DNA of 64,000 nt, taken from NCBI GenBank assembly GCA_016188575.1, contig JACPHN010000126.1, positions 14,105 through 78,104 on the forward strand. The letters are read 5' to 3'. Origin of the DNA: Candidatus Schekmanbacteria bacterium (GTDB taxonomy: Bacteria; CSSED10-310; JACPHN01). This document shows positions 1 to 64,000 of this stretch, piece after piece. The stretch's first letter is position 1. Every line of letters starts with the position of its first letter. Made by a program: the position numbers and the translations under genes. Below the pieces are notes generated by a model, which was not told the DNA's origin, ran no database searches, and worked only from the letters and a program-made list of their open reading frames with translations.

Positions 1-554
1 ATGAGCCCGGGAAACTCGCCCACGGCGCGCATCTCGCTCGCGACCTGCTCCGCCCGCTTGCGCAGGGCCCTGGTTTCCAGCGCGCGGTGAACAGCGACGG
101 CGGCCATCTGCGCGAGCTCCTCCAGAAAAGCGCGAGCGTCGTGCCCGAACGCCCCTGGCCCAGCGGACCGCTCGAGATAGATGACTCCATAGACGGCGTC
201 CCGATAGCGCAGCGGTGCGACGAGCGCCGAGGCGCGGCCGATGAGCTGGATGCTTTCTTTGCCGGCGAAGCGGTAATCCGTGGACACGTCGGGCACGTCG
301 ATCAGCGCACCGCCCCGGATCGCTTCGCGCACCAGACTGCGGCTGAACCGCCGCGCCTCGCCGCTCACGCGCCCCGACTCATGCTGGATGTGCGCCTTCT
401 CGACAAAGTCGCCCTCGCTTTGGAGCACCAGAAAGCCGCGCTCGGCACCCGTCGACTCGGCGACGGCCCGCAAGATCTCGTCCGCGAGCCCATCCGGATT
501 CTCGTCAACGAGCAGTCGCCTGGCTATTCCGTACAGTGCCGCCTGGCAATCCAC
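1..554 (-). CDS. GAF-domain regulator, C-terminus beyond left edge (partial)
   Basis: A minus-strand reading frame is open from a GTG at 554 to the left edge of the window, so only about 184 N-terminal residues are visible. An AGGAAGG ribosome-binding site lies within the end of the upstream kinase gene, about 10 bases before the GTG. Residues about 15-170 read as a GAF sensor domain: a helical start with GLADEILRAVAEST, then ERGFLVLQ, and a VIYLERS strand followed by a terminal helix. The visible end, EFPGL, resembles the junction between GAF and the AAA+ domain of sigma-54 activators (usually FPGLVGRSPAM), so the missing part may be a sigma-54 interaction module; that is inference. The gene follows the kinase by 7 bp and is surely cotranscribed with it. 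It could instead be a GAF protein with another output domain. Confidence 0.75.
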   Translation of the reverse strand, partial: MDCQAALYGIARRLLVDENPDGLADEILRAVAESTGAERGFLVLQSEGDFVEKAHIQHESGRVSGEARRFSRSLVREAIRGGALIDVPDVSTDYRFAGKESIQLIGRASALVAPLRYRDAVYGVIYLERSAGPGAFGHDARAFLEELAQMAAVAVHRALETRALRKRAEQVASEMRAVGEFPGL

Positions 555-561
555 GCCGTGT

Positions 562-3114
562 TCACCTTCCTCGCGGATACCCGAAACGATCGCGCGCCCG
601 CTCGTAACGGACGCGCTGCTTCTGGACAATGGCCGAAAACAGCGGTTGATCGCGAACCGGACCAAAAACGGGGCTGAGCTGGAGATGCTCGTAGGGAAAG
701 GAAGCCGGATCTTCCGAGGTCTCGGCGTCGAGCGCCTCCAGAGCCTCATCCGTTCTCCCGAGAACAATCAGCACGTAGGGGTCGTCGCTTGGCGGGAGCC
801 GCCGCGCTGTGTCCGGATCGGACGCGGCGACGACGATGGGGTAGTACTCCGCATGCACGGCCGGCGACCTTGCTCGCACGCGCGCGAGCAGCGATAGCGC
901 CGCGGCGTGGTCAGCGGACAGCGCGGCGATCATGGCCTGCTCCGCGATATGCTCCGCGCTGTCCTGACCCAGGTTGGCGGCCGCGGCGTAGTCGCTGGCG
1001 GCGCCCGCGTGCTCTCCAAGCAGGAAGCGAAGCCAGCCGCGCTCGTGGCGGTATTCGGCGACGCCGGTGTCGGTCTCGACCGCAATGTCGGCGTGCCGCA
1101 GCGCCTGCCCGAGCAACCCACGGGCGGCGCTGAGCTCGGCGAAGCACGCGTTGGCGTCCGCGTGTTCTGGATTTCGTGCGAGGGCCCGGGTGAACAGGGC
1201 GTACGCCTCGTCGTGGCGGCCGGCGGAGTATGCAGCGCACGCCGCGGCGCCAAGCACCCCGGCGAGGTTGGGAGCGGCGCCAAGCCCCGCCTTCGTCGTG
1301 CTGGTGAGGGCCGACAGGTCTGGCGCTGACGGCGCTTCACCGGCGTTCTCGAGCAGATGGTCGGCGAGCAAGATCGCCGCAAGTGCGTCGCTGGGGTCAC
1401 CTGCCAGGTGTTGTACGAGCTGCCGCTCGACCACCGCAAGCTCACGGTCGTCATCCGCGTCGTAGAGTGCCGAGAACATCTCTGCGACCCGGACGAAAAG
1501 CGAGAGACCCGCGGGGCGTAAACGGAGGCGGGCCGGGCGGTCCGGCGCGAGCTCCGGTGCAAGCCACAGCGCGAGCTCGCGAGCAAGCCGCTCCAGCCCA
1601 TCCGTGAACATCGCCGGCGCCACCGAGATGTCTCGCGACCAGACCACGGCGCCGCCGGCCACGTGCGTCAGCCGTGCGGAGATGTCGACTCCGTTGTCGG
1701 CATCGCGCGGCGACAGGGCAACGCCGAGTACGACCTCGGCGCCACCGCCGCCCTTTGCCGCGCTGTCCACTGACGGGACGCGAAACCCGGGACAATCGCT
1801 CAAGATCGCCACGACGTACTCCGCCGCAAGCTGCCCGACCGCTTCCCGCTCCGGCACGGCCAGCTCGCTGCTCACGAAAAACGGGGGCACGCCAATCGCT
1901 GCCCGCCAGCGCGCGGACGGTAGGGCCGCCAGCGAGGAAGTCGCGGGGGATGGCGTCGTCAAGGATTCGACGCCCGTGGCGGCCGCGGTTGCCCGCGATC
2001 CGCCGCGGTCAGCAACCGCTCTGTCAATCCCGTGCCACTGGTGCAGACCGGCGAGCGCGATAACGGCCGGCACGCCGGCGATCACCGCCCACCGCCAGGC
2101 CAGCCGTCGCGGCAACGGCGCCGGCGGAGCTGCAGGTGGCGGCGCGGTGGCCCTCAAGGCGGCGAGGAGCTCCGCTCCCGAGCCGTACCGGCTGGCGGGA
2201 GGCGCCTGCAGGCAGATGGAAACCACGTGGCGCAAGCTCTCGGGAACCTCCGCGGCGACGCGCCACTGCCCTCCGCCGCTTACCGGCCTGTGCCCGCACA
2301 GCATTTCATGCAGGATCATGCCAAAAGAGAACACGTCCCCCCGCGGACCTACCTCGTCACCGCGCGCCTGCTCTGGTGCCATGTAGGCGACGGTGCCGAC
2401 GATCGCCCGCGGTGCCGGCGCTGGCAGCCCGCCCGCGCCGGCCGACGCAGCGCTGCAGGCGCTTCCCGGCCTCTCCGCTGCCACCTGCGCCAAGCCGAAG
2501 TCGAGGATGCGCACCTCGCCCGTGTCCGTCACGAAGATGTTCGCGGGCTTGATGTCGCGGTGGACGATTCCCGCCGCGTGGGCGGCCGCCAGACCTCGGG
2601 CCACGCCCAGTGCAATTGCGGCGGCCTCCGCAAGCGGTAGGCGGCCTTTGGCATCAAGCAGCGCGCGCAGCGTCTGGCCACGGTAGAGTGCCATGACGAT
2701 GAAAAACTCGCCATGGTGCTCGCCAATCTCGTGCACGGTGGCAATCGCCGGGTCATCCAGGGCCGCCGCGGCGCGAGCTTCCTGCAACAGCCGATCACGA
2801 GCGAGCGGATGGGCCGCAACAGTCGTCGGCAGGATCTTGATCGCGACGTCTCGTAGCAGCCGCTCGTCGCGGGCACGAAACACCACCCCCATGCCGCCGC
2901 GGCCGATCTCTCGCACCAGCACGTAGTGCGCGACGCGGTCCCCTGGCCGCAGGTGGGTAGCAGCCAGCGCCCCACTGCTCTGCTCGGCGCCGGCACCGCC
3001 GTGGGACTGCGTGGGCGCAGTCGGATCCGGGAGCGACTCTCCGCACCGCCCGCAGCGCACGTTAAACGCGCTGTTGGCATTGCCGCAGCTCGGACATGAC
3101 AGCATCGTCGGCAT
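562..3114 (-). CDS. Membrane-anchored Ser/Thr protein kinase with zinc ribbon and TPRs
   Basis: An 850-residue PknB-type kinase. Residues 7-24 form a zinc ribbon (CPSC...CGRC). The kinase domain runs from about 62 to 330, with glycine loop GRGGMG (71-76), VAIK lysine at 93, HRDIKPAN (185-192), DFG (205-207) and APE (246-248), so it should be active. A hydrophobic segment near 338-358 predicts one membrane pass. The C-terminal half first shows a TolB/FlgO-like segment that ends in VVWSRDISV, then TPR-like helices (for example EHADANACFAELSAARG) to the end. This is the layout of many myxobacterial-type signalling kinases, in which the extracytoplasmic or TPR part senses or recruits partners. 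The GAF regulator begins 7 bp downstream, which suggests a kinase-regulator pair. Substrate unknown. Confidence 0.93.
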   Translation of the reverse strand: MPTMLSCPSCGNANSAFNVRCGRCGESLPDPTAPTQSHGGAGAEQSSGALAATHLRPGDRVAHYVLVREIGRGGMGVVFRARDERLLRDVAIKILPTTVAAHPLARDRLLQEARAAAALDDPAIATVHEIGEHHGEFFIVMALYRGQTLRALLDAKGRLPLAEAAAIALGVARGLAAAHAAGIVHRDIKPANIFVTDTGEVRILDFGLAQVAAERPGSACSAASAGAGGLPAPAPRAIVGTVAYMAPEQARGDEVGPRGDVFSFGMILHEMLCGHRPVSGGGQWRVAAEVPESLRHVVSICLQAPPASRYGSGAELLAALRATAPPPAAPPAPLPRRLAWRWAVIAGVPAVIALAGLHQWHGIDRAVADRGGSRATAAATGVESLTTPSPATSSLAALPSARWRAAIGVPPFFVSSELAVPEREAVGQLAAEYVVAILSDCPGFRVPSVDSAAKGGGGAEVVLGVALSPRDADNGVDISARLTHVAGGAVVWSRDISVAPAMFTDGLERLARELALWLAPELAPDRPARLRLRPAGLSLFVRVAEMFSALYDADDDRELAVVERQLVQHLAGDPSDALAAILLADHLLENAGEAPSAPDLSALTSTTKAGLGAAPNLAGVLGAAACAAYSAGRHDEAYALFTRALARNPEHADANACFAELSAARGLLGQALRHADIAVETDTGVAEYRHERGWLRFLLGEHAGAASDYAAAANLGQDSAEHIAEQAMIAALSADHAAALSLLARVRARSPAVHAEYYPIVVAASDPDTARRLPPSDDPYVLIVLGRTDEALEALDAETSEDPASFPYEHLQLSPVFGPVRDQPLFSAIVQKQRVRYERARDRFGYPRGR

Positions 3115-3396
3115 TTCCGGCGATCCTCTCTCTGCACACTTTCGTCGCGATGTCTCATTCTGCCTCCAGCAGGTCGCACCTGCAACTCACCCGATGCGGG
3201 TCAGTCCCCGCATTCGCAGCTCCGCTCATCGCCAGAATGCCTGCCTCCAGACGGATGCATCCCCGCCTCTCCCTGGCGCGATCTACACCAGCGTTCTCGC
3301 GCTGTGCGGGGGCACACCTGCCCGGCATCCGCCTTGCATCTCGGACGGTCACGGTCGCCCTGAACCACCCTCCGCGTAAAAAAAGGAGAATCAGCA

Positions 3397-4914
3397 GTGA
3401 TCAATCGCAGAGAGTTTCTTCGGACAGGCCTCGCAGCATCTCTGGTGGGCTTTGACATCGGCTGCCTCGACGCGGAGGGGGAGGACACGGACATCGGCTT
3501 CGACGGCGGCACCGTCCTCGTCATCGGCGCCGGAATCGCCGGACTTGCCGCCGCTCGCCGTCTGGCCGAGCGAGGTATCGAGGTGATTGTGCTCGAAGCC
3601 GCGGCCGAAGTCGGCGGCCGCATCTGGACCGATCGCCGCCTCGGCGTCGCGGTCGACATGGGACCGACGTGGATCGAGGGTACAGCCGGTAATCCGATTT
3701 CCATCCTTGCCCGCGATGCGGGGTTGCTCACGGTGAGCAGCGATTTCGACAAGGCGCTCCTCTTCGACACCGGCGGTCGCCTCCTGTCCGACGAGGCCAT
3801 GGACGACATTGAGGAGAGCTTTGAGGAGTTACTCGAGGAGGCCGAAGAATACGGCGAGAATCTCAACGCGGACATTTCGATTGCCGCCGCACTTCGCCGC
3901 ATCGCCGGGGGCGCGGCCCAGACTCCGGAGATGAGCTGGGCGCGAAGCGTGACCGAGATCGAGGCGACTGTTTCGCTGGATGCGATTTCCCTCTGGTACG
4001 GCGACGAAGGTGAGGAGCTCGGCGGCGACGACGTGGTGTACCCGAACGGTTATCAACAAGTCGCGGACGCCCTCTCCGAGGGGCTGGACGTGCGGCTGCT
4101 GCACACGGTTCTCGCAGTCGAGCACGGGGACAGCAGCGGCGTCCGCGTCGTCACCAATCGTGGCACCTTCGCCGGCGATGCCGCAGTCGTCACGCTGCCG
4201 CTCGGCGTACTCAAGGCGGGAGCGGTGACGTTTTCGCCACCGCTTCCAAGCTGGAAGCAAGAGGCGATCGCCCGCCTCGGCATGGGCGCAGCAATCACCA
4301 TGGCGATGCGCTTTCCGGAGGTTTTTTGGCACGAGGACGCAGAGTTTCTTTCCCAGGTCTCTGGGACCCCTGGAGAGTATCCCGAGTTTCACAACGTCCG
4401 CCGCTACACCGGTGGCAACGTGCTCACCTGCGTGCTCACGGGAGAGTACCTCGAGCGCGCGCGGAAGCTCGCCGACGAGCAGCTCGTCGCCGAGGCGGTT
4501 GCGGCGTTGCGGCGGTGCTATGGGTCGCGCGTGCCCGCGGCGGACGGTTACATCGTGGGACGATGGCACGATTGGCCTCTGGCATCTGGCACCTACTCGT
4601 ATCTCGCGGTCGGCGCCACGCCGGAAGATCGAGAGCGCCTTGCGGACCCGGTGGGAACCCGCCTGTTTTTCGCCGGAGAGGCGACACACCGAGACTATCC
4701 GGCGACAATTCATGGCGCCTACCTGAGCGGGGTCAAGGAGGCGGACCGCATGATCCGGAGCGCGGAGCGGAATCTGCAACCGTGCCCCTCGGCTTCGGCG
4801 CAGGAGGGTCGCAGTGTGGCGATGCCGCTGAGCGCACCGCACAGCCGTAGAACCACGACCAAACGGCGCCGGCGCTGGCGCCGCGGTCCGTCCGGCGCTA
4901 TGAACGCGTGCTGA
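3397..4914 (+). CDS. FAD-dependent amine oxidase (polyamine/monoamine oxidase family)
   Basis: A 505-residue flavoprotein. The start is the GTG at 3397, eight bases after a good AAAAGGAG site. The N-terminus NRREFLRTGLAAS is a twin-arginine signal, so the folded flavoprotein is probably exported. Cys23 after the hydrophobic stretch could be a lipid attachment site, but the match is weak. The dinucleotide-binding GAGIAG is at 44-49, followed by the acidic strand end (VLEA) and GGRIWTD. The family C-terminal FAD motif is present as RLFFAGEATH...GAYLSG. Length fits the family (about 450-520). The last 40 residues are basic and low-complexity and may be a non-conserved tail. The substrate, an amine or amino acid, cannot be read from the sequence. 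It diverges from the kinase gene across 280 bp. Confidence 0.88.
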   Translation: MINRREFLRTGLAASLVGFDIGCLDAEGEDTDIGFDGGTVLVIGAGIAGLAAARRLAERGIEVIVLEAAAEVGGRIWTDRRLGVAVDMGPTWIEGTAGNPISILARDAGLLTVSSDFDKALLFDTGGRLLSDEAMDDIEESFEELLEEAEEYGENLNADISIAAALRRIAGGAAQTPEMSWARSVTEIEATVSLDAISLWYGDEGEELGGDDVVYPNGYQQVADALSEGLDVRLLHTVLAVEHGDSSGVRVVTNRGTFAGDAAVVTLPLGVLKAGAVTFSPPLPSWKQEAIARLGMGAAITMAMRFPEVFWHEDAEFLSQVSGTPGEYPEFHNVRRYTGGNVLTCVLTGEYLERARKLADEQLVAEAVAALRRCYGSRVPAADGYIVGRWHDWPLASGTYSYLAVGATPEDRERLADPVGTRLFFAGEATHRDYPATIHGAYLSGVKEADRMIRSAERNLQPCPSASAQEGRSVAMPLSAPHSRRTTTKRRRRWRRGPSGAMNAC

Positions 4915-4957
4915 AGCGGCGTCGATGGACGGCGCCGGCGACCGCGGCCAGAGGAGA

Positions 4958-4995
4958 CGCCGCCCGAATCGAACCGATAGGGGAATCGGGCGGCG
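4958..4995 (+). terminator. GC-rich hairpin after the amine oxidase gene
   Basis: A perfect 10-bp inverted repeat (CGCCGCCCGA at 4958-4967 and its complement at 4986-4995) lies 44 bp after the amine oxidase stop codon and before the lipoprotein gene. There is no T-run, so it may be a weak or Rho-assisted terminator or an mRNA-stabilising hairpin. Confidence 0.35.
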
Positions 4996-5043
4996 CCTCA
5001 GGTCGGTGCAGGTCCGAGCCCAACCGCGATGGGAGTGTGGGTG

Positions 5044-5400
5044 ATGCGTATTTCGCGACTGTTCCCGCTGGTCCTGGCCGCCCTACCGCTCGTGGTGACG
5101 GCATGCGAGAAGAAGGAAGACAAGGTCTGGGTGACGCAACGCGCCGAGGCGGATCTCCCAGGGCTGCGGGGCCGTGCCCGCGTCCGTGTCGGCGATGTGC
5201 TCACGGAAGGCTACGCTGACGTGTCCATCCTCGCTGGCAACGGCACGGTCCTGGCCGGCAAGGCGGAGGCCAAGGAGGGAGAGCGGATTCCCTTCGAGTT
5301 GGACGGAAAGCGCTACGAGCTGGAGATCGTCACCTACGACCTGCACCTGACCAGCGAGGACTCCGCGCTCGTCCGCGTACATTCCGGAAAGGAGCAGTAG
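5044..5400 (+). CDS. Small predicted lipoprotein
   Basis: A 118-residue protein. I chose the ATG at 5044, giving MRISRLFPLVLAALPLV followed by the lipobox VTAC, over the upstream in-frame ATG at 5029, because a GGGAGTG sequence precedes 5044 and the signal peptide then has normal length. After the cysteine come charged residues (EKKEDK) and a mature part of about 95 residues with alternating beta-like strands (RARVRVGDVL, ADVSILAGNG, YELEIVTYDL). No family recognised. It follows the amine oxidase in the same direction with a hairpin between them. Confidence 0.7.
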   Translation: MRISRLFPLVLAALPLVVTACEKKEDKVWVTQRAEADLPGLRGRARVRVGDVLTEGYADVSILAGNGTVLAGKAEAKEGERIPFELDGKRYELEIVTYDLHLTSEDSALVRVHSGKEQ

Positions 5401-5436
5401 CGCTGTCGCCGCGCGGAGCGCGCCATCCTGCCCGGG

Positions 5437-5943
5437 TCACAGCCAGCGGCGCACGCGACGCACGTAGTGCTCGTACTTGTCGCCGAAGAGCTCCGCGAGC
5501 TCGCGCTCCTCGCGTGGGATGACGTACCCGTTCAGGGCAACGCCGATGGCTGCCGTTCCCACGGCAAACCACAGCGAAGCCGTCAGCGCGGTAAACGCGC
5601 CCGAGACCTGCAGCAGCGCCAGGTAGAGGGGATTTCTCGTGTAGCGGAAGGGTCCCGTGACGACCAATGCTCGAGGAAGCAGTCCGGGTTCGATTGGAGT
5701 ATCCACACTCCTCATTGTGCGCGCGGCCCACGCCCCCAGGCACACGGCGCCAGCGAGCAGCCCAAGCGCCACCGCGCTTCCTGTTTCTCCGATCGCGGCA
5801 GGAAGATGAAGTGGCGCCAGGCGTTCGCCGAGACCCGCGGCTCCGAGAGTCGCCACGAGCAGCAGACCAGGATGGATCCGCTGCACCCGGGAACTACCCC
5901 ATTCCTTACTACCGAACCTGCGCGGCGCCCTCGGCTTGATCAT
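5437..5943 (-). CDS. Isoprenylcysteine carboxyl methyltransferase-like membrane protein
   Basis: A 168-residue protein of the ICMT/PEMT-like family. Four hydrophobic segments (near 25-45, 50-70, 100-118 and 120-138) are followed by the family signature: TGPFRYTRNPLYLA at about 95-108, and in the C-terminal part the EERELAELFGDKYEHY motif with two glutamates that contact the methyl donor in relatives. Bacterial members methylate small or lipidic substrates that are mostly unknown. It converges on the lipoprotein gene with 36 bp between stops. The first 20 residues are basic, and the true start could be slightly further in. Confidence 0.85.
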   Translation of the reverse strand: MIKPRAPRRFGSKEWGSSRVQRIHPGLLLVATLGAAGLGERLAPLHLPAAIGETGSAVALGLLAGAVCLGAWAARTMRSVDTPIEPGLLPRALVVTGPFRYTRNPLYLALLQVSGAFTALTASLWFAVGTAAIGVALNGYVIPREERELAELFGDKYEHYVRRVRRWL

Positions 5944-6799
5944 GCGTGACGACCAGTACCCTCTCAGAGAGAATGCGATTTACGGTTTCATCATCCATCT
6001 CACCACCGTTTATCCCGACCCCGCCGGACCAGTCACCCTGCGCATGTACGGGCAAGATTCGGTCATCCAGCTTGAGGCGGAAAGTGCGCCAAGAGCTAAC
6101 GTCAGTCGCCGTGTCAGAGACATCGTTGCAAAGCCATCTGAGTTCACCCCCCTCCTGAGCGCCTCGCTGGTCCTTTCCCAACTGGAGGCGCCTATCGGTG
6201 GGAGGCTGTCTTTGAACCATTCCTTGACCAGCGAGTGCGGAGCTGCCGAGCACTGGCGGCCCAGTCCAGGCACGATTGTCAATTCGCTGCGCACTTTACC
6301 GGGTCCGCCGTCGCATCGTGTACTGGCTCTCCTAGTATAGCATGCGAGTATCGCCCGAACCGGAGGAGCCATAGGTTCCTACCGCTCGAGACTGACATGA
6401 CTCTCGTTCCCGTCGTCCTGCCAGACGAGGACTGTCCGCTCCTCGAGATCCGCCGCATGCGTTGCACCAACGGTGCAACAGGAGGGACAAGAAGCGCTAA
6501 GGGAACAATGGCACTACGAAGGTAGATCCGCAGGGACTCGGACCTGGTATCTCCTCTCCACCGGCATCGGCCGTGCCATCGGCATCCGGTGAGATCTCGG
6601 GCAGCCGTTTCCCGGTGGCCGCTGCGAGGCACGCCCTACGCTCTCGTGCCAGAGTGGCTACCCATCCTGACGTTGGCGTCGGCAGAATCTCCTTTACACC
6701 ATGGCCAGCAGAGTGGGCGTGGCATGTGCCCGCCACCTCACCTCCCCCTCGCGAGCAAAGGCAGGGCGGGGGGGCCTACGACCCTTGTGAAGGAGCATC
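5944..6799. other. Gene-poor stretch
   Basis: About 850 bp with no convincing gene. Short open frames occur on both strands but none shows a ribosome site with a recognisable domain. A minus-strand frame ending at 5909 finishes MDDETVNRILSERVLVVTHD, which looks somewhat protein-like, but its upstream part does not. The right end holds a 14-bp inverted-repeat pair described separately. The stretch probably contains remnants of an inserted element. Confidence 0.5.
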
Positions 6800-6820
6800 T
6801 CAAGACATTCTGCCGACGCC
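6675..6820. mobile_element. 146-bp segment bounded by 14-bp perfect inverted repeats (MITE-like or IS remnant)
   Basis: GGCGTCGGCAGAAT at 6675-6688 recurs as an exact inverted copy at 6807-6820. The 118 bp between them have no coding capacity. The right repeat lies inside the last codons of the GNAT gene, so the element supplies that protein's C-terminal residues and stop. I see no clear flanking direct repeat. Chance pairing of 14 bases at this distance is unlikely. Alternatives are a large hairpin, or the two ends of a collapsed insertion sequence. Confidence 0.5.
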
Positions 6821-7318
6821 CTGATTTTCGTCTCGGCCTCTGACCATCAGCACATAGCGCCCGGTTTCGAGGTCATCGAACTCCCGCGCTCTGCTGAAGC
6901 CCGCCTTCGAAAAAGCTCGCAGGGATGCCGTGTTGTCCACCCTGATAGCCGCGATGACGTAGGGCACAGAAGGGTCGGCGAGCACGATCTCGGCAACGAG
7001 GCGAATCGCTGTAGTGCCGATACCTCGTCCGACATCGCCGCGGGCGCCGATCATGATGTCGAGGTCGATGACAGATTCGGGAATGTCGGTGAGCCCGGCT
7101 TCATCGAGCTCATCCCGGGTGGGCTGCTGCCACAGCACGAGGCCGACCTTGCGGCCATCGGCCTCGATCAAGGCGCGGGACATGGTGGGCGGCGCCTCTC
7201 GCAGGATCCGGCTGTTCTCGTCGGGATCGCCCCAATAAGGTCGAACATGTGCAGCGCCCAGCCAAGTGTCGATCAGCGGCCTGTCGTCATCGCTGGGATC
7301 AATTAGTCGGACCCGCAT
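6800..7318 (-). CDS. GNAT N-acetyltransferase, AAC(6')-like
   Basis: A 172-residue acetyl-CoA-dependent acetyltransferase. The start is placed at the ATG at 7318 (MRVRLIDPSDD), where homology-like sequence begins; the frame stays open upstream to 7663 but that part is arginine-rich and not protein-like. The GNAT signature GDVGRGIGTTAIRL (acetyl-CoA pyrophosphate loop) is followed by VIAAIRVDNTASLRAFSKAGF, the usual C-terminal strand-helix of aminoglycoside 6'-N-acetyltransferase-like enzymes. The early segment HVRPYWGDPDEN also matches that group. The real substrate is not provable from sequence. The last residues (QGVGRMS) come from an inverted-repeat element, so the native C-terminus seems replaced. 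Confidence 0.85.
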   Translation of the reverse strand: MRVRLIDPSDDDRPLIDTWLGAAHVRPYWGDPDENSRILREAPPTMSRALIEADGRKVGLVLWQQPTRDELDEAGLTDIPESVIDLDIMIGARGDVGRGIGTTAIRLVAEIVLADPSVPYVIAAIRVDNTASLRAFSKAGFSRAREFDDLETGRYVLMVRGRDENQGVGRMS

Positions 7319-7662
7319 GAGCAGTTGGAAAGGTCTTGGCAATCTCATCCGCACGCCGGACAAACCGCGGCGGAGGCGAGCGTCGGTCGGCTGCCCTGGC
7401 CCACAACGGTTTGTTCTGGGCCACATAGAACATCTAAACATCCGTCGCGGAAAGATCCACCACGACGGACAACCGAAACTCGTCAAACCTTGACGCTCCG
7501 GTCCATTAGCCATAACCAGACCCGGCTGAGGCCTCGATTGCCACCTTGCCCGTTCCGGCTCGGTGGCGGTCCGTGTCGTCCTTGAAGGGACTTGCCACGC
7601 CGTTTTACGCGTCAAGTGACAAGCCGGCTCTCCCCGGAGCTGAGTGCCGTCGCCGCGCCCCA
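7319..7662. other. Intergenic stretch between GNAT and E1-like genes
   Basis: About 340 bp without a supported gene. The minus-strand frame of the GNAT continues open through it but has a shadow-like composition. No terminator with a T-run is seen, so the GNAT could be read from the upstream cluster, but the gap argues that it is a separate unit. Confidence 0.45.
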
Positions 7663-8244
7663 TTACGCGATGCGCGTCACGGTCGTGGGTGTGATCTGGC
7701 AGCTCCGGCGCTCCCCCGTCGCAAGAAAGCGCTGCACGGCGCCGGCGAGGTGCGCGGCGGCGAGGGCGAAAAAGGCGAGTGCTTCACCGTTTTCGCAGGT
7801 CGCCGCGCCCTCTGATCCCTCCTCGTCCACGACAAAAAGCTCGTCCCACACGACGCGAGCAAAACCGCCGTCCGCGGACAAGGCGCCGTGCACGCATGGC
7901 AGGCCGAGCCGCCGAACGCTGACCTGGATCACGCGCCGCGTCGCCGCGTTATCGGTGCAGTCGACAACGAGATCACCTCCACCAAGCAGCACCTCGGCGT
8001 TATCCTCCGAAAGGCGATGCGGCACCGCCTCCAGGCGCGTGCCGAACATGCCTTGCATGGCCTGCTGCAGCGCCTGCGCCTTGTTTTTCCCGAGGCCCAT
8101 GCGCGTGTGAAACTGCGCGAGCAGGTTTTTCTGCTCAACGCGGTCGTAGTCTACAATCTTGATCCGCGCCGGCCAGTTGCGCGCCCAGAGCACCAGATGC
8201 GAACCCAAGGCACCCACGCCGACAATGACGACGCCTGCAGCCAT
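7663..8244 (-). CDS. ThiF/MoeB-like (E1-type) adenylating enzyme
   Basis: A 193-residue single-domain E1-like protein, the last gene of the Ro60-like cluster. It shows the Rossmann nucleotide loop GVGALG (9-14), the acidic strand end VDYDRVEQKNL (about 30-40) and the lysine segment LGKNKAQAL. The VDCTDNAATR motif that holds magnesium-ATP in this family is also present. A cysteine in ATCENGEALAF (about 147) is a candidate thioester residue. The arginine finger usually found in NLxRQ of MoeB/ThiF is replaced (NLLAQ). At about 190 residues it is a minimal E1 without extra domains. Its role is probably to adenylate the C-terminus of the ubiquitin-like protein encoded 27 bp upstream; this follows from family and neighbours, not from direct proof. 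Confidence 0.9.
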   Translation of the reverse strand: MAAGVVIVGVGALGSHLVLWARNWPARIKIVDYDRVEQKNLLAQFHTRMGLGKNKAQALQQAMQGMFGTRLEAVPHRLSEDNAEVLLGGGDLVVDCTDNAATRRVIQVSVRRLGLPCVHGALSADGGFARVVWDELFVVDEEGSEGAATCENGEALAFFALAAAHLAGAVQRFLATGERRSCQITPTTVTRIA

Positions 8245-8271
8245 CTGCTCGACTCCGCTTCCAGTGCCGGT

Positions 8272-8550
8272 TTAGCGACTGCCGAAGGGCGTCTTCGGTC
8301 TCAGAAAGATGCGATTCCACGGTACTTCTGCGGTGGCGCCGAAACGATCGACGACGAAATCCGCCAGATTCACCCGCACGTCTGCCTGAATTCCCGGCAC
8401 GTAACCGGTGCGGATCGCCTCCGCAGCGATGTTTCGGATTTCGCCGTCGGAAATGTCGAACGGCACTGGATCTGGGTAGTCTCCGTTGTTTCCTGCCCAG
8501 GTGATGTTGAGACGCGCTTGATGGATGTGCAGGACTTGCAGGTCAGGCAT
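8272..8550 (-). CDS. Candidate ubiquitin-like (beta-grasp) protein
   Basis: A 92-residue protein lying between the JAB peptidase gene (34 bp) and the E1 gene (27 bp). The order of elements suits a beta-grasp: two strands (LNITWAG, DPVPFDI), a helix (SDGEIRNIAAEAI), then strands (DVRVNLADFVVDRF, NRIFLRPKT). It ends PKTPFGSR, so it lacks a Gly-Gly tail; a single glycine followed by SR would have to be trimmed or used directly. The fold call rests on size, strand pattern and its place between a deconjugase and an E1, as in known bacterial Ubl operons. An unrelated small partner of the E1 is possible. Confidence 0.6.
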   Translation of the reverse strand: MPDLQVLHIHQARLNITWAGNNGDYPDPVPFDISDGEIRNIAAEAIRTGYVPGIQADVRVNLADFVVDRFGATAEVPWNRIFLRPKTPFGSR

Positions 8551-8583
8551 CGGTGACTTCCATGAGGGGCAGTGGTATCCGCG

Positions 8584-8973
8584 TCACGAATTAGATAGTG
8601 AGTCTTGCGACAGCTCCCGCAAACGCGCGATGTCGCTCTCGCGCAGGTTTGGGCAAGGAACGGAAGCGTAGTCCAGTCGGCCCGGTCCAAGCCAGGAAAA
8701 GCAGGCGCATTGATCGGCGGTGACGATCGACCAGACGAGCCGCCGGCCGAGCGCCGCCTCGCAGGCCGCAAACGTGGTCACATCCGTGGCGGAGGGCAAC
8801 GCTTCACCTGTCCACGGATGGGTATGGGCGACTGCACCGAGGCGCGACCGGTGCTCCCACAGCACCAGCCACAGCTCACGGGAGTCCGGCAACATCGCAC
8901 CGGTTCTTCCCTGTGGGAGATGCCAGTGAATGACCGTCCCGCGGTCGTCAAGGACGCAGGCGGCCTCAATCAT
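8584..8973 (-). CDS. JAB/JAMM-family metallopeptidase
   Basis: A 129-residue MPN-type peptidase. The start is placed at the ATG at 8973, which overlaps the stop of the preceding gene by 8 bp; two more in-frame ATGs lie a few codons upstream. The zinc-binding JAMM motif is visible as HTHP (50-53) followed by S61 and D64, one residue longer than the common HxHP-x6-SxxD spacing. A glutamate near the N-terminus (E3) could be the catalytic acid. Such enzymes cleave ubiquitin-like proteins from targets or process their C-termini. Its position directly before the beta-grasp and E1 genes fits that job. Confidence 0.85.
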   Translation of the reverse strand: MIEAACVLDDRGTVIHWHLPQGRTGAMLPDSRELWLVLWEHRSRLGAVAHTHPWTGEALPSATDVTTFAACEAALGRRLVWSIVTADQCACFSWLGPGRLDYASVPCPNLRESDIARLRELSQDSLSNS

Positions 8974-9934
8974 CGGCCACATCCTCGCCATCGTAGTAGT
9001 GGTTGCCGTCAGCAGCTACGTGGCGAAACACGACGAGGGCCCGCTCGTCCATGGCCTGTCCAACGACGACCGGGAGCGACTCGAGCGTGAAGTAGGTATC
9101 ACCGCATTCGCCCGTGCGCTCGTCCCGCAAGCAGATGCCCGCATCCGTCACGCGCAAGGTGTGCTTGTCGACGACGCACTCAAGCCGGCGCTCGCGAAAG
9201 CGATACTGTACGGTCATGTCATTGCCGCCATAGGCCGGGTGGGCGTCAAGGAGCTCTGCCCCCGACAACATCAAGGCCGCGCGCGCCGCCGCTTCGAAGT
9301 CGCGGGCTGCGAGGGCCCGCCGGCGGAGGCCGCTACCCGCGTCTCGGAGCGCCTGCCGCTGGCGCTCTTCCTGCTCCCGCAACCGCTCGAGCTCCTGCCT
9401 CCGCCGCTCGGCCAAATCGCGCTGCCAAGATAGCCAGCGGAAGGCAAGATCGAGAGCCGGGGTGACTGCGGGGATCTGATCCAGCGACGCGCGGCGGTCC
9501 AGATAAGCGGCGAGCACCTGCGGCTCGGGCCCGAGCGGAAAGTCCCGGCGGAGAAAAAGGAGCTCGCCGTCTGGGTCGGCGATAACTGCGGCGCGACAAA
9601 AGCGCTCCAGCCCCGGCTCCACGAGGTGCACCGGAAGCGTTTGCTTCACGAGCAGCGCCGGATCCGGGTCGACCCTGGCTTCGTCGGGGATCAGCCGATC
9701 TCCGACCAGATAACCTCGCCGAACGGGCCCATCGTCACCGAACGCGGGGTCGGGTTCGGCCGACGCGACAAACCTGACTCTGCGCCCTCCCGCAGGCGCG
9801 AACCGGCACCAGCCATGCTCCTGGGGAAGCTGTCCGGCGATGACGAAGGAGCGGCCGCGGGCATGCACCTTGCGTCCGCCGATCCAGGGCAATACGTGCT
9901 CCACCGGAGCTTCCAGCAGCGCTTGCCACCCCAT
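8966..9934 (-). CDS. Coiled-coil protein of unknown function in the Ro60-like/Ubl cluster
   Basis: A 322-residue protein that I do not recognise. The start is the ATG at 9934, one base after the stop of the VWA gene (TGAGATG), so translation is coupled; the open frame extends further upstream but only as an antisense-like shadow. Residues 1-165 are beta-rich (VHARGRSFVIAGQLP, RVRFVASAE). Residues about 168-205 form a charged coiled coil (ERRRQELERLREQEERQRQ). The C-terminal third looks globular and well conserved in style (ARDFEAAARAALMLSG, DAHPAYGGNDMTVQYRF, LRDERTGECGD). Its tail is acidic (YYDGEDVADD). Given its place, it may be an E2-like or adaptor component or a conjugation target; that is speculation. 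No catalytic cysteine context is evident. Confidence 0.8.
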   Translation of the reverse strand: MGWQALLEAPVEHVLPWIGGRKVHARGRSFVIAGQLPQEHGWCRFAPAGGRRVRFVASAEPDPAFGDDGPVRRGYLVGDRLIPDEARVDPDPALLVKQTLPVHLVEPGLERFCRAAVIADPDGELLFLRRDFPLGPEPQVLAAYLDRRASLDQIPAVTPALDLAFRWLSWQRDLAERRRQELERLREQEERQRQALRDAGSGLRRRALAARDFEAAARAALMLSGAELLDAHPAYGGNDMTVQYRFRERRLECVVDKHTLRVTDAGICLRDERTGECGDTYFTLESLPVVVGQAMDERALVVFRHVAADGNHYYDGEDVADD

Positions 9935-9935
9935 C

Positions 9936-11798
9936 TCAGGCCCAGACGGGCTTCTCCAACAGCGGCGTCTGCAGGATTTCGTCGAGCAGCCTGCCGTGCG
10001 ATCCGGCCGCCACCGGAGCCGCGGCAATGAGGTTACGCAACGTCCGCGTCACGGCGTAAGGATCGGCGAAAATGCCTTCGTCGAGGCGGAAGCACGGGAT
10101 GCCAAGCTCCTCCGCCGCGAGCTCGACCACGCGCAGAGTGGACCGGCTACCTGGGCTCCTCACCTCGAGCAGCCCGAAGGCCACGGGGCAAGAGCCGGTG
10201 GACCTGACGGTGTCGGCGAGCTGGCGGTGCCCGCCATCTTCCTGATCGCCAACGAAGATCATCAGCGCATCCTCACCGTCCGCCGGCCGGCGCCGCGCGA
10301 GCACGCGCACGCCCTCGGCGTACGACGTGCCGCCACCAGCGGCGTGCCCCTTGAAGGCCTGCTCGATCCCGGCCGCGGTGGCGCTCTTGATGGTCACCTC
10401 CGTTCCCACCGTGTTAAATACGGAAACGTGTAGGCGGTCGAGGCTGAAGGCGTGCAGGAATTTTGCGAGATACGACTTTGCCGTCTCGATCGCACCTTGC
10501 ATGGACCCTGACTTGTCCACGATCACGTAGACGCGGAAGTCGCGGGAAACCTCTTCGAGCGCCGCTTTCGTCGCTTTTTCGGCGGCCACCTGCAACTCAT
10601 CGGCGACTGCACGGCTCTTGACGTTCCGGGCGACATTTGCGGCGCGCTGGTTTTCGGCGCGGTCCATGGCCGCGCGCCAGCGGGCGCGGATGTCCGGGAC
10701 GGCGAGCAGCCCGAGCTCTTCGAGCGTTGGCGTAAAGATGATGAGATCCGTATCGGAGAGGGATCCCGCCTCGATCGCGGCGGCGCAAACGGCGGGCGTC
10801 AGCCCCACGGAGGGGGGCAGGAGCCCCACCAGACGCTTGAAGCCCGGTTTCTGGGCAACGATTCGCCGGCAGATTTCGGCCTCAGTGAGAGCATCCCAGG
10901 TTTCCGGTGGCGACACCGCGGCGCCGATGGCGATCCCGCGCCGCCCGTCGCTGGCCTGCTTCTGCTTCCAGCGCAAGATCTCGAAGAACTTCGGGGACAG
11001 GGGCTTGTAGCCGACGCGCCGGGCCAGCGCCATGACCGAAGTGCGGAAGCCGGCCTTGACGAGACCCTCCAACAGCCGCGGGTTATTCTCGCGGTTGCGG
11101 AGCCACTTTTCGACAGCCTTGTAATAGCGACCGCGTGCCGGCGCCCGGCCGGACTTTCCGAAGCCGAGCTCGCGGTTAATGGCGGCAATCTGGGGCAGAT
11201 TGAGCACGTCCCCGATCCGCAGGAGCAGTTTTGGGTTGAGGTCGTTTCTTGCGCGAAGCAGGCACATGGCCTCGCCAACAGCGCGGTAGTCGTCGTCGCG
11301 GAAGGCTACGCGGCCATCTTCGCGCACGGGCTCACCAGTGCGGCTCTGGACGAGCATAAACGCGGCGAGGAGCACCTTGAGGTCGCGGTGCTCACGGGGG
11401 AAAGCCCAGCTCGCCCAGCGCGCGGCAAGCTCGTTGTCGAGCTTGTAGACTTCGGCGATTTGCCGATATGCCCAGGCCGCCGCCTCGGGAAAAAGGCCGG
11501 CCAGGCGAAATTCGCCTACCTCGCGGTCGCCGTCCCACACTTTGCCATCGGCAAGCACGCCCAAGCGCGTCGCAGGCGCTCGGTCCCGGCGGCTGCTCAC
11601 TCCGTACAGAACGCGCCGCCCATCCTCGTCCTTCCAGCTTACGGCCTGCCAGCTCATGCCGAGATTGGACCGCGGAGCCGCAACGGCGATTCCAGGTCGG
11701 TGGTGGACGATGTGGTCAGCGTGCTGAATGAGAGCCGTCACGATTCTCTCGGCGGGTCCGAGCGCCTCTCGGCGGCGCGCATCGATTTCCTGGACCAT
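9936..11798 (-). CDS. Ro60-like protein: helical-repeat (TROVE-type) region plus VWA domain
   Basis: A 620-residue protein with an AGGAGGA ribosome site just before the ATG at 11798. Residues about 100-400 are all-helical repeats resembling the TROVE ring of Ro60/Rsr proteins (NNPRLLEGLVKAGFRTSVMA; NQRAANVARNVKSRAV). Residues about 420-610 are a von Willebrand A domain with a complete MIDAS site: DKSGS (428-432), T491 in GGGTSY and D518 in FVGDQED. Ro60 relatives bind misfolded RNAs and Y RNAs and hand them to exoribonucleases. A tRNA-like RNA lies on the same strand about 200 bp upstream, exactly the context reported for bacterial Ro60 genes. The VWA call is firm. The TROVE call rests on architecture and context, because the helical part is divergent. 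Confidence 0.82.
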   Translation of the reverse strand: MVQEIDARRREALGPAERIVTALIQHADHIVHHRPGIAVAAPRSNLGMSWQAVSWKDEDGRRVLYGVSSRRDRAPATRLGVLADGKVWDGDREVGEFRLAGLFPEAAAWAYRQIAEVYKLDNELAARWASWAFPREHRDLKVLLAAFMLVQSRTGEPVREDGRVAFRDDDYRAVGEAMCLLRARNDLNPKLLLRIGDVLNLPQIAAINRELGFGKSGRAPARGRYYKAVEKWLRNRENNPRLLEGLVKAGFRTSVMALARRVGYKPLSPKFFEILRWKQKQASDGRRGIAIGAAVSPPETWDALTEAEICRRIVAQKPGFKRLVGLLPPSVGLTPAVCAAAIEAGSLSDTDLIIFTPTLEELGLLAVPDIRARWRAAMDRAENQRAANVARNVKSRAVADELQVAAEKATKAALEEVSRDFRVYVIVDKSGSMQGAIETAKSYLAKFLHAFSLDRLHVSVFNTVGTEVTIKSATAAGIEQAFKGHAAGGGTSYAEGVRVLARRRPADGEDALMIFVGDQEDGGHRQLADTVRSTGSCPVAFGLLEVRSPGSRSTLRVVELAAEELGIPCFRLDEGIFADPYAVTRTLRNLIAAAPVAAGSHGRLLDEILQTPLLEKPVWA

Positions 11799-11847
11799 GG
11801 ACTCCTCCTGTGGGAGGCTTTCAGTGAAGAGCCGAACTCGAGAATAT

Positions 11848-11870
11848 CACGGCTCCCACTGGGAGCCGTG
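11848..11870. repeat. Perfect 10-bp inverted repeat upstream of the Ro60-like gene
   Basis: CACGGCTCCC (11848-11857), a 3-base loop, then the exact complement (11861-11870). It lies 50 bp before the start codon of the VWA gene on its 5' side. No T-run follows on either strand, so an operator or a leader hairpin is more likely than a terminator. Confidence 0.5.
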
Positions 11871-11874
11871 GAGT

Positions 11875-11967
11875 AAACAAAGGCGCGCGAGAGGAAAAGC
11901 GATGTTCTTTCCCTAAAGAAAGCGGGCCCAGTGGACCCTGGCTTGTATGCTTTCCCGGTTGCGCGCC
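11875..11967 (-). ncRNA. Candidate structured RNA (possible second Y RNA) with terminator-like end
   Basis: On the minus strand the segment starts with GGCGCGC (11961-11967) and closes with GCGCGCC (11882-11888). Inside this 7-bp stem a 4x4 internal loop (AACC/TCTC) is followed by a second 8-bp stem, GGGAAAGC paired with GCTTTTCC (one G-U). The apical part can form two short hairpins (GGGTCC-ACT-GGGCCC and CTTTC...GAAAG). The closing stem runs straight into TTTGTTT, like an intrinsic terminator. Such a terminal stem with an internal loop and open apex resembles a Ro-binding Y-RNA module. It could instead be part of one longer transcript with the tRNA-like RNA, or a leader of the VWA mRNA. Confidence 0.45.
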
Positions 11968-11995
11968 CTGGTCTTGGAATCGAAAAGAGGTCCTA

Positions 11996-12121
11996 CGGGG
12001 AAGGCGGGACTTGAACCCGCGACACTTGCATTCCTTGTATGCTCGACGAGTTGGCTTCCTAGCGGAAACCGAGTTGTAGAGCGATTTTTCAGGCAAAGCT
12101 CTACCCCTGAGCTACTTCCCC
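11996..12121 (-). ncRNA. tRNA-like RNA with 56-nt insertion at the anticodon loop (YrlA-type Y-RNA candidate)
   Basis: Read on the minus strand: acceptor GGGGAAG pairs with CTTCCCC, discriminator G, no encoded CCA. The D arm is GCTC-AGGGGTA-GAGC and the T arm GCGGG-TTCAAGT-CCCGC, both canonical. The anticodon arm starts TTTGC then CTGAAAA (a tRNA-Phe-style GAA loop), but its 3' stem partner GCAAG comes only 56 nt later, followed by TGTC as in tRNA-Phe. The insertion forms a 7-bp hairpin, GGTTTCC-GCTA-GGAAGCC (one G-U), and further short pairings. It lies 197 bp upstream of, and codirectional with, the Ro60-like gene. Bacterial Y RNAs of the YrlA class are encoded next to Ro60 genes and contain a tRNA-mimic domain (established). 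A tRNA-Phe interrupted by an unusual small insert is the main alternative. Confidence 0.7.
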
Positions 12122-12142
12122 GGTTGCCGCCGGATTTTCTTG

Positions 12143-12171
12143 CTTTTAGCACCACGGGTCGATGGCCGCAA
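12143..12171 (-). promoter_or_regulatory. Possible promoter for the tRNA-like RNA
   Basis: On the minus strand TTGCGG (12171-12166) and TAAAAG (12148-12143) are separated by 17 bases, and the tRNA-like RNA begins 21 bases further on. The -35 is good; the -10 is weak. Confidence 0.35.
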
Positions 12172-12287
12172 GTCGCGGGGATCGCTGCACGAACGGCCGC
12201 AGGTGCGGAGTTGGCTCACAACTTGCAGTTTTAGGCAGGAGAGCCCGCGAAGGGGGTCTTTTCTAAACCTAAACGGAGGATACGTAC

Positions 12288-12701
12288 ATGAGCTATTGCG
12301 TAGAGCTTACAATCATGGGGCGGAAAATCAAGGAGCTGGGCAGGCTCCCGGACGATCTGTGGGTGACGTTCGGCCGTGGACCGTGGTGCGACTTTTTGGC
12401 CCCTGGTAGGTATCGCGACATCAGCCGCGTGCACTGTGGCCTCAGACTCTCGGGTAGCGCGCTCCTGGTCCACGACCTCTCGACTTATGGCGTATACCTT
12501 CTCGACCGTTTCGGGCGGGAGGTCGTCGAGGTTTGGTCCGGCGATGCCGTGCACGCGGTCCGGGCGCGGCGCCTGCCAGAGGTCGCTGCCGTGCCCCTGG
12601 ATGAACCGATTCTGGTGGGGAAGCGCGGGCTCGATCTGCGCCTGAGGTCACCGCTGTGTCGCCTCGACACGCAACCGTTGCCACCGGAGGAAGCGGCCTG
12701 A
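12288..12701 (+). CDS. Small FHA-domain-like protein
   Basis: A 137-residue protein starting at an ATG 11 bases after AAACGGAGG. It contains the FHA landmarks in order: GRGPWCDF (the GR of the phosphothreonine loop), DISRVHC (the SxxH motif) and LSTYGVYLLDR (the N/S-x-G turn), all within residues 30-85. This suggests phosphothreonine-peptide binding, possibly linked to the Ser/Thr kinases of this genome. It is divergent from the tRNA-like RNA and Ro60-like cluster. An inverted-repeat terminator follows the gene, so it is monocistronic. Whether it acts with the cluster is unknown. Confidence 0.75.
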   Translation: MSYCVELTIMGRKIKELGRLPDDLWVTFGRGPWCDFLAPGRYRDISRVHCGLRLSGSALLVHDLSTYGVYLLDRFGREVVEVWSGDAVHAVRARRLPEVAAVPLDEPILVGKRGLDLRLRSPLCRLDTQPLPPEEAA

Positions 12702-12708
12702 AGGGAAG

Positions 12709-12746
12709 CCCTGCTGCGGCTGCCCTGAAGCCCTGCAGCCGCAGGG
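12709..12746 (+). terminator. Hairpin terminator after the FHA gene
   Basis: CCCTGCTGCGGCTGC (12709-12723) pairs with GCAGCCGCAGGG (12735-12746) with one bulge, 8 bp after the FHA stop codon. The T-run is poor. Confidence 0.5.
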
Positions 12747-13081
12747 AATCCGGTACGAGGCCGATTCTCGCTACATGAAAACGCGTGAGTCAGGAGGGTT
12801 AGAACTGGTAGCGCAACGCGTCAATCATGTGCGCCGAATCCGGCACATCTGGACTGATTGGTCCCGCCGTCCGTTCACGGCCCGCAAATGGCGTCATAGG
12901 GGCGTTCTTCGCTACAGGCGCCGGGTCGCGGCGGCGCTGGCTGTGATGTCGTGATCACGCCATGTAGACGCAACCGCTCGGTAATGGGCATTCTTGGGGC
13001 CACCGATCCATGGCACAACGATTGCATAATCGGCCACGGCCAATGCGAAATCATGATCGACCCTCTTGTCAGGAGATCCCA
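12747..13081. other. Intergenic region before the protease gene
   Basis: About 335 bp with no supported gene; it must hold the protease promoter. A long minus-strand frame crosses it and the whole protease gene, but that is an antisense shadow. An AGGAG site precedes the protease GTG. Confidence 0.5.
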
Positions 13082-14605
13082 GTGAACAAGCCCATGACCG
13101 CCGCCATCCTCACCGTCCTCGTCAGCGCCAGCGCTGTCACGGCAAGCGTCGCCGGTACGTGCCAAAACCCAGTCAACGGATCCTATCTTGTAATCGTCAA
13201 AGAGGTTACCAGCCTGCGATCCGCTCCGGCTTTCGTTGCCTCTGAATACTTCGAGGTCGCGCGCCTCAACCATATCGGCGTCGTTCATGTCCAGGCGACG
13301 CGGCGCGGTGCCGAGGAGCTGGCGCGCCGAGCCGACGTGATCGCGGTGGAGCAGGACTGCGCGGACTGGCAACCGCTGGGCAACCCCGATGACGAACAGG
13401 TCGTGCCGTGGGGCATTGACGCGGTCAAGGCTCGCGAGGTCTGGGGCGTCACGCGCGGCGCCGGCGTGACTGTCGCGGTTCTCGATACGGGCGTGGACAC
13501 CACACACGAAGATCTTTCGGTCACCGGCGGCAAGAACTTCACTGGCGGCAGCGAGACGAGCTACGGTGACGTTTTTGGGCATGGCTCTCACGTCTCCGGC
13601 ACCATCGCGGCTCTCGACAACGCGGTTGGCGTCCTCGGTGTTTCCCCGGATGTTTCCCTGATCATGGGCAAGGTCCTCAGCGACACGGGAAGCGGCCAGA
13701 CAAGCTGGATCGCCGGTGGCATCGACTGGGCCGTGAGCCAGGGCGCCGATGTGCTGAGCATGAGTCTCGGTTCCTCCACGTCGAGCACCACGCTGCAAGC
13801 TGCCTGCGATCGCGCCTGGGCCGCGGGCGTGCTGGTCGTCGCCGCGTCCGGTAACGACGGCGCGAGCTCTGTCGGCTACCCGGCGGCGTACAGCTCCGTG
13901 ATTGCAGTCGGTGCCGTCGATTCCAGTAACGCACTGGCCAGCTTCAGCAATTATGGTTCTGCGCAGGAGCTCGTCGCGCCTGGCGTGGACGTGCTCTCGT
14001 CTGTGCCGATGAACAGCTCCGCCGCCGCCTCCGGCACCGTCGCCGCCACCGGCGCATCGCTCTCGCTGTTCCCCATGACCTACAGCGGCAAGGCCACCGT
14101 AACTGGCACGCTGTATAATTGCGGTCTGGCCACCACAGCCTCTGACTGCCCTGCCGGCGTGAGCGGCAACATCGCGCTGGTCCAGCGCGGCAGCGTCAGC
14201 TTCTCCCAGAAGGCCACGAGCGCACAGACAGCCGGCGCCGCGGCGGTGGTCATCTACAACAATGCAGACGGCGATTTCTACGGCACTCTCGGTGAAGATT
14301 CCGGATGGGGCCCGGTAGTCAGCTCGTCCAAGGCGCAAGGCGAGGCTCTGCTCGCTCTCGGCAACGCGGCGGTTACCATCGCTGTAACGCCATCGAGCTA
14401 CAGCACCTACGCCGGGACATCGATGGCGACTCCGCACGTCGCCGGGGTCGCGGCGCTGGTCCGGGCCGCCAATCCCGGTCTTTCCAATCAGCAGGTCCGC
14501 GACCTCCTGACCTCGACGGCCACCGACCTCGGAACGGCCGGCCGCGACAACTCTTTCGGGTACGGCCTCGTCGATGCCGCCGCAGCCGTAGACGCGGCCA
14601 ACTAG
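13082..14605 (+). CDS. Secreted subtilisin-like serine protease (S8) with PA domain
   Basis: A 507-residue preproenzyme. The start is the GTG at 13082, behind CAGGAG. It begins with a signal peptide (MNKPMTAAILTVLVSASAV...SVA). Residues about 30-95 form an inhibitor-I9-type propeptide (GSYLVIVKEV...DVIAVEQDC). The catalytic triad is visible: Asp135 in VLDTGVD, His167 in GHGSHVSG and Ser447 in GTSMATPHVAG. The long stretch between the oxyanion region and the serine contains a PA insert (GKATVTGTLYNC ... GAAAVVIYNN), as in many extracellular subtilases. It likely matures by autocleavage and degrades protein outside the cell. A strong intrinsic terminator follows. Confidence 0.95.
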   Translation: MNKPMTAAILTVLVSASAVTASVAGTCQNPVNGSYLVIVKEVTSLRSAPAFVASEYFEVARLNHIGVVHVQATRRGAEELARRADVIAVEQDCADWQPLGNPDDEQVVPWGIDAVKAREVWGVTRGAGVTVAVLDTGVDTTHEDLSVTGGKNFTGGSETSYGDVFGHGSHVSGTIAALDNAVGVLGVSPDVSLIMGKVLSDTGSGQTSWIAGGIDWAVSQGADVLSMSLGSSTSSTTLQAACDRAWAAGVLVVAASGNDGASSVGYPAAYSSVIAVGAVDSSNALASFSNYGSAQELVAPGVDVLSSVPMNSSAAASGTVAATGASLSLFPMTYSGKATVTGTLYNCGLATTASDCPAGVSGNIALVQRGSVSFSQKATSAQTAGAAAVVIYNNADGDFYGTLGEDSGWGPVVSSSKAQGEALLALGNAAVTIAVTPSSYSTYAGTSMATPHVAGVAALVRAANPGLSNQQVRDLLTSTATDLGTAGRDNSFGYGLVDAAAAVDAAN

Positions 14606-14644
14606 GGCCACGTTGCTTCCATAGCTTCCTCCAGGTTCTCGCCG

Positions 14645-14680
14645 GAGCGGGGTCATCATGACGACCCCGCTCCTCTTTTG
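14645..14680 (+). terminator. Intrinsic terminator of the protease gene
   Basis: GAGCGGGGTC (14645-14654), an 8-base loop, and GACCCCGCTC (14663-14672), followed by CTCTTTTG. It sits 40 bp after the protease stop and before xthA. Confidence 0.85.
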
Positions 14681-14711
14681 TTGGGCACGCCCGTGATGGT
14701 TGGAGAGATTC

Positions 14712-15485
14712 ATGCGCATCGCCACCTGGAACGTCAATGGGCTGCGGGCGCGTCTGGACTTGGTGCGTCAGTGGCTCGCCGACCGGCAGCCGGACTGCGT
14801 TGCGCTGCAAGAGCTCAAGACAGCCGCAGACCAGTTCCCTGAACGCGAGCTCGAGGAGAGCGGCTACTCCTCCTACTTCCTCGGTCAAAAGGCGTGGAAC
14901 GGCGTGGCGGTGCTCACGAAAACCTCCGCGGCAGTGCTGGCTTCCGGCCTGCCTGGCATGGAAGGAGCCGGATCCCGCTTCCTGGGCGTAAGCGTCGGCG
15001 ATTTGAGGATTTTCAGCGCGTACTGCCCAAACGGCAAGGACATCGCGCATCGTGATTTCGCACTCAAACTGCGCTGGCTTGAGCGGCTACGAGACTTCCT
15101 CGAGACGAGCTGCTCGGCCGCGGACCCCATCTTCCTCTGCGGCGATCTCAATGTCGCGCCTGCCGCACTTGACACTTGTGACGAAGCTGCCAGCCAAGGG
15201 CAGCTTTTCCACACCAGCGCGGAGCGCCAGAGTTTCCGCGACCTGCTCGCGTGGGGACTCGATGACGTCTTTCGAGCGCAGCATCCGCAAGCGCGCGAGT
15301 TTACCTGGTGGGACTACCGGGCCGGCGCCTTTCACCGTGACATCGGATTGCGAATTGATTTTCTCCTGGCGACCCGGCCTGCTTCGGTGCGCGTGCGCAA
15401 CGTCGTGATCGACCGGGACTACCGCAAAAAGAAGGATGGCTTCACGCCGTCTGATCACGCGCCGGTCTTCGCCGACCTGGAGTAG
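14712..15485 (+). CDS. xthA: Exodeoxyribonuclease III
   Basis: A 257-residue AP endonuclease/3'-5' exonuclease of base-excision repair. The start is the ATG at 14712 (MRIATWNVNGLRARL), with GGAGAG just upstream; an ATG four codons earlier has no homologous extension. Family motifs are all present: WNVNGLRAR (6-14), LQELK with the metal-binding glutamate, AYCPNGKD, GDLNVAP, and the C-terminal SDHAPVFADLE with the catalytic histidine. Length is normal (about 255-270). It appears as a single gene behind the protease terminator. Confidence 0.96.
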   Translation: MRIATWNVNGLRARLDLVRQWLADRQPDCVALQELKTAADQFPERELEESGYSSYFLGQKAWNGVAVLTKTSAAVLASGLPGMEGAGSRFLGVSVGDLRIFSAYCPNGKDIAHRDFALKLRWLERLRDFLETSCSAADPIFLCGDLNVAPAALDTCDEAASQGQLFHTSAERQSFRDLLAWGLDDVFRAQHPQAREFTWWDYRAGAFHRDIGLRIDFLLATRPASVRVRNVVIDRDYRKKKDGFTPSDHAPVFADLE

Positions 15486-15697
15486 GGGCTTGCCGCGAGA
15501 CTTGTGAGGCGCGCGAAATCGGCGTACAATTTATGCCGCCTCGCCGGCATCGGCATCCTCTTGCGCATGCACCCGCCAATTGGCTGCCGAAAGTGGCCAG
15601 TAAATCGGGCAGCGTGCTGTGCCAAAAAGGCGTAAGCCCGCGCTCCAGCAGGCCACGAGCGGTCTTGTTCGCTTCGGCACCAACAAGGGGGATCGCG

Positions 15698-17461
15698 ATG
15701 GACGATAGGCGCGTCGACATCGAAGAGGCGCTGGCGTCCCTGTCACGGGAAGTTCAGTCCCTGGCAGAACGTCTGCGAAGGCTGGAACAGGTCGTCTTGC
15801 CGCGCAGTCGCGACTTCACGATGGCAAGCGAGCGTATTACAGGCGCTCCGGACCGTCTCGTGGGCGACGAAGAGAGGAGGGGGAGCCTTGACTTCAGTGC
15901 CGGCGCCTCCTTGGTGGGGCGCGTGCTGCTCATCCTTGGCGGCGCCTTTTTCTTGCGCGCCCTTACCGAAGGCAGCGTGCTGTCCGCCGGTCCTGGAGTC
16001 ATCCTGGGTTTCACGTACGCGGCTGCCTGGATGGTCATGTGCGGTCGAGCCGCGCGCAGGGGGAGCTCCGTCGTCGCCTCCGCATACGGCGGCGCGGTGG
16101 CGCTCATCGCTTATCCGCTGCTCTGGGAGAGCATCACGCACTCGCGGCTGCCCGCCCCGCTGGTGGGCGCCGTCGCCTTGCTCGTGGCGTTCGTGTCGCT
16201 TGCCATCGCGCACCACTATCGGCTTGCGGCCGTGGCGTGGTCTTCGTGGACCGGGGCGGCGCTTTTGGGGTTCGCCCTCCTGCCCGAGACCAAGGCCTTT
16301 GCCGCAATTACCATGTATCATGTTGGCCTCGGCGTCGCCGCCGGCCTGGTCTTCACACGCCGAGAATGGGCGGCCTTTGCCTGGGTTGCTTGCCTTACCG
16401 CAGATTTCGCCGCCTTGATCACCGCTGTCGGCCTGGTGACTCACGAGCGGGGATTTGGGGCAGCGGCGCTCGCCGCTCAGCTTGCGCTCGCAGTCGCCTT
16501 TCTCGGGTGGTTCGGACACCGAGTACTGGTGCGCCGCGAGAACCCGACGACTTTGGCCTTCGCCCAGTCCGTGGCCGTGCTTCTGCTGGGGTATTTGCCT
16601 GCCGTGCTGGCCATCAAGATGGTGTCTGCGCCCGCCGCCTGGGGGCTCGGCGCACTCAGCGGGGTGGTAGCCGCGGTGGGCTATGGGGCAATGCTCCGTC
16701 TTGGCGTGGGAGAAGCTGCAACCCACAGGATGCGCGGTTACGCGGCAACGGTGTCCTTCGCGCTGTTGCTCGGTTGCGCACAGCTTCTGCTCGGCGCCGA
16801 GTATGGCGGTGTGGCGGTGGCGGCGGCGGTGTGGACGGCGTCGCGCTGGGTTGGCGCGCCGCTGCGGCTGCAGGCTTGTCTGGCGGTGCTGCTCGCAGCG
16901 CTGGGCTCAGGCCTGGTAGAGGCAGCAGCTCGCGCGTTTGCTGGTTCGCTCGGCGCCTCCTTGCCCGTGATGCCCATGAGCGCATTCTTGGCGCTCGGCG
17001 CCACGGCGCTCGCCTACGCACTGACCGCGGCCGATGGCGCGGCCACACGGGGCCTTCGGGTTTCGCGATTGGTCTGTCTTGCCGTCGCGGTTTTCGGGAT
17101 TGGGGCCGTCGCTGTCTTGTTCGCCGTTTCCCTCGCCGCGGGCGCCGTCCCGCCGGGCGCGGGCGCCGTAGCCGCGGTTCGCTCCATGACCATCGCTGCG
17201 GCGATCGTGGCGCTGGCCGCGCTATCCCGCGTCCGGCGCTTCGCAGACGCCGGGATGCTTGTCTACCCGATCCTCGCGGTCGGGGCGCTCAAGCTGCTCG
17301 TGGAGGATTTTTTCGCCGGCAGCGCCGGGGCGCTCTTTCTGGCGCTGTCCTCGTACGGCGGCGCTCTGATATTCGGCTCCCGGGTCCGCTCACGGCCGGT
17401 GGCGGCGGCGTCTCCCGTGGAGGAAACGCCCGCACCGGTCACGAGCTCCCAGAGTGCTTGA
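15698..17461 (+). CDS. Polytopic membrane protein with N-terminal coiled coil (DUF2339-like)
   Basis: A 587-residue protein. The start is the ATG at 15698, behind AAGGGGGA; the frame is open further upstream, but that part is antisense-like. Residues 1-30 form an amphipathic helix rich in E/R/L (EEALASLSREVQSLAERLRRLE), followed by a linker. From about residue 70 to the end there are roughly 14-16 consecutive hydrophobic segments. This arrangement is like DUF2339 membrane proteins, whose function is unknown. No transport motif is seen. The C-terminus (VEETPAPVTSSQSA) is soluble. It ends convergent with the cytochrome gene cluster. Confidence 0.7.
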   Translation: MDDRRVDIEEALASLSREVQSLAERLRRLEQVVLPRSRDFTMASERITGAPDRLVGDEERRGSLDFSAGASLVGRVLLILGGAFFLRALTEGSVLSAGPGVILGFTYAAAWMVMCGRAARRGSSVVASAYGGAVALIAYPLLWESITHSRLPAPLVGAVALLVAFVSLAIAHHYRLAAVAWSSWTGAALLGFALLPETKAFAAITMYHVGLGVAAGLVFTRREWAAFAWVACLTADFAALITAVGLVTHERGFGAAALAAQLALAVAFLGWFGHRVLVRRENPTTLAFAQSVAVLLLGYLPAVLAIKMVSAPAAWGLGALSGVVAAVGYGAMLRLGVGEAATHRMRGYAATVSFALLLGCAQLLLGAEYGGVAVAAAVWTASRWVGAPLRLQACLAVLLAALGSGLVEAAARAFAGSLGASLPVMPMSAFLALGATALAYALTAADGAATRGLRVSRLVCLAVAVFGIGAVAVLFAVSLAAGAVPPGAGAVAAVRSMTIAAAIVALAALSRVRRFADAGMLVYPILAVGALKLLVEDFFAGSAGALFLALSSYGGALIFGSRVRSRPVAAASPVEETPAPVTSSQSA

Positions 17462-17489
17462 AGCGCGTGTCAGGTCAGCCCCTGGCGCG

Positions 17490-17936
17490 CTACTTCTTCT
17501 CTTCCACCGGCGACTTGAGCGTGAGGAGCCAGTCTACCAGCGTTTTCAGCTCCTCGGGCTTGCCGGTGAAGCGCTTCTTGTGCTTGCGCCCGTCGTCATT
17601 CGCGACTCGCTTCTGCAGCCAGTTCGTCAGGTAGTCCGCGTCTCGTTTCACACCGACTCCCGAAAGGTCCGGCGGATCGACCTTCTTCTCCTCCTTGAGG
17701 ACAACCTCGTCCCCCTCCTCGCCCTCTTCCTCCTGCTTCGGAGCCTTGGCCTTGACGATTCCGGCGACTTTGACCTCGTGGCAGCGGTTACACTTCTTGT
17801 CCTGGAACAGCTTGATCGCTGCCTGATCATCGGCGGCCGCGGTCGCCGGTACCGACAGACCGGACGCCATTAGCGCGACGGCAACAACAGCAGCGGCGAC
17901 AAGCGCCAGCCCCAGAGCGGACACAATCCTCTGCAT
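17490..17936 (-). CDS. Monohaem c-type cytochrome
   Basis: A 148-residue exported cytochrome. The start is placed at the ATG at 17936, giving a clean signal peptide (MQRIVSALGLALVAAAVVAVALMAS). The haem site CNRCH lies near residue 50. The usual segment after haem is interrupted by a Glu/Lys-rich insert (KAKAPKQEEEGEEGDEVV) that looks like a flexible linker. A clear distal methionine in an MP context is missing; KHKKRF stands at that place, so the sixth ligand may be histidine or lysine. It is the last gene of a four-gene complex (tetrahaem cytochrome, FeS protein, NrfD, this) and is 63 bp from the NrfD gene. It probably acts as the electron exit or entry carrier. Confidence 0.88.
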   Translation of the reverse strand: MQRIVSALGLALVAAAVVAVALMASGLSVPATAAADDQAAIKLFQDKKCNRCHEVKVAGIVKAKAPKQEEEGEEGDEVVLKEEKKVDPPDLSGVGVKRDADYLTNWLQKRVANDDGRKHKKRFTGKPEELKTLVDWLLTLKSPVEEKK

Positions 17937-17999
17937 ACGATACCCGACCTCAACAATGGTGATGCTCGCGGCTTCCACTCAAACCGCCATTCCCACCGA

Positions 18000-19277
18000 T
18001 CAGGCAGGAAGCGAGCCAGGCGGCTGGACGCCCATCGCCGCGGCGCCGGGCCCTGCTCCTGCAGCTCCACGGCGGAGGTTACCCGTGAGAATTCCCACGG
18101 CGACTTTGGTCATCAACGTGTAAACAATGAAGCCCGTGGCAAACGCGCCCGCGCCGACGCGAACCTCGGTCATGGTGGGCACATAGGCGTAGATCTCGCC
18201 CAAGGTATCCGGGGTCATTCCCGGAATGATCAGGCCCATGCCTTTCTCTATGTATACGCCGGAGTAGATGAGGAGGCAACCGATATTCAGCGTAATGGGG
18301 TTCCGCCGCGTCGCGGGGATCAAGAAAAGTAGAAACGCGGCAACGCTACAGGCGACTGCTGACCATCCGTATGGCACGAGTGCGTTGTGACCATGCACGC
18401 CCACGAAGAGATAGTCGAAGTGAACGCGATGCTCCGTAGCTGAGTACACTTCCTTGAATACTTCTGCGCCAAGCAGGAACAGGTTGATGAACATGGCGTA
18501 GGCCATGAGCTCTGCGACCTTCCAGATGGCCTCATCCTTGATCTCGATCTTCGTAGTTCGCTGGAGTATTTGGAAGAGGATCAAGAGGATGGCGGGCCCG
18601 GAACAGAAGGCGCTCGCGATAAATCGCGGTGCCAGGATCGAAGCGTTCCAGAATGGCCGCGACGCGAGACCGTTGTATATGAAGGCAGTAACGGTGTGGA
18701 TTGATATGGCGACCGGGATGGAGATGAGGACAAGCGGCACGAAGAATTTGTGATTGATGGGCCGTCCATGGTAGGTCTTGAACAGGACATAAAGGACGAT
18801 CGCGATGTTGATGGCAAAATACAGGTTCAGCACGACGACGTCCCAGGCGAGCAACGAGCTCGGCCAGTTGAGGCGACCGATGCGCGGAATCAGGTGCCAG
18901 ACGCGGTCTGGTCGGCCCATGTCCGCCAGCACGAAAATCATGCACATGACCAGGGCGCTGATCGCGAGGATCTCTCCGAGGATCACCACTTCCTTGATGG
19001 GTTTCCAGTTGTACACGTAGGCAGGAATCACGACAATGATCGCAGCGGCGGCAACGCCGACCAGGAACGTGAAGTTGCCGATGTAGAAGCCCCACGAAAC
19101 CTGATCGCGCATGGCGGTCACGATCAGGCCATTCGAAAGCTGCTCGACGTACGCCGTGACGCCCCAGACGAACAGCCCGCACAGGAAGGTCAGCCAAAGG
19201 TAGAAGTATCGCCCCCCGGTCAGCGAGTAGCGGAGAGCGGTCAATACGAACTTCGGGAACTCGATCAGCTTGCTCAT
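18000..19277 (-). CDS. NrfD/PsrC-family quinone-binding membrane subunit
   Basis: A 425-residue integral membrane protein with about ten hydrophobic segments. The start is the ATG at 19277 (MSKLIEFPKFVLTALRYSLTG); the frame is open further upstream but only as a shadow of the FeS gene. It matches NrfD family style: an early WGFYIGNFTFLVGVAAAAI, an ADMGRPDRVWHLIPR loop after the third helix, and a late ...GMTPDTLGEIYAYVPT loop. NrfD subunits exchange electrons between menaquinol/quinone and a periplasmic FeS protein. The FeS gene ends 7 bp upstream. Confidence 0.92.
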   Translation of the reverse strand: MSKLIEFPKFVLTALRYSLTGGRYFYLWLTFLCGLFVWGVTAYVEQLSNGLIVTAMRDQVSWGFYIGNFTFLVGVAAAAIIVVIPAYVYNWKPIKEVVILGEILAISALVMCMIFVLADMGRPDRVWHLIPRIGRLNWPSSLLAWDVVVLNLYFAINIAIVLYVLFKTYHGRPINHKFFVPLVLISIPVAISIHTVTAFIYNGLASRPFWNASILAPRFIASAFCSGPAILLILFQILQRTTKIEIKDEAIWKVAELMAYAMFINLFLLGAEVFKEVYSATEHRVHFDYLFVGVHGHNALVPYGWSAVACSVAAFLLFLIPATRRNPITLNIGCLLIYSGVYIEKGMGLIIPGMTPDTLGEIYAYVPTMTEVRVGAGAFATGFIVYTLMTKVAVGILTGNLRRGAAGAGPGAAAMGVQPPGSLPA

Positions 19278-19284
19278 GGTGACC

Positions 19285-20223
19285 TCAAGTCGCGTAGAAG
19301 TAGAAGAACTTGGGCTCGGTCTTGAGCTCGGCCTTGAGAACAAAAACGCGCTTGTGGTCCAACAGGTAACGGATCTCGCTTTCGGGATCGAGCAGGTTCC
19401 CGAACTTGCGCGCGCCCACCGGGCAGATTTCGACGCACGCGGGATAGCGGCCCTGCTCCTTGCGCACGCGCTGAATGCAAAACGTGCACTTTTCGACGAC
19501 GCCGCGCGAGCGCGGGCGATTGCCGAGGTAGTGGGTATCCGGGTTGACCTCGTCGGCGGGGACGTAGGGATCGCCCCAATTGAAGTGGCGAGCGCCATAC
19601 GGGCACGCCGCGACGCAACAGCGGCAACCGATGCACCAGTCGTAGTCGACGACCACGATGCCATCGGGTTCTTTCCACGTCGCCCCGACGGGGCAAACGC
19701 GCACACACGGAGGGTTCTCGCATTGTTGGCACTGAATGGGCATGTAGAAGTAGCCGTCCTCGGGTACCTTTGCGGCGTCGTAGTAGTATTCCGCCCCTTC
19801 GAGGTCGATACCTTTCTCGCGCTTCTGGCGCATCACGCGAATCCAGTGGATCTGTGGGTCCCGCGACTGGTTGTTCTCCCGAACACAGGCGTAGACACAT
19901 CGCCGGCACCCGATGCAGCGCGAGAGGTCGAGTCCGTAACCGAACTTGACACCGGGTTGCGCCGGCGTCGCCGCGACGGATACGGTCTTGCCGACTTCTT
20001 CGGTGTGGCGCTTCTCGAGGCGCGCGATGGTCTCCTTGACCTCGTCTGGCGACATCTCGCGGAACTGCTTTTGAAAGAACTGCTCGATTGATTCGGGGGT
20101 GCAGGAGGACAGCAGGAACCCTGCGAGCACGCCGCTGGCGGCACCCAGAAAGTCGCGTCGCGAGGGCGCTGCGGAGCAACCGCAACCGCCGGCCTCAGGA
20201 ACTGTCGGAGATGGGTTGCTCAT
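19285..20223 (-). CDS. Tat-exported [4Fe-4S] ferredoxin-like subunit (NrfC/HybA type)
   Basis: A 312-residue electron-transfer protein. The twin-arginine signal SRRDFLGAASGVLAG lies at about 21-35, followed by a cysteine in LSSC that could be lipidated. Four cysteine clusters are visible: CIGCRRCVYAC, CQQCENPPCVRVCP, CIGCRCCVAACP and CTFCIQRV...CVEICP, enough for four [4Fe-4S] centres. The start ATG overlaps the stop of the tetrahaem cytochrome gene (ATGA), and the NrfD gene follows after 7 bp, so the three are cotranscribed. No molybdopterin subunit lies beside them. Confidence 0.94.
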   Translation of the reverse strand: MSNPSPTVPEAGGCGCSAAPSRRDFLGAASGVLAGFLLSSCTPESIEQFFQKQFREMSPDEVKETIARLEKRHTEEVGKTVSVAATPAQPGVKFGYGLDLSRCIGCRRCVYACVRENNQSRDPQIHWIRVMRQKREKGIDLEGAEYYYDAAKVPEDGYFYMPIQCQQCENPPCVRVCPVGATWKEPDGIVVVDYDWCIGCRCCVAACPYGARHFNWGDPYVPADEVNPDTHYLGNRPRSRGVVEKCTFCIQRVRKEQGRYPACVEICPVGARKFGNLLDPESEIRYLLDHKRVFVLKAELKTEPKFFYFYAT

Positions 20224-20909
20224 TTTGCGACTCCCGCATTGGAGGAAGCCTCATCAGACTTGGGCACGGCGTGCGCCGTGGCAAACAGCCCGCGGCCAAC
20301 CGTTTCGGGCCGGGCGGGAGGTGGCAGCGGCACCATCTGCTTGAAACGGGGCGCATGTGGCCAGTGGCAGTGCACGCACAGGAGATAGCGCTTGGGCCCG
20401 TTCCAGTATCCCGTGCGCCGGCCATGGATCCCGGCCTTCCAGTCGCGGAATATCGTGCCGTGGCACTGGCCGCATAGCTCGTACGACTTGGTGAAAGAAA
20501 CGGGCTCGCCACTCGCCAGTCTCAGCTTCGTACGGTTCTCGAAGCTGTGACAATCCAGGCACCAGCGTTTCTCATCGCCGTGATGCAGGACGATGTCGGT
20601 ATGCTCGTCGGAGAGCTCCCGGCGTTCGGCGTTATCATCCTGGGGGTCGTGGCAGTCGGTGCACGGCCAGTAGTCGGGGTTCAGCGGCGGAGGAGGGACC
20701 TGCAGCTCCTTTTCGGTACCCGTAAGACCCTCGAGAGGATCGACATTGAAGACATCGGGGAATTCGGCCGGAGAATGCGGTACCGCCGCGGCTTCCGCTG
20801 TCGCGTGCGGTCGCGGGTGCCCCCGGAGCTCGAACACGAAAATGCCGATGCTTACGGCCAAGAATAGGCCGAGCAATCCGTAAAAGGCGTAGTCCTGGAT
20901 TCTCTGCAT
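20220..20909 (-). CDS. Membrane-anchored tetrahaem cytochrome c
   Basis: A 229-residue protein (start ATG 20909, MQRIQDYAFYG; another ATG lies five codons upstream). One N-terminal membrane helix (YGLLGLFLAVSIGIFVF) is uncleaved or a signal anchor. Four haem-binding motifs follow: CTDCH, CLDCH, CGQCH and CVHCH. Other histidines (DEHTDIVLHHGDEK, GIHGRR) could be distal ligands. This protein is first in the complex operon. The set resembles NrfBCD or a stripped Act/alternative complex III module. The direction of electron flow is not determinable. Confidence 0.92.
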   Translation of the reverse strand: MQRIQDYAFYGLLGLFLAVSIGIFVFELRGHPRPHATAEAAAVPHSPAEFPDVFNVDPLEGLTGTEKELQVPPPPLNPDYWPCTDCHDPQDDNAERRELSDEHTDIVLHHGDEKRWCLDCHSFENRTKLRLASGEPVSFTKSYELCGQCHGTIFRDWKAGIHGRRTGYWNGPKRYLLCVHCHWPHAPRFKQMVPLPPPARPETVGRGLFATAHAVPKSDEASSNAGVAK

Positions 20910-21127
20910 GCCCACAGTCTCCACAGCAACATGCGTTCAGGTTCAGCTTGCTATTTCTGGGCCCGGACGCGAGAGCAAACACGCTACTCTCTCGCTTCCG
21001 GAGTCCAGCGCGAAGGATGTAGGCGGCAGCACGAAAATCCGGTTAGTATCAGGGTAGCGACATCGCGTACGCCGCGCAAGCCCCCAGGCCGCAGGTTTCC
21101 TATCAGCGCGCATGCCACTCCCGCCGC

Positions 21128-24100
21128 TCACACCGCAGTACCCGGCCACGACTCCAGACGCTCTGCATTGACGTCCAACGCCACCGCCTCCGCCGCTGCG
21201 GAGGTGAAGAGCCCGACGGCGTGCCCCAGGTCAACCTCGACGCGCGTCGCAGCCCCCCACGCAGAGGACAACCGTGCGGTGCCGAGAGCTTCGATCACAT
21301 GCCGGCGCAGCGACCGTTCGAGGTTGCGAGCACCATACTCAGGATCGAAGCCGTCATGGACCACGCGCCCGCGAAGCCGATCCGTAAGCACCAACTCCTT
21401 ACCTTCCTGCCGGAGGCGCGCCACTACTACCTGTAGCTTCAGGTCCAGGATGCGCTGGATGTCTGCCGGGCTGAGAGGGCGGAAGAGCAGGATCTCGTCG
21501 ATGCGGTTCAAGAATTCCGGGCTCAAGCCCTGCCGGATGCTGCGCAGGAGGGAATCATCGGTGGCGAGCATGGCCGGACCGTCGCCGTTAGCGTAGCCCA
21601 CCCGGTGGCGACCGAAGAGCTCGGCACCCAGGTTGCTGGTCATGATCACGATGGCGTGCTGGAAATAGGTGTGTTGGCCGCGCCCATCGGTCAGCCGCCC
21701 GGAATCGAAGACCTGCAGGAACAGGTTGAGCACCTGTGGACTGGCCTTTTCAATCTCGTCCAGCAGCACAACCGTGTGCGGTTGTCGGCGCACCGCGTCG
21801 GTGAGCTGGTTTCGATCCTGATAGCCCACGTATCCCGGCGAAACACCGACCAGTTTGGTCGAGGCGATATGCTCGCCGAATTCGCTCATGTCGATACGCA
21901 CCATGCGGTCCTCATCGCCGAGCAGGAGGACGGCGATCGCGCGCGCGAGCTCGGTCTTGCCGACACCCGTGGGACCCGCAAAAAGAAAGACACCTTTGGG
22001 CCGATGCGGGTGCAAACCGAGTCCCTGGAGGCGTGCGCGTAGCACGCTCGCCACGCGTCCAATCACCTCGTCCTGACCAACAATGCGCGTGCCAAGCTCG
22101 GCCGCGAGCACCGCCAAGCGCTCGTCCCGGGCCGGCGAGATGCGCTCAGGCGGTACGGCGGCGAGGTGCGCCACAACGTCAGCGACATCGCGAGCGGTCA
22201 CGGACGGGATCGCCACCTGCTCCGGCGCACCGCCCGCGGTACGGGCCACGCGCGACGCCGCCAGATCGAGGATATCGAGCGCCTTGTCAGGCAGGTAGCG
22301 ATCGCGCAGGTAGAGCCGCGGCAGGGCGGCCGCGGTGTCGAGCGCCGCGGGTTCGAACCGCACGCCGTGGAAGCGCGCCAGCTCGTCCTCCCGGGAGCGC
22401 AGGATACTCGCCGCCACCGGCTCGCTTGGCTCGAAGACGTGCACGAGCTGAAAGCGGCGCTCCAGAGCCGCATCCTTCTGCAGGCGCGCGCGGTACTCAT
22501 CCGGAGTGGTAGCCCCGACCACGGGAATCTGCGGAGATGCCAACACCGGCTGCAGCAGCGTGACAATGTCCAGGGATGCGTTGCGCGGGCCACTGGCGCT
22601 GGCCACGGTGTGCAGGTCGTCGACGAAGAGGATCGTGCGGCCCCTGTCCAGCACCGTGCGAGCAACGTGCACGACCCGCTCCTCGAACTGCCCGCGGTAC
22701 CGTGCTCCGGCCACCATTTCACCGGCGCGGAGCCGCACGAGACCGAATGCGGCAAGTCGCGACGGTGCGGTACCTGTGGCCACCAGCCTGGCGAGCTCAT
22801 AAATGAGCGCCGTCTTTCCGACGCCGGGCTCACCGATGAGCAGCGCGTTATTCTTGTACGCGCAGGACAGAATGTCCAGCAACTCCTGGATATCGCGGTC
22901 GCGCCCCAACAGCGGAGCGGGAGGAGCGGCCCTGACCGCCGCCACAAGGTCCTCCGCGAGCTCCCAGAAGGAGGGCTCGCCGCTCACCGCGGTCGCGGCG
23001 GCAGGCGGCGCCGGGGCCGGAGCGGTGAGGTGGGCGCCGCCCCCGGCGCGCGGCGTCGCCTCGCTCTCAGCGGCCGGTCTGTCCGCACGGCAGGCTTCGC
23101 GCCTCTCCCCGGCCGCGCCTCCCGCACCGTACCCGGCGGCGAGCACACCAAGGGCCCAGGCATTGCCCGGATCGCTCTCGAGGAGTCTCCCTGCCGCCGC
23201 GCGCGCCTCAGCCCACCGGCCGAGATGAACCAGGCCCCGGCCCAGGATCTCGGACAGGTTGGCGGAACGTTCGTCGTCCGTTGGCTGACAGCGCAGACAG
23301 CTTGCCACCGCATCCACCGGCCGTCCAAGCCGCAGGTAGGACAGCGCCAGCATCGCCGCAATCCGCTCATTTCGGGGCGCGAGCTCGAGGGCCGCCCGAA
23401 ACTGCTCCGCAGAGCGTTCGGCGTCGCCGTGCCGGTAAGCGCGATGGCCAAGCGCCTGATGCACATACAGCAGACCCTCACGGATCCGTGGATCCGCGGG
23501 TGCCTGCTGCATGCCGGCGAGCAGCACGGTCTGCGCGGGGACGTAGAACTTTCTTTTGAGGAGTAGGCGGGCCAACGAGGATATCAACGGCGACGAGCAA
23601 TTGAGGCGACGGTGGCCGGTGAGCACGTCAGCCATCAGCAGACCCTGGGAGCTCACGCTGCGCAAGAGGAAAAGATGGTCGCGCTCGCATTCCGGGCAGC
23701 GCTCCCAGACGGCGAACGGGTGCAGCGGCAGCCAACCCTCGTGATAGCGCAACCCGGCAATGGCCTCCTCGCTCGCCCGGCCGCCCTCCTCCCCGGCGCC
23801 CCGTGGCCGCAGCTCGATGATCGCTTCACGGGTCCACGTCATGCGGTCCAGCTCTTCTGCCACGGAAGTCGCGTAGACTGCGAGCAGCCGCGAACGGTCC
23901 GCCGCGGTCCTGGGCTCCGCTGCGTTGGCGGCCTTCACCGACAGGAAATCCTCAATCAGGCACGCTAGCGAGCTTGGCTGACCGTTGGGTAGCAGGAGCA
24001 GAGCTCGTAGCTCGGGGAGGAACCAGCGCGGCCCCACAGACGACAGGCATTCAATGAGGAAGGAGCGCCAATCTTCGGTGCCTCCCCGCTCCAGGCAGTG

Positions 24101-24313
24101 GCTGAGATGCGCCTGACGTTCCCCGGAGGCGCCTTCACGGCGAAAGAAGTCCGCGGCAGTCACAATCCCAAAGATGGCCACAATGCCGTCAATCGCGGCC
24201 GCAAGACCGCGCCAGCGCTGAGCGGGCTCCGCGTGCTCGATGGTGCCTAGCCGCAAGCGCTCGAAAACATCGCAGAGCGACTGGCCAGCAGCGGTGTCAG
24301 AAAGTGTGGACAT
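21128..24313 (-). CDS. ClpA/ClpB-like double AAA+ ATPase with N-terminal TPR region
   Basis: A 1061-residue protein (start ATG 24313, MSTLSDTAAGQ; no strong ribosome site). It lacks a Clp-N domain. The first 220 residues are unique, then comes a CPEC pair near 245 and TPR-like helices at about 300-420. AAA domain 1 has Walker A GEPGVGKTA near 494 and Walker B ILFVDDLHTV. The linker to domain 2 is short, without the long ClpB middle domain. Domain 2 has GPTGVGKTE near 779, VVLLDEIEKA, TSNLG and the C-terminal D2-small domain (EYGARNLERSLRRHV). It is thus an unfoldase with its own recognition domain, rather than a standard Clp. No ClpP-binding loop can be claimed. It follows the small membrane protein and diiron protein genes. 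Confidence 0.9.
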   Translation of the reverse strand: MSTLSDTAAGQSLCDVFERLRLGTIEHAEPAQRWRGLAAAIDGIVAIFGIVTAADFFRREGASGERQAHLSHCLERGGTEDWRSFLIECLSSVGPRWFLPELRALLLLPNGQPSSLACLIEDFLSVKAANAAEPRTAADRSRLLAVYATSVAEELDRMTWTREAIIELRPRGAGEEGGRASEEAIAGLRYHEGWLPLHPFAVWERCPECERDHLFLLRSVSSQGLLMADVLTGHRRLNCSSPLISSLARLLLKRKFYVPAQTVLLAGMQQAPADPRIREGLLYVHQALGHRAYRHGDAERSAEQFRAALELAPRNERIAAMLALSYLRLGRPVDAVASCLRCQPTDDERSANLSEILGRGLVHLGRWAEARAAAGRLLESDPGNAWALGVLAAGYGAGGAAGERREACRADRPAAESEATPRAGGGAHLTAPAPAPPAAATAVSGEPSFWELAEDLVAAVRAAPPAPLLGRDRDIQELLDILSCAYKNNALLIGEPGVGKTALIYELARLVATGTAPSRLAAFGLVRLRAGEMVAGARYRGQFEERVVHVARTVLDRGRTILFVDDLHTVASASGPRNASLDIVTLLQPVLASPQIPVVGATTPDEYRARLQKDAALERRFQLVHVFEPSEPVAASILRSREDELARFHGVRFEPAALDTAAALPRLYLRDRYLPDKALDILDLAASRVARTAGGAPEQVAIPSVTARDVADVVAHLAAVPPERISPARDERLAVLAAELGTRIVGQDEVIGRVASVLRARLQGLGLHPHRPKGVFLFAGPTGVGKTELARAIAVLLLGDEDRMVRIDMSEFGEHIASTKLVGVSPGYVGYQDRNQLTDAVRRQPHTVVLLDEIEKASPQVLNLFLQVFDSGRLTDGRGQHTYFQHAIVIMTSNLGAELFGRHRVGYANGDGPAMLATDDSLLRSIRQGLSPEFLNRIDEILLFRPLSPADIQRILDLKLQVVVARLRQEGKELVLTDRLRGRVVHDGFDPEYGARNLERSLRRHVIEALGTARLSSAWGAATRVEVDLGHAVGLFTSAAAEAVALDVNAERLESWPGTAV

Positions 24314-24405
24314 CAGGAATTGCCCGACGTGTCGTCTCGCAGATGCTGCCGTGCCCGCGATCGCGCGGGGGCAGCCGTGGCCGCAGCGGGGCGCGCCGGC
24401 GACGA

Positions 24406-24555
24406 CTATTCGTTTGCCGTTGTCTCCGCGCCACCAAGGAAGCGATGACAGCCGTACAGCAATCCGGTCATCGCCAATCCAAAGACAAAGAGGAAGCCGC
24501 CGACACCTGCTTCGACCGCGAGCGTCACGAAGCCTCGGGATGGTGGAGCAGTCAT
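24406..24555 (-). CDS. Small single-span membrane protein (49 residues)
   Basis: This short gene is easy to overlook. Its ATG at 24555 overlaps the stop of the diiron gene as ATGA, and it ends with TAG at 24406, 92 bp before the AAA+ gene. The product starts MTAPPSRGFVTLAVEAG, then one membrane helix (GGFLFVFGLAMTGLLYG), a short CHRFLGG turn and a polar tail. Tight translational coupling and a sensible membrane topology support a real gene. It may anchor or couple the diiron protein or the AAA+ protein at the membrane; function unknown. Confidence 0.65.
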   Translation of the reverse strand: MTAPPSRGFVTLAVEAGVGGFLFVFGLAMTGLLYGCHRFLGGAETTANE

Positions 24556-25547
24556 GCGGCCCACTCCAATACCCGCTCTCCAAGCCGGGCGGTTCCACTC
24601 ATGAGGTCATGGGCAAGGCGCAGCCAGCGGGGCCGCGGTGCTCCTGGTCTGGGGAAGTAGAAGTCGATAGCCAGGTTGTTGGCCTTGAGCAGCATGTCCG
24701 GAGGAATGTAGATGCCCCGCGTTCCGCCGTCGGCCTGTCCCATCGCCTGAAAGATCTCGAGCTGGTTACTGATACCGTTGCGGAACACGCGGTGCAGGTC
24801 CACGCCCAGCGCCTCGAATGACTCGCGCAGCAGTATTGTCGCCCAAACGATAAACGTCGTCACCTTGACCTGAAAAAGCTGTAGGCGAAGGGACTCCGCG
24901 CGGCTCAGCTTCGCGAGCATGGCCGGCAAGAACATGACGCCAAGGCCGACGTGGCGCGCCTCGTCTTGCTCAAAGTAGGGCATCAGCTCGGCGAGGACGG
25001 GCTCGACCCCCCCTTTGGCGACGCCGCGGAACAAGTGCACAGCCACGTTTTCGACGAGGAGCTGCATGCCAATGAGCTTTTCGACGAGGCTGCCCGCTTC
25101 GAGCACGCTCACGAGTATGGCACGGGTGTACCCGTCCAGCGGCGGAACGTCGACGCCGAGAGCGAGCAGATAGTCGCGCATGGTGTAGAAATGCCGCGCC
25201 TCGTCAAAGGCCTGCCCGGTCGCCGCCATCTTGGCCTCGACGTCGTCGAGCGCCTCGGCGATCTCCGCGGAGATGTGCCATGCCGCCAGCTCGCCCCACA
25301 GGATGATGCTAAAGACGCGCGCGATCGCCTCCTTCTTGGGCGCTGGCAGCGAAATCCCGCCGTGCCTCTGGAGCAACCGGTCCAGAACCTCGCGGCCATC
25401 CCACGCCTTTTTTTGACCGATGTGGTAGAGGCGTTCGAGCCGTCCGAACGAAAGCTGCGCTTCCTTGAGGTAATCGCGCTCGATCAGGCGATAGGGGGGA
25501 AACTGGGCATTGTTGCGGCCGGAAATGGAGCTCAGAATCTCGACCAT
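24552..25547 (-). CDS. Ferritin-like diiron protein
   Basis: A 331-residue, mostly helical protein (start ATG 25547, behind GGAGCAGAG). Two E-x-x-H iron motifs are visible: FDEARHF near residue 115 and EQDEARHVG near 197. Additional acidic residues in neighbouring helices (LWGELAAWH near 82, SLVEKLIG near 150) complete the four-helix diiron pattern. This is the layout of R2-like oxidases and metal-dependent hydroxylases. The substrate is unknown. It is the first gene of a three-gene unit with the small membrane protein and the TPR-AAA+ ATPase. Confidence 0.82.
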   Translation of the reverse strand: MVEILSSISGRNNAQFPPYRLIERDYLKEAQLSFGRLERLYHIGQKKAWDGREVLDRLLQRHGGISLPAPKKEAIARVFSIILWGELAAWHISAEIAEALDDVEAKMAATGQAFDEARHFYTMRDYLLALGVDVPPLDGYTRAILVSVLEAGSLVEKLIGMQLLVENVAVHLFRGVAKGGVEPVLAELMPYFEQDEARHVGLGVMFLPAMLAKLSRAESLRLQLFQVKVTTFIVWATILLRESFEALGVDLHRVFRNGISNQLEIFQAMGQADGGTRGIYIPPDMLLKANNLAIDFYFPRPGAPRPRWLRLAHDLMSGTARLGERVLEWAA

Positions 25548-25708
25548 ACGCTCTGCTCCCTCGGCTTGGGCGCGAAGGCGCCCAATGGTAATTGGCTTAC
25601 ACGAATGCGATGACGTCGTCAAGCCTTCGCCACCGCCCGACATTGCGAGCGGCGGCGAAGGCGCGGCACTTCGGGAGCAATGGGGTACGGCGGGCCGCCG
25701 CAACGTTC

Positions 25709-26932
25709 TCAATCGTAGGGATCGTAGTCGACCTCCTCCGGGATTAGCGAGCCGAGCTCGCGCAGGCAGGCTTCGGCGCGCGGGCCGCCGATCTGCTTCA
25801 GGGCAGCCCCGACCTGGCTCGCTTGATAGGCCTCGCAGCCGCCGCGCACAAAGGCGGCGAGCGGCGCGATCACGCGCTCGTCCACGACACCGCACAGCAC
25901 GTAGGCGGTATACCACTGCGGTCGCGCCAACAGCGAGCCGATCAATGCCTCGACGACGCGTGGGTCATCTCGGTGTGAGGCGAGACCGAGCACAGCGGCG
26001 CTCGCGAGGGTGGCGTTGACGTTCGGAGCGCGGAGGATGGCGACAAAGGGCGCGATCACGCGGGCGTCGCGACTGGTGGCCAGGGCCCGCGCGGCGAGGT
26101 CTCGCAGCGCGGGGTCGGCGAGATCGGCGATCAGCGCCTCGATGGCCACCTCATGGACCGTCCAGGGCAGACTGTCCAGTCCGAGCTGCGCCGCCGCGGA
26201 CGCGCGCACAAAGGGATCGGCATGAAGCGCGAGCGGGACAAGCGCCTCCTTGGCGCCGCCGGCATGGAGGCTGCAAATGGCCTCGGCCGTCAGCGCGTGG
26301 TCCGTATTCTGCGCGATGAGGGCGACGAGCGGTGCCACCGCCTCCGGCCAGCCCAGGCGCGCCAGCGCCAACAGCGCCGCCCGCCGAGCTCGCGGTGAGC
26401 GGTCTTTTGCGTACATCGCGGCGAGCGGCGCCAGGGCGTCCTCACACATCCTCGCGACCGCCTTGCGAAAATCGTCGCCCCAGAGGCCGCCTTTGGAGCG
26501 TACGCAATCCTTGGCCTCCGACAGGCGACACAGGGCGCGCGCCGCGGCCTCGCGAACACCCGGGTCGGAGTCCCGCAGCGCCTCGCACAAGGCCGCTACA
26601 TTCTCATCGCTCGCCGGGACGTCATGCCAGCAGCCCAGTCCCTTGGTGATGGCCCAGGCACCGGTCATGGCGATGGCCTCCCCGAGCGCACTGGCGCATG
26701 CTCGCCGGATCGACGCGACGGGGTCCAGTAGGAGTGGCCCTACGAGGAGGCTGGAAAGCTCCCACTGCCAGTTCGCAACCGCGCGGATGGCGAGGAGGCG
26801 GTCCCGCGAGTTGCGGCTTCCCAACACGATGCGCGCGGCATCGCGGCGCGCGTACACGTCCGGGCTTGCAAGCGCTTCACGCAGAGATGGATCAATCACC
26901 TTAGCTCCCCATGCCCGGAGCCGAACTGCCAT
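25709..26932 (-). CDS. HEAT-repeat (PBS-lyase-type) protein
   Basis: A 407-residue protein from the ATG at 26932 (MAVRLRAWGAKVIDPSL); an upstream in-frame ATG at 27034 would add 34 residues of weak composition. The whole chain is built from about 11-12 HEAT repeats with recurring ...DPxVRxxAAxALxxL... units (SDPGVREAAARALCRL, ADPFVRASAAAQLGL). The C-terminus is acidic (PEEVDYDPYD). Such proteins are scaffolds or phycobilin-lyase-like adaptors; no enzyme motif is present. Roughly 345 bp upstream have no clear gene. Confidence 0.85.
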   Translation of the reverse strand: MAVRLRAWGAKVIDPSLREALASPDVYARRDAARIVLGSRNSRDRLLAIRAVANWQWELSSLLVGPLLLDPVASIRRACASALGEAIAMTGAWAITKGLGCWHDVPASDENVAALCEALRDSDPGVREAAARALCRLSEAKDCVRSKGGLWGDDFRKAVARMCEDALAPLAAMYAKDRSPRARRAALLALARLGWPEAVAPLVALIAQNTDHALTAEAICSLHAGGAKEALVPLALHADPFVRASAAAQLGLDSLPWTVHEVAIEALIADLADPALRDLAARALATSRDARVIAPFVAILRAPNVNATLASAAVLGLASHRDDPRVVEALIGSLLARPQWYTAYVLCGVVDERVIAPLAAFVRGGCEAYQASQVGAALKQIGGPRAEACLRELGSLIPEEVDYDPYD

Positions 26933-27276
26933 AACCTGTCCGGCCGCGTCTCTCGCCAGCACTCGCGCAGCGCCAGAAAAAGCGGGTTCCGCGGCACGCG
27001 CTGTGGAACCCGCAAAGTGGCGCAAACAGCTCATGACCGCAACCCAGTCTCCTGTTCCAAACTACCCCGTAGCACCTTGAAAAACAAGGGCTTCATATAG
27101 GAAGCCAAGTCGGCCCCAAGCTCCCGCCCGGGAAGGAGCTTTTCTCCCCCGATTTCCAAGTTCCGGACGAGGATGCTGAGTTTGCAGCGAAACCGGATAC
27201 CAAGGGCATCGCCACAACCCATGGTCTTGGTTCGCCGTACATCCGGCTCGATTCCGAAAATCGGAATCGAGCTGAC

Positions 27277-27924
27277 CTACGTGCCCGGCGGTTCCGTCCC
27301 GCGACTCATGATCTCAATATAGCCCGCGTAACTGAACAGGCGGTTGCGCTCTTGGGCGGTCAGCTCCTTCACGATGCCGAGCTGCTCTTCGGCCGGAGGC
27401 GGAACGAAGGCCGCGTTGCCCGGTCGGGTGCCGCCGATCCAGTTCTGGCTGCGCCGGAGCTCGCCTGGCGTCTGATTGCTGCCCCGGCCCTTGGTCAATA
27501 GCACACCGTGGATCTCCCGGAACAACCGCAGCGACAGCGGCAGTCCTTCCTCCAACAGGCGCAGGCCGTGCTCGAGGGCGGCGACATAGTTGCTGACCTC
27601 CCGCACATCATCCAGTGGCACGCCGGGTTCCTGCTCCAGCTCGAACAGCAGCAGGTCCGACAGCGACGACTGGGTGCCCTCAATCATGGAGGACAGCACC
27701 GCCTCCTTGCGGACGTACATGTAGAGGAATAACGAGGTGTCCGGCAGCAGCGTCGAAACGCTGTCCAGCCGCCCGAGCGCCAGCAGCGCCTGATCGAGCT
27801 TGCTGTGCAGCTCTGGCGTCCAGTCGATGGGCGGACGCGGTGGCAGCGGCCCGGGCACGAAGGCGTGGGCCTTCTCACCCACAGTCGAGATGATCACGTA
27901 TCTGCCCTGGAGCTCTCGCTTCAT
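27277..27924 (-). pseudogene. Fic-family gene with in-frame internal deletion of the catalytic core
   Basis: The 215-residue frame begins like full-length class II Fic AMP-transferases: N-terminal domain, the inhibitory motif SSMIEGTQSS near residues 78-87, and SNYVAALEHGL...LFREIHGVLL. It proceeds to RRSQNWIGGTRPGNAAFVPPP near 160-180. It should then continue to the HPFxDGNGR active site, but instead jumps after PPAEEQLG to TAQERNRLFSYAGYIEIMSRGTEP, which is the C-terminal end of such proteins. About 150 residues, including the FIC motif, are missing, so adenylylation is impossible. Whether the short protein is still made (for example as a decoy inhibitor) is open. Confidence 0.82.
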
Positions 27925-27942
27925 CCTGCCTGCCTCGAACCC

Positions 27943-27965
27943 AAAATAAGATTCGTTCTTATTTT
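27943..27965. promoter_or_regulatory. Palindromic operator candidate before the Fic gene
   Basis: AAAATAAGA (27943-27951), five spacer bases, and its exact complement TCTTATTTT (27957-27965). It is A/T-rich in a GC-rich region and sits 18 bp upstream of the Fic ATG, a position suited for autoregulation through the lost winged-helix part. The next 300 bp up to the tmRNA terminator hold no gene that I can support. Confidence 0.6.
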
Positions 27966-28261
27966 ATCTTAGCTGCGCATCCTAAAACAAAAACTCGGGA
28001 AGGAAAAATCAAGCGGAAGAGCTCGATGACGCGATTGGAGGTCGCTCCGAGCTGCAGGAGGTGGCGCCGCCAGAGATCACCGTAGAAACCCAGGCGGGGA
28101 TCCGACCGCTCCCGCCGTTTCGCGGCATCCTCCGGCAAATGCTCCAGGGAGTTGCTGAGCACCGCCCGCCGGTGGTCGGGGTCAGCAGTGGCGCCTTACT
28201 CGCAAGCTTACTCACTCAGGCCTTGACCGTCAACGGACGTCGGCGTGTGCTGCGCAACGAA

Positions 28262-28302
28262 AAGGCCCGGGAACCGCTTGCTTGTGCGCTTTCCCGGACC
28301 TT
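28262..28302 (-). terminator. Intrinsic terminator of ssrA
   Basis: On the minus strand AAGGTCCGGGAA (28302-28291) pairs with TTCCCGGGCCTT (28273-28262), one mismatch, and runs into TTCG. It begins 27 nt after the tmRNA 3' end. Confidence 0.75.
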
Positions 28303-28328
28303 GACGAATGGGCGTGAATACCCTTCAA

Positions 28329-28687
28329 TGGAGGCGGCGGGAATCGAACCCGCGTCCGAAGACCTTCGCTCTCGAATCTCTACATGCGTATCCGCGGCTT
28401 CGTTGCTTCGCCCCTCGGCGCGGTGCGCGGCGAACCGATCACCGAGCGGCTAGTCCTCTTGGTTCTCGTATCCACGGGGCGAGGTCCGACCTCGCAGATA
28501 CCAGCCCGTCTGTATGGCGCCCTGACTACACCCAACGAGCGAAGTGCAGGGGGCGTCGCCGTCAGTTATGCGGCGAGAGCGTACTCTTGTGTGTCGACGC
28601 TTGTGCTTTTCCCCCGTTAGTACGAGGCGAGGGGCCTCGGCACGCAATTCGAGTCTCAGTTGTCCCCGTCGAAACCTTTTCGCCCCC
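28329..28687 (-). ncRNA. ssrA: tmRNA (transfer-messenger RNA)
   Basis: A 359-nt RNA. The tRNA-like ends pair as GGGGGCG with CGCCTCC (one G-U), discriminator A, no encoded CCA. The T arm is GCGGG-TTCGATT-CCCGC, preceded by the typical GAGCGAAGGTCTTCGGAC. The 5' part reads GGTTTCGACGGGG as in other tmRNAs. The tag frame ends TAC GCT CTC GCC GCA TAA, giving ...EYALAA; reading back, (S)TSVDTQEYALAA is the likely tag, with AGC as resume codon if this phase is right. smpB ends 10 bp upstream on the same strand. Confidence 0.95.
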
Positions 28688-28697
28688 TTTCAGTTGC

Positions 28698-29180
28698 TCA
28701 ACGCCATTCCTTCATGGCGCGTTCCACTTCTCTTTTTTGCTCGCGTTCGCGCATGACCTCGCGCTTGTCGTGTTTTTGCAGTCCTTGCGCCAGGCCCAGC
28801 TCAACTTTGACACGCCCATTGTTGAAATAAAGGGACAGGGGCACGAGCGTGAGACCGCGCTCAATGGTCTTCCCGGCAAGCCGATGGATTTCCCGTTTGT
28901 GAAGCAGAAGCTTGCGTTCCCGCTCCGCCTCGTGGTTGACATGCGTTCCATTTCGATACGGCGTAATGTGGCACCCTGTCAGGAACATCTCACCGTTGCG
29001 CACCTGCGCGTAGGAGTCTTTCAGATTCGCCTTGCCTTCGCGAAGCGACTTCACCTCGGTCCCGGTAAGGCAGATCCCCGCTTCGATTCTCTCGGTGATC
29101 TCGTAATCGAAGTGAGCTTTGCGATTCTGCGCGATGACCTTGCGCCCTTCGCCCTGTTTCTGTTTGTCGCTGCCGCCCAT
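28698..29180 (-). CDS. smpB: SsrA-binding protein SmpB
   Basis: A 160-residue partner of tmRNA in trans-translation. Family motifs: QNRKAHFDYEI, GTEVKSLREGKANL, the RKLLLHKREI segment with conserved leucines and histidine, and the basic C-terminal tail KHDKREVMREREQKREVER that enters the decoding centre. The length is typical (about 150-165). It lies immediately upstream of ssrA, so the two are probably cotranscribed or the ssrA promoter lies in the end of smpB. Confidence 0.97.
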   Translation of the reverse strand: MGGSDKQKQGEGRKVIAQNRKAHFDYEITERIEAGICLTGTEVKSLREGKANLKDSYAQVRNGEMFLTGCHITPYRNGTHVNHEAERERKLLLHKREIHRLAGKTIERGLTLVPLSLYFNNGRVKVELGLAQGLQKHDKREVMREREQKREVERAMKEWR

Positions 29181-29253
29181 CGCCGTGCTCCCTGTCTTCC
29201 GTAATTATACAGCATTCGAGCGGCTTCTGTCCACTGCTGACGTGCGCGGCCGC

Positions 29254-30483
29254 TCAACGACCTTGCGCGGCCGCGCTGGGCGCCGCATCGGTCGCTTTGC
29301 CGCCTGGTGTAGCCGCCGCGGGCGGCGACGCAGCTTTTCCCGGCTCCGCATCCGCCGATGGGCGCGCCAGGCTAGTAAGGCCGTACATCTCCAGGAGCTT
29401 GTTGACGTCAGTCGTGCGCAAGTCCATACCACCACCGCCGATCGGCATGAGCAGGACGCGCTTGCCCATGAGCTTGCGGGCGACGTTCATCTGCACAATG
29501 CGCCTGCCGCCGTCGCCCGCGAGAGACTCATTGTGCAGGCGCGCGGCCTCGGACTCGGCGTCGCCTTCCCTTTCCACAGCTTCCGCGAGCAGCTTCTGTT
29601 GTGCCAGGAACGCTTCCGCCCCCGTCACGATCTTCGAGAACTCCGCGTCCGCGTCGCCATGCTTGCGAGCGGCCTCGGCTCGCGCCTGCGCGAGCAACAC
29701 CTTGTTCGTTTCCCGCTGGACATTGATGTGTTCTTCAAACTTGCCAAGTTGCTCGACGAGCTGTTTTTCCTCGACTACGAGCTCCTGGTAGGTATCGGTG
29801 TAATGATGGTCCTTGTAGATGTACTTCTCAAGCTTGATGTGATAACGTTCCTGGAGCTCCTTTGCCAGCGCTTCCTTCGCTTCGTCGGCCCGCCTGTACA
29901 CCGGGCGGCGCTGGAGCTCGGCGCCGCCGTCGTCCGCAGTGTCCGGCGCTCTTTCCCCCTTGAGGTCTTCGGTCGCCATCTGCGAGAAGAAATCTCGCGG
30001 TATGCTTCGGAGAACCGCCTTGAGTACGATCTCCTCGATCTCTCGGTCGGAGCGACCGACGTTTTCCAGAATGAACGCCACTGCTTCGGTCGAGTCGTCG
30101 ATACTGTACTCGATGAGGAGATCCAAGCTGACGGTGTTGCCATCTTTGGTCTTGAGCGACAGAGGGGGATACAGCGAAATGCCGCTCTCGTCCGTTTTCG
30201 CGGCGCCACAGGCGACGATATCCTCGGCCATGCAGGCCCGCCGCGTGACCCGGGTAAGCGTGAAAAACTGCGTGACATAGGGGACGTACCAGCCGAACTG
30301 ATTCGACGGAAGCACGTCCATCGGTTTCACGCCGATGGCGATCTTGCGAACGACGACACCGACTTGCGATGGCCCCGAGCGATACTCGACGCAGCCCACG
30401 GCGGTGGCGGCAAGGCTACCCATCAGAAGGAGCTTCGAGACGATGCGCAGTGCCGAGAACGGCAATTCTTGCGTGCGTGCCAT
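29254..30483 (-). CDS. SPFH/Band-7 domain lipoprotein
   Basis: A 409-residue protein. The N-terminus carries a signal with lipobox ATAVGC, so it should be lipid-anchored rather than membrane-spanning, which is unusual for SPFH proteins. The SPFH domain covers about 40-230 (VGVVVRKIAIGVKPMDV; NTVSLDLLIEYSI; REIEEIVLKAVLRSIPRDFF). A long helical part at about 225-330 is rich in A/E/R (QARAEAARKHGDADAE). The C-terminus has an Ala/Pro-rich low-complexity tail. The stop of the other SPFH gene lies 2 bp upstream, so they form a pair like HflK/HflC. Confidence 0.85.
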   Translation of the reverse strand: MARTQELPFSALRIVSKLLLMGSLAATAVGCVEYRSGPSQVGVVVRKIAIGVKPMDVLPSNQFGWYVPYVTQFFTLTRVTRRACMAEDIVACGAAKTDESGISLYPPLSLKTKDGNTVSLDLLIEYSIDDSTEAVAFILENVGRSDREIEEIVLKAVLRSIPRDFFSQMATEDLKGERAPDTADDGGAELQRRPVYRRADEAKEALAKELQERYHIKLEKYIYKDHHYTDTYQELVVEEKQLVEQLGKFEEHINVQRETNKVLLAQARAEAARKHGDADAEFSKIVTGAEAFLAQQKLLAEAVEREGDAESEAARLHNESLAGDGGRRIVQMNVARKLMGKRVLLMPIGGGGMDLRTTDVNKLLEMYGLTSLARPSADAEPGKAASPPAAATPGGKATDAAPSAAAQGR

Positions 30484-30485
30484 GC

Positions 30486-31586
30486 CTAATTCCCCTGGGA
30501 AGCGCCGAGCATGCTCATGGCTTGATCAATGTCCAGCAAGTTGATGCCACCCGCCCCACCAACGGGCAAGATGATTGCGTCGACGCCATCGAGCACGTCG
30601 CTCATCTCGAGCGAAACCGCGTTATCGGCGCCGGCGACCTCCATCGCGGCCCGTCTCTTGCTCACCTTGGCCGAGCTCGCGCGCGCGAAGACAAGCTTGC
30701 CGTCGGCCTCATGGATGCGTTGCTGCCGCTCGGCCTCAACGAGCCGCGTGCTCGCGTAGGCGTCGCCGTCCGCTTCGATCTTGGCCGCCGCGTCCTTCCC
30801 TTCGCCGATCAGCTTGTTCAGTTGCTCCTTGAGGGCCTCCAGCCGTGCCGTCGCGGCGGTTGTCTTGACTCGCTGCTGGTTCAAGACCTTTTCTTCGATC
30901 GCATTCTCGATCGATTCGTCGTACCGAAACGCCCTCAGCAGGAGGCTGTGCACCACGATTCCCTTCTCGTCCTTCGCGAACACAGCGTTCATGTGCGCGA
31001 CAGCATCCTGGAGAAGTTGCCGGCGCCGGAGAGGATCCCGATAAAAGCCTTCGGAGCTCAAGTTGCCGAGAAACCTCCTGACGGCCTCCTGAGCGGCGTC
31101 CGCGACTGTGCCCAAGTACTTGTAAGCGCCCGGTCCCGGAGCCTTGCTGTTTTCGTAGAGATAGCCGACCTTGCCGAGAAGCTGGTACGGATCCTTGATC
31201 TCGTACAGAAGGCTGAGGTCGATGCGGGCCGGATTCTCGCCGGCCAGCTTGATTTCCATCTGCGGCATGAACTGAATACGCACGGTGGCGTCGCCGGGGC
31301 TGCCCGTAAATTCCATGAGCTGCACACCCCGGGGAAAAACGTCGAAACGCTGAAAGTAGGGCAGCACAAAGTGCAGCCCGGTCCCGTAGGGGTGCGGCAG
31401 AGCACCACTGGTAGCGGAGGAAATTTTGATGCCCCACCACCCCGGTTCTACATAGAAGGTACAGAATTTGAGGACCAAAACTGCGAGAATGGCGAGGACG
31501 GTTACCAATCCGATCAGCTTCCGCAGGATACCGCCCCGGCGATGCGGGCGGTCTTCAGGTCCAGCTTGCTCGAGATCCTTTGCCAT
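30486..31586 (-). CDS. SPFH/Band-7 membrane protein (HflK/prohibitin-like)
   Basis: A 366-residue protein. A single membrane helix lies at about 25-45 (LIGLVTVLAILAVLVLKF). The SPFH domain starts FYVEPGWWGIKI and includes GLHFVLPYFQRFDVFPRGVQLMEF and RIDLSLLYEIKDPYQLL. It is followed by the helical arm (ATARLEALKEQLNKLIGEGKDAAAKIEADGD). The pair with the downstream SPFH lipoprotein suggests a hetero-oligomeric ring at the membrane. Such complexes commonly regulate proteases or organise membrane domains. No protease gene is next to them here. Confidence 0.88.
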   Translation of the reverse strand: MAKDLEQAGPEDRPHRRGGILRKLIGLVTVLAILAVLVLKFCTFYVEPGWWGIKISSATSGALPHPYGTGLHFVLPYFQRFDVFPRGVQLMEFTGSPGDATVRIQFMPQMEIKLAGENPARIDLSLLYEIKDPYQLLGKVGYLYENSKAPGPGAYKYLGTVADAAQEAVRRFLGNLSSEGFYRDPLRRRQLLQDAVAHMNAVFAKDEKGIVVHSLLLRAFRYDESIENAIEEKVLNQQRVKTTAATARLEALKEQLNKLIGEGKDAAAKIEADGDAYASTRLVEAERQQRIHEADGKLVFARASSAKVSKRRAAMEVAGADNAVSLEMSDVLDGVDAIILPVGGAGGINLLDIDQAMSMLGASQGN

Positions 31587-31601
31587 TTCTTTCCTCGATG
31601 G

Positions 31602-32936
31602 TTAGTTCGTCGTCGAGACGCCAAAGAACGGGGGAAAGAACACCATGGTGCCACTCCCGTCGGCATTTGTGAATGAGACGCTGAGGTCGTCCGGAGTTTC
31701 CAGTCGCTTGTCTTCGCCGGCGCTGGTGAGCATGTACCCGTCGGGCAAACGGCCGTAGCGGACTGCGCCTCCCCAGGCATCGAGCAGGTCGCCGGGGCGA
31801 AGATATGCCTGTGCGATAAGAGTTTCAAGATCGGACGGCCAGTCGCCCTGGTTCAGACGATACAGCCGCAGCGCCATTTGCAGGTGGTCGAGCTGCAGCT
31901 TCGAGGAGGCGATGAGCGCCCCTCGCGGCCGCATTACCCCCAGGGGGTCCGGGGTGCCGGTGAGATCCCGCAGCCCGGTAATGATCAACGCCAGGAGGGC
32001 GACCGCGACAACGACCCCTGCCGCGACTCCAAATACGGGCGAGCTTTCCCCGCGAGTCTCCATGCTGCGCAGGATCCGCACGTCCGGCTCGACCTTGCGC
32101 TCCGTGACTTTCTGGATCAGTCCTTTGTCCAGCAGGCCGGCGAGTGCCTTGTAGGTGTCAAACTCAGGTTGCCTGGCGCGATCGACGATCTGTTGGGCCG
32201 TCAGTGAGCCATCGATCACGACCAGCGCGATCTCTTCTTCGCGCCCGAGGCGGACTTCGCGCATGCTCTGGGCATTGGCGTCATCGAGGGCGGCGCCGCC
32301 CATTTCCAAGGGGAGATCGTCGTTTTGTTGCTCCTCTTCTTGGCTTTCCTCGAAGAGCAGCTCGTTGCCACGGCTATCCAAAACCCTCATGTCTCCCCAC
32401 GTGACACGCCGAAGCACAATGGATGGAGACGGCACGCGCTGCTGGATCAGCGGCCACTCATCCATCATGCGTGCTGCTTCCAGAAGAAGCGTTTCGGAGT
32501 TCAGCGGAGAAATGTTGTCTTTATCATACTGAACCGTTTGCTCCGGATGAAAGTGATAATATCCTTCCTTCCAGCGAAACAGACGATACACAATCTGCTG
32601 AATCTGCTCCCGCAATGCACTGCGCAGCTCGTTCTGCGTTATGTACCCCTTCTTGATCAGAACGTAGCCGAGCCGTTGCAGCGTTTCCCGCTGCGTGGTG
32701 AGGGCGTCCTCGAGCTGCGCCTCGGTGACGCTCTTGCGGTTGACAAGCACCGTCCCCAGGCGATCTTCCAGGCGCCGCTCCACGCTTTCGGCAGCGACGA
32801 GCTGGCCATCGACGAAGGTAACGGTAACCGTGTCCTCCTTGGCTTGAAGTGTCAGAATACCTGTCTTTCGCTGCAATCCGATGAGCTGAAAGATTTCGGC
32901 CAATCCGAAATCCTGTAGCGTTCCTTCAAGAGCCAT
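31602..32936 (-). CDS. DUF4388 (PatA-type) protein with membrane helix and pilin-like C-terminal domain
   Basis: A 444-residue protein. The ATG at 32936 overlaps the preceding stop as TAATG, so translation is coupled. Residues 1-110 are a DUF4388/PatA N-terminal domain (GTLQDFGLAEIFQLIGLQRK TGILTL), and a winged-helix-like segment follows (TEAQLEDALTTQRETLQRLGYVL). A membrane helix lies near 300-320 (GVAAGVVVAVALLALIITGL). The C-terminal 110 residues resemble the globular part of major pseudopilins: a helix (QMALRLYRLNQGDWP), then LRPGDLLDAWGGAVRYGRLPDGY and a final SAGEDKRLETPDDLS. It probably links a signal to membrane or envelope structures; function not known. Confidence 0.8.
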   Translation of the reverse strand: MALEGTLQDFGLAEIFQLIGLQRKTGILTLQAKEDTVTVTFVDGQLVAAESVERRLEDRLGTVLVNRKSVTEAQLEDALTTQRETLQRLGYVLIKKGYITQNELRSALREQIQQIVYRLFRWKEGYYHFHPEQTVQYDKDNISPLNSETLLLEAARMMDEWPLIQQRVPSPSIVLRRVTWGDMRVLDSRGNELLFEESQEEEQQNDDLPLEMGGAALDDANAQSMREVRLGREEEIALVVIDGSLTAQQIVDRARQPEFDTYKALAGLLDKGLIQKVTERKVEPDVRILRSMETRGESSPVFGVAAGVVVAVALLALIITGLRDLTGTPDPLGVMRPRGALIASSKLQLDHLQMALRLYRLNQGDWPSDLETLIAQAYLRPGDLLDAWGGAVRYGRLPDGYMLTSAGEDKRLETPDDLSVSFTNADGSGTMVFFPPFFGVSTTN

Positions 32937-34978
32937 TATCGATTCCCCCTGAAGGTGGCGAGCTGCACGACCACGTAATAGAGAGCGGCGGCGGTGCCGC
33001 CGATCGTCGGCCACACCGGCTCTTGCACGCCGAGGGCGGCATAGGGCGCGTGCGGCATGTGCCCGTGACCGAACGCGGCGACGAGAATGAGTGCCCAGAA
33101 GAACACGATGGCCGTGCCGCTCAGGGAGTGGCCGCGCAAGATGCGGCTGGCGCCCGGCAGGACCAGTGACGCCAGGCGGCACAGCCAGCTCAGCCGCGTT
33201 TCGAAAAGCTCGATTTCCTTCAACTTTGCGGCCCGCGCCTCGGGTTCGATGCCCTCCCGCTTGACAAAGAGCTGCATGCAGTGGGAGCAGTAGCGTTCGC
33301 TTTCGGCGACCCGCTGGCAGCGCGGGCAGGTGGAGCGGCCGCACATCAGGCATTGGCGCGCATGGCCGAATCGCTTGCGGAGGCTCGCGAGAACCCAGAT
33401 GCCGGCCAGCGCGGCGATCACGACAATCGGTGTCGCGCGCTGGCTCGCCCCCCAGGCGCCGACGTTCCAGAGCTCGAGATTGGGGACGAAGAAATCGCCG
33501 GCCGCTGTGGCGGTGCCCGCCTCAGCGCTTCCCGAAACCGACCCGGTCCACGCCTCGTGCACCGCACGCCACCACAGATCCCCCGGCGCCAGCTCGGCGT
33601 CAATTACGCTCTTGCTGGCGCTCTGGGCACCACCATCCTGGGCGGCGAAGCGCCGGATGGCGTACTTGTCGATCGCCGTCGCGATTTCCAGGATCTCCTT
33701 GGCCTTGGCGAAGTCGAAGCGCTTGAGGTAGACTTTCGTGAGGTTGTAGTTGGCCAGGACCGAGCTCGAATTGAGCTCGAGAGCGCTCTTGTAGGCCCGC
33801 TCCGCGTTCGCGTCGTCGTTCAGCGCGAAGTAAACGTTGCCGAGATTGACGAAGACGCGCTCGTCAGATGGCATTTGCTGCGTAAGCTGTTGCCAGTGTC
33901 CAAGCGCTTCCTGGAATCTCCCGGCCTTCTTGGCAGACAGCGCCAGAACGAAGCGGACGAGGGTGTCGTCGGGGTTCTTTTCGACGATCTCGGACAGCAC
34001 CTTGATGGTATGAGGGTGGTAGCCGCCGTGGTACGTGGCGACGAGCGCCTGCAGCGGACGCGACGAATAGCTCGCCAGGAACATGTTCGCCACGCGCAGA
34101 ACGGGGTAGGAAAAGAGCAGCAGCGCCAGCGCGAGGATGACCACGACTCGCTCGTTCTTTTCGACGTACACCCACGCCAAGGCTACCCAGATCAGGAGCG
34201 CTCCGAGCACGCCGAACGGAAGAAAAATGGGGAGCGCGATCAGCAGCCACCCGAGCTGATTGCGGATGATTTCCGGTACGGCGGTCGGAAGCAGCTCGGA
34301 GATGTCGTGGCGGACAAGCGCGTTGTATTTGAGCATGAGAAAGATAGTGACGCCGGACAAGGTGAGGAAAAGGGCCAGGATCACGGCCAGGTAGGCGCGG
34401 CCAAGAAGCGTAAAACCCCGCCAGAAATTCGCGGCCGAAGCAATCAGTCCATGGACCGCGGTGAGCAGTGCGGAAGGTGTCGAAAAGACGCTCTGCGAGA
34501 GCATTGCTCTTGCCTGGCCGTAGTAAGCATCCGCGAAGCTCGCGTCAAGCTCCAGTGCGAGGTCGAAGAGGTACTTTGCCTGCATCAGGTGTTTGTTGGC
34601 GAGCTCATGAAATCCTTCTCGCGTGAGCTCGGCGGCGAAGATTTGAAGCTGCTCGATGCCGAGGTCCCGGCGAGCGGCGACCAGGTTGCGCTCGATCCGG
34701 ACGAGCTCGGCGCGGTTATCGGGGGCCTTGGCAATCACACCGGCGCGCTCGGACCACAGCGCGAAAATGTCTTCCAATCCATCGACACTGATGCGGGGGG
34801 GGGAGGCCGCGGCAGGCGGCTCTGCGCCAGGGTTTTCGGCGACCGCACCATCCTCGCCCACTGCCGTGCCCGTGCCTGCCGTCATCAAGGCAAGGAGAGC
34901 GACAACGGCAAGCACCCTGTGGGCACTAGCTAGCAGGGGGCGGGGCTCGAATCGAGACGGCTTACAGGCGACCGACAT
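32936..34978 (-). CDS. TPR membrane protein with zinc-finger segment
   Basis: A 680-residue protein (start ATG 34978, MSVACKPSRF). A signal-like helix lies near 20-37. Several membrane segments occur in the middle (FTLLGRAYLAVILALFLTL; IALPIFLPFGVLGALLIWVA; VVVILALALLLFSYPVL) and again near the C-terminus. Between them are TPR repeats (PSDERVFVNLGNVYFALNDD, NSSSVLANYNLTKVYLKR). A cysteine-rich segment CLMCGRSTCPRC...CSHC near 560-590 can bind two zinc ions. It is translationally coupled to the DUF4388 gene. It appears to be a membrane scaffold of an envelope system of unknown purpose. Confidence 0.8.
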   Translation of the reverse strand: MSVACKPSRFEPRPLLASAHRVLAVVALLALMTAGTGTAVGEDGAVAENPGAEPPAAASPPRISVDGLEDIFALWSERAGVIAKAPDNRAELVRIERNLVAARRDLGIEQLQIFAAELTREGFHELANKHLMQAKYLFDLALELDASFADAYYGQARAMLSQSVFSTPSALLTAVHGLIASAANFWRGFTLLGRAYLAVILALFLTLSGVTIFLMLKYNALVRHDISELLPTAVPEIIRNQLGWLLIALPIFLPFGVLGALLIWVALAWVYVEKNERVVVILALALLLFSYPVLRVANMFLASYSSRPLQALVATYHGGYHPHTIKVLSEIVEKNPDDTLVRFVLALSAKKAGRFQEALGHWQQLTQQMPSDERVFVNLGNVYFALNDDANAERAYKSALELNSSSVLANYNLTKVYLKRFDFAKAKEILEIATAIDKYAIRRFAAQDGGAQSASKSVIDAELAPGDLWWRAVHEAWTGSVSGSAEAGTATAAGDFFVPNLELWNVGAWGASQRATPIVVIAALAGIWVLASLRKRFGHARQCLMCGRSTCPRCQRVAESERYCSHCMQLFVKREGIEPEARAAKLKEIELFETRLSWLCRLASLVLPGASRILRGHSLSGTAIVFFWALILVAAFGHGHMPHAPYAALGVQEPVWPTIGGTAAALYYVVVQLATFRGNR

Positions 34979-35202
34979 GAGGTTGCTCCGTAGTGTTGGA
35001 ACGCCGGAGTTTGGAGCAGACTTGGTCTGCCACAATGGATGTTCCTATCTAACACAGCCAGGCGTGTACTTCAACTCGCACGCCGCCGGCGCGGCTTGCA
35101 CGGCGTAGCGAGAGCAAGTACCGTAGCGGTTCACGCCGGCGATGGGAGAGGTCTGGTCCAACGCGGCTGAGTCGGTTTACCTGCGCACAAGTGGAGAGAA
35201 AA

Positions 35203-36324
35203 ATGATAGTCGGCACCCCCACGGAGATCAAGGACCACGAGTTCCGGGTCGGCATGGTTCCCGCCATAGCCGACGCACTCGTTCGCGGCGGCCATACCGT
35301 CCTGCTACAAAAGGGTGCGGGCCTGGGCAGCGGCATTCCCGATGAGGAGTATGTGGCCGCCGGAGCGCAGATCGTCGAAACCCCAGAGGAGATTTGGGAG
35401 CGCTCCGAGATGGTCATCAAGGTCAAGGAGCCCATTCGGGAGGAATACGCGCGGCTTCGCTCCAACCAGATTCTGTTTACGTTTCTGCATCTGGCGGCCG
35501 AGCCCGAGCTCACTCGGGTCCTACTTGAACGCAAAGTCCTTGCCGTCGCGTACGAGACGATCGAGCTCCCCGGCGGCAGTTTGCCGATCCTGGTTCCGAT
35601 GAGCGAAGTCGCCGGGCGGATGTCGATCCAGGTGGGTGCGCGCTTGCTCGAGCGCATCCACGGCGGCCGCGGCGTCTTGCTGTCGGGGCTTCCCGGTGTG
35701 CCGCCGGCGGACGTCGTCATTTTCGGCGCCGGAATCGCCGGGATCAACGCGGCGCGCATTGCGTATGGCATGGGCGCGCGCGTTACCGTGCTCGATATTG
35801 TCCCGGAGAAGCTGCGCACGGTCTCGGCGCTATTCCAGGGGCAGGTGACCACGGTGACGAGCACGCCGCACAGTGTAGACGTCCTCTGCCGTCGCGCCGA
35901 TCTGCTCATTGGCGCGGTGCTGGTCGCCGGGAGAAGCGCGCCGCGGATTATCACGCGCGAGATGCTCGGCCTGCTGAAGCGGGGGTCGGTCATCGTCGAC
36001 ATTTCGATCGATCAGGGGGGGTGCGCGGAAACAAGCCGTCCGACCACCCACTCCAACCCCTACTACGAAGTTGACGGCGTTCTCCACTACTGTGTCACCA
36101 ACATACCAGGCGCAGTGCCGCGGACCTCGACCTTTGGCTTGACGAACGAGACGTTCGTGTATGCTGTGGCGATGGCGAACCACGGTATGCCCGCGGCGAT
36201 CAGGCAGGTGACGGCGCTGGCGTCCGGGGTCAATACGTTCCGCGGCCACCTCACTCATCGGGGAGTCGCGGAGTCTCTGAACATTCCGTACGTGCCGCTC
36301 GGCGAGATCATCGGCAACGCATAA
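35203..36324 (+). CDS. ald: Alanine dehydrogenase
   Basis: A 373-residue NAD-dependent enzyme for alanine = pyruvate + ammonia. The start is the ATG at 35203 (MIVGTPTEIKDHEFRVGMVP), behind GGAGAG. Family motifs: PTEIKxxExRVGM, KVKEP with the substrate lysine (near 73), FTFLHLA with the catalytic histidine, the dinucleotide loop VIFGAGIAGINAAR, and SIDQGGCAETSRPTTHSNPYY with the catalytic aspartate. The length is the family norm. Divergent from the TPR membrane gene across 224 bp. Tryptophanase, which makes pyruvate and ammonia, is encoded two genes downstream. Confidence 0.96.
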   Translation: MIVGTPTEIKDHEFRVGMVPAIADALVRGGHTVLLQKGAGLGSGIPDEEYVAAGAQIVETPEEIWERSEMVIKVKEPIREEYARLRSNQILFTFLHLAAEPELTRVLLERKVLAVAYETIELPGGSLPILVPMSEVAGRMSIQVGARLLERIHGGRGVLLSGLPGVPPADVVIFGAGIAGINAARIAYGMGARVTVLDIVPEKLRTVSALFQGQVTTVTSTPHSVDVLCRRADLLIGAVLVAGRSAPRIITREMLGLLKRGSVIVDISIDQGGCAETSRPTTHSNPYYEVDGVLHYCVTNIPGAVPRTSTFGLTNETFVYAVAMANHGMPAAIRQVTALASGVNTFRGHLTHRGVAESLNIPYVPLGEIIGNA

Positions 36325-36341
36325 CCCGTCAGGGCCGTCTG

Positions 36342-37136
36342 GTGGACATCTGGGATCTCGACATGCCAGCGGCCCCGCGCGCCGCGGCCATCGAGATGTG
36401 TCTCGATGAGCTGCTGTTGCGCCGCTTTACCGCAGCGGAAGGCGCCCTCCCGCCGCGGCCGCTGCTGCGGATCTACCGCATTCGGCCGGCGGCCATCACC
36501 GTGGGCCGCACACAGCGGCCTGGCGAGGGGTACCATGCGGCGGTCTGCTACGCCCGCCGCGTGGCCGCCGTCCGCAGGCCGACCGGCGGCGGCACCGTCT
36601 TGCACGGCACCGACATCACGATCTCGCTACTGGTGCCGCGCCATCACGCGCTGGCCCGCTCCCGGCCGCGCGAAGCCTATGCAGAAATCACCGGGGTTAT
36701 TGCCCAGGCGTTACAAGCCGTCGGCGTGGCCTCGGTGTTCGGCTCAGCGCTGCGCGACCAGGAGGTCGCGCGCGGGCAACCCGCACCGCCGCGCAAGGCG
36801 ACTGCTTGTTTTTCGCTTATGGAAGATCACGAAATCCAGGTCGATGGCCACAAGCGAGTGGGGGTCGCAATGCGCCAGTCCCGGCGGGCGAGGCTCTTCC
36901 AGGGTTCCGTGTTGCTCGCATCACCGCCGGCCGACCTGCGCATCTGCATGCCCGATGCCCCCCCCGCAGGCCTGCGTCCATTGCCCGAGTCCGAGCTGCT
37001 AAGAACGCTCCCGCTGTGCTTCGCCGCCGCCTTCGACCTCACCTTTACTCTGGTCCAGACGCTTTCCCATCCCAAGAAGCCAACCTCCGCGGCCGCCAGG
37101 GTGCTCCGCCATGTTCATTCCCAAGACCATTATTGA
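36342..37136 (+). CDS. Lipoate-protein ligase A-like (biotin/lipoate ligase family)
   Basis: About 264 residues from the GTG at 36342; the ATG at 36363 (MPAAPRAAAIEMCLDE) is an equally good start. The lipoate-pocket motif RRPTGGGTVLH lies near 85-95. The later segment HEIQVDGHKRVGVAMRQSRR...FQGSVLL matches the KxxG-x-Aqr motif with the catalytic lysine. The family attaches lipoate or octanoate to E2/H proteins, but related proteins have other roles. The gene overlaps the start of the tryptophanase gene by 26 bp, so the two are translated from one message. Confidence 0.8.
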   Translation: MDIWDLDMPAAPRAAAIEMCLDELLLRRFTAAEGALPPRPLLRIYRIRPAAITVGRTQRPGEGYHAAVCYARRVAAVRRPTGGGTVLHGTDITISLLVPRHHALARSRPREAYAEITGVIAQALQAVGVASVFGSALRDQEVARGQPAPPRKATACFSLMEDHEIQVDGHKRVGVAMRQSRRARLFQGSVLLASPPADLRICMPDAPPAGLRPLPESELLRTLPLCFAAAFDLTFTLVQTLSHPKKPTSAAARVLRHVHSQDHY

Positions 37137-38496
37137 GCCCTTTCGCATCAAGTCCGTCGAACCGATTCGCATGACCGACGTCGCTACTCGGGAGGGCGTT
37201 TTGGCCCGCGCCTGGTACAACGTATTCCAGATCAGGGCTCAGGACGTTCTCATCGACCTGCTCACGGACAGCGGTACCAGCGCGATGAGCTCGGAGCAGT
37301 GGGCGGGGGTGATGCGCGGCGACGAGTCGTACGCGGGCGCTGCAAGCTACTATCGCTTCCGGGACGTGGTCGAAGCGCTGACCGGGTTTCGCCACATCAT
37401 TCCGACGCACCAGGGTCGCGCCGCCGAGAAGATTCTGTTCTCCATCGTCGCGGGTCCCGGAAAGGTCGTCGCGGGCAATACCCATTTCGATACGACGCGC
37501 GCCAACATCGAGTTTACGGGAGCCGAGGCTGTCGATCTGGTGATTGACGAAGGCCGAGACCCCCGCAGCAGTCATCCGTTCAAGGGCAACCTCGATCCCG
37601 CCAAGCTCGTGGCGCTCATCAACCGCGTTGGCGCCCGAAGTATCCCGCTCTGCATCGTCACGATCACCAACAATTCCGGCGGGGGCCAGCCGGTGTCCCT
37701 CGCGAACGTGCGCGAGGTGCGGGAGATTTGCAAAAAACACGGCATTCTCTTTTTTCTGGACGCCTGTCGCTTCGCCGAGAATGCGTATCTGGTCAAGTGC
37801 CGCGAGCCCGGCCTGGCTAGTCGCACGGTCGAGCAAATCGCGCAGGAAATGTTCTCGCTTGCCGACGGCGCCACTTTCAGCGCCAAGAAAGACGGTCTGG
37901 CAAACATCGGCGGCTTCCTGGCGGTCAACGACGACGCCATGGCGGCACAGGCGCGTAATCTGCTGATTCTGACGGAAGGCTTCCCGACGTACGGCGGGAT
38001 GGCGGGCCGGGACCTCGACGCCATCGCGATCGGGCTACGCGAGGTGCTCGACGAAGACTATCTGCGCTATCGGATCCGCTCCGTCGCCTACCTCGGGGAG
38101 GGGATCGCAGCGGCCGGCGTGCCGATCGTGACGCCACCCGGGGGGCATGCGGTCTACATCGACTGCCGGGCGATGTTGCCGCACATTCCGCCGGCCAGTC
38201 TGCCTGGGCAGGCGTTGGTTTGTGAGCTGTACCGTTTTGGCGGCATACGCGGCGTCGAGATCGGGACCCTGATGTTCGGCCGCCGGGACCCGGCCAGCGG
38301 AGAGGAGACCGTCGGAGCTCAGGATCTGGTGCGGCTCGCCATCCCGCGGCGCGTGTATACCCAGAGTCACATCGACTATTGCATCGAGATCATCGCCGAG
38401 GTCAACCGCAACAAGGATGGGTTGCGGGGCCTGCGCATTGTCGAGCAGCCGCCATTCCTGCGGCACTTCACTGCCAAGCTGGCACCGTTGCCCTAG
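37111..38496 (+). CDS. tnaA: Tryptophanase (tryptophan indole-lyase)
   Basis: A 461-residue PLP enzyme: tryptophan to indole, pyruvate and ammonia. The chain aligns well with the beta-eliminating lyases: LIDLLTDSGT near 48, MRGDESYAGAASYY, THQGRAAE, DACRFAENAY with the PLP aspartate, and SAKKDGLANIGGF near 257 with the PLP lysine. The residues that tell it from tyrosine phenol-lyase are tryptophanase-like: FDTT (Asp126, where TPL has Thr) and RHFTAKL (His452, where TPL has Phe). No TnaC-type leader peptide was found upstream. It lies between the lipoate-ligase-like gene and a membrane protein. Confidence 0.93.
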   Translation: MFIPKTIIEPFRIKSVEPIRMTDVATREGVLARAWYNVFQIRAQDVLIDLLTDSGTSAMSSEQWAGVMRGDESYAGAASYYRFRDVVEALTGFRHIIPTHQGRAAEKILFSIVAGPGKVVAGNTHFDTTRANIEFTGAEAVDLVIDEGRDPRSSHPFKGNLDPAKLVALINRVGARSIPLCIVTITNNSGGGQPVSLANVREVREICKKHGILFFLDACRFAENAYLVKCREPGLASRTVEQIAQEMFSLADGATFSAKKDGLANIGGFLAVNDDAMAAQARNLLILTEGFPTYGGMAGRDLDAIAIGLREVLDEDYLRYRIRSVAYLGEGIAAAGVPIVTPPGGHAVYIDCRAMLPHIPPASLPGQALVCELYRFGGIRGVEIGTLMFGRRDPASGEETVGAQDLVRLAIPRRVYTQSHIDYCIEIIAEVNRNKDGLRGLRIVEQPPFLRHFTAKLAPLP

Positions 38497-38498
38497 CG

Positions 38499-39623
38499 AT
38501 GTGGGCGCGGCCAGCGATGGGCAGGCGGGACGAGGGGGGGGCAACCGGCCGGCGTGCCGCCGGGCCGGCGGCCTTTCCGCTGTCATTCAAGATCGGCCTG
38601 GCAGTAAGTGCGTTGTTCATCTGGATGTTCGCGCGCAACCTCTCTGCCGAGCAAGTCGGCGAAGTCATGCGGCGGGTGTCACCGGGGTGGCTCGCCGCGG
38701 CGCTGGCCGCATACGCTGCGGGTCACGTCTTTCGCGGGCTACGCAGCCGGCTCATTCTGGCGCCGCACGCGCGCGTGTCCTGGCAACGCGGCATGAACCT
38801 GGTACTGGTCGGATACGCCGCAAACAATGTGTTGCCGCTGCGCGCCGGGGAGCTCGTGCGAGCGGTCCTGCTATCGCGGCTAGAGCCGGTCTCGGTGGCG
38901 ACAGGCGTGGGCACGTTGCTGGTCGAGCGCATCCTCGATGGAATGGTGCTCGTGGGGATTCTCATTGCGGCGACCGCGCGCGCAGCAGAGTTGCCGGCAT
39001 GGGCGGGGCAAGCCGGGTGGGTAGGAGCCGCCGTCTTCTTCGGTGCGATGGCCGTGATGGTGGTTGCCCATCGCTGGCGGGCGGCGGCGGAGCGCGCCGC
39101 GGCATGGCTCGTCCGGCCGCTTCCGCAGACCTCTGGTGGCGCGCTGCTCCGCTTCGCCATGCGGGTGATCGACGGTGCGGCTTTCCTGTCGCTGAATCGG
39201 GCGACGCTGGCAGTGGCCGCGCTCAGCATCGCCGTGTGGCTGTGCGAGGGCGGCATGATGGTGTTCGCGCTGCCGATGACCGGCTTGTCGGACCTGCCCA
39301 TCGCCGCGGCCTACTTCGCGCTGGCGGTGACCAACCTGGCGATCCTGATGCCGTCAAGCCCGGGGTACGTCGGGACATTTCACTACTTTTGCGCTCTGTC
39401 TTTGACCGCATTTGGCGCACCCGCCGAGGCCGCGGCCCTGTATGCCGTGCTCTCCCACCTGGTGCACTACATACCTGTCACGGTGTATGGGCTGATCGCG
39501 ATCCATCGCTATGGATTCGGCCTGCGCAGCGTCGCATCCGCGGCCCAGGCGCTTGCAGAGCGCGCCGCGCCGCCTCCGGGCGAGGCGCCGTTACCGCCGA
39601 CCCAGGACGCAGTCAACAGATAG
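38499..39623 (+). CDS. Lysylphosphatidylglycerol synthase TM-type membrane protein (flippase-like)
   Basis: A 374-residue protein starting at the ATG at 38499, directly after the tnaA stop (38517 is an alternative). Eight or so membrane helices. Family features: FRGLRSRLIL in the first cytoplasmic loop, GYAANNVLPLRAGELVRAVLLSR, GVGTLLVERILDGMVL, and PSSPGYVGTFHYF near 285. These are conserved in the AglD/MprF-like transmembrane superfamily. Members without a soluble synthase domain are thought to flip or position lipids. The substrate is unknown. Confidence 0.88.
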   Translation: MWARPAMGRRDEGGATGRRAAGPAAFPLSFKIGLAVSALFIWMFARNLSAEQVGEVMRRVSPGWLAAALAAYAAGHVFRGLRSRLILAPHARVSWQRGMNLVLVGYAANNVLPLRAGELVRAVLLSRLEPVSVATGVGTLLVERILDGMVLVGILIAATARAAELPAWAGQAGWVGAAVFFGAMAVMVVAHRWRAAAERAAAWLVRPLPQTSGGALLRFAMRVIDGAAFLSLNRATLAVAALSIAVWLCEGGMMVFALPMTGLSDLPIAAAYFALAVTNLAILMPSSPGYVGTFHYFCALSLTAFGAPAEAAALYAVLSHLVHYIPVTVYGLIAIHRYGFGLRSVASAAQALAERAAPPPGEAPLPPTQDAVNR

Positions 39624-39674
39624 CCGCTGCATCCGCTCGGCCGCGAAGGCCGCTGGCCTCGATGTCTGGCGCAG

Positions 39675-40502
39675 CTATTTCCTGACAGCTCCCAAGCGCT
39701 CCACCAGAGCTGCGGCATGCCGGCCCATCAAGTGCGCGTGTGACGGGTCATAGTCGAGCGCGAGAAACGTCTGCTCGCGATAGTGAGCAGCCAGGTCCAG
39801 GATCTCGCCGATGCGGTAGACACCGGCAGCGGTTTTCAGCGGCAGCGCCGGATGGCCGCCCTGACCATCCACCCGGTTGGAGAGGTATAGACCTGCCAAC
39901 AGGCCCATTTCGCCAAGCACTCTGATCTGTGCTGCGAGCGCCTCGTGCGTGGCGTCGAGGCGGCCGACATCGACGGCGACGCGCAGCCGGGCGCCGCTCA
40001 CCGCCCCGCACCAGTCTCCGAGCGTGTCCAGGGCGTCGATTCCTTCGCCGCTGTCGTGCACGAGCGCGACTGCGACCTTCGCCCTTGCCAACCGTTCTGC
40101 CGCACAGCGGCCCAGCGCCGCGGCGAGCTCGTAGCGCTGGCGGAGGTTGAGAGCGTGCGGCACCTTCATGCTCACCCAGGACAGCCCGAATACGCCCGCT
40201 GCCGGTAGCGCCTTGTCGAGGACGTCGAGACACCTTTCCGGCGCGCTCAGGTCCACCGCCGCAGGTGGCAGGCGCAGGCCGCAAATCGCCAGGTTGGCGC
40301 CCGCAAGTCGAGCAAAGGTCGATGTCGCATCGAATACCGCCCAGTCCCGCGCCTCTTCCACGCGCAGCTCCAGCGCCAGACCGCCAATGCCGTCGAGCTC
40401 GTGCATGCGCCGCCACCAACGGCCGGTCGCCGCGTCACAGGTCACCGGTACCACCACCAGGGGTGCGACATTCGCCGCGGCGGCGCTTCCGGCCGCCTTC
40501 AC
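39675..40502 (-). CDS. TIM-barrel-like protein of unknown function
   Basis: A 275-residue protein whose ATG overlaps the stop of the HD-domain gene (ATGA). The pattern of strands and helices (LALELRVEEARDW, LAICGLRLPPAAVDL, VFGLSWVSMKVPHAL, KVAVALVHDSGEG, LRVAVDVGRLDA, LLAGLYLSNRVDG, FLALDYDPSHAHL) suggests a sugar-isomerase/epimerase-like TIM barrel. Acidic and histidine residues at strand ends could bind a metal. No firm family assignment. Confidence 0.7.
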   Translation of the reverse strand: MKAAGSAAAANVAPLVVVPVTCDAATGRWWRRMHELDGIGGLALELRVEEARDWAVFDATSTFARLAGANLAICGLRLPPAAVDLSAPERCLDVLDKALPAAGVFGLSWVSMKVPHALNLRQRYELAAALGRCAAERLARAKVAVALVHDSGEGIDALDTLGDWCGAVSGARLRVAVDVGRLDATHEALAAQIRVLGEMGLLAGLYLSNRVDGQGGHPALPLKTAAGVYRIGEILDLAAHYREQTFLALDYDPSHAHLMGRHAAALVERLGAVRK

Positions 40503-40942
40503 CCCGTCTCTCCCGAAAGTCGCTTCCAGGCGCGGTGGTAGCGCTCCAGTCGCTGCAAGTCCCGATCCGTGACCGCTTCGATCCGGCGCACGTCAAGGTT
40601 GTCGGCGAGGTCAGCCAGCTTGACCTCCCGTGCCAGTGGGTTTGCGGCCACGCGCTCGACAAAATCCTCGTAGGATTCGCCGTCGCGCCGCGTGAGACAG
40701 TCAACGGCGGCGACAAGCGCCTCCGGGAACCCTTCCCGCCGCAGCCCATCAAGCGTCCATTCGGTATCTTCCACGACATCGTGGAGCAGCGCCGTGACGC
40801 TCGCCTCCGGCGAGGCAACCGCCAGGGAAATGCGCAGCGGGTGCAGCGCGTAAGGGGCTCCCGCCTTGTCTCGCTGCCCCTGGTGGGCCGTAACACACAG
40901 GGCGATAGCGCGTTCGAGCAGATCGGCGACTTCGGCATTCAT
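40499..40942 (-). CDS. Small HD-domain phosphohydrolase (SpoT/Mesh1-like)
   Basis: A 147-residue single HD domain: AHQGQRDKAGAPYALHPLRI (first metal histidine near 20 and 33), then ALLHDVVEDTEW (the HD pair near 53-54 and the ED catalytic pair), and KLADLADNLD (final aspartate). This is the pattern of the ppGpp hydrolase domain of SpoT and of stand-alone Mesh1-type enzymes. Related small hydrolases act on other nucleotides, so ppGpp is a likely but unproven substrate. Translationally coupled to the TIM-barrel gene. Confidence 0.88.
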   Translation of the reverse strand: MNAEVADLLERAIALCVTAHQGQRDKAGAPYALHPLRISLAVASPEASVTALLHDVVEDTEWTLDGLRREGFPEALVAAVDCLTRRDGESYEDFVERVAANPLAREVKLADLADNLDVRRIEAVTDRDLQRLERYHRAWKRLSGETG

Positions 40943-40969
40943 GACTGACGGCGCCCCTTGGCTGAAAGG

Positions 40970-41647
40970 TCAGAAGGGAAGCGCCAAGGACTTGCACAGG
41001 AAGGCGTTCAAGGGCGCACACTCCTGGCAAATCGCCGTGAAGTTGCTCATGAAGTCGGGTGCGCAAACCTCTTCGTCGGACAGAGTCCGGAAGGCGGCGA
41101 AGCTCTTTTTCTTGAGATCCTCGACGTGAGCATGGTCCTTCGGAAAACCCGCCGGCGCTTTCTTGAGAGCATCCTCATCCGTCATCGCGTATTCTCTGCG
41201 TGATAGCGCCTCCTTGACTTCCGCCCAGGCATCAGGCGAGGCCACGATCGCCCCGCGGATACGGTTCAATGTCGGGTTGTCGGGGCGCCATATGCCAATC
41301 CCGGCGCCGCATTGGCCGGGCGCGAGGTGGAGGTAGAAACCGGGAGTATGCGGGTCACCGGCGGAGGCGTGGCGAAAGTGAATGCCGGCGTGCTCCTTGT
41401 ACGGCCTCTTGTCGGGCGAAAAGCGGGTGTCGCGATGAATCCGAAAAAAAGAACCGCCCGAGGCCTTGGCGACGGCGGTGAAATGCGAGCTGATCTGGTG
41501 AAGATGCGGCGCGAAGTCAGCGATAAAGTGGAGCGCCGGGGACATGACCACCGTCTCGTAGCGCTGTTTGTTGCTCTGAAACCAGTCGCGGTTGTTGTTG
41601 GCGGCAAGGTCTCGGAAAAACTCGAGAAAATCTTGATGAAAATGCAT
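40970..41647 (-). CDS. DUF2461 (TIGR02453) family protein
   Basis: A 225-residue protein. The start is the ATG at 41647 (MHFHQDFLEFFRDLAANNNRDWF), preceded by AAGGAAAAGGTCC; the upstream open frame is not homologous. Family features: FLxxLxxNNxRxWFxxNKxRYE at the start, then RIHRDTRFSPDKRPYKEH, GFYLHLAPGQCGAGIGIWRPD, and a C-terminal cysteine-containing region. The family is widespread and of unknown function. Confidence 0.92.
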   Translation of the reverse strand: MHFHQDFLEFFRDLAANNNRDWFQSNKQRYETVVMSPALHFIADFAPHLHQISSHFTAVAKASGGSFFRIHRDTRFSPDKRPYKEHAGIHFRHASAGDPHTPGFYLHLAPGQCGAGIGIWRPDNPTLNRIRGAIVASPDAWAEVKEALSRREYAMTDEDALKKAPAGFPKDHAHVEDLKKKSFAAFRTLSDEEVCAPDFMSNFTAICQECAPLNAFLCKSLALPF

Positions 41648-41837
41648 GGACCTTTTCCTTGAGAGACGGGCTGTGCGCGGTCGAGCATTCTGGAGGTGCG
41701 ACTTCCCCTGGGTGCCGACAATATCACGGAGGGAAAACGCGCGCATCAGCCTGAATCCACCATCTGCTCGGCCACCTGCTCGGCGTCGACGCGAGAGTAC
41801 CCCCCTCAGTCCCTCCCCATAAGCGCCCGGACAAGCA

Positions 41838-43400
41838 GTGGCAACGCGCAATAACCCTCCTCCGCTCACTGGGCGGAGACCGGGAGAGGGGAAGAACGTG
41901 ACGCCGTGGGCTTGCAGCGGCGGCTCCATCGCCTCTATCGTTTTCCGTGCGGATCGCGTGGCAGCAGTGGATGTGGAGAGCAAGCGGGTGTCGCACGAGC
42001 AGGACAGAGGCAGCGGGACTGAGCGAGAGATCGGCCGGACGAGCCGCGCCTGGCTCGGGCTCGCGATTGTCGGCCTGCTGCTTGGCGGGCTGTTGTCCTT
42101 CGTGCTGGTCGCGGGGCGAGCACCGCTGCTGAACCAACTGATTCAGGATCCGCTTTTCGCGCGCCGATGCCTCGTCATCCACGTGAACCTGATGCTCGGC
42201 TCCTGGCTGTCGTCTTTCATTGTCGCGTTTTTCTCTCTCACGCCCGGAAAAGAGCGCGGTCGCGCGCCGTTGGCCGCCGCAGTCGCCGGCGTCGCTGTCT
42301 TTGTCCTGGGCGGGTTCGCGACCGGCGCCGAACCGGTGCTGTCGAACTACGTCCCCGCCATCGATCACCCGGTGTTCCTCGCGGGCATCGGCCTGTTCGG
42401 CCTCGGCGTCGCGGCGGCGTTCCTGGACGCGCGGATACTCGGCCGTCAGGCTCCCGGCGGCAGCGGGACAAGCCGCGTTATTTTGGGGCTGACGGTCCTC
42501 GGGCTACGAACGGCCGCGCTGCTCTTCGTCCTCGGCTACGCCACCATCGTGATCTGCGCGGCGACGACGCCTCGCGGCGACAGGGCGCTTCCCTACTACG
42601 AAATCGTCTTCTGGGGCGGTGGGCACCTTTTTCAGCTCGCCAACGTGGCGGCGTTGCTGAGCGCGTGGACCGTGCTTTCCCGGGTCGGGCTCGACACCAA
42701 CATTCTCTCCCCGCCGCTGGCGCGCGTGGTGTATGGGTCGCTGCTCGTGCCGGCCGCGCTGTTGCCCGTATTGCTGTGGGGAGGCACGGCGGGAGCGCGC
42801 TACTACCCCGGATTTGAGAGTGTGATGCGGTGGGGAACGTGGCCAGGCGCGGCGCTGGTAATCGTGCTCCTGCTGCGCGCCGCGCGTGGGCGGCCGAGAG
42901 TGGGTGAGGGTGGGGCCGGCGGCGGCCGCAGCTTGCGCGCTGCCGCGCGCCAGGGGCTGCTGTGGAGCGTCATTCTGCTGCTCGTGGGATGCGCTCTCGG
43001 AGCGTTCATCGACCGCTCGACGACGCTCATCCCGGCGCACTACCACGCGACGATCGGCGCCGTTACCGTGTCCTTCATGGCGCTGACCTACGTGCTTCTG
43101 GAGGGCCTGGGAAAACCGCTGCCGGCGGCGTCCTTGGGGAAATGGGCGGCACGGCAACCGCTGTATTATGGGATCGGCCAGGTGATCTTTTCCCTCGGCT
43201 TCGCATACGGCGGGCTGCACGGGCTGGGACGAAAAGTGTACGGCACCGAGCAGGTGATTCTGAATGGCCATGCCTATGCGGGGCTCGCGGTGATGGGAGT
43301 CGGCGGGCTGTTTGCGATGCTCGGGGGTGGCGTATTCATGGTTTTGGTTTACCGATCGTGGTTCGCGCCCGCGGCGAATCGGCGGGAATCGGTGCTATAG
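41838..43400 (+). CDS. Haem-copper oxidase subunit I-like membrane protein
   Basis: About 480-520 residues with roughly twelve membrane helices. The true start is uncertain: the frame opens at 41838 but the first 45-60 residues look non-coding, and GTG codons near 41968-41990 are likely starts. Haem-ligand-like histidines are visible: VIHVNLMLGSW (helix II type), WGGGHLFQLANV (helix VI type) and PAHYHATIGAVTVSFMALTY (HxH, helix X type). The His-His CuB pair and cross-linked tyrosine of true oxidases are not evident, and no subunit II gene is adjacent. It may be a divergent NO-reductase/oxidase relative or a haem protein without oxygen reduction. Confidence 0.75.
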   Translation: MATRNNPPPLTGRRPGEGKNVTPWACSGGSIASIVFRADRVAAVDVESKRVSHEQDRGSGTEREIGRTSRAWLGLAIVGLLLGGLLSFVLVAGRAPLLNQLIQDPLFARRCLVIHVNLMLGSWLSSFIVAFFSLTPGKERGRAPLAAAVAGVAVFVLGGFATGAEPVLSNYVPAIDHPVFLAGIGLFGLGVAAAFLDARILGRQAPGGSGTSRVILGLTVLGLRTAALLFVLGYATIVICAATTPRGDRALPYYEIVFWGGGHLFQLANVAALLSAWTVLSRVGLDTNILSPPLARVVYGSLLVPAALLPVLLWGGTAGARYYPGFESVMRWGTWPGAALVIVLLLRAARGRPRVGEGGAGGGRSLRAAARQGLLWSVILLLVGCALGAFIDRSTTLIPAHYHATIGAVTVSFMALTYVLLEGLGKPLPAASLGKWAARQPLYYGIGQVIFSLGFAYGGLHGLGRKVYGTEQVILNGHAYAGLAVMGVGGLFAMLGGGVFMVLVYRSWFAPAANRRESVL

Positions 43401-43500
43401 ACAGATGCGCTCGTGCCAGAACGGCTCCGAGTCGCGCCTGGTTCCGCGGACTCGGCGAGCTCGGCTGGCGGACAGGGAACCCAGGAGTCGAGGTGGATTC

Positions 43501-44322
43501 ATGAGCAAGCTGGCCGGAAAGACGCTGTTCATCACGGGAGCAAGCCGCGGCATCGGCAAGGCGATTGCACTACGAGCTGCGCGCGACGGCGCCAACATCG
43601 CCATTGTCTCCAAGACCACGGAACCGCACCCCAAGCTTCCCGGAACGATTTTCACAGCCGCGGAGGAAATCGAGGCCGCCGGCGGCAAGGCGCTCCCACT
43701 GGCCGTGGACATCCGCCTCGACGAGGCGGTGGAAGGCGCCGTTGAGCGCACGGTCGCCACCTTTGGGGGGATCGACGTCGTCGTCAATAACGCCAGCGCC
43801 ATTCACCTGACCGGGACGCTGCAGACACCGATGAAGCGCTATGACCTCATGCATGCCATCAACACGCGCGGGACCTTTCTCGTGTCGAAGCTGTGCTTGC
43901 CCCACCTGCTCAAGGCGGCCAATCCTCACATCCTCAACCTGTCGCCACCGCTGAACATGGAGGCGCGGTGGTTCGCGCCGCACGTCGCCTACACCATGGC
44001 CAAGTTTGGGATGAGCATGTGCGTGCTCGGGATGGCGGAGGAGTTGCGCCGGCAGGGCGTGGGGGTGAACGCGTTGTGGCCGCGCACGATCATCGGGACT
44101 GCCGCCGTGCAGAATCTGCTCGGCGGCGACGAGCTCATGAAGCGCAGCCGCCGGCCGGATATCATGGGGGATGCGGCCTACGCCATCGTCACGAGGGATA
44201 GCCGCTCCTGCACGGGGAATTTTTTCATCGACGAGGACGTGCTGAGGGCCGAAGGCGTGATGAGCTTCGACGCGTATGCAGTGACGCCCGGAACGGCGCC
44301 GGCGCCCGATTTCTTCATCTGA
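43501..44322 (+). CDS. Short-chain dehydrogenase/reductase (HSDL2-like)
   Basis: A 273-residue SDR starting with MSKLAGKTLFITGASRGIGKAI. The cofactor loop is TGASRGIG (13-20), and NNAS is near 98. The usual catalytic Ser is in LNLSPP, with YTMAKFG (Tyr and Lys) near 165-170. The long insertion KTTEPHPKLPGTIFTAAEEIEAAGG is diagnostic for the hydroxysteroid-dehydrogenase-like protein 2 subgroup, and the C-terminus ends FDAYAVTPG as in that group. No SCP2 domain is attached. The substrate is unknown, probably a lipid or steroid-like alcohol. Confidence 0.93.
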   Translation: MSKLAGKTLFITGASRGIGKAIALRAARDGANIAIVSKTTEPHPKLPGTIFTAAEEIEAAGGKALPLAVDIRLDEAVEGAVERTVATFGGIDVVVNNASAIHLTGTLQTPMKRYDLMHAINTRGTFLVSKLCLPHLLKAANPHILNLSPPLNMEARWFAPHVAYTMAKFGMSMCVLGMAEELRRQGVGVNALWPRTIIGTAAVQNLLGGDELMKRSRRPDIMGDAAYAIVTRDSRSCTGNFFIDEDVLRAEGVMSFDAYAVTPGTAPAPDFFI

Positions 44323-44358
44323 CCGCGGAACAGGACAGTGGTTACCGGAGCACTCGAC

Positions 44359-45036
44359 ATGATCAAACGGCTCGTTTGCCCCGCCGGCCTTTGCCGGCAG
44401 AGCACCCTCGCGCTCTGCCAGGGATTGGTACTGCTGGTTCTCGTGGCGGCTTCGACCAGTGCCCCGCGTGGCGCTGAGCCCAGGGCGTATCAGCCCCTGG
44501 AAGGGCGCTTCGGGATCGGCCTGCAGCCGGGATTCTGGTGGCCGCGCGAGAGCTCTGCCGGCAAATCCTTCGGTGGCATCAGCGCGAGCTGGAGAGGGTG
44601 GCCGGCGGTGAGCATCGACGGGGACCTGGACTATACCGGGCAGCGCGCCAACACGGTCGGACATCGCGGCGACGAACCGTCACTTCTGGACTACGACACC
44701 AAGCTCCTGGCAGCACAAGCGTCAGCGTCCTACCACCTGCGCGCCCTGCGCCGGGTCGACCCCGTCGCCTTCGCGGGCCTCGGCTATTACTACTTCGACA
44801 TCAGCGGCACGGCTGAAGCCGAAGACGGGGCGGCGGCGCCCGTGTCCGGGAAAATCGGTGAGCTCGGCGTGCACGGCGGCCTGGGAGTGCTCTTCCGGGT
44901 GCGCGAGCATTCCGTTTTCAACGTGCGCGCCAAGTACCTTTCCGTGCGCATGCGCGACCGCATCGACGGCGTAGAAATCGATGACAACCGGTGGCGGGGC
45001 CTGCAACTCAGCCTCGGTTTCTCGTACTACTTCTGA
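44359..45036 (+). CDS. Outer membrane beta-barrel protein, small
   Basis: A 225-residue protein (start ATG 44359, MIKRLVCPAGL; another ATG seven codons upstream). It has a signal-like hydrophobic stretch (ALCQGLVLLVLVAASTSA). The mature part alternates hydrophobic and polar residues in about eight strands (FGIGLQPGFWWP, FGGISASWRGW, LLAAQASASYHL, AFAGLGYYYFDI, ELGVHGGLGVLF, VFNVRAKYLSV). It ends with an aromatic-x-aromatic barrel signature (LSLGFSYYF). It resembles OmpW/OmpX-type barrels. It precedes the lipase-like gene by 10 bp and may be coexpressed. Confidence 0.8.
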   Translation: MIKRLVCPAGLCRQSTLALCQGLVLLVLVAASTSAPRGAEPRAYQPLEGRFGIGLQPGFWWPRESSAGKSFGGISASWRGWPAVSIDGDLDYTGQRANTVGHRGDEPSLLDYDTKLLAAQASASYHLRALRRVDPVAFAGLGYYYFDISGTAEAEDGAAAPVSGKIGELGVHGGLGVLFRVREHSVFNVRAKYLSVRMRDRIDGVEIDDNRWRGLQLSLGFSYYF

Positions 45037-45046
45037 GCGAGGCAGC

Positions 45047-46369
45047 ATGAGCGCGAGAGCGGCCGCGTTTCCCGGGAAGAGCAGGGCACAGATGCCGGCG
45101 GCGCTCGTGGTGGCGGTGTTGGTGGCGGCACTCACCGCCGCGGGCACCGTGGCCGCGGCTGAAGCGGTGCGCGAGATCGCCCCGGACAAGGCATCCCAGC
45201 AGTACATCGAGTCGCTGGTCGAGACCACCGATTTTCAGTCCGCCATCGCGGTCGGGGAGCGGTTCCTGGAGAAAACGCCGCCCGCGGAGCTCGAGAAGCT
45301 CGGGCGCGAGCAGCGAAAGATTGCGGGTGCGATCCTCGGCGCCTACGGGGAAGCGCTCATGAAGATCGGCGATTTGCGGGCGGCCCGGACGATTCTGGAG
45401 ACGGCCTCGGAGATCGCCCCGCCGAGCACTTCGCTGTTCCTGCTGAAGCGCTCCCTGGCGCGCACGACCCGCCGGAGCCGCTTCTTTGGAGAGATTCATC
45501 CGTTCTTCGACAAGGCGGGCCACGACGACCCACAGGTCGCGGCGGTGATGAGAAAGGCAGCCACGGGCGACGTCGTGCTGGCTGCGAGCGACGCGCTGTT
45601 CGGCAAGTCGCAGATCGAGCTCGGCCAGTATCGCCCCGACTTTTTCCTGCGCTATTACGGCACCGCGCTGTTTGTCGCCGAGCCGATCGACGCCGCCCGC
45701 ATCCCGGTCTTTCTCGTCCACGGGATCAACGGCTCGCCGCAGGATTTTGCCGAGATGATCCCGCGGTTCGCGGGTACGCCGTACCAGCCCGTGTACTTCT
45801 TCTATCCGACGGGGGCCGCTCTTGAAGTCGTCGCGGCGGCGCTGAGGGAGCAGATGAAAGCGTTTCTCGGCCGGCATTCGCCGCCGCGCTACGCGATTGT
45901 CGGCCATAGTATGGGCGGCCTGGTGGTCAAAGGCATGCTCGATCTCACCGATGTTCCCGCCGCGCTACCCGGACTGCGCTTCTTTGCCTCGCTTTCGACG
46001 CCGTGGACCGGTTTCGAGTCGGCCGGCCAGGCCGAGAAGCTTCCCGATCACCCGGCATCGTGGGAGGACCTCTACTCGGGCTCCGCCTTCCTGTCACGGG
46101 CTCACAAGACACCGCTTCCTGAAGGTGTGGCGTTTTATCTCTTTTTCGGTTCACTCGGCGAGGGCAGCGCGGGAGGAGAGGGAAACGATGACCGGGTGCT
46201 GCCGCTCAAGTCGATCCTGACGTCGCCGGTGAGCGCGATGGCCCGAGACATTTACGGATTCTACGAGGACCACATGACGATTGTCGGCTCGGAGCGCGTC
46301 TTTCGGCGCTTGCGCTCGCTGATGGATGTGGAGCTCGGGCTCGCTGCCGAGGCGTGTGCCGGACGCTAG
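45047..46369 (+). CDS. Exported alpha/beta hydrolase (lipase/esterase-like)
   Basis: A 440-residue protein. The start is the ATG at 45047, giving an N-terminal hydrophobic signal (MPAALVVAVLVAALTAAGTVAAA). Residues about 40-200 are helical with a TPR-like element (GDLRAARTILETASEIAPP). The hydrolase core begins IPVFLVHGINGSPQDF near 220. The nucleophile elbow GHSMGG is near 286, with its serine. Acid and base residues probably lie in the later FGSLGEG...DDRVLPL region and the final EDHMTIV histidine. The enzyme is likely periplasmic. Substrate unknown. Confidence 0.85.
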   Translation: MSARAAAFPGKSRAQMPAALVVAVLVAALTAAGTVAAAEAVREIAPDKASQQYIESLVETTDFQSAIAVGERFLEKTPPAELEKLGREQRKIAGAILGAYGEALMKIGDLRAARTILETASEIAPPSTSLFLLKRSLARTTRRSRFFGEIHPFFDKAGHDDPQVAAVMRKAATGDVVLAASDALFGKSQIELGQYRPDFFLRYYGTALFVAEPIDAARIPVFLVHGINGSPQDFAEMIPRFAGTPYQPVYFFYPTGAALEVVAAALREQMKAFLGRHSPPRYAIVGHSMGGLVVKGMLDLTDVPAALPGLRFFASLSTPWTGFESAGQAEKLPDHPASWEDLYSGSAFLSRAHKTPLPEGVAFYLFFGSLGEGSAGGEGNDDRVLPLKSILTSPVSAMARDIYGFYEDHMTIVGSERVFRRLRSLMDVELGLAAEACAGR

Positions 46370-46584
46370 GGCGCACGAGCGCACGGCGCCGACCGACGCC
46401 GCGGTCACACGGTGAGACGTCATGGTCTCATGCCCGGCCGGCTCCGAGATTCGTTCGGAATCGGCAAGTCGCGTGATCTACGCATTTCCGGGGACGGATG
46501 AGCGCCTGGAACGCTGGCACGCTTATTGCTTATTGGGGAGGTTGAAACGGACTGACCTGTTACACCTTCTCGGGGCAAGACGTC

Positions 46585-47673
46585 ATGAGGAAGCTCGCTC
46601 TCCTGCTTACACTCATCACCCTCACTCTGGTTGCCACCGCCGCCTTTGCGCAAATTCCGCCGGATGAGGCGGTCGGGGCCGACTTCCGCACCTGGCTCAA
46701 GGAAACGTACTTCGACGGCAAGCATACCGGGCTCGGCTACTCGGCGGCCCGCGAGGCGATGTACAACTATGTCGACAATCACAACGACACGCTGACTTGC
46801 GTCTACGGCGGATACCAGCAGTATCGGAAGTACGGGAGCACGGGCACGGACGTCTGGCCGATCAACGCCGAGCACACTGTCCCACAGTCCTTCTTCAGCG
46901 AAGATGAGCCGATGCGGTCCGACATCCATAACTTGTACCCGACATATAATGTATGGAACACGATCCGCGGTAGCTACAAGTTCGGAGATATCAACGACCA
47001 GAGCACGACGACGTGGATGCGAGACACGACGCAGCAGTCGGCGATCCCCACGTCAAACAAGGATGAATATAGCGAGTATGCAGGCTCATACTACGAGCCG
47101 CGCGAGGATCACAAAGGAAATGTCGCTCGCACTATCTTCTACTTCTACGCGATGTATCCATCCTACGATATTAATCGGGTGGCCGATCCAAACCTGCTGT
47201 ATCAGTGGCATCAGCTAGATCCCGTTGATGGCCGCGAGCTCGCGCGGAACGATGAGGTGGAGGAACGCCAGGGCAATCGCAACCCGTTCATCGACAATCC
47301 GCAGTGGGTCGCCCGCGCCTACGGCTTCGCCTCCGAACCCGACAGTGAGCTCGGCAACGGCGACTATCGAACGCTGGCGCTGGGCCAGGATGAGCTCGCG
47401 CACTATACCGTAATGCTGCCGGCAAACGCCGCGACTTTTACCGTGGCCATTTCCGGTGACGGAAACGCCGATCTCTACGTTCGCCGCAACCGCACGATCG
47501 TGTTTCCGGATGACCTCGGAGCACACGCCGCGGAAGACTTCCAGGCGCCTTACCTGACGGACTCCAACGAAGCGGTGTCGTGGACGGCGCCGGTGTCTTC
47601 GACCTATCACGTCGTGGTCTACGGCCGCACCGAAGCGACCGCGGTGGACCTCACCGTGAGCTGGGGCGAGTAG
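46585..47673 (+). CDS. Secreted endonuclease I (EndA-like) with C-terminal PPC domain
   Basis: A 362-residue nuclease. Signal peptide MRKLALLLTLITLTLVATAAFA. The endonuclease I fold shows WPINAEHTVPQSFF (catalytic His near 97), SDIHNLYPTYNVWNTIRG, HKGNVARTIFYFY and VEERQGNRNPFIDNP, all family hallmarks. The last 90 residues form a beta-rich pre-peptidase C-terminal-like domain (LGQDELAHYTVMLP ... ADLYVRRNRTI ... YHVVVYGRTEATAVDLTVSW). The middle part of the gene (46920-47180) is visibly richer in A/T than its neighbours, which may hint at transfer. It stands alone, with 215 bp upstream. Confidence 0.94.
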   Translation: MRKLALLLTLITLTLVATAAFAQIPPDEAVGADFRTWLKETYFDGKHTGLGYSAAREAMYNYVDNHNDTLTCVYGGYQQYRKYGSTGTDVWPINAEHTVPQSFFSEDEPMRSDIHNLYPTYNVWNTIRGSYKFGDINDQSTTTWMRDTTQQSAIPTSNKDEYSEYAGSYYEPREDHKGNVARTIFYFYAMYPSYDINRVADPNLLYQWHQLDPVDGRELARNDEVEERQGNRNPFIDNPQWVARAYGFASEPDSELGNGDYRTLALGQDELAHYTVMLPANAATFTVAISGDGNADLYVRRNRTIVFPDDLGAHAAEDFQAPYLTDSNEAVSWTAPVSSTYHVVVYGRTEATAVDLTVSWGE

Positions 47674-47746
47674 GGGCGAGGCCAGCAGCCAGAGCGGCGG
47701 CGCGGGACCTCTTGCCGCGCTGCCGGCCGACTTGGCCGCGGCGGTC

Positions 47747-47775
47747 TTGCAATGCCTCGCTAGAGGTCGTATACT
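47747..47775 (+). promoter_or_regulatory. Sigma-70-type promoter of tRNA-Trp
   Basis: TTGCAA (47747-47752), a 17-base spacer and TATACT (47770-47775), with the tRNA 5' end 17 bases further. A near-consensus match in the right place. Confidence 0.8.
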
Positions 47776-47791
47776 TGGCCAGGTTGTGTGT

Positions 47792-47864
47792 AGGGGCATA
47801 GCTCAGTTGGCAGAGCACTGGTCTCCAAAACCGGTGGTCGGGGGTTCGAGTCCCTCTGCCCCTG
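47792..47864 (+). tRNA. trnW: tRNA-Trp (CCA anticodon)
   Basis: 73 bases: acceptor AGGGGCA/TGCCCCT with discriminator G and no encoded CCA, D arm GCTC-AGTTGGCA-GAGC, anticodon arm CTGGT-CTCCAAA-ACCGG, variable TGGTC, and T arm GGGGG-TTCGAGT-CCCTC (one G-U). The anticodon CCA makes it tryptophan. It lies alone, followed by decayed sequence. Confidence 0.97.
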
Positions 47865-48439
47865 TCGCTCTAGGAGTGTTCGGTTGCGGGTTTCGCCGGT
47901 CAGCCTGCGACATGCGATGGCCGTTGGGTGCCTTTATCTTGGGCAACCATGGCGGCATTCGCGGGGACGGGACTGACGAAAAGGAGCACGGTAGAGCTGT
48001 CAAATCAGTCCCGACGGCGCCTGGCTCCGAGCGAGCCGCGAAACGGGCACTGGCGCCGAGGGGCGTCGCCTCTGGCCTTGCTCCTTCGCGCGATCGCGAT
48101 TAGCGCCCTCGCACCGTGCTCTCTCGCCCTTGCGCAAGTCGCGATGGCATCGGCCACCACGGTCTTCTTTGGCGACAGCTTTACCGACACCTCGAGCGGC
48201 AACCAGATCAACTGCAACGGCAACCGCGACGCCATCACCGCCCGTCACTTCGCCGACACCGACTCCCTCCGGCGAAGAGCCCACGGCGACTCCGACCTCC
48301 GAGCTACCCGTGCCGGTCGCGGAACCGGCCGGGCTGTCGTGGCTACTTGCGATCCTGGGGTCTCTAATGGCTGCAGCCATGCGGTCCTCTATGTCCCGGT
48401 GCGGGCACTGCCGGCCCGGCCGCTAGCATCCAAGCTACA
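47865..48439. other. Decayed region after tRNA-Trp
   Basis: No intact gene. One plus-strand frame reads ATTVFFGDSFTDTSSGNQ, reminiscent of the first block of GDSL/SGNH hydrolases, and a second frame 50-100 codons later reads PVAEPAGLSWLLAILGSL, like a PEP-CTERM-type sorting tail preceded by a Thr/Pro-rich linker. They are in different frames and nothing joins them, so at most these are remnants of a broken exported protein. Position behind a tRNA is typical of an old insertion site. Confidence 0.4.
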
Positions 48440-49126
48440 ACGAGACTGCCACTGGGCACGCAACGCCACATCTGCAGACGCGCTGGCGGGTGATTTCCTC
48501 GGCGGCGCCGTACGACACCGCCAGCGACTCGCCGAGCGGAAACACCGTCAGCGTGCGCCGCCCTGGCGCGTCGTGGGCGTAATTGCTGGTGTCCCCGTTC
48601 GGGTCGGTTTCGCTGCGCACCAGCCCGGTGTTGGCGTCGATCACGCGCTCGAAGGTTTTCCAGCCGCGCGGCGTGGTCACGGATTTCAGCGTGCCGCACT
48701 CCGTTTCCGCCTTCCATTCCTTGCCCCGCGGGTCGAGAACGCGCGCGTCACGTTGTCGAGCAGATCGACGACCCGCACGTATTGCTCCGCGGTCTCCGGG
48801 TAATCGTAGCGCCAGCGCGCGGAGCCGAAGTCCCCGCGGTGCGCGCGGGCGGTCAGCACCCGCGAGGGGACCCGCGTCGTGCGCAGCCCGTCACTGACAT
48901 GGCGGTATCGGGTGGCGTGCTCGTGCGCGGCGACGCCGCCGTAGGGGTTGGTGAGCTGGGTCAGCTCCGGAAACGGCCATGAATCGTAGACGTGCGACAC
49001 CCCCGGACCGGTAGGCGGCGTCACCGATGTGAGCACGACGGGACCCGCTCCGGCGCTGCTCACGTCGTAGACGATCTTCGCCTGGCCGCCGCCGATGAGA
49101 GGTGGCGAGAGGCGTTGCCCGGTCAT
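48440..49126 (-). pseudogene. Rhs/YD-repeat gene fragment with frameshift
   Basis: Two minus-strand frames together look like the YD-repeat part of an Rhs protein. The first (from 49126) includes TQLTNPYGG, VSHVYDSW and EQYVRVVDLLDNVTR. At about 48735 a shift of frame is needed to continue with VLDPRGKEWKAETE, TLKSVTTPRGWKTFERVID, RSETDPNGDTSNYAHD and APGRRTLTVFPLGE. Both ends are lost: there is no toxin tip or N-terminal part. It is a degraded remnant between tRNA-Trp and the binding-protein gene. Confidence 0.65.
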
Positions 49127-49259
49127 GGCGCTCGCGTCTGATTGGGCATATCATGTGGGCGTTGCAAGAGGGTGGCGCGCTGCGCGACTCCCCTGCGGCG
49201 GGTACGACGCCGCCGTGGGCGGCTCACCTTCCATCCCTGGATGTAGCGGAGAGACGGTC

Positions 49260-50045
49260 ATGTTGAAGCGAGCTCTGGTTCCCTTGGCGCTGGCAATCTC
49301 GGCATTTTTCTCCATGGTGATCACCACGCCAGGCTCCGCCGGTGACGCGTTGGAGGTGTGGGGCTCCACAACTTGTCAGAAGCGGTTTCTCGAGCCCGCG
49401 GCCGAAGCCCTGGCGAAGGCGACAGGGGTCCAGATCAAGGTCCTTGGCGTGGGTACCGGCAAGGGCTTGGCGGCGCTGGTCGAGGGCAAGGCCGTCGTCT
49501 CGGCTGCTTCAGAGGACCTGGCCGGAGCGAAAGAGTCCGCGAAAAAGGCGAACCCAGGTCTGAGCATTCCGGACAACCTGCAGTTTCACCAACTTGGCGA
49601 AGACGTCATCGTACCCATCGTCCACAAGGACAATCCGGTTACAAGCTTGAGCTGGGAGCAACTGGCGGGCCTCGCGAGCGGCAAGATCGCGAGCTGGAAG
49701 GACGTGGGCGGGTCTGACCTGCCGGTGGTCGTGGTCACCAGCCACGCAGGCAGTGCCACGCGGGCAGTGTTCAATGAGCTGGTCATGAGCAAGGCGCCCT
49801 ATGTGGCCGGCGCGATCGAGGTGTCGAGCACACGCCTGGAGATCAACGAGGTCGCCAAGAGCTTGGGCGCCATCGGCGCGGTCAGCAAGACCTTTGTAGA
49901 GGCGAATCCGGAGGGCGTGAAGGTCGTCGAGAGCAAGGCAATCACCCGACCGCTGGCGTTGATCACGGTCGGCGCTCCCACTCCCGCGGCCCAGAAAGTG
50001 ATCGACTTCTTCCGTTCCGAAGAAGGGAAGAAATACGTCCAGTAG
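49260..50045 (+). CDS. PstS-type periplasmic substrate-binding protein
   Basis: A 261-residue exported protein (start ATG 49260, behind CGGAGAG). Signal peptide MLKRALVPLALAISAFFSMVITTPGSA. The mature protein begins LEVWGSTTCQKRFLEPAAEALAKATG and continues GVGTGKGLAALVEGKA. Later segments are FHQLGEDVIVPIVHKDNPVTSLSWEQL, SHAGSATRAVFNELVM and IGAVSKTFV. This is the fold of phosphate/molybdate-like binding proteins of type 2, most like PstS-like proteins without their transporter genes. A chemoreceptor gene follows in the same direction 140 bp downstream, so it may deliver ligand to that receptor rather than to an ABC transporter. Ligand unknown. Confidence 0.88.
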   Translation: MLKRALVPLALAISAFFSMVITTPGSAGDALEVWGSTTCQKRFLEPAAEALAKATGVQIKVLGVGTGKGLAALVEGKAVVSAASEDLAGAKESAKKANPGLSIPDNLQFHQLGEDVIVPIVHKDNPVTSLSWEQLAGLASGKIASWKDVGGSDLPVVVVTSHAGSATRAVFNELVMSKAPYVAGAIEVSSTRLEINEVAKSLGAIGAVSKTFVEANPEGVKVVESKAITRPLALITVGAPTPAAQKVIDFFRSEEGKKYVQ

Positions 50046-50184
50046 GCGTCGCCGCCCGACACCAGTGGCCCGCGCGTCGCCGCTCGTCCGCAGCGCGGCG
50101 CATCCCGTCGATGGCGAGGTCACGCCGCGCCGAGCTCCCTAATAGCAACCCGCGGTGCCGCAAGTCACCTGAGGAGTACTACGC

Positions 50185-52131
50185 ATGAAATCCGGGCTCA
50201 GTGGCAAGATCCTCGGCGGCTTTGCGGCCAGCACACTCATCACCGCCGTTGTCGGGGGAGTCGGGTGGTTCGGGGCGAGCAGGATCGAAACCGCCATCAA
50301 AGACCTGGCCGATCGCGACCTCCCTGCGATCCAGGCGGTGCTCGAGACCAGCCGGATACAGGCCGCAATAACGGCCGAAATTAAGGCCTTGCTAAACCCC
50401 ATGATGCCCAACCAGGAGCGGTCGAGCGCTCACCTGCAAATCGAAAAACTCTTCCGGGACGCCGAGCAGGCCGTTTCGCTGTATTCTGGATTGCCAAAGC
50501 GCGCCGATGAGGAGGCGAGGTGGCGAGAGTTTCTCACCAGTTGGCAGGCGTGGCGCGGCGATGTCGCGAGCTGTCTCAGCCACAGCCAGCGGGTCAGTGA
50601 TCTCGGGATCGAGAACCCACAAGGTCTGGCCGTCGCGGCCGAGCACCATTTCAGCGGCTACAAGAGTTGGGCGGCGGCGGTAAACACAGCGATCGTCGGG
50701 CGCACGCCGTTTACCGGCACCCGGAAGCTCGAGGAGCTCGACCTCGGCAGGTGGCTGATGTCGCTCGAAGTCGCCAACCCGGAGATCTCCAAGGCGCAAG
50801 TCGGGATCCTCGCGCAGCTCCGCTCGGTCGTTGCCGCGGTCGACAATATCACTACCTACGTCGAAATCGGTGAGTTTCAGCTCGCCAGTGACCTCTATCT
50901 CGCCGAAATCGTTCCCAGCGTCGACGCAATTGCCACCGAAGTGGCTAGCCACATGATCGGTCCCGTGCTGCGGGCGATGGATATCTTGACCGAGCTCAAC
51001 AAGGCGGAGCGGCAGATGACCGGTGCTTCGGGGCAACGATCACTCGACCTGCTGGCGGCAACCGTCCAGGCGACGCGAAAAGACGTCGGGACGCGCGTCG
51101 AGCGGGAGCGCGTCGCGGCCCGGAAGGTTACCATCATGCTCGCCGTCTTCGTGCTTGCCGGAGGCGGGATTGCCATGGTCGCGGCAGCCCTGCTGACCCG
51201 GAGCATTACCGGACCCATCGCCGCATCGGTAAACGAGCTGGAGCAGAGCGCCACCCAGGTCAGCAGCTCGGTCGAGAACCTGATCTCTTCAAGTGAGGTG
51301 CTTTCCGCGGGGGCTACGGAGTCAGCATCGTCGCAGGAGCAGAACGCCGCGGCGCTCTTGGAGCTCGCCGCAACCACAGAGCGAAACGCGGAGCACGCCG
51401 CAACCACCAACGGCGAAATGGCCATCGTCACCGAGGATATCCACGGCGCTGCCGGCAGCATGCAGGAGCTCGTCGCCGCCATGCATGCCATCGCCAGCGC
51501 CAGCAACGAGAGCTCGAGAATTAACAAGACCATCGACGAGATCGCCTTCCAGACCAACCTCCTCGCACTCAACGCGGCGGTGGAGGCGGCGCGGGCCGGC
51601 GAAGCCGGGGCCGGATTCGGGGTGGTCGCCGGCGAGGTCCGGTCGCTTTCGGTGCGGGCGGCGGAATCGTCGCGGAGCACAACGGCGCTGATAGAGGACA
51701 CGATTCGGCGAGTCGATGACGGCCAGCGTATCGTGGACAAGATCGACAAGACATTCGCGAGCATCCGCAGCCGCGCCGGCAAGGTGCTGGCGCTGGTCGC
51801 GGAGATCGCCACCTCATCACGACAGCAAGCGGTCACCATCGCACAACTCACCAAAGCCATGAGCCAGGTCGATCGGGTTACACAGCAGACGGCCGTAACT
51901 TCCGAGGAAGTGGCGGCCGCGGCCCGGCAGCTTGACGCGCAGGCGGAAACGATGACCGCCGTGGTTTGCCACATGGAGCGAATCATCCGCGGTGAAGCTG
52001 GCCAGGGCGCGCCCCTCATGAACGACGACGGCGATGGCGATGATGAGCAGGAAGAGCAGGCAGAAGGGCGGATGATCGCCGCGCCGCCGGGGCATGGCCT
52101 GCGTGGTGAGCTCGGCAGTGGCCGGCGATAG
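50185..52131 (+). CDS. Methyl-accepting chemotaxis protein
   Basis: A 648-residue transmembrane receptor. The start is the ATG at 50185, after GAGGAGT. Membrane helix 1 is at about 8-30 and helix 2 at about 313-335 ([13 protein letters not shown]-type). The 280-residue periplasmic part between them is all-helical. A short HAMP-like element ([15 protein letters not shown]) follows. The cytoplasmic hairpin tip, near 445-490, matches the consensus closely ([20 protein letters not shown] ... [17 protein letters not shown]). There is no CheR-tether pentapeptide at the end, and the C-terminal tail is acidic then basic. No che genes are in the window; signalling must use proteins encoded elsewhere. 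Confidence 0.95.
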
Positions 52132-52295
52132 ACGACGCACGGCCAGCCGGATTTTCCGCGCTCCTCTCGTTCTTGAACTGCTGGGCGTGGCCTGGCGATC
52201 CGGGAGAGATTCGCTACGCCCATCTGCCCTGCAGCAGAGGAAAGCTCCGCCATGCATTCCTTGTCGTGAGTCGCGCGTACTCCTGGACAAACGAA

Positions 52296-52329
52296 AGAGG
52301 TCGCGAAACCTTTCGGTCGCGCGACCTCT
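52296..52329. terminator. Hairpin between convergent genes
   Basis: AGAGGTCGCG (52296-52305) pairs perfectly with CGCGACCTCT (52320-52329) in the gap between the chemoreceptor stop and the stop of the next minus-strand gene. It can serve both directions; T-runs are poor. Confidence 0.5.
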
Positions 52330-52362
52330 CGCGGTTCGTTCGGGTACGCCAGGTCCTCCGAC

Positions 52363-53301
52363 CTAGAGGTTGCGGCCCCTCAGGGGTTCGGTCCGCTCGA
52401 GGATTTCGGATCCCCTCAACGTCGCCGCTCGGCCATTGGGATCGTCCTGGCAATCGTTGCACTCGATCCGCCCCACCCCGATGAGGTCGAAGGGCACGTG
52501 CAGAGCAACTCCGTCCTCACCGTGCTTCAACCAGGTCCCCGATCCAGTCATCCGTGCCGGTGCCGCGGAGATCCAGGCCACCTCCACGCTGAAGTCTGCC
52601 CAACCGGCTTCGATTGCCGGATCGAGGTTGCCGTCATAATCCTCGCCCAGGTTCTTGAGCAGCTCTTCGATATTGGCGCCCATGGAAGCGTGATTCTTGA
52701 GGAGGAGCGGCTTGGTGTGGAAGACGCGCTCGCCTTCTTTGTTGAACAGGCTGATCACGAAGGCGGTGGGCGCATCGAGGGCGATCGCCTTGAGCTGCAC
52801 CAGAGCGTCCACGCCCTCGCCGGCGCCGTTGCCTACGCCGAGCCACGACAGGGAGATCAAGCCACCCCACAGGAAGCCCGTCTCTCGCTCGCGTCCGATG
52901 ATCGCCATTGTGACGAGTGATCCCGCCGGCCCGCTCGTGGTGATGGCGATCTGGTTCCGCCCTTCGCGCAGGTGGACTTCAACCTCGTACTTGTCGTTCA
53001 GGGAAGTAAAGTCGGCCTTGCTGACGACCTCGCTGCCGTTGAGATAGACTTCCGCGGATTCCACCCGCTGCTCGCCATTTTGGTCGCCGTTGTGCAGAGC
53101 AATCCGGTAGGTGGCGCCGGGCTTGAGGGCAACGTCAAAGCCGTCCTGAAAGGCCTGGCCGCTGTCGTCCGCTTTCACCAGGTGTCGCGGCCCGTACACG
53201 AAGGGCCATTCCGCACTCGCGGCGCCGGCGCTGGCAAGCGCCACACCCAGAGCGAGAAGCGCGGCGGCGGACAGGGCGCTGAGGCGGTTTGATCTCATCA
53301 T
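52363..53301 (-). CDS. Exported protein of unknown function
   Basis: A 312-residue protein with signal peptide MMRSNRLSALSAAALLALGVALASAGAASA. The first half of the mature part is beta-rich and looks like a carbohydrate-binding or jelly-roll-like domain (TYRIALHNGDQNGEQRVESA; EVEVHLREGRNQIAI; SLVTMAIIGRE), a pattern seen in choice-of-anchor proteins. The second half (TAFVISLFNKEGERVFHTKPLLL; CNDCQDDPNGRAA) is not recognised. It stands alone, with about 300 bp upstream. No enzyme motif is visible. Confidence 0.75.
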   Translation of the reverse strand: MMRSNRLSALSAAALLALGVALASAGAASAEWPFVYGPRHLVKADDSGQAFQDGFDVALKPGATYRIALHNGDQNGEQRVESAEVYLNGSEVVSKADFTSLNDKYEVEVHLREGRNQIAITTSGPAGSLVTMAIIGRERETGFLWGGLISLSWLGVGNGAGEGVDALVQLKAIALDAPTAFVISLFNKEGERVFHTKPLLLKNHASMGANIEELLKNLGEDYDGNLDPAIEAGWADFSVEVAWISAAPARMTGSGTWLKHGEDGVALHVPFDLIGVGRIECNDCQDDPNGRAATLRGSEILERTEPLRGRNL

Positions 53302-53609
53302 GATTCCGTTTCCTTTCGTATCGTGGTTGTCGGATCGCGGCGCGGTTGCTGCGTGTTGTCTTCTGGCGTTGCGAGGATCGTGCCAATTTTCACGTCTCCC
53401 GCCGAATCGCTTCCCGGCGCGATTTCAGGGCGGGAAGGTGGGCCCGCGCCAGCCCGAGTGCCAACGCTTGTGGGCTCGGCGTCGCCCCCGGTGCTCGGCC
53501 CGGGGCCGCGAGCGCCTGCTGTTGCGCTTCGGCGGGGGGTGCCCACTTGCGTGGGCAGCTTGCCAACACTTCTTTGCGGGGCCGCGCCCCCGGCCTACGC
53601 CGCCGTTTC
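53302..53609. other. Intergenic region
   Basis: About 308 very GC-rich bases between the exported-protein gene start and the end of the MFS gene. All open frames here look like shadows. It should contain the promoter of the exported-protein gene. Confidence 0.5.
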
Positions 53610-55130
53610 TTACGCTCGCTCGGCGCTCCGCGACGCGGCAACCCCGGCAGGCTGCTGCTCGCGCGCCTCGGTGCCACCGGCATCTGGAGCAGGCGGCGGC
53701 ACCGTCTGCGCCGGCGCTTGTACCGCGCGGATCTCGAGCCCGTGGCTCGGCGTCAGCCGCAGCGCCTCCTGCAGCGTCGTCCAGCTCGCGCGCTGCTCGA
53801 CCGGCCGCACTTCCTGGAAGCGCGGCAAGAAGTACCGCGAGACTATCAACCGCGCCATCGCGGACAGGATGAAGAGCGGAAACAGATTCGAAAACAGCGT
53901 GTGGTGATGGTCATACAGCGAGATCGTAACCGGCAAGTGGCGAGCGAGCGCGCCGCCCGCCAGCGCTCCGACACACGCGCCGATCTGCACGGTGATACCG
54001 TGATAGGCCACGCAGCGCGCGCGCTTCGTGGGCGTCACCGCGTCAAAAAGGAACGCGACCGTGCTGAGGTTGAACCCCGAGCGCACGATCCCCGAAATGC
54101 CCTGGACGATGATCACCGCGAGCAGCGACGGCGATATCAGCCACAACGTCGGCAAAATGGGAATCGCGGCGCCGGTCAGCGCCACCAGGCTACGGTTCCC
54201 GAAGCGATCTGACAGCTTCCCCCAGATCGGCAGCGCCAGCGCCTGGCAGGTGACTCCCACCGCGGAAGTGGCCATGAACTCGGTGTAGCTGAGCTTGAGA
54301 TCCCGCAACATGTAGAGCGCGAAAAACGGGCCGGCGATGTTCATGGCCGCCGTCAATGCCGCGATATACAGGGTGAATCGCCCGAAGTTCGATCCCACCG
54401 AGCGGCGAATGAACTGCCGGAACGTGAAGACATCGGTCGTGTCCGGTACGGGGTACGGGGGCTCTTGCATTCGCCGCAGGTGGAAGACAGAGACGAGGCG
54501 GGCGAGGAACGCGAGGCCAAACACGGCCGCGAAGCCGTACGTGAGCACGTTGCGCTGCCGTGCCGCCTCGAGGATCAGGCCGCCGGCGATCACGGCCAGA
54601 AGCTGAAGAACCAACCGCGCACGCTCGCGCGAGGCGAAGAACAGCGCGCGTCGCCGTGAGGAGACGAGGTCGCCGATCCACGAATTCCAGGCAGGCGCGA
54701 CAAACGCGCCCAGGGCGATGGCCGGGACCGCGGCCACCAGCAACCAGGCCGCCGGCGACTCGGCAAAAACAGACGGCAGCACAAACACGGCGCCCCACGA
54801 GATGGCCTGTAGCATGGCGGAGATCAAGACGAGCGGCTTGCGCCGCTTGACGCGGTCGATGAGATGAACCATTCCGAGCTGCGTCAGAGAACCGACGAGT
54901 GCCGGAATACTCGTCAAGATGCCGAGCGCAAAGCTGCCCACGTGCAAGGAGATGGCGAAGGCGCTGAGGTAGCCTTCGCCGAGGCCGATCATCGCCGCGC
55001 TGGCCGCGCCTTCGTGAAACGAGGCGAGCAGACTGCTCTCGTATTCGCCCGGGCGCTCGCCTTCGCGCGACAGCTCGCCGCCTTGCGGCTCGTCGCTGGC
55101 CCGCGCGCTCGGGTTCATGCTGTCAGACAT
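53610..55130 (-). CDS. MFS transporter
   Basis: A 506-residue transporter with about twelve membrane helices in two halves separated by the loop around FHLRRMQEPPYPVPDTTDVF. The first half has LIDRVKRRKPLVL (loop 2-3, MFS motif A-like) and LGAFVAPAWNSWIGDLVSSRRRALFF (motif between helices 4-5). The second half has the equivalent IWGKLSDRFGNRSLVAL. The first 30 and last 40 residues are soluble and low-complexity. The substrate is not predictable. It is the last gene of the long minus-strand block, 82 bp after the TPR genes. Confidence 0.9.
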   Translation of the reverse strand: MSDSMNPSARASDEPQGGELSREGERPGEYESSLLASFHEGAASAAMIGLGEGYLSAFAISLHVGSFALGILTSIPALVGSLTQLGMVHLIDRVKRRKPLVLISAMLQAISWGAVFVLPSVFAESPAAWLLVAAVPAIALGAFVAPAWNSWIGDLVSSRRRALFFASRERARLVLQLLAVIAGGLILEAARQRNVLTYGFAAVFGLAFLARLVSVFHLRRMQEPPYPVPDTTDVFTFRQFIRRSVGSNFGRFTLYIAALTAAMNIAGPFFALYMLRDLKLSYTEFMATSAVGVTCQALALPIWGKLSDRFGNRSLVALTGAAIPILPTLWLISPSLLAVIIVQGISGIVRSGFNLSTVAFLFDAVTPTKRARCVAYHGITVQIGACVGALAGGALARHLPVTISLYDHHHTLFSNLFPLFILSAMARLIVSRYFLPRFQEVRPVEQRASWTTLQEALRLTPSHGLEIRAVQAPAQTVPPPAPDAGGTEAREQQPAGVAASRSAERA

Positions 55131-55212
55131 TGGCTCGTCCCAGGTATCTAGCGTCGGACACGATCATGGTTGGCGACACCGCGCCCTCTCGGCGCGGTCA
55201 ACAGGTGAGCAA

Positions 55213-56418
55213 TCAGGTTCCCGAGTCCCGGAGCTCGGAGCCATTGACCGCGGCGAGAGCGGCGCGCGCCGCCAGGTGCTGAGGAAGTAGCTCCACTGCC
55301 CTGGCGTATGCGGCGACCGCTGCCGGCGAGTTGCCCAGGGCTTGCAGTGCCGCACCCCGCACGTAGTGCAGCTCCGCAACCTCAGCATGGGCCAACGCGC
55401 GCTCCGCCGTGCGCACCGCGGCTTCGGCGCCTCCACTTCTGAGCTGCGCCCTCGCCAGGTAGAGCGCCGCCGGGATGTTCTCGGGATCTTGCTCGCGCAG
55501 GCCCTCCAAGACCCACACCGCGTGCTGGAGATCGCCTGCCGAGAGCTGTGCGGACTGCAGCAGCGACAGCAGCAGCGTGAGCGCCTCTCGCCTCCGGTGC
55601 GCGGTCGCTGCGCCGCCGGCGGATTTCCCCGCGGGTGCGGGTCTGGCGAGCACCTCGGCAAGGCCAAGGATGGCGGTCGCATCCGCGCGCTCGCGGCGAA
55701 GCACCGCTCGAAAGCTGGCCTCCGCCTGCGCGTCATGGCCGATGGATAGCCAGACCTGCCCCGCCGAGCGTCTCAGCTCGGCTTCCTCTGGACCGAGGCT
55801 CTCGGCCCGTGCGAGTAGTCTTTCGGTGCTCGCCGCGGGCCGAGGCTTGCGGTTGTTCACGGCGCAGATTTCCGCCTCATTCGGTCGCACTGTCCCCGCA
55901 GGCAGCACGCGCAATCGCGCGCGGGTGACCTCCAGACGCGCAAGCAGCGTTCTCAGCCCGCCATCGGCAGGATTGAACCGGTAGCCGCGATCCGCGTAAA
56001 TCCATGCTCTATCGTAGCAGCCGAGCTTGGCAAGGACAACGGCGAGATCGTGGTCCAGGAGATAGTCGCGGATCGTCGCCTGCGCCCGTTCCAGAGCGCG
56101 GGCCGCGCCCGTAAGATCGCCGCGTGCAAACAGCGCGCGCCCAAGGTAGTACTGCGCCTCTGCGTGGAGCTCGGAGGGCTCGGTCATGCGCGCCAGCAAG
56201 GATTCGGCCTCCCGGTGCCGCCCCTCTTCGCTCGCCCGGCGCGCGCGCGCCAGACTGACGCTCGCCAGCAGCGTGGCGTATGCCCACTGAACGGTCAACG
56301 CCGCAACTGCCACGGTCACTGCCGCCGTCGCCAGCCGCGCCGCAAGGGCGGTGGCCAGGCCGGAGCTTCCACCGCGAGGCGAGGCGGCCCTCCGCTGCCG
56401 CGACACGGGCCTAGTCAT
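55213..56418 (-). CDS. TPR protein with N-terminal membrane anchor (second of a pair)
   Basis: A 401-residue protein. A basic N-terminus is followed by one hydrophobic helix (ATAAVTVAVAALTVQWAYATLLA, near 30-50), then TPR units almost to the end (EEGRHREAESLLARM, LGRALFARGDLTGAARALERA, HDAQAEASFRAVLRRERADA, ALGNSPAAVAAYARAVELL). It overlaps the preceding TPR gene by 8 bp, so both are coexpressed behind nadK. It is probably a periplasm-facing scaffold. No specific function is suggested. Confidence 0.82.
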   Translation of the reverse strand: MTRPVSRQRRAASPRGGSSGLATALAARLATAAVTVAVAALTVQWAYATLLASVSLARARRASEEGRHREAESLLARMTEPSELHAEAQYYLGRALFARGDLTGAARALERAQATIRDYLLDHDLAVVLAKLGCYDRAWIYADRGYRFNPADGGLRTLLARLEVTRARLRVLPAGTVRPNEAEICAVNNRKPRPAASTERLLARAESLGPEEAELRRSAGQVWLSIGHDAQAEASFRAVLRRERADATAILGLAEVLARPAPAGKSAGGAATAHRRREALTLLLSLLQSAQLSAGDLQHAVWVLEGLREQDPENIPAALYLARAQLRSGGAEAAVRTAERALAHAEVAELHYVRGAALQALGNSPAAVAAYARAVELLPQHLAARAALAAVNGSELRDSGT

Positions 56419-57097
56419 GTTGCGTGTCCTGAGTCATTCCGGCGCTCCCACCCAGGCGTCGCACCGCCGCCATGGCCGCCAGGTGCCGCGGGAAGAGCCT
56501 CCGCACCCGGTCGTAGGACCGCCGGGCCGCATCGAGTCGATGCTGGCGCTCCGCAAGCACGCCCAATTCATAGATCGCGTCCGGGAACTCGGGACGGCGC
56601 GACAGCACTCCAGCGAGCTGTCGATCCGCCTCCGGGAAATGTCCCGCCGCGCTCAGCGCCTTCGCTACATACAACGCCACGACGATATCCGTAGGCGTCA
56701 GGCGCTGCAACTCCTCGGCCGCGTAGAGCGCGGGCTCGGGTCGGTCGTGATCGAGCGCCCCAATCAGGACTCGCCACAGCAAGGCCTTGTCGCCGCGCAC
56801 CGCCGCGTACTGTCCAACTCTGGCATAGAGGCGGTCCAGCTCGTTGATCTCACCGCTCTCCGCGCGGCGAAGAATCTCCCTCACATTGAGCCCAATCTCC
56901 ATGATTCCCGGCCAGAGATCGTGCGGCGCGACCAACGCGGCGCGGATCATCAGCAGTTGCGAGGTTTCCGCACTGCCCCAGGCGCGGTAGTAGATCCCAC
57001 GAAAGAACAGATCCCCAAATCTCCACAGGTCCGGCCAGAGAACCATCGACGCGATGGAGGTCAGGCACGCCCACAGCACCAAAGGGCGCCAGTTCAT
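56411..57097 (-). CDS. TPR protein with N-terminal membrane anchor (first of a pair)
   Basis: A 228-residue protein whose ATG (57097) overlaps the nadK stop as ATGA; the frame is open upstream, but that part is a shadow of nadK. The N-terminus MNWRPLVLWACLTSIASMVL is a signal anchor. TPR-like helices follow (INELDRLYARVGQYAAVRGD, VVALYVAKALSAAGHFPEAD, AIYELGVLAERQHRLDAARR). Its partner gene overlaps the end by 8 bp. Function unknown. Confidence 0.82.
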   Translation of the reverse strand: MNWRPLVLWACLTSIASMVLWPDLWRFGDLFFRGIYYRAWGSAETSQLLMIRAALVAPHDLWPGIMEIGLNVREILRRAESGEINELDRLYARVGQYAAVRGDKALLWRVLIGALDHDRPEPALYAAEELQRLTPTDIVVALYVAKALSAAGHFPEADRQLAGVLSRRPEFPDAIYELGVLAERQHRLDAARRSYDRVRRLFPRHLAAMAAVRRLGGSAGMTQDTQHD

Positions 57098-58005
57098 CGC
57101 TCGCCCCACCGCAACTTTGTGCGCAATACGGAGAAGAAGTCGGCACGCGGCGAGCGCAGAAGGTGGAGGCGCTCTTGCGCGGAGCTGACGAGCACCACGT
57201 CCCTGGGTGACAGTGACACGCCCACCTGGCCATCGAGGGTCAGCGTAACTTCGCAACTGTGATCCCCGAGGGTGACGGCGACGGCGCTGTCATCGCGGAT
57301 CACCAGCGGCCTCATGGTGAGGGTGTGGGGGCATATAGGCGTCAAGATGATTGCCCCGAGCGTCGGCGTGACAATCGGGCCGCCAGCGGACAGCGAATAC
57401 GCCGTCGACCCTGTCGGCGTCGAGATGATCAATCCGTCTGCCTTGTAGGTGGTGACGTAGCATTCATCGACCCTGGCTTCCAGGTCGATGATGCGCGCCA
57501 GCGCCGCCTTGTTGATGACGGCGTCATTCAGCACGCGATGGCTCGCGACGACACCGCCCTCGCGGCGCACGACGACCGAGAGCATCAGGCGTTCCTCGAC
57601 TTCGAACTCTCCATCGAGGACAGCGCGAAGCGTTACCCGCAAGTCGTCCAGACGCACCTCGGTCAGGAAGCCGAGGCTGCCGAGATTCACCGCAAGCAAC
57701 GGAATCGCCGGGTCCGCCATTTCTCGCGCCACGCTCAGCAACGTGCCGTCGCCGCCGAGCACGATGACCAGGTCGACACCGCGCGTCATCGCATCGCGCG
57801 GCCCCCCGGCGCCGGCGACACCCTGGCGCTCGGCGAGCTCCCAGGTCGCTTCGTCGAAACGGATGTTGACTTTGTCCGCCCGCAAGATCTCGCCGAGCTG
57901 CCGGATAACCGCGGGCGAACGCGGGTCGTGCGGCTTGGCGAAGATCGCCACGTCGCGGATCGTGGAAACGGAGGCCTCCCGTCTTCTCTGCGGCTCAGCG
58001 GACAC
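57094..58005 (-). CDS. nadK: NAD kinase
   Basis: A 303-residue enzyme making NADP from NAD and ATP. Key motifs: VDLVIVLGGDGTLLSVAR (GGDGT near 89-93), LLAVNLGSLGFLTEV, VLNDAVINKAA (the NE/D motif) near 160, and ADGLIISTPTGSTAYSLSAGGPI (the glycine-rich conserved segment) near 193-215. Length is typical. It overlaps tlyA by 11 bp upstream and a TPR gene by 4 bp downstream. The linkage tlyA-nadK is common in bacteria. Confidence 0.97.
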   Translation of the reverse strand: MSAEPQRRREASVSTIRDVAIFAKPHDPRSPAVIRQLGEILRADKVNIRFDEATWELAERQGVAGAGGPRDAMTRGVDLVIVLGGDGTLLSVAREMADPAIPLLAVNLGSLGFLTEVRLDDLRVTLRAVLDGEFEVEERLMLSVVVRREGGVVASHRVLNDAVINKAALARIIDLEARVDECYVTTYKADGLIISTPTGSTAYSLSAGGPIVTPTLGAIILTPICPHTLTMRPLVIRDDSAVAVTLGDHSCEVTLTLDGQVGVSLSPRDVVLVSSAQERLHLLRSPRADFFSVLRTKLRWGER

Positions 58006-58945
58006 GTTCGAGATCCATGAGCTGCGGCACGGAAGAGGTCACGACCGCAGCCGCGGCCGCTTCCAAAGATTCCGGCGCCACCATCGAGCCGACATCAGCG
58101 GTGCCGCCGCCACCGGGACCGCCCCACGTGGCGTACAAGAAAAACTCCCTGTTACCACGGTCTTGCGGAGTGCTGGCGCCACCGCGCAAGGGGGACTCGC
58201 AATACGCGCGCGGCCGCAGCCCCGCTTCCTGGGCTGCTTCGGTCACCCGCACGAGCGCTAACCGCTGATCCTCCGCGTCGCGCACGATGCCCCCTTTGCC
58301 GACGCGCTCGGGGCCGACTTCGAACTGCGGTTTCACCAGCGCTACCATGTCGACTGGAGCGGCATCGCTGTCGCGCGTCGCCAAGAGCTCGGCGAGCGGT
58401 GCAAACAGCAGGCGGAGCGAGATGAAGGACAGGTCGAGCGTCACGAGAGAAGGCCTCCAGCCCAGCTCGGCCAGCGGCCCACCTGGAGCGGCCAGCGCGA
58501 CAAGCGCGCTACGGGTGAGATAGCGGAGGTTCGTTCGCTCCAGGAGCGCGACTCGGGAATCACAGCGCAGGCGCCAGGCGATCTGACCGTAACCGACGTC
58601 GACGGCAATGACCGCCGCTGCCCCTCGTTGCAACAAACAGTCGGTGAAACCGCCGGTAGAAACTCCGGAGTCCAGGCATAACCTCCCCTGCGGCAAAACC
58701 GCGAACGCGTCAAGTGCGCAAGCTAGTTTGGCGCCGCCGCGCGAGGCATAGGGATGAGGCGGAGCGAGGATCTCGATCGCCGCCGCTGCAGGCACAAGCG
58801 CTCCGGGCTTCGAGACCGTGCGCGTATCGACACGCACGCTGCCGGCGCGGATCGCTTGTTGCGCGGCCGCGCGTGACGCGTAGCACCCGGCGTCCACGAG
58901 ACGCTGGTCGAGGCGAACGAGATGCTGGCGCGCCGAGCTAGCCAT
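57995..58945 (-). CDS. tlyA: TlyA-family rRNA 2'-O-methyltransferase
   Basis: A 316-residue protein (start ATG 58945, MASSARQHLVRLDQRLV). It begins with an S4 RNA-binding domain (RLDQRLVDAGCYASRAAAQQ, then VRVDTRTV) and continues with an FtsJ-type methyltransferase. That part has the SAM loop CLDSGVSTGGFTDCLLQRG near 92-110, VDVGYGQIAWRL, the DLSFISLR motif and VKPQFEVG. TlyA proteins methylate cytidines of 23S and sometimes 16S rRNA. The C-terminal 50 residues (GGPGGGGTADVG...) are less conserved. It overlaps xseB by 8 bp. Confidence 0.94.
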   Translation of the reverse strand: MASSARQHLVRLDQRLVDAGCYASRAAAQQAIRAGSVRVDTRTVSKPGALVPAAAAIEILAPPHPYASRGGAKLACALDAFAVLPQGRLCLDSGVSTGGFTDCLLQRGAAAVIAVDVGYGQIAWRLRCDSRVALLERTNLRYLTRSALVALAAPGGPLAELGWRPSLVTLDLSFISLRLLFAPLAELLATRDSDAAPVDMVALVKPQFEVGPERVGKGGIVRDAEDQRLALVRVTEAAQEAGLRPRAYCESPLRGGASTPQDRGNREFFLYATWGGPGGGGTADVGSMVAPESLEAAAAAVVTSSVPQLMDLERVR

Positions 58946-59252
58946 TGGCGTCGACAGCCCGCCCGGGGAACGGGACCCTCTGATAGCCGAAAGCAGTTCC
59001 AGGCTCTCCCGGTTCAACGCCTTCTGCCAACGCCACCAGTTTCTCGACCTTCTGCTCGGCGTTGTCGAGCACGCTGCGGCAGGATCTCAGCAGCGTCACG
59101 CCCTCCTCGAAACGGCGAATGGACTCCTCCAGCGGCAGATCTCCGGACTCGAGGGAGCGCACAATTTCTTCAATACGGCCGAGCTGGGCTTCGAAACTTG
59201 GCGTGGGAGCCTCGCGCTCGGCTGCCCCTGGGTGCGTGTCAGATTCCGGCAT
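58938..59252 (-). CDS. xseB: Exodeoxyribonuclease VII small subunit
   Basis: A 104-residue protein. The core SFEAQLGRIEEIVRSLESGD is followed by LPLEESIRRFEEGVTLLRSC and then AEQKVEKLV, the standard XseB helical hairpin that coats the large subunit. The tail of about 25 residues is unstructured. It overlaps xseA by 14 bp and tlyA by 8 bp, so it is made in step with its partner. Confidence 0.96.
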   Translation of the reverse strand: MPESDTHPGAAEREAPTPSFEAQLGRIEEIVRSLESGDLPLEESIRRFEEGVTLLRSCRSVLDNAEQKVEKLVALAEGVEPGEPGTAFGYQRVPFPGRAVDANG

Positions 59253-60735
59253 CTGTGGTCATCTCCTTTCTCGTCACGGTGGCTTCGACCCGGCCATCTG
59301 CGATCATCACGTCCAGGGCGTCGCCGACCGAAACGATGCTGACCGAGTGCACGATGGTTCCGTCTTCCCGCTTGCGTGCCACAGCGTATCCTCTACTGAG
59401 TACCGCAAGCGGACTGAGCAGGTCAAGGCTCTGAGCGACGTTGATGGTTCGGCCATTGGAGTTGCGCACGACGGTGCGCATGGCGGCGACCAGACGCCGC
59501 CCCGCGGTCTGCAGCCGGAGGCGCTCTTGCTGCATCCGCGGCCCGGGAGCGACAGCGTGCAGCCGGGTTTCGGCGCCGGCGAGCCGATGGCGGCTGCGGA
59601 GCGAAAACGCCGAACGCGCGAGCTCCAGGCGGCGCAGCATGGCGCGATGCGTGCGCGCGGCCTCCTGCACGCGCCGTTTTGGGTTCATGGATTCCAGACG
59701 ACGCTCCAGCTCGTCGGCGCGCTGATTTTGCAACGCCAGGCGGGAGCGGGCCTCGCGAATCAGCCGCTGACCCGCGGCGAGTAGTCGCGTCGTCTCGCCG
59801 CTCTCCCGGTTTTGCATCTCGCGGGCGAGCCGGTGCTCCAGGGCGTCGAGCCGCCGCTCCGCTTCACCCAGGCGGCCGCGGATTTCGCGCCCAATGGACT
59901 GCTCGAGGCGCGCGATCGTCGCAAGCAAGTCGGCTCTGGATTCACTGACGAGCTCGGCGGCTGCCGACGGCGTCGGGGCCCGCAGATCGGCGACGTAGTC
60001 GGCGATCGTGAAATCGCGCTCGTGGCCGACGGCGCTCACCACGGGGATGCGGGAAGCGGCAATGGCGCGGGCGACAGGCTCCTCGTTGAAGGCCCAGAGG
60101 TCCTCCAGTGAACCCCCGCCGCGGCCCACAATCAACACATCGGCCTCGCTCAGACGATTCATCTCGCGAATGGCGCGGGCGATCTCCAGCGCCGCCCCCT
60201 GCCCCTGGACGCGGACCGGGAAGAGGAGGACGGAAATCCCGGCGTGACGGCGTTCGAGCACATTGAGGATGTCGCGAATCGCGGCGCCGGTATCCGAGGT
60301 GACCACGCCCACGACCCGCGGGTACGAAGGCAGCGGTCGCTTGCGCTCGAGATCAAAGAGGCCCTCCTGGGCCAGGCGGCTCTTCAGCCGCTCGAATGCC
60401 GCCCGCAGCGCCCCCTCCCCGTAAGGCGCCAGGTTCCGGACGAGCAACTGATAGTCGCCCCGCGGCGCATAAACGCTGATGCCGCCGTGGGCGATCACCT
60501 GGTTGCCGTTATCGAGTTGAAAGGACAAGGTCTGGGCGGCCCCCCGAAACATGACGGCGCGCACCTGCGCCTCGGCGTCCTTGAGGACGAAGTAGAGGTG
60601 ACCGGATCGCGGAACCGTCAGGTTGCTGACCTCACCGCAGACGGAAACGCTTGGAAAGGCGGATTCCAGATCCCGCTTGATCATCTGAGTGAGCTCTGAG
60701 ACCGCAAGCCACTTGGGTCCCGGGTCGATCGTCAT
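59239..60735 (-). CDS. xseA: Exodeoxyribonuclease VII large subunit
   Basis: A 498-residue subunit. The N-terminal OB-fold starts LAVSELTQMIKRDLESAFPSV and continues CGEVSNLTVPRSGHLYFVLKD. The catalytic core has VVGVVTSDTGAAIRDILNVL, the VLIVGRGGGSLEDLWAFNEE motif near 215, and SAVGHERDFTIADYVADLRAPTPSAAAEL. A long coiled coil follows, and the small C-terminal segment has the usual LSRGYAVARK. It degrades single-stranded DNA from both ends. Next upstream is rny, after 61 bp. Confidence 0.97.
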   Translation of the reverse strand: MTIDPGPKWLAVSELTQMIKRDLESAFPSVSVCGEVSNLTVPRSGHLYFVLKDAEAQVRAVMFRGAAQTLSFQLDNGNQVIAHGGISVYAPRGDYQLLVRNLAPYGEGALRAAFERLKSRLAQEGLFDLERKRPLPSYPRVVGVVTSDTGAAIRDILNVLERRHAGISVLLFPVRVQGQGAALEIARAIREMNRLSEADVLIVGRGGGSLEDLWAFNEEPVARAIAASRIPVVSAVGHERDFTIADYVADLRAPTPSAAAELVSESRADLLATIARLEQSIGREIRGRLGEAERRLDALEHRLAREMQNRESGETTRLLAAGQRLIREARSRLALQNQRADELERRLESMNPKRRVQEAARTHRAMLRRLELARSAFSLRSRHRLAGAETRLHAVAPGPRMQQERLRLQTAGRRLVAAMRTVVRNSNGRTINVAQSLDLLSPLAVLSRGYAVARKREDGTIVHSVSIVSVGDALDVMIADGRVEATVTRKEMTTDAGI

Positions 60736-60796
60736 GTCACAGCTCCGCTGGCTTCCGAGGTGCCAAGGCCAGTGTGGAGGCTACCGATTGCCCTAT

Positions 60797-62383
60797 CTAG
60801 CGCGCATATTCTACGGCCCGAGTCTCGCGGATCACGGTGACCTTGATTTCGCCCGGATATTGGAGCTGTTTCTCGATATCCTTGGCGAGATCTCTTGAAA
60901 GAGCGACCATCTCGGCGTCGCTGCACTTGCTAGGCTCGACGATGACGCGCAGCTCCCGGCCGGCCTGGATCGCGTGAGCGTTGACGACGGCAGCGTGCTG
61001 GGAAGCGATCTTCTCGAGTTGCTCAAGGCGCTTGACGTAGGTTTCGAGGGCTTCCCGGCGAGCGCCGGGACGCGCGGCGCTGAGCGCATCAGCGGCCTGC
61101 ACCAGGACTCCGTAGATGGTCCCCGGAGAGCGATCGTGATGCGCCTCCACAGCGGCGATGACGTTTTCGTCCTCGCCGCATCGGCGCAGGATCTCGGCGC
61201 TCGCCGCGGCGTGGTTGGCCTGCTGGTCACTTTCGGCGGCCTTTCCGAGGTCGTGGAAGAGGCCGGCGCGCTTGGCGATCACGCAGTCCAGGCCGAGCTC
61301 GCCCGCCATGTGCTCGCAGAGAGAAGCGACTTCGAGGGAATGCTTGAGCACGTTTTGGCCGTAGCTGGTGCGAAAGCAGAGGCGCCCGAGGGCCTCCTTG
61401 ATCTTGGGATGGACGCTCTGGATGCCGGACTCCAGGCAGGCCTCGTCGCCCGCCTTGCGGATTGCGGCTTCCACTTCCTTGGTCGACTTGGCGACGACTT
61501 CTTCGATCGTGGTGGGGTGAATGCGGCCGTCCTGGATGAGCTTCTGTAACGCGCGGGCGGCGATTTCGCGCCGGACCGGGTTGAAGGCGCTTACGGTGAC
61601 GGACTCGGGGGTGTCGTCGATGATGAGGTTGACGCCGGTGGCGAGCTCGAGGGCTCTGATATTGCGGCCCTGGCGGCCGATGATCCGCCCTTTCATGTCG
61701 TCATTGGGCAGATCGACCACGGTCACCGTGCTCTCGGCGATGTGGTCCGCGGCGTAGCGCTGAATCGCCGTGGTCATGATGCGGCGCGCCTCGATTTCCG
61801 CGTTTTCCTGAGCGGCTTCAATGACGCGCTTGGTGAGCAGGGCCGCGTCCTGACGGACCTCTCCTTCCATCTTGGCCAGCAGCTCATCCTTTGCTTGCTG
61901 GCAGGTCATCGCCGCGACTTGCTCGAGGAGCTCAACCTGCTTGATACGGTTCGCCTCGGCTTCTTGCCAGGCGGCTTCCACATCCGTTTCCCGGCGGCGC
62001 ACCCGTTTTCGCATCTTGCCGAGGTTTTCTTCGCGTTCCTGCAGACCGGTGGCGCGCACTTCGATCTGCTCCTCGCGTTTGGTCAGTCGGCGCTCTTGCT
62101 CCACGATCTCGTTGCGCCGTTCCCGCAGCTCCTGAGACTGCTCGCTCCACTGCTGTTCGGCGTTTTCCTTGGCCTCGAGCAGAAGCTGAGCCTTGTGGGC
62201 CTCCGCCTCTTTGGAAGCAACCTCCCGAATGGTTCGTGCGTCGCTTTCGGCGATGAGTAGCTCGGCGGCCGCACGTCTTCTAGTCGTGGTTGTGGCGGCC
62301 GCGTAACCGGCGGCAGCACCGATTGCAAAGCCGAGAATGCTCCAGATCATGATGGCCGTGCCCAATTCGTTCACGATGTTCAT
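60797..62383 (-). CDS. rny: Ribonuclease Y
   Basis: A 528-residue membrane-anchored endoribonuclease that starts mRNA decay. The N-terminal helix (MIWSILGFAIGAAAGYAA) is followed by a long coiled coil (about 35-215). A KH domain lies near 220-280 (PNDDMKGRIIGRQGRNIRAL), and an HD domain starts SYGQNVLKHSLEVASL with the pair in GLFHDLGKA near 375-380. The C-terminal domain ends VIRETRAVEYAR as expected. Two possible starts exist (62383 or the ATG 11 codons later). The 6S RNA gene precedes it. Confidence 0.97.
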   Translation of the reverse strand: MNIVNELGTAIMIWSILGFAIGAAAGYAAATTTTRRRAAAELLIAESDARTIREVASKEAEAHKAQLLLEAKENAEQQWSEQSQELRERRNEIVEQERRLTKREEQIEVRATGLQEREENLGKMRKRVRRRETDVEAAWQEAEANRIKQVELLEQVAAMTCQQAKDELLAKMEGEVRQDAALLTKRVIEAAQENAEIEARRIMTTAIQRYAADHIAESTVTVVDLPNDDMKGRIIGRQGRNIRALELATGVNLIIDDTPESVTVSAFNPVRREIAARALQKLIQDGRIHPTTIEEVVAKSTKEVEAAIRKAGDEACLESGIQSVHPKIKEALGRLCFRTSYGQNVLKHSLEVASLCEHMAGELGLDCVIAKRAGLFHDLGKAAESDQQANHAAASAEILRRCGEDENVIAAVEAHHDRSPGTIYGVLVQAADALSAARPGARREALETYVKRLEQLEKIASQHAAVVNAHAIQAGRELRVIVEPSKCSDAEMVALSRDLAKDIEKQLQYPGEIKVTVIRETRAVEYAR

Positions 62384-62425
62384 GCGCAGGGCTCGTGGGG
62401 AGCAACAGAACCACCTGGCGCATGA

Positions 62426-62606
62426 ACGATCCGTTGGCGCGTCGCACTACATGCCCGGAAGCGTACGCTATGAGCGGCGGCGATGTCGCTCGCCACCTTT
62501 GCTCATTGGGCTGCGAACAGGACAATCTATCGAATCGACCCCGCTCTCTACACCCCCTTTTCGCATTCACGCGAGGCGCGGGATCGCACTAGTCTCAACG
62601 GATCGT
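62426..62606 (-). ncRNA. ssrS: 6S RNA candidate
   Basis: Between zapA and rny, the minus strand carries ACGATCCGTTG (62606-62596) and its exact complement CAACGGATCGT (62436-62426), an 11-bp closing stem 181 nt apart, the normal size of 6S RNA. Further pairing on the inside is available, including a strong hairpin ATGAGC-AAA-GGTGGCGA...TCGCCGCC-GCTCAT in the 3' half. Location next to zapA is the conserved position of ssrS in many proteobacteria. The central bubble sequence could not be verified by eye. Confidence 0.65.
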
Positions 62607-62655
62607 GCGGCTCCAGAGGCGATTCCGCCCTGGCCCGACGGCGCGTGGCCGTCTT

Positions 62656-63075
62656 TCACTCCTCCTGACCTTCCAGTTGTTGCTCCAGTATTTCTTCTAC
62701 TCGCCGTACAGCGTCGGCGATGTCGCTCTGCAGTTGTTGGTGAGCACCCCTGAGCTGCATGAGCTCCCCGGCGATTTTCATCGCCGCCAAGATGGCCACG
62801 CGCTCGGTCGACAGCCTTGGTGTCGCCTGATTGGCCTCGCGCATCTTGCCATCGACATATTCGGCCACCTTGCGGACGACTTCCGGCTCGGTATTGCCGC
62901 GCACGACGAATTCTTGCGAAAAAATCCGCACCCGCACGCGGCTGCCGCCACTGGTCGTCGGGCGCGACTCCGATGACGGCAAGGACAGCCGGGGAGTGTC
63001 CCCCTGACGGGGTTGCCGTTGCGCCCGGACATGGGAGCGTTCCGGGGCGGTGAGTTGCGGACCTTCGACAGCCAC
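62656..63075 (-). CDS. zapA: Cell-division protein ZapA
   Basis: A 139-residue FtsZ-ring associated protein. I favour the GTG at 63075, preceded by GGGAGAG and placed just after the upstream stop; an ATG at 63096 would overlap the preceding gene by 19 bp. Residues about 50-139 are the ZapA domain: RVRVRIFSQEFVVRGN, EVVRKVAEYVDGKM, and TERVAILAAMKIAGEL followed by a C-terminal coiled coil (RRVEEILEQQLEGQEE). The first 45 residues are a less conserved extension. Confidence 0.9.
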   Translation of the reverse strand: MAVEGPQLTAPERSHVRAQRQPRQGDTPRLSLPSSESRPTTSGGSRVRVRIFSQEFVVRGNTEPEVVRKVAEYVDGKMREANQATPRLSTERVAILAAMKIAGELMQLRGAHQQLQSDIADAVRRVEEILEQQLEGQEE

Positions 63076-63077
63076 GA

Positions 63078-63491
63078 CTACTCTCCCTGATGCCATAAGG
63101 CGTCGAGCTTTTCGAGATGCTCGGCGACACGGCCCAAGCGTTCTCTGATCTCGTGCCGCTCGTTCTCCAGATACGCTACGCGCTCGCGTGCCGCCTGCAG
63201 TGAGCCGGTCAGCTCGGCGCACTGAGTGTCCAGAGCCTCGCGCTCCGCGCGGAGCTTTTCGACGTCTTCCTTCGCGCGCTCCAGGGACTCGAGCGATTTC
63301 GTGGCCTCGCTGCGATAGTGCCGCAGACGCCCACCGAGGCGTCCAACTGACTTCTCGAAGCGTCCGAGCAGCGCGACCAGTCCTTCTGCCGCTTCATCTC
63401 CCGCCGCCACCGCATCCATCGCCTCAGGCGCTGGCGCGTCCGCTTCGGGCTCAACTGCCGCCGCCGCCTCAATAGGCTCATTCCCACTCAT
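63078..63491 (-). CDS. Coiled-coil protein, ZapB-like
   Basis: A 137-residue protein (start ATG 63491, MSGNEPIEAA; a further ATG lies nine codons upstream). The first 40 residues are Ala/Glu/Pro-rich. Residues about 45-130 form a continuous coiled coil (ESLERAKEDVEKLRAEREAL, ERVAYLENERHEIRERLGRV). A small coiled-coil gene directly before zapA is common and is often called zapB-like. It may act with ZapA in FtsZ ring assembly; that is by position only. Confidence 0.8.
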   Translation of the reverse strand: MSGNEPIEAAAAVEPEADAPAPEAMDAVAAGDEAAEGLVALLGRFEKSVGRLGGRLRHYRSEATKSLESLERAKEDVEKLRAEREALDTQCAELTGSLQAARERVAYLENERHEIRERLGRVAEHLEKLDALWHQGE

Positions 63492-63674
63492 GGCACACTC
63501 CCGTAACCCGCTCACCACTCGCTAGCGACTCTACCACCGGCGCCGTACGATTGCAAAGAACGGCGCCTTCCCTGAATCCGCCGCCTGGATGGCGTCCCAC
63601 GCTGGCTCAAGATCACGTCGCAAAGCGATAGTTCGATCGGAGTGAACCGCTGCAAATCCGCGCGTAGAGTCGAG

Positions 63675-64000
63675 TGGGGACACCACCCGGGCGAGAACCT
63701 CGACAAGGTCCTCGCCCAGCGTCGCGAGGAGCTGCCGCCGCCGATCCAGATGAACGACGCGGGTTCGTGCAACAGCTCCCCCGCTGGCATCGAGACCATC
63801 GTTGCCAACTGCATGGCGCACGCGCGGCGCCACTTCGTCGACGTCGCCACGAGCTTCCCCGACGAGGTGCGTCACGTGCTCGAGGTGCTGCGCGAGGTCT
63901 ACCGGTACGATGACGAAGCGAAAGCGGCCCGCATGTCGCCCGCGCAGCGTCTGACCTACCACCGAGAGAACAGCAAGCCGCTGATGGAAGGCCTGAAAAA
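63675..64000 (+). pseudogene. IS66-family transposase (TnpC) fragment, runs off right edge
   Basis: A plus-strand frame from about 63675 to the window end reads as the middle of IS66 TnpC transposases: HHPGENLDKVLAQRREELPP, PIQMNDAGSCNSSPAGIE, TIVANCMAHARRHFVDVA, SFPDEVRHVLEVLREVYRYD, and MSPAQRLTYHRENSKPLME. Recognisable sequence begins abruptly with no N-terminal half and no start codon, so this is a truncated copy rather than an intact transposase gene. What follows lies outside the window. The junction is about 180 bp upstream of the zapB-like start. Confidence 0.85.

Follow-up and report, generated by a model that had tools for sequence, protein, structure and literature searches.

A bacterial chromosomal locus resembling a huge-phage cassette that may couple a Ro60-type ribonucleoprotein to minimal ubiquitin-like conjugation

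The window analyzed here is a stretch of DNA of 64,000 nt, and all coordinates are positions within it. Its minus strand carries, in order, a tRNA-mimic (Y-like) RNA, a protein with a VWA domain, a protein referred to as X353, a JAB metallopeptidase, a small candidate ubiquitin-like protein (Ubl) and a minimal E1. All six elements lie where the preliminary description had placed them, and the 197-bp leader that it reported between the RNA and the VWA ORF is correct. A prophage at the window is ruled out, as the genes on both sides of the cassette are ordinary chromosomal ones, and a plasmid search gave no match.

The VWA protein (9936..11798, minus strand, 620 aa, VWA domain C-terminal) had been described as having Ro60 architecture. 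Foldseek comparison of its AF2 model (pLDDT 81.3) with the PDB returned TROVE/Ro60 chains at all of ranks 1–9, with E values from 1.6e-7 to 1.2e-5 over 542–583 columns and 12–15% identity. This agrees with the proposed architecture and upholds the TROVE-like character of the helical part, a check that had been set beforehand. Pfam TROVE (PF05731) matched none of the 55 family members up to E 0.1 and nothing in the genome from which the window derives, and a PDB sequence search with a first 8-row profile found no Ro60, which was found by fold comparison alone. Since Pfam TROVE is without a match, the Ro60 identity rests on the predicted fold, according to which the protein is of TROVE/Ro60 architecture, with a helical-repeat (HEAT) body and a VWA domain. 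The MIDAS residues D428, S430, S432, T491 and D518 are invariant in 55/55 members. In the VIA structural comparison of the model, the matches were filled by single VWA domains.

The RNA (11996..12121, minus strand, 126 nt) scores 49.2 bits with the Rfam tRNA model, covering the whole model with a 59-nt insert, and is not called by ARAGORN. It comprises a 7-bp acceptor stem, a D arm, a T arm, a degenerate anticodon arm and, internally, a Y-like stem bearing a CUCG motif and the 3' flank GCAUACAAG, and its fold has a z of -3.6. No Y RNA family is among the matches listed for it by Rfam up to E 10. Searches for tRNA mimics used first a descriptor of a tRNA with a long insert, then a motif test and finally a covariance model; the descriptor alone was replaced because it was too loose and also joined neighboring tRNAs. 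The motif test found 31 mimics on the strand of the cassette and one on the opposite strand. With the covariance model R1 the window RNA scores 53.1 bits and is the sole match in its own genome (9.2 Mb). By covariance model, 48 of 62 loci have tRNA mimics next to the cassette, and the internal stem of these RNAs covaries strongly (score 0.789 compared to 0.238 in shuffles), in line with the earlier proposal that a tRNA mimic is linked to the Ro60-like gene. One could instead take these RNAs for true decoding or suppressor tRNAs that have no relation to Ro60 and whose variable arm is of giant size. The full tRNA frame, the acceptor stem present in all 55 mimics checked and the apparent encoded CCA in 14 of the 55 speak for such tRNAs; however, the anticodon loops have no common anticodon and have often lost U33, and several mimics, that of the window among them, lack the anticodon arm or have it only in degenerate form, which leaves this explanation scarcely credible.

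The arrangement is reminiscent of bacterial Rsr/Ro60 and YrlA, where a TROVE/Ro60-fold VWA protein likewise adjoins a tRNA-mimicking noncoding RNA. In contrast to Rsr/Ro60, the cassette protein has no Pfam TROVE match, is only 12–15% identical and carries an extra N-terminal beta segment. The Rsr-binding stem of YrlA is made by its 5' and 3' ends (PMC8394870), whereas in the cassette RNA the ends pair as the acceptor stem and the Y-like stem lies inside; the cassette adds a family of tRNA-mimic RNAs with a topology unlike that of YrlA. It also differs from the rsr-yrlBA-rtcBA operons in that RtcB and RtcA are not among its five conserved genes while Ubl genes are present.

X353 (8966..9934, minus strand) was listed as an ORF starting at TTG 10027, but comparison with homologues places the start at ATG 9934, one base past the VWA stop, giving a protein of 322 aa whose ORF overlaps the JAB ORF by 26 nt. 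It is kept in 57 loci and is predicted to consist of an OB-fold-like N-terminal part, a long coiled coil and a C-terminal beta part. The best fold matches of its AF2 model (pLDDT 89.9) are weak (Z 6) and include the Mpa/ARC inter-domain and RNA-binding OB folds, among them RNase R, and no match below E 0.001 was found in BFVD. The resemblance to RNA-binding folds would fit an RNA-decay or repair particle of the RYPER kind (Ro60, Y RNA and exonuclease), in which a nuclease would be tethered by the mimic, with the Ubl genes acting only as a switch that turns the particle on or off through modification of the Ro60 protein or of X353. Bacterial Y RNA is known to tether PNPase to Rsr (PMC7790460, PMC8394870). 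However, the conserved genes of the cassette include no exonuclease and the RNA topology is unlike that of YrlA (PMC8394870), and we consider a particle of the RYPER kind unlikely.

The JAB/JAMM metallopeptidase (8584..8991, minus strand, 135 aa) belongs to a family of which 54 of 55 members match Pfam Prok-JAB (best 8.1e-9). Its JAMM motif E...HxH...SxxD is intact, as the earlier assignment would lead one to expect: E9, H56, H58, S67 and D70 are invariant where aligned in the 55 members. The E1 (7663..8244, minus strand, 193 aa) is a minimal ThiF-MoeB-like adenylyltransferase, with a Pfam ThiF match of 5e-24 and PDB profile matches to MoeB (4.2e-16), Uba4 and ThiF. Residues G9, G11, G14, D32, Q44, K55, D95 and C150 are invariant in 53 sequences, R35 is kept in 49 and N40 in 52. 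Judged from the alignment, the predicted nucleotide-site residues and the putative acceptor cysteine are intact, consistent with the minimal E1 claimed previously. The cassette contains no E2 or E3.

The candidate Ubl (8272..8550, minus strand, 92 aa) ends in RPKTPFG-SR. Among its 58 homologues, position 90 is Gly in 57, the end is Phe-Gly in 55 and only one has a GG end; tails of variable length (0–61 residues) past the Gly are present in 46. A Phe-Gly end combined with variable tails is what maturation by the JAB would need. Atg8 is a Ubl with a Phe-Gly end of the same kind. A beta-grasp fold is plausible for this protein. Sequence and profile searches gave no link to any known Ubl, and searches of Pfam, NCBIfam and PDB with the 58 candidates gave scattered chance matches only. 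PRTRC protein C, suggested by the pattern NG..LPDP...G, was ruled out (hhalign probability 1.2%), as was ThiS (0.2%).

A small protein with a C-terminal Gly, an E1-like adenylyltransferase and a JAB are likewise combined in prokaryotic Ubl-E1-JAB operons, PRTRC, type II CBASS, Bil and Bub. Compared with PRTRC, CBASS, Bil and Bub, the cassette has a Ro60-type ribonucleoprotein (RNP), and no E2-type partner, CD-NTase, ParB or PRTRC B, E or F was recognized among its five conserved genes. Only the E1 aligns with the PRTRC set (PRTRC ThiF, hhalign 95.6%); no relative of PRTRC C, A, B, E, F or ParB was found with single-sequence templates and, for C, an 11-row profile. Archaeal SAMP/UbaA/HvJAMM and Urm1/Uba4 also have an E1 and a JAMM protein without a dedicated E2, and the cassette differs from SAMP and Urm1 in its Phe-Gly rather than Gly-Gly end, its minimal 193-aa E1, its phage context and its RNA partner. 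It offers a minimal, E2-less system whose candidate Ubl has a Phe-Gly end.

Besides the window, the five-gene cassette is present in a single further bacterial MAG and about 60 viral contigs, the largest of 619 kb; its main home is huge phages that carry tRNA arrays. In a scan that started from the Ro60 gene, gene order and strand were identical in all 51 viral loci with all five genes; in the remaining ten viral loci the missing genes all fall near a contig or fetch end. An independent scan starting from the E1 yielded 54 loci, and in 48 of them the Ro60 gene was recovered. Co-occurrence of the VWA gene with the E1 and JAB genes, a neighborhood relationship raised in the preliminary description, is therefore near-obligatory; the refuting case named beforehand, in which E1 and JAB would rarely go with the VWA gene, is clearly contradicted. 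Since tens of viral contigs repeat the five-gene order together with this type of RNA, the cassette is far beyond chance. In a few phages its genes are spread over 10.8 kb, indicating that it is not always one operon. It is conceivable that the Ro60 RNP is one system and the Ubl genes another, independent of it, and that they travel together by chance in a tRNA-array hot spot, as regions of this kind gather unrelated small genes and homing endonucleases. Several observations make this highly improbable: order and strand are fixed wherever a viral locus is complete, even though insertions separate some genes and the proteins have diverged by ~50%, each of the two scans finds the other half, and both bacterial copies retain the Ro60 side and the Ubl side. 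The bacterial copies look captured from phage, twice.

The cassette lies inside phage tRNA arrays, where the tRNA genes surrounding it can number in the tens. Ro60-type proteins, often with tRNA arrays, likewise occur in phages: TROVE proteins are described in jumbo phages and in archaeal tRNA clusters (PMC7824862, PMC6333295), and a Ro60 is described for Thermus phage phiLo (PDB 9l5y). In contrast to the cassette, no ubiquitin-like, E1 or JAB partners are mentioned in the passages found on them in the two papers or in the title of the PDB entry. The tRNA setting, together with MoeB, Uba4 and ThiF as the closest relatives of the E1 by sequence, could suggest that the small protein and the E1 are a sulfur-carrier pair (as in ThiS-ThiF, Urm1-Uba4 and TtuB-TtuC) that thiolates phage tRNAs or mimics, with the Ro60 RNP chaperoning the RNA pool and the JAB only maturing the carrier. 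We find this improbable, since sulfur carriers of the ThiS/MoaD/Urm1 class end in Gly-Gly, as do those retrieved for comparison, whereas the candidate Ubl mostly ends in Phe-Gly, and since the recurrent neighbors of the cassette look like homing endonucleases, with no thiolase, rhodanese or desulfurase seen among them.

These results lead us to propose, with moderate confidence, that the window holds, in a bacterial chromosome, a copy of a cassette of huge phages that couples a Ro60-type RNP to a minimal Ubl conjugation machine; the cassette is best read as a phage Ubl conjugation system that works without an E2 and is coupled to an RNP. In such a system the tRNA-mimic RNA would bind the Ro60-like ring via its internal CUCG stem and display the elbow and acceptor end of a tRNA, which could attract tRNA-handling proteins, while the OB-like domains and coiled coil of X353 may bridge RNA and proteins. 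The JAB would trim the candidate Ubl to its Phe-Gly end, and the E1 would adenylate it and carry it on Cys150. With no E2 among the conserved genes, the Ubl might be handed over to proteins located on the RNP or close by, and the JAB could reverse the conjugation. A link to RNA surveillance or stress may also exist.

The likeliest use for a phage would be protection of its large tRNA set and translation, for example if host tRNA-cleaving enzymes were baited and tagged. It has been proposed that YrlA may competitively inhibit an anticodon nuclease (PMC7790460). We speculate that the cassette could perform RNA-directed Ubl tagging, where host proteins that bind tRNA, such as anti-phage anticodon nucleases, are selected by a tRNA-shaped bait on the Ro60 ring and have the Phe-Gly-ended Ubl conjugated to them by the E1-Ubl-JAB set; this would be a counter-defence of huge phages captured by bacteria, a scenario that we regard as doubtful in this specific form.

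Both Ro60/Y RNA particles and ubiquitin-like tagging are ancient and play important roles in eukaryotes, and in the open-access literature we found no description of a system joining the two. A compact, fixed cassette in some of the largest phages makes the connection testable and provides a route to the purpose of phage Ro60 and tRNA arrays. The huge-phage home of the cassette and its apparent capture by bacteria were absent from the preliminary description.

The cassette occupies the minus strand of the window and comprises, in transcription order, a tRNA-like RNA (12121-11996) and the genes for a VWA protein of 620 aa (11798-9936), the 322-aa protein X353 (9934-8966), a JAB protein (8991-8584), a 92-aa protein that is the Ubl candidate (8550-8272) and a ThiF-type E1 (8244-7663). 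The X353 reading frame as listed has 353 aa from an upstream TTG; homologues support a start at ATG 9934, one base past the VWA stop. The flanking genes are ones usual in bacterial chromosomes (protein kinase-TPR, amine oxidase, PEMT, GNAT, FHA, subtilase, NrfD and a ClpB-like AAA protein), and the 9.2-Mb assembly of 275 contigs contains a single copy of the VWA gene. Outside the cassette, a ClpB-like AAA protein with TPRs adjoins a HEAT-repeat protein (21128-24598 and 25709-27034).

A profile search with the VWA protein found 61 cassette loci among viral contigs that reach 619 kb in length; these are counted as loci and not as independent events, some contigs being near-duplicates. The complete five-gene set is present in 51 of the 61, always on one strand and in the order VWA, X353, JAB, Ubl, E1 (51/51), over 4.1-10.8 kb; in the other ten, missing genes are confined to a cut-off side or to the vicinity of the end of the fetched stretch. 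A scan with E1 alone gave 54 loci, with the VWA gene in 48 and X353, JAB and Ubl together in 51, and some of the loci without a full set are likewise cut. The association of a Ro60-like gene with JAB, Ubl and E1, proposed in the preliminary description from one locus, is thus borne out from either end of the cassette. In some phages the genes are separated by inserts that by eye resemble homing endonucleases of HNH, LAGLIDADG and GIY-YIG types, so the conserved core consists of the five genes. One uncultured phage of 595 kb, unannotated, has an E1 relative of 39.5% identity (LR756511.1, 280772-281122). In another viral contig (L108, IMGVR_UViG_3300007504_000959) two Y-like RNAs lie upstream of an E1 relative, together with a fragmentary VWA match and no match to X353, JAB or Ubl; this is perhaps a decayed or reduced cassette.

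No close relative of the VWA protein was found in plasmids, and annotated phages yielded one, in Virus Rctr197k, immediately after an array of about 30 tRNA genes. There (L003:8992-11891) the VWA gene is annotated merely as a misc_feature, the X353 gene is uncalled and a hypothetical gene is placed on the opposite strand. Very large tRNA arrays surround the cassette in this and other viral contigs (L003, L004, L006, L009, L018 and others), reaching 45 tRNA genes in 18 kb and including, in several, a tmRNA gene. The bacterial genome collection contained one close relative, in a Proteobacteria MAG (60% identity, five genes present), in a scan by short exact peptide patterns that more distant copies may have escaped. 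In the cassette of this MAG, Ubl comes ahead of JAB (L001:12012-12685), unlike in the window and all complete phage loci. In the VWA tree, taken as unrooted, the two bacterial rows are not sisters: a supported clade of ten (99/97) places both among phage rows, which is most simply read as two separate captures from phages.

Pfam detects the VWA domain alone, and its TROVE family matched none of 55 members. In the AlphaFold prediction (mean pLDDT 81, from 54 aligned rows), helical repeats are followed by the VWA domain and preceded by an extra beta-rich stretch (~36-98); MIDAS residues are invariant. Against 350,542 PDB chains, Foldseek placed TROVE/Ro60 chains in the first nine ranks (542-583 columns, 12-15% identity), with Ro60 of Thermus phage phiLo among them, so the predicted fold supports the Ro60 architecture suggested earlier. 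Whole-length TM-scores are modest (0.26-0.38 of query), and domain orientations may therefore differ from known Ro60.

The window RNA matches Rfam tRNA over its full length with a 59-nt insert, and similar insert-bearing RNAs adjoin the cassette in relatives. They share an internal stem, GCnnnn...CUCG, a hairpin and ...nnnnGC-nYACA(A/C)G, followed by the T arm. A test for motif plus stem yielded 31 unique cases in the orientation of the cassette and one in the opposite orientation. The 30 aligned stems have 91.3% of cells paired and a covariation score of 0.789, versus 63.7% and 0.238 in shuffles, with a sharp drop on sliding. A covariance model, trained on 30 of its own matches with about 80 others independent, detects RNAs of this type next to the cassette in 48 of 62 loci (L065 counted). 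A locus has as many as six, usually at 100-500 bp after E1 or ahead of VWA, and the model has one match in the window's assembly. The best matches examined are 101-163 nt long and have an acceptor stem of 6-7 bp (55/55); anticodon arms vary, share no anticodon and are absent or degenerate in some, the window included. The topology differs from that of YrlA, where the Rsr-binding stem is built from the two ends (PMC8394870); here the ends pair as the acceptor stem and the Y-like stem is internal. We call the RNA Y-like by analogy.

Prok-JAB matched 54 of 55 JAB members, with invariant JAMM residues. The best PDB relatives of the E1 are MoeB, Uba4 and ThiF, and its nucleotide-site residues and Cys150 are invariant in 53. 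Profile searches with the 92-aa protein matched no Ubl, and its beta-grasp fold is presumed. It has a conserved ...RPKTPFG, with the Gly in 57 of 58; homologues end at this Gly in 12 cases and carry tails of 1 to 61 residues in 46, a pattern that would be expected of a JAB-trimmed precursor. X353 is modeled confidently (pLDDT 89.9): a part rich in beta structure at the N terminus is followed by a long coiled coil and then by a beta part at the C terminus. Its best match, a weak one (Z 6.0, rmsd 3.9, 105 aligned), is to the proteasomal ATPase Mpa, in its tandem OB inter-domain, and such a Z may reflect only a common arrangement; other weak best matches are RNA-binding OB folds.

Each component is a variant of something known: TROVE proteins of jumbo phages have been described (PMC7824862), 20 of 29 tRNA clusters of archaea contain TROVE genes (PMC6333295), and Ubl-E1-JAB sets are known (PMC1779556). 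A full-text search of open-licence literature found no paper joining TROVE/Ro60 with Ubl-E1-JAB, and the whole system has no described counterpart that could be found there.

We propose that the RNA would sit on the Ro60-like ring and its tRNA elbow would draw tRNA-handling proteins. The Ubl candidate, matured by JAB and activated by E1, would reach proteins on or near the RNP, no E2 being among the conserved genes, and X353 would serve as a bridge. YrlA has been proposed as a possible competitive inhibitor of an anticodon nuclease (PMC7790460); that proposal and the tRNA arrays make defence of the phage tRNA pool the likeliest purpose, the main rivals being roles in RNA decay or repair and in tRNA thiolation. 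A third Y-like RNA of the Proteobacteria MAG lies on another of its contigs (L148; genome G008, C20:63808-63889), where it adjoins other tRNA genes, apparently without a cassette.
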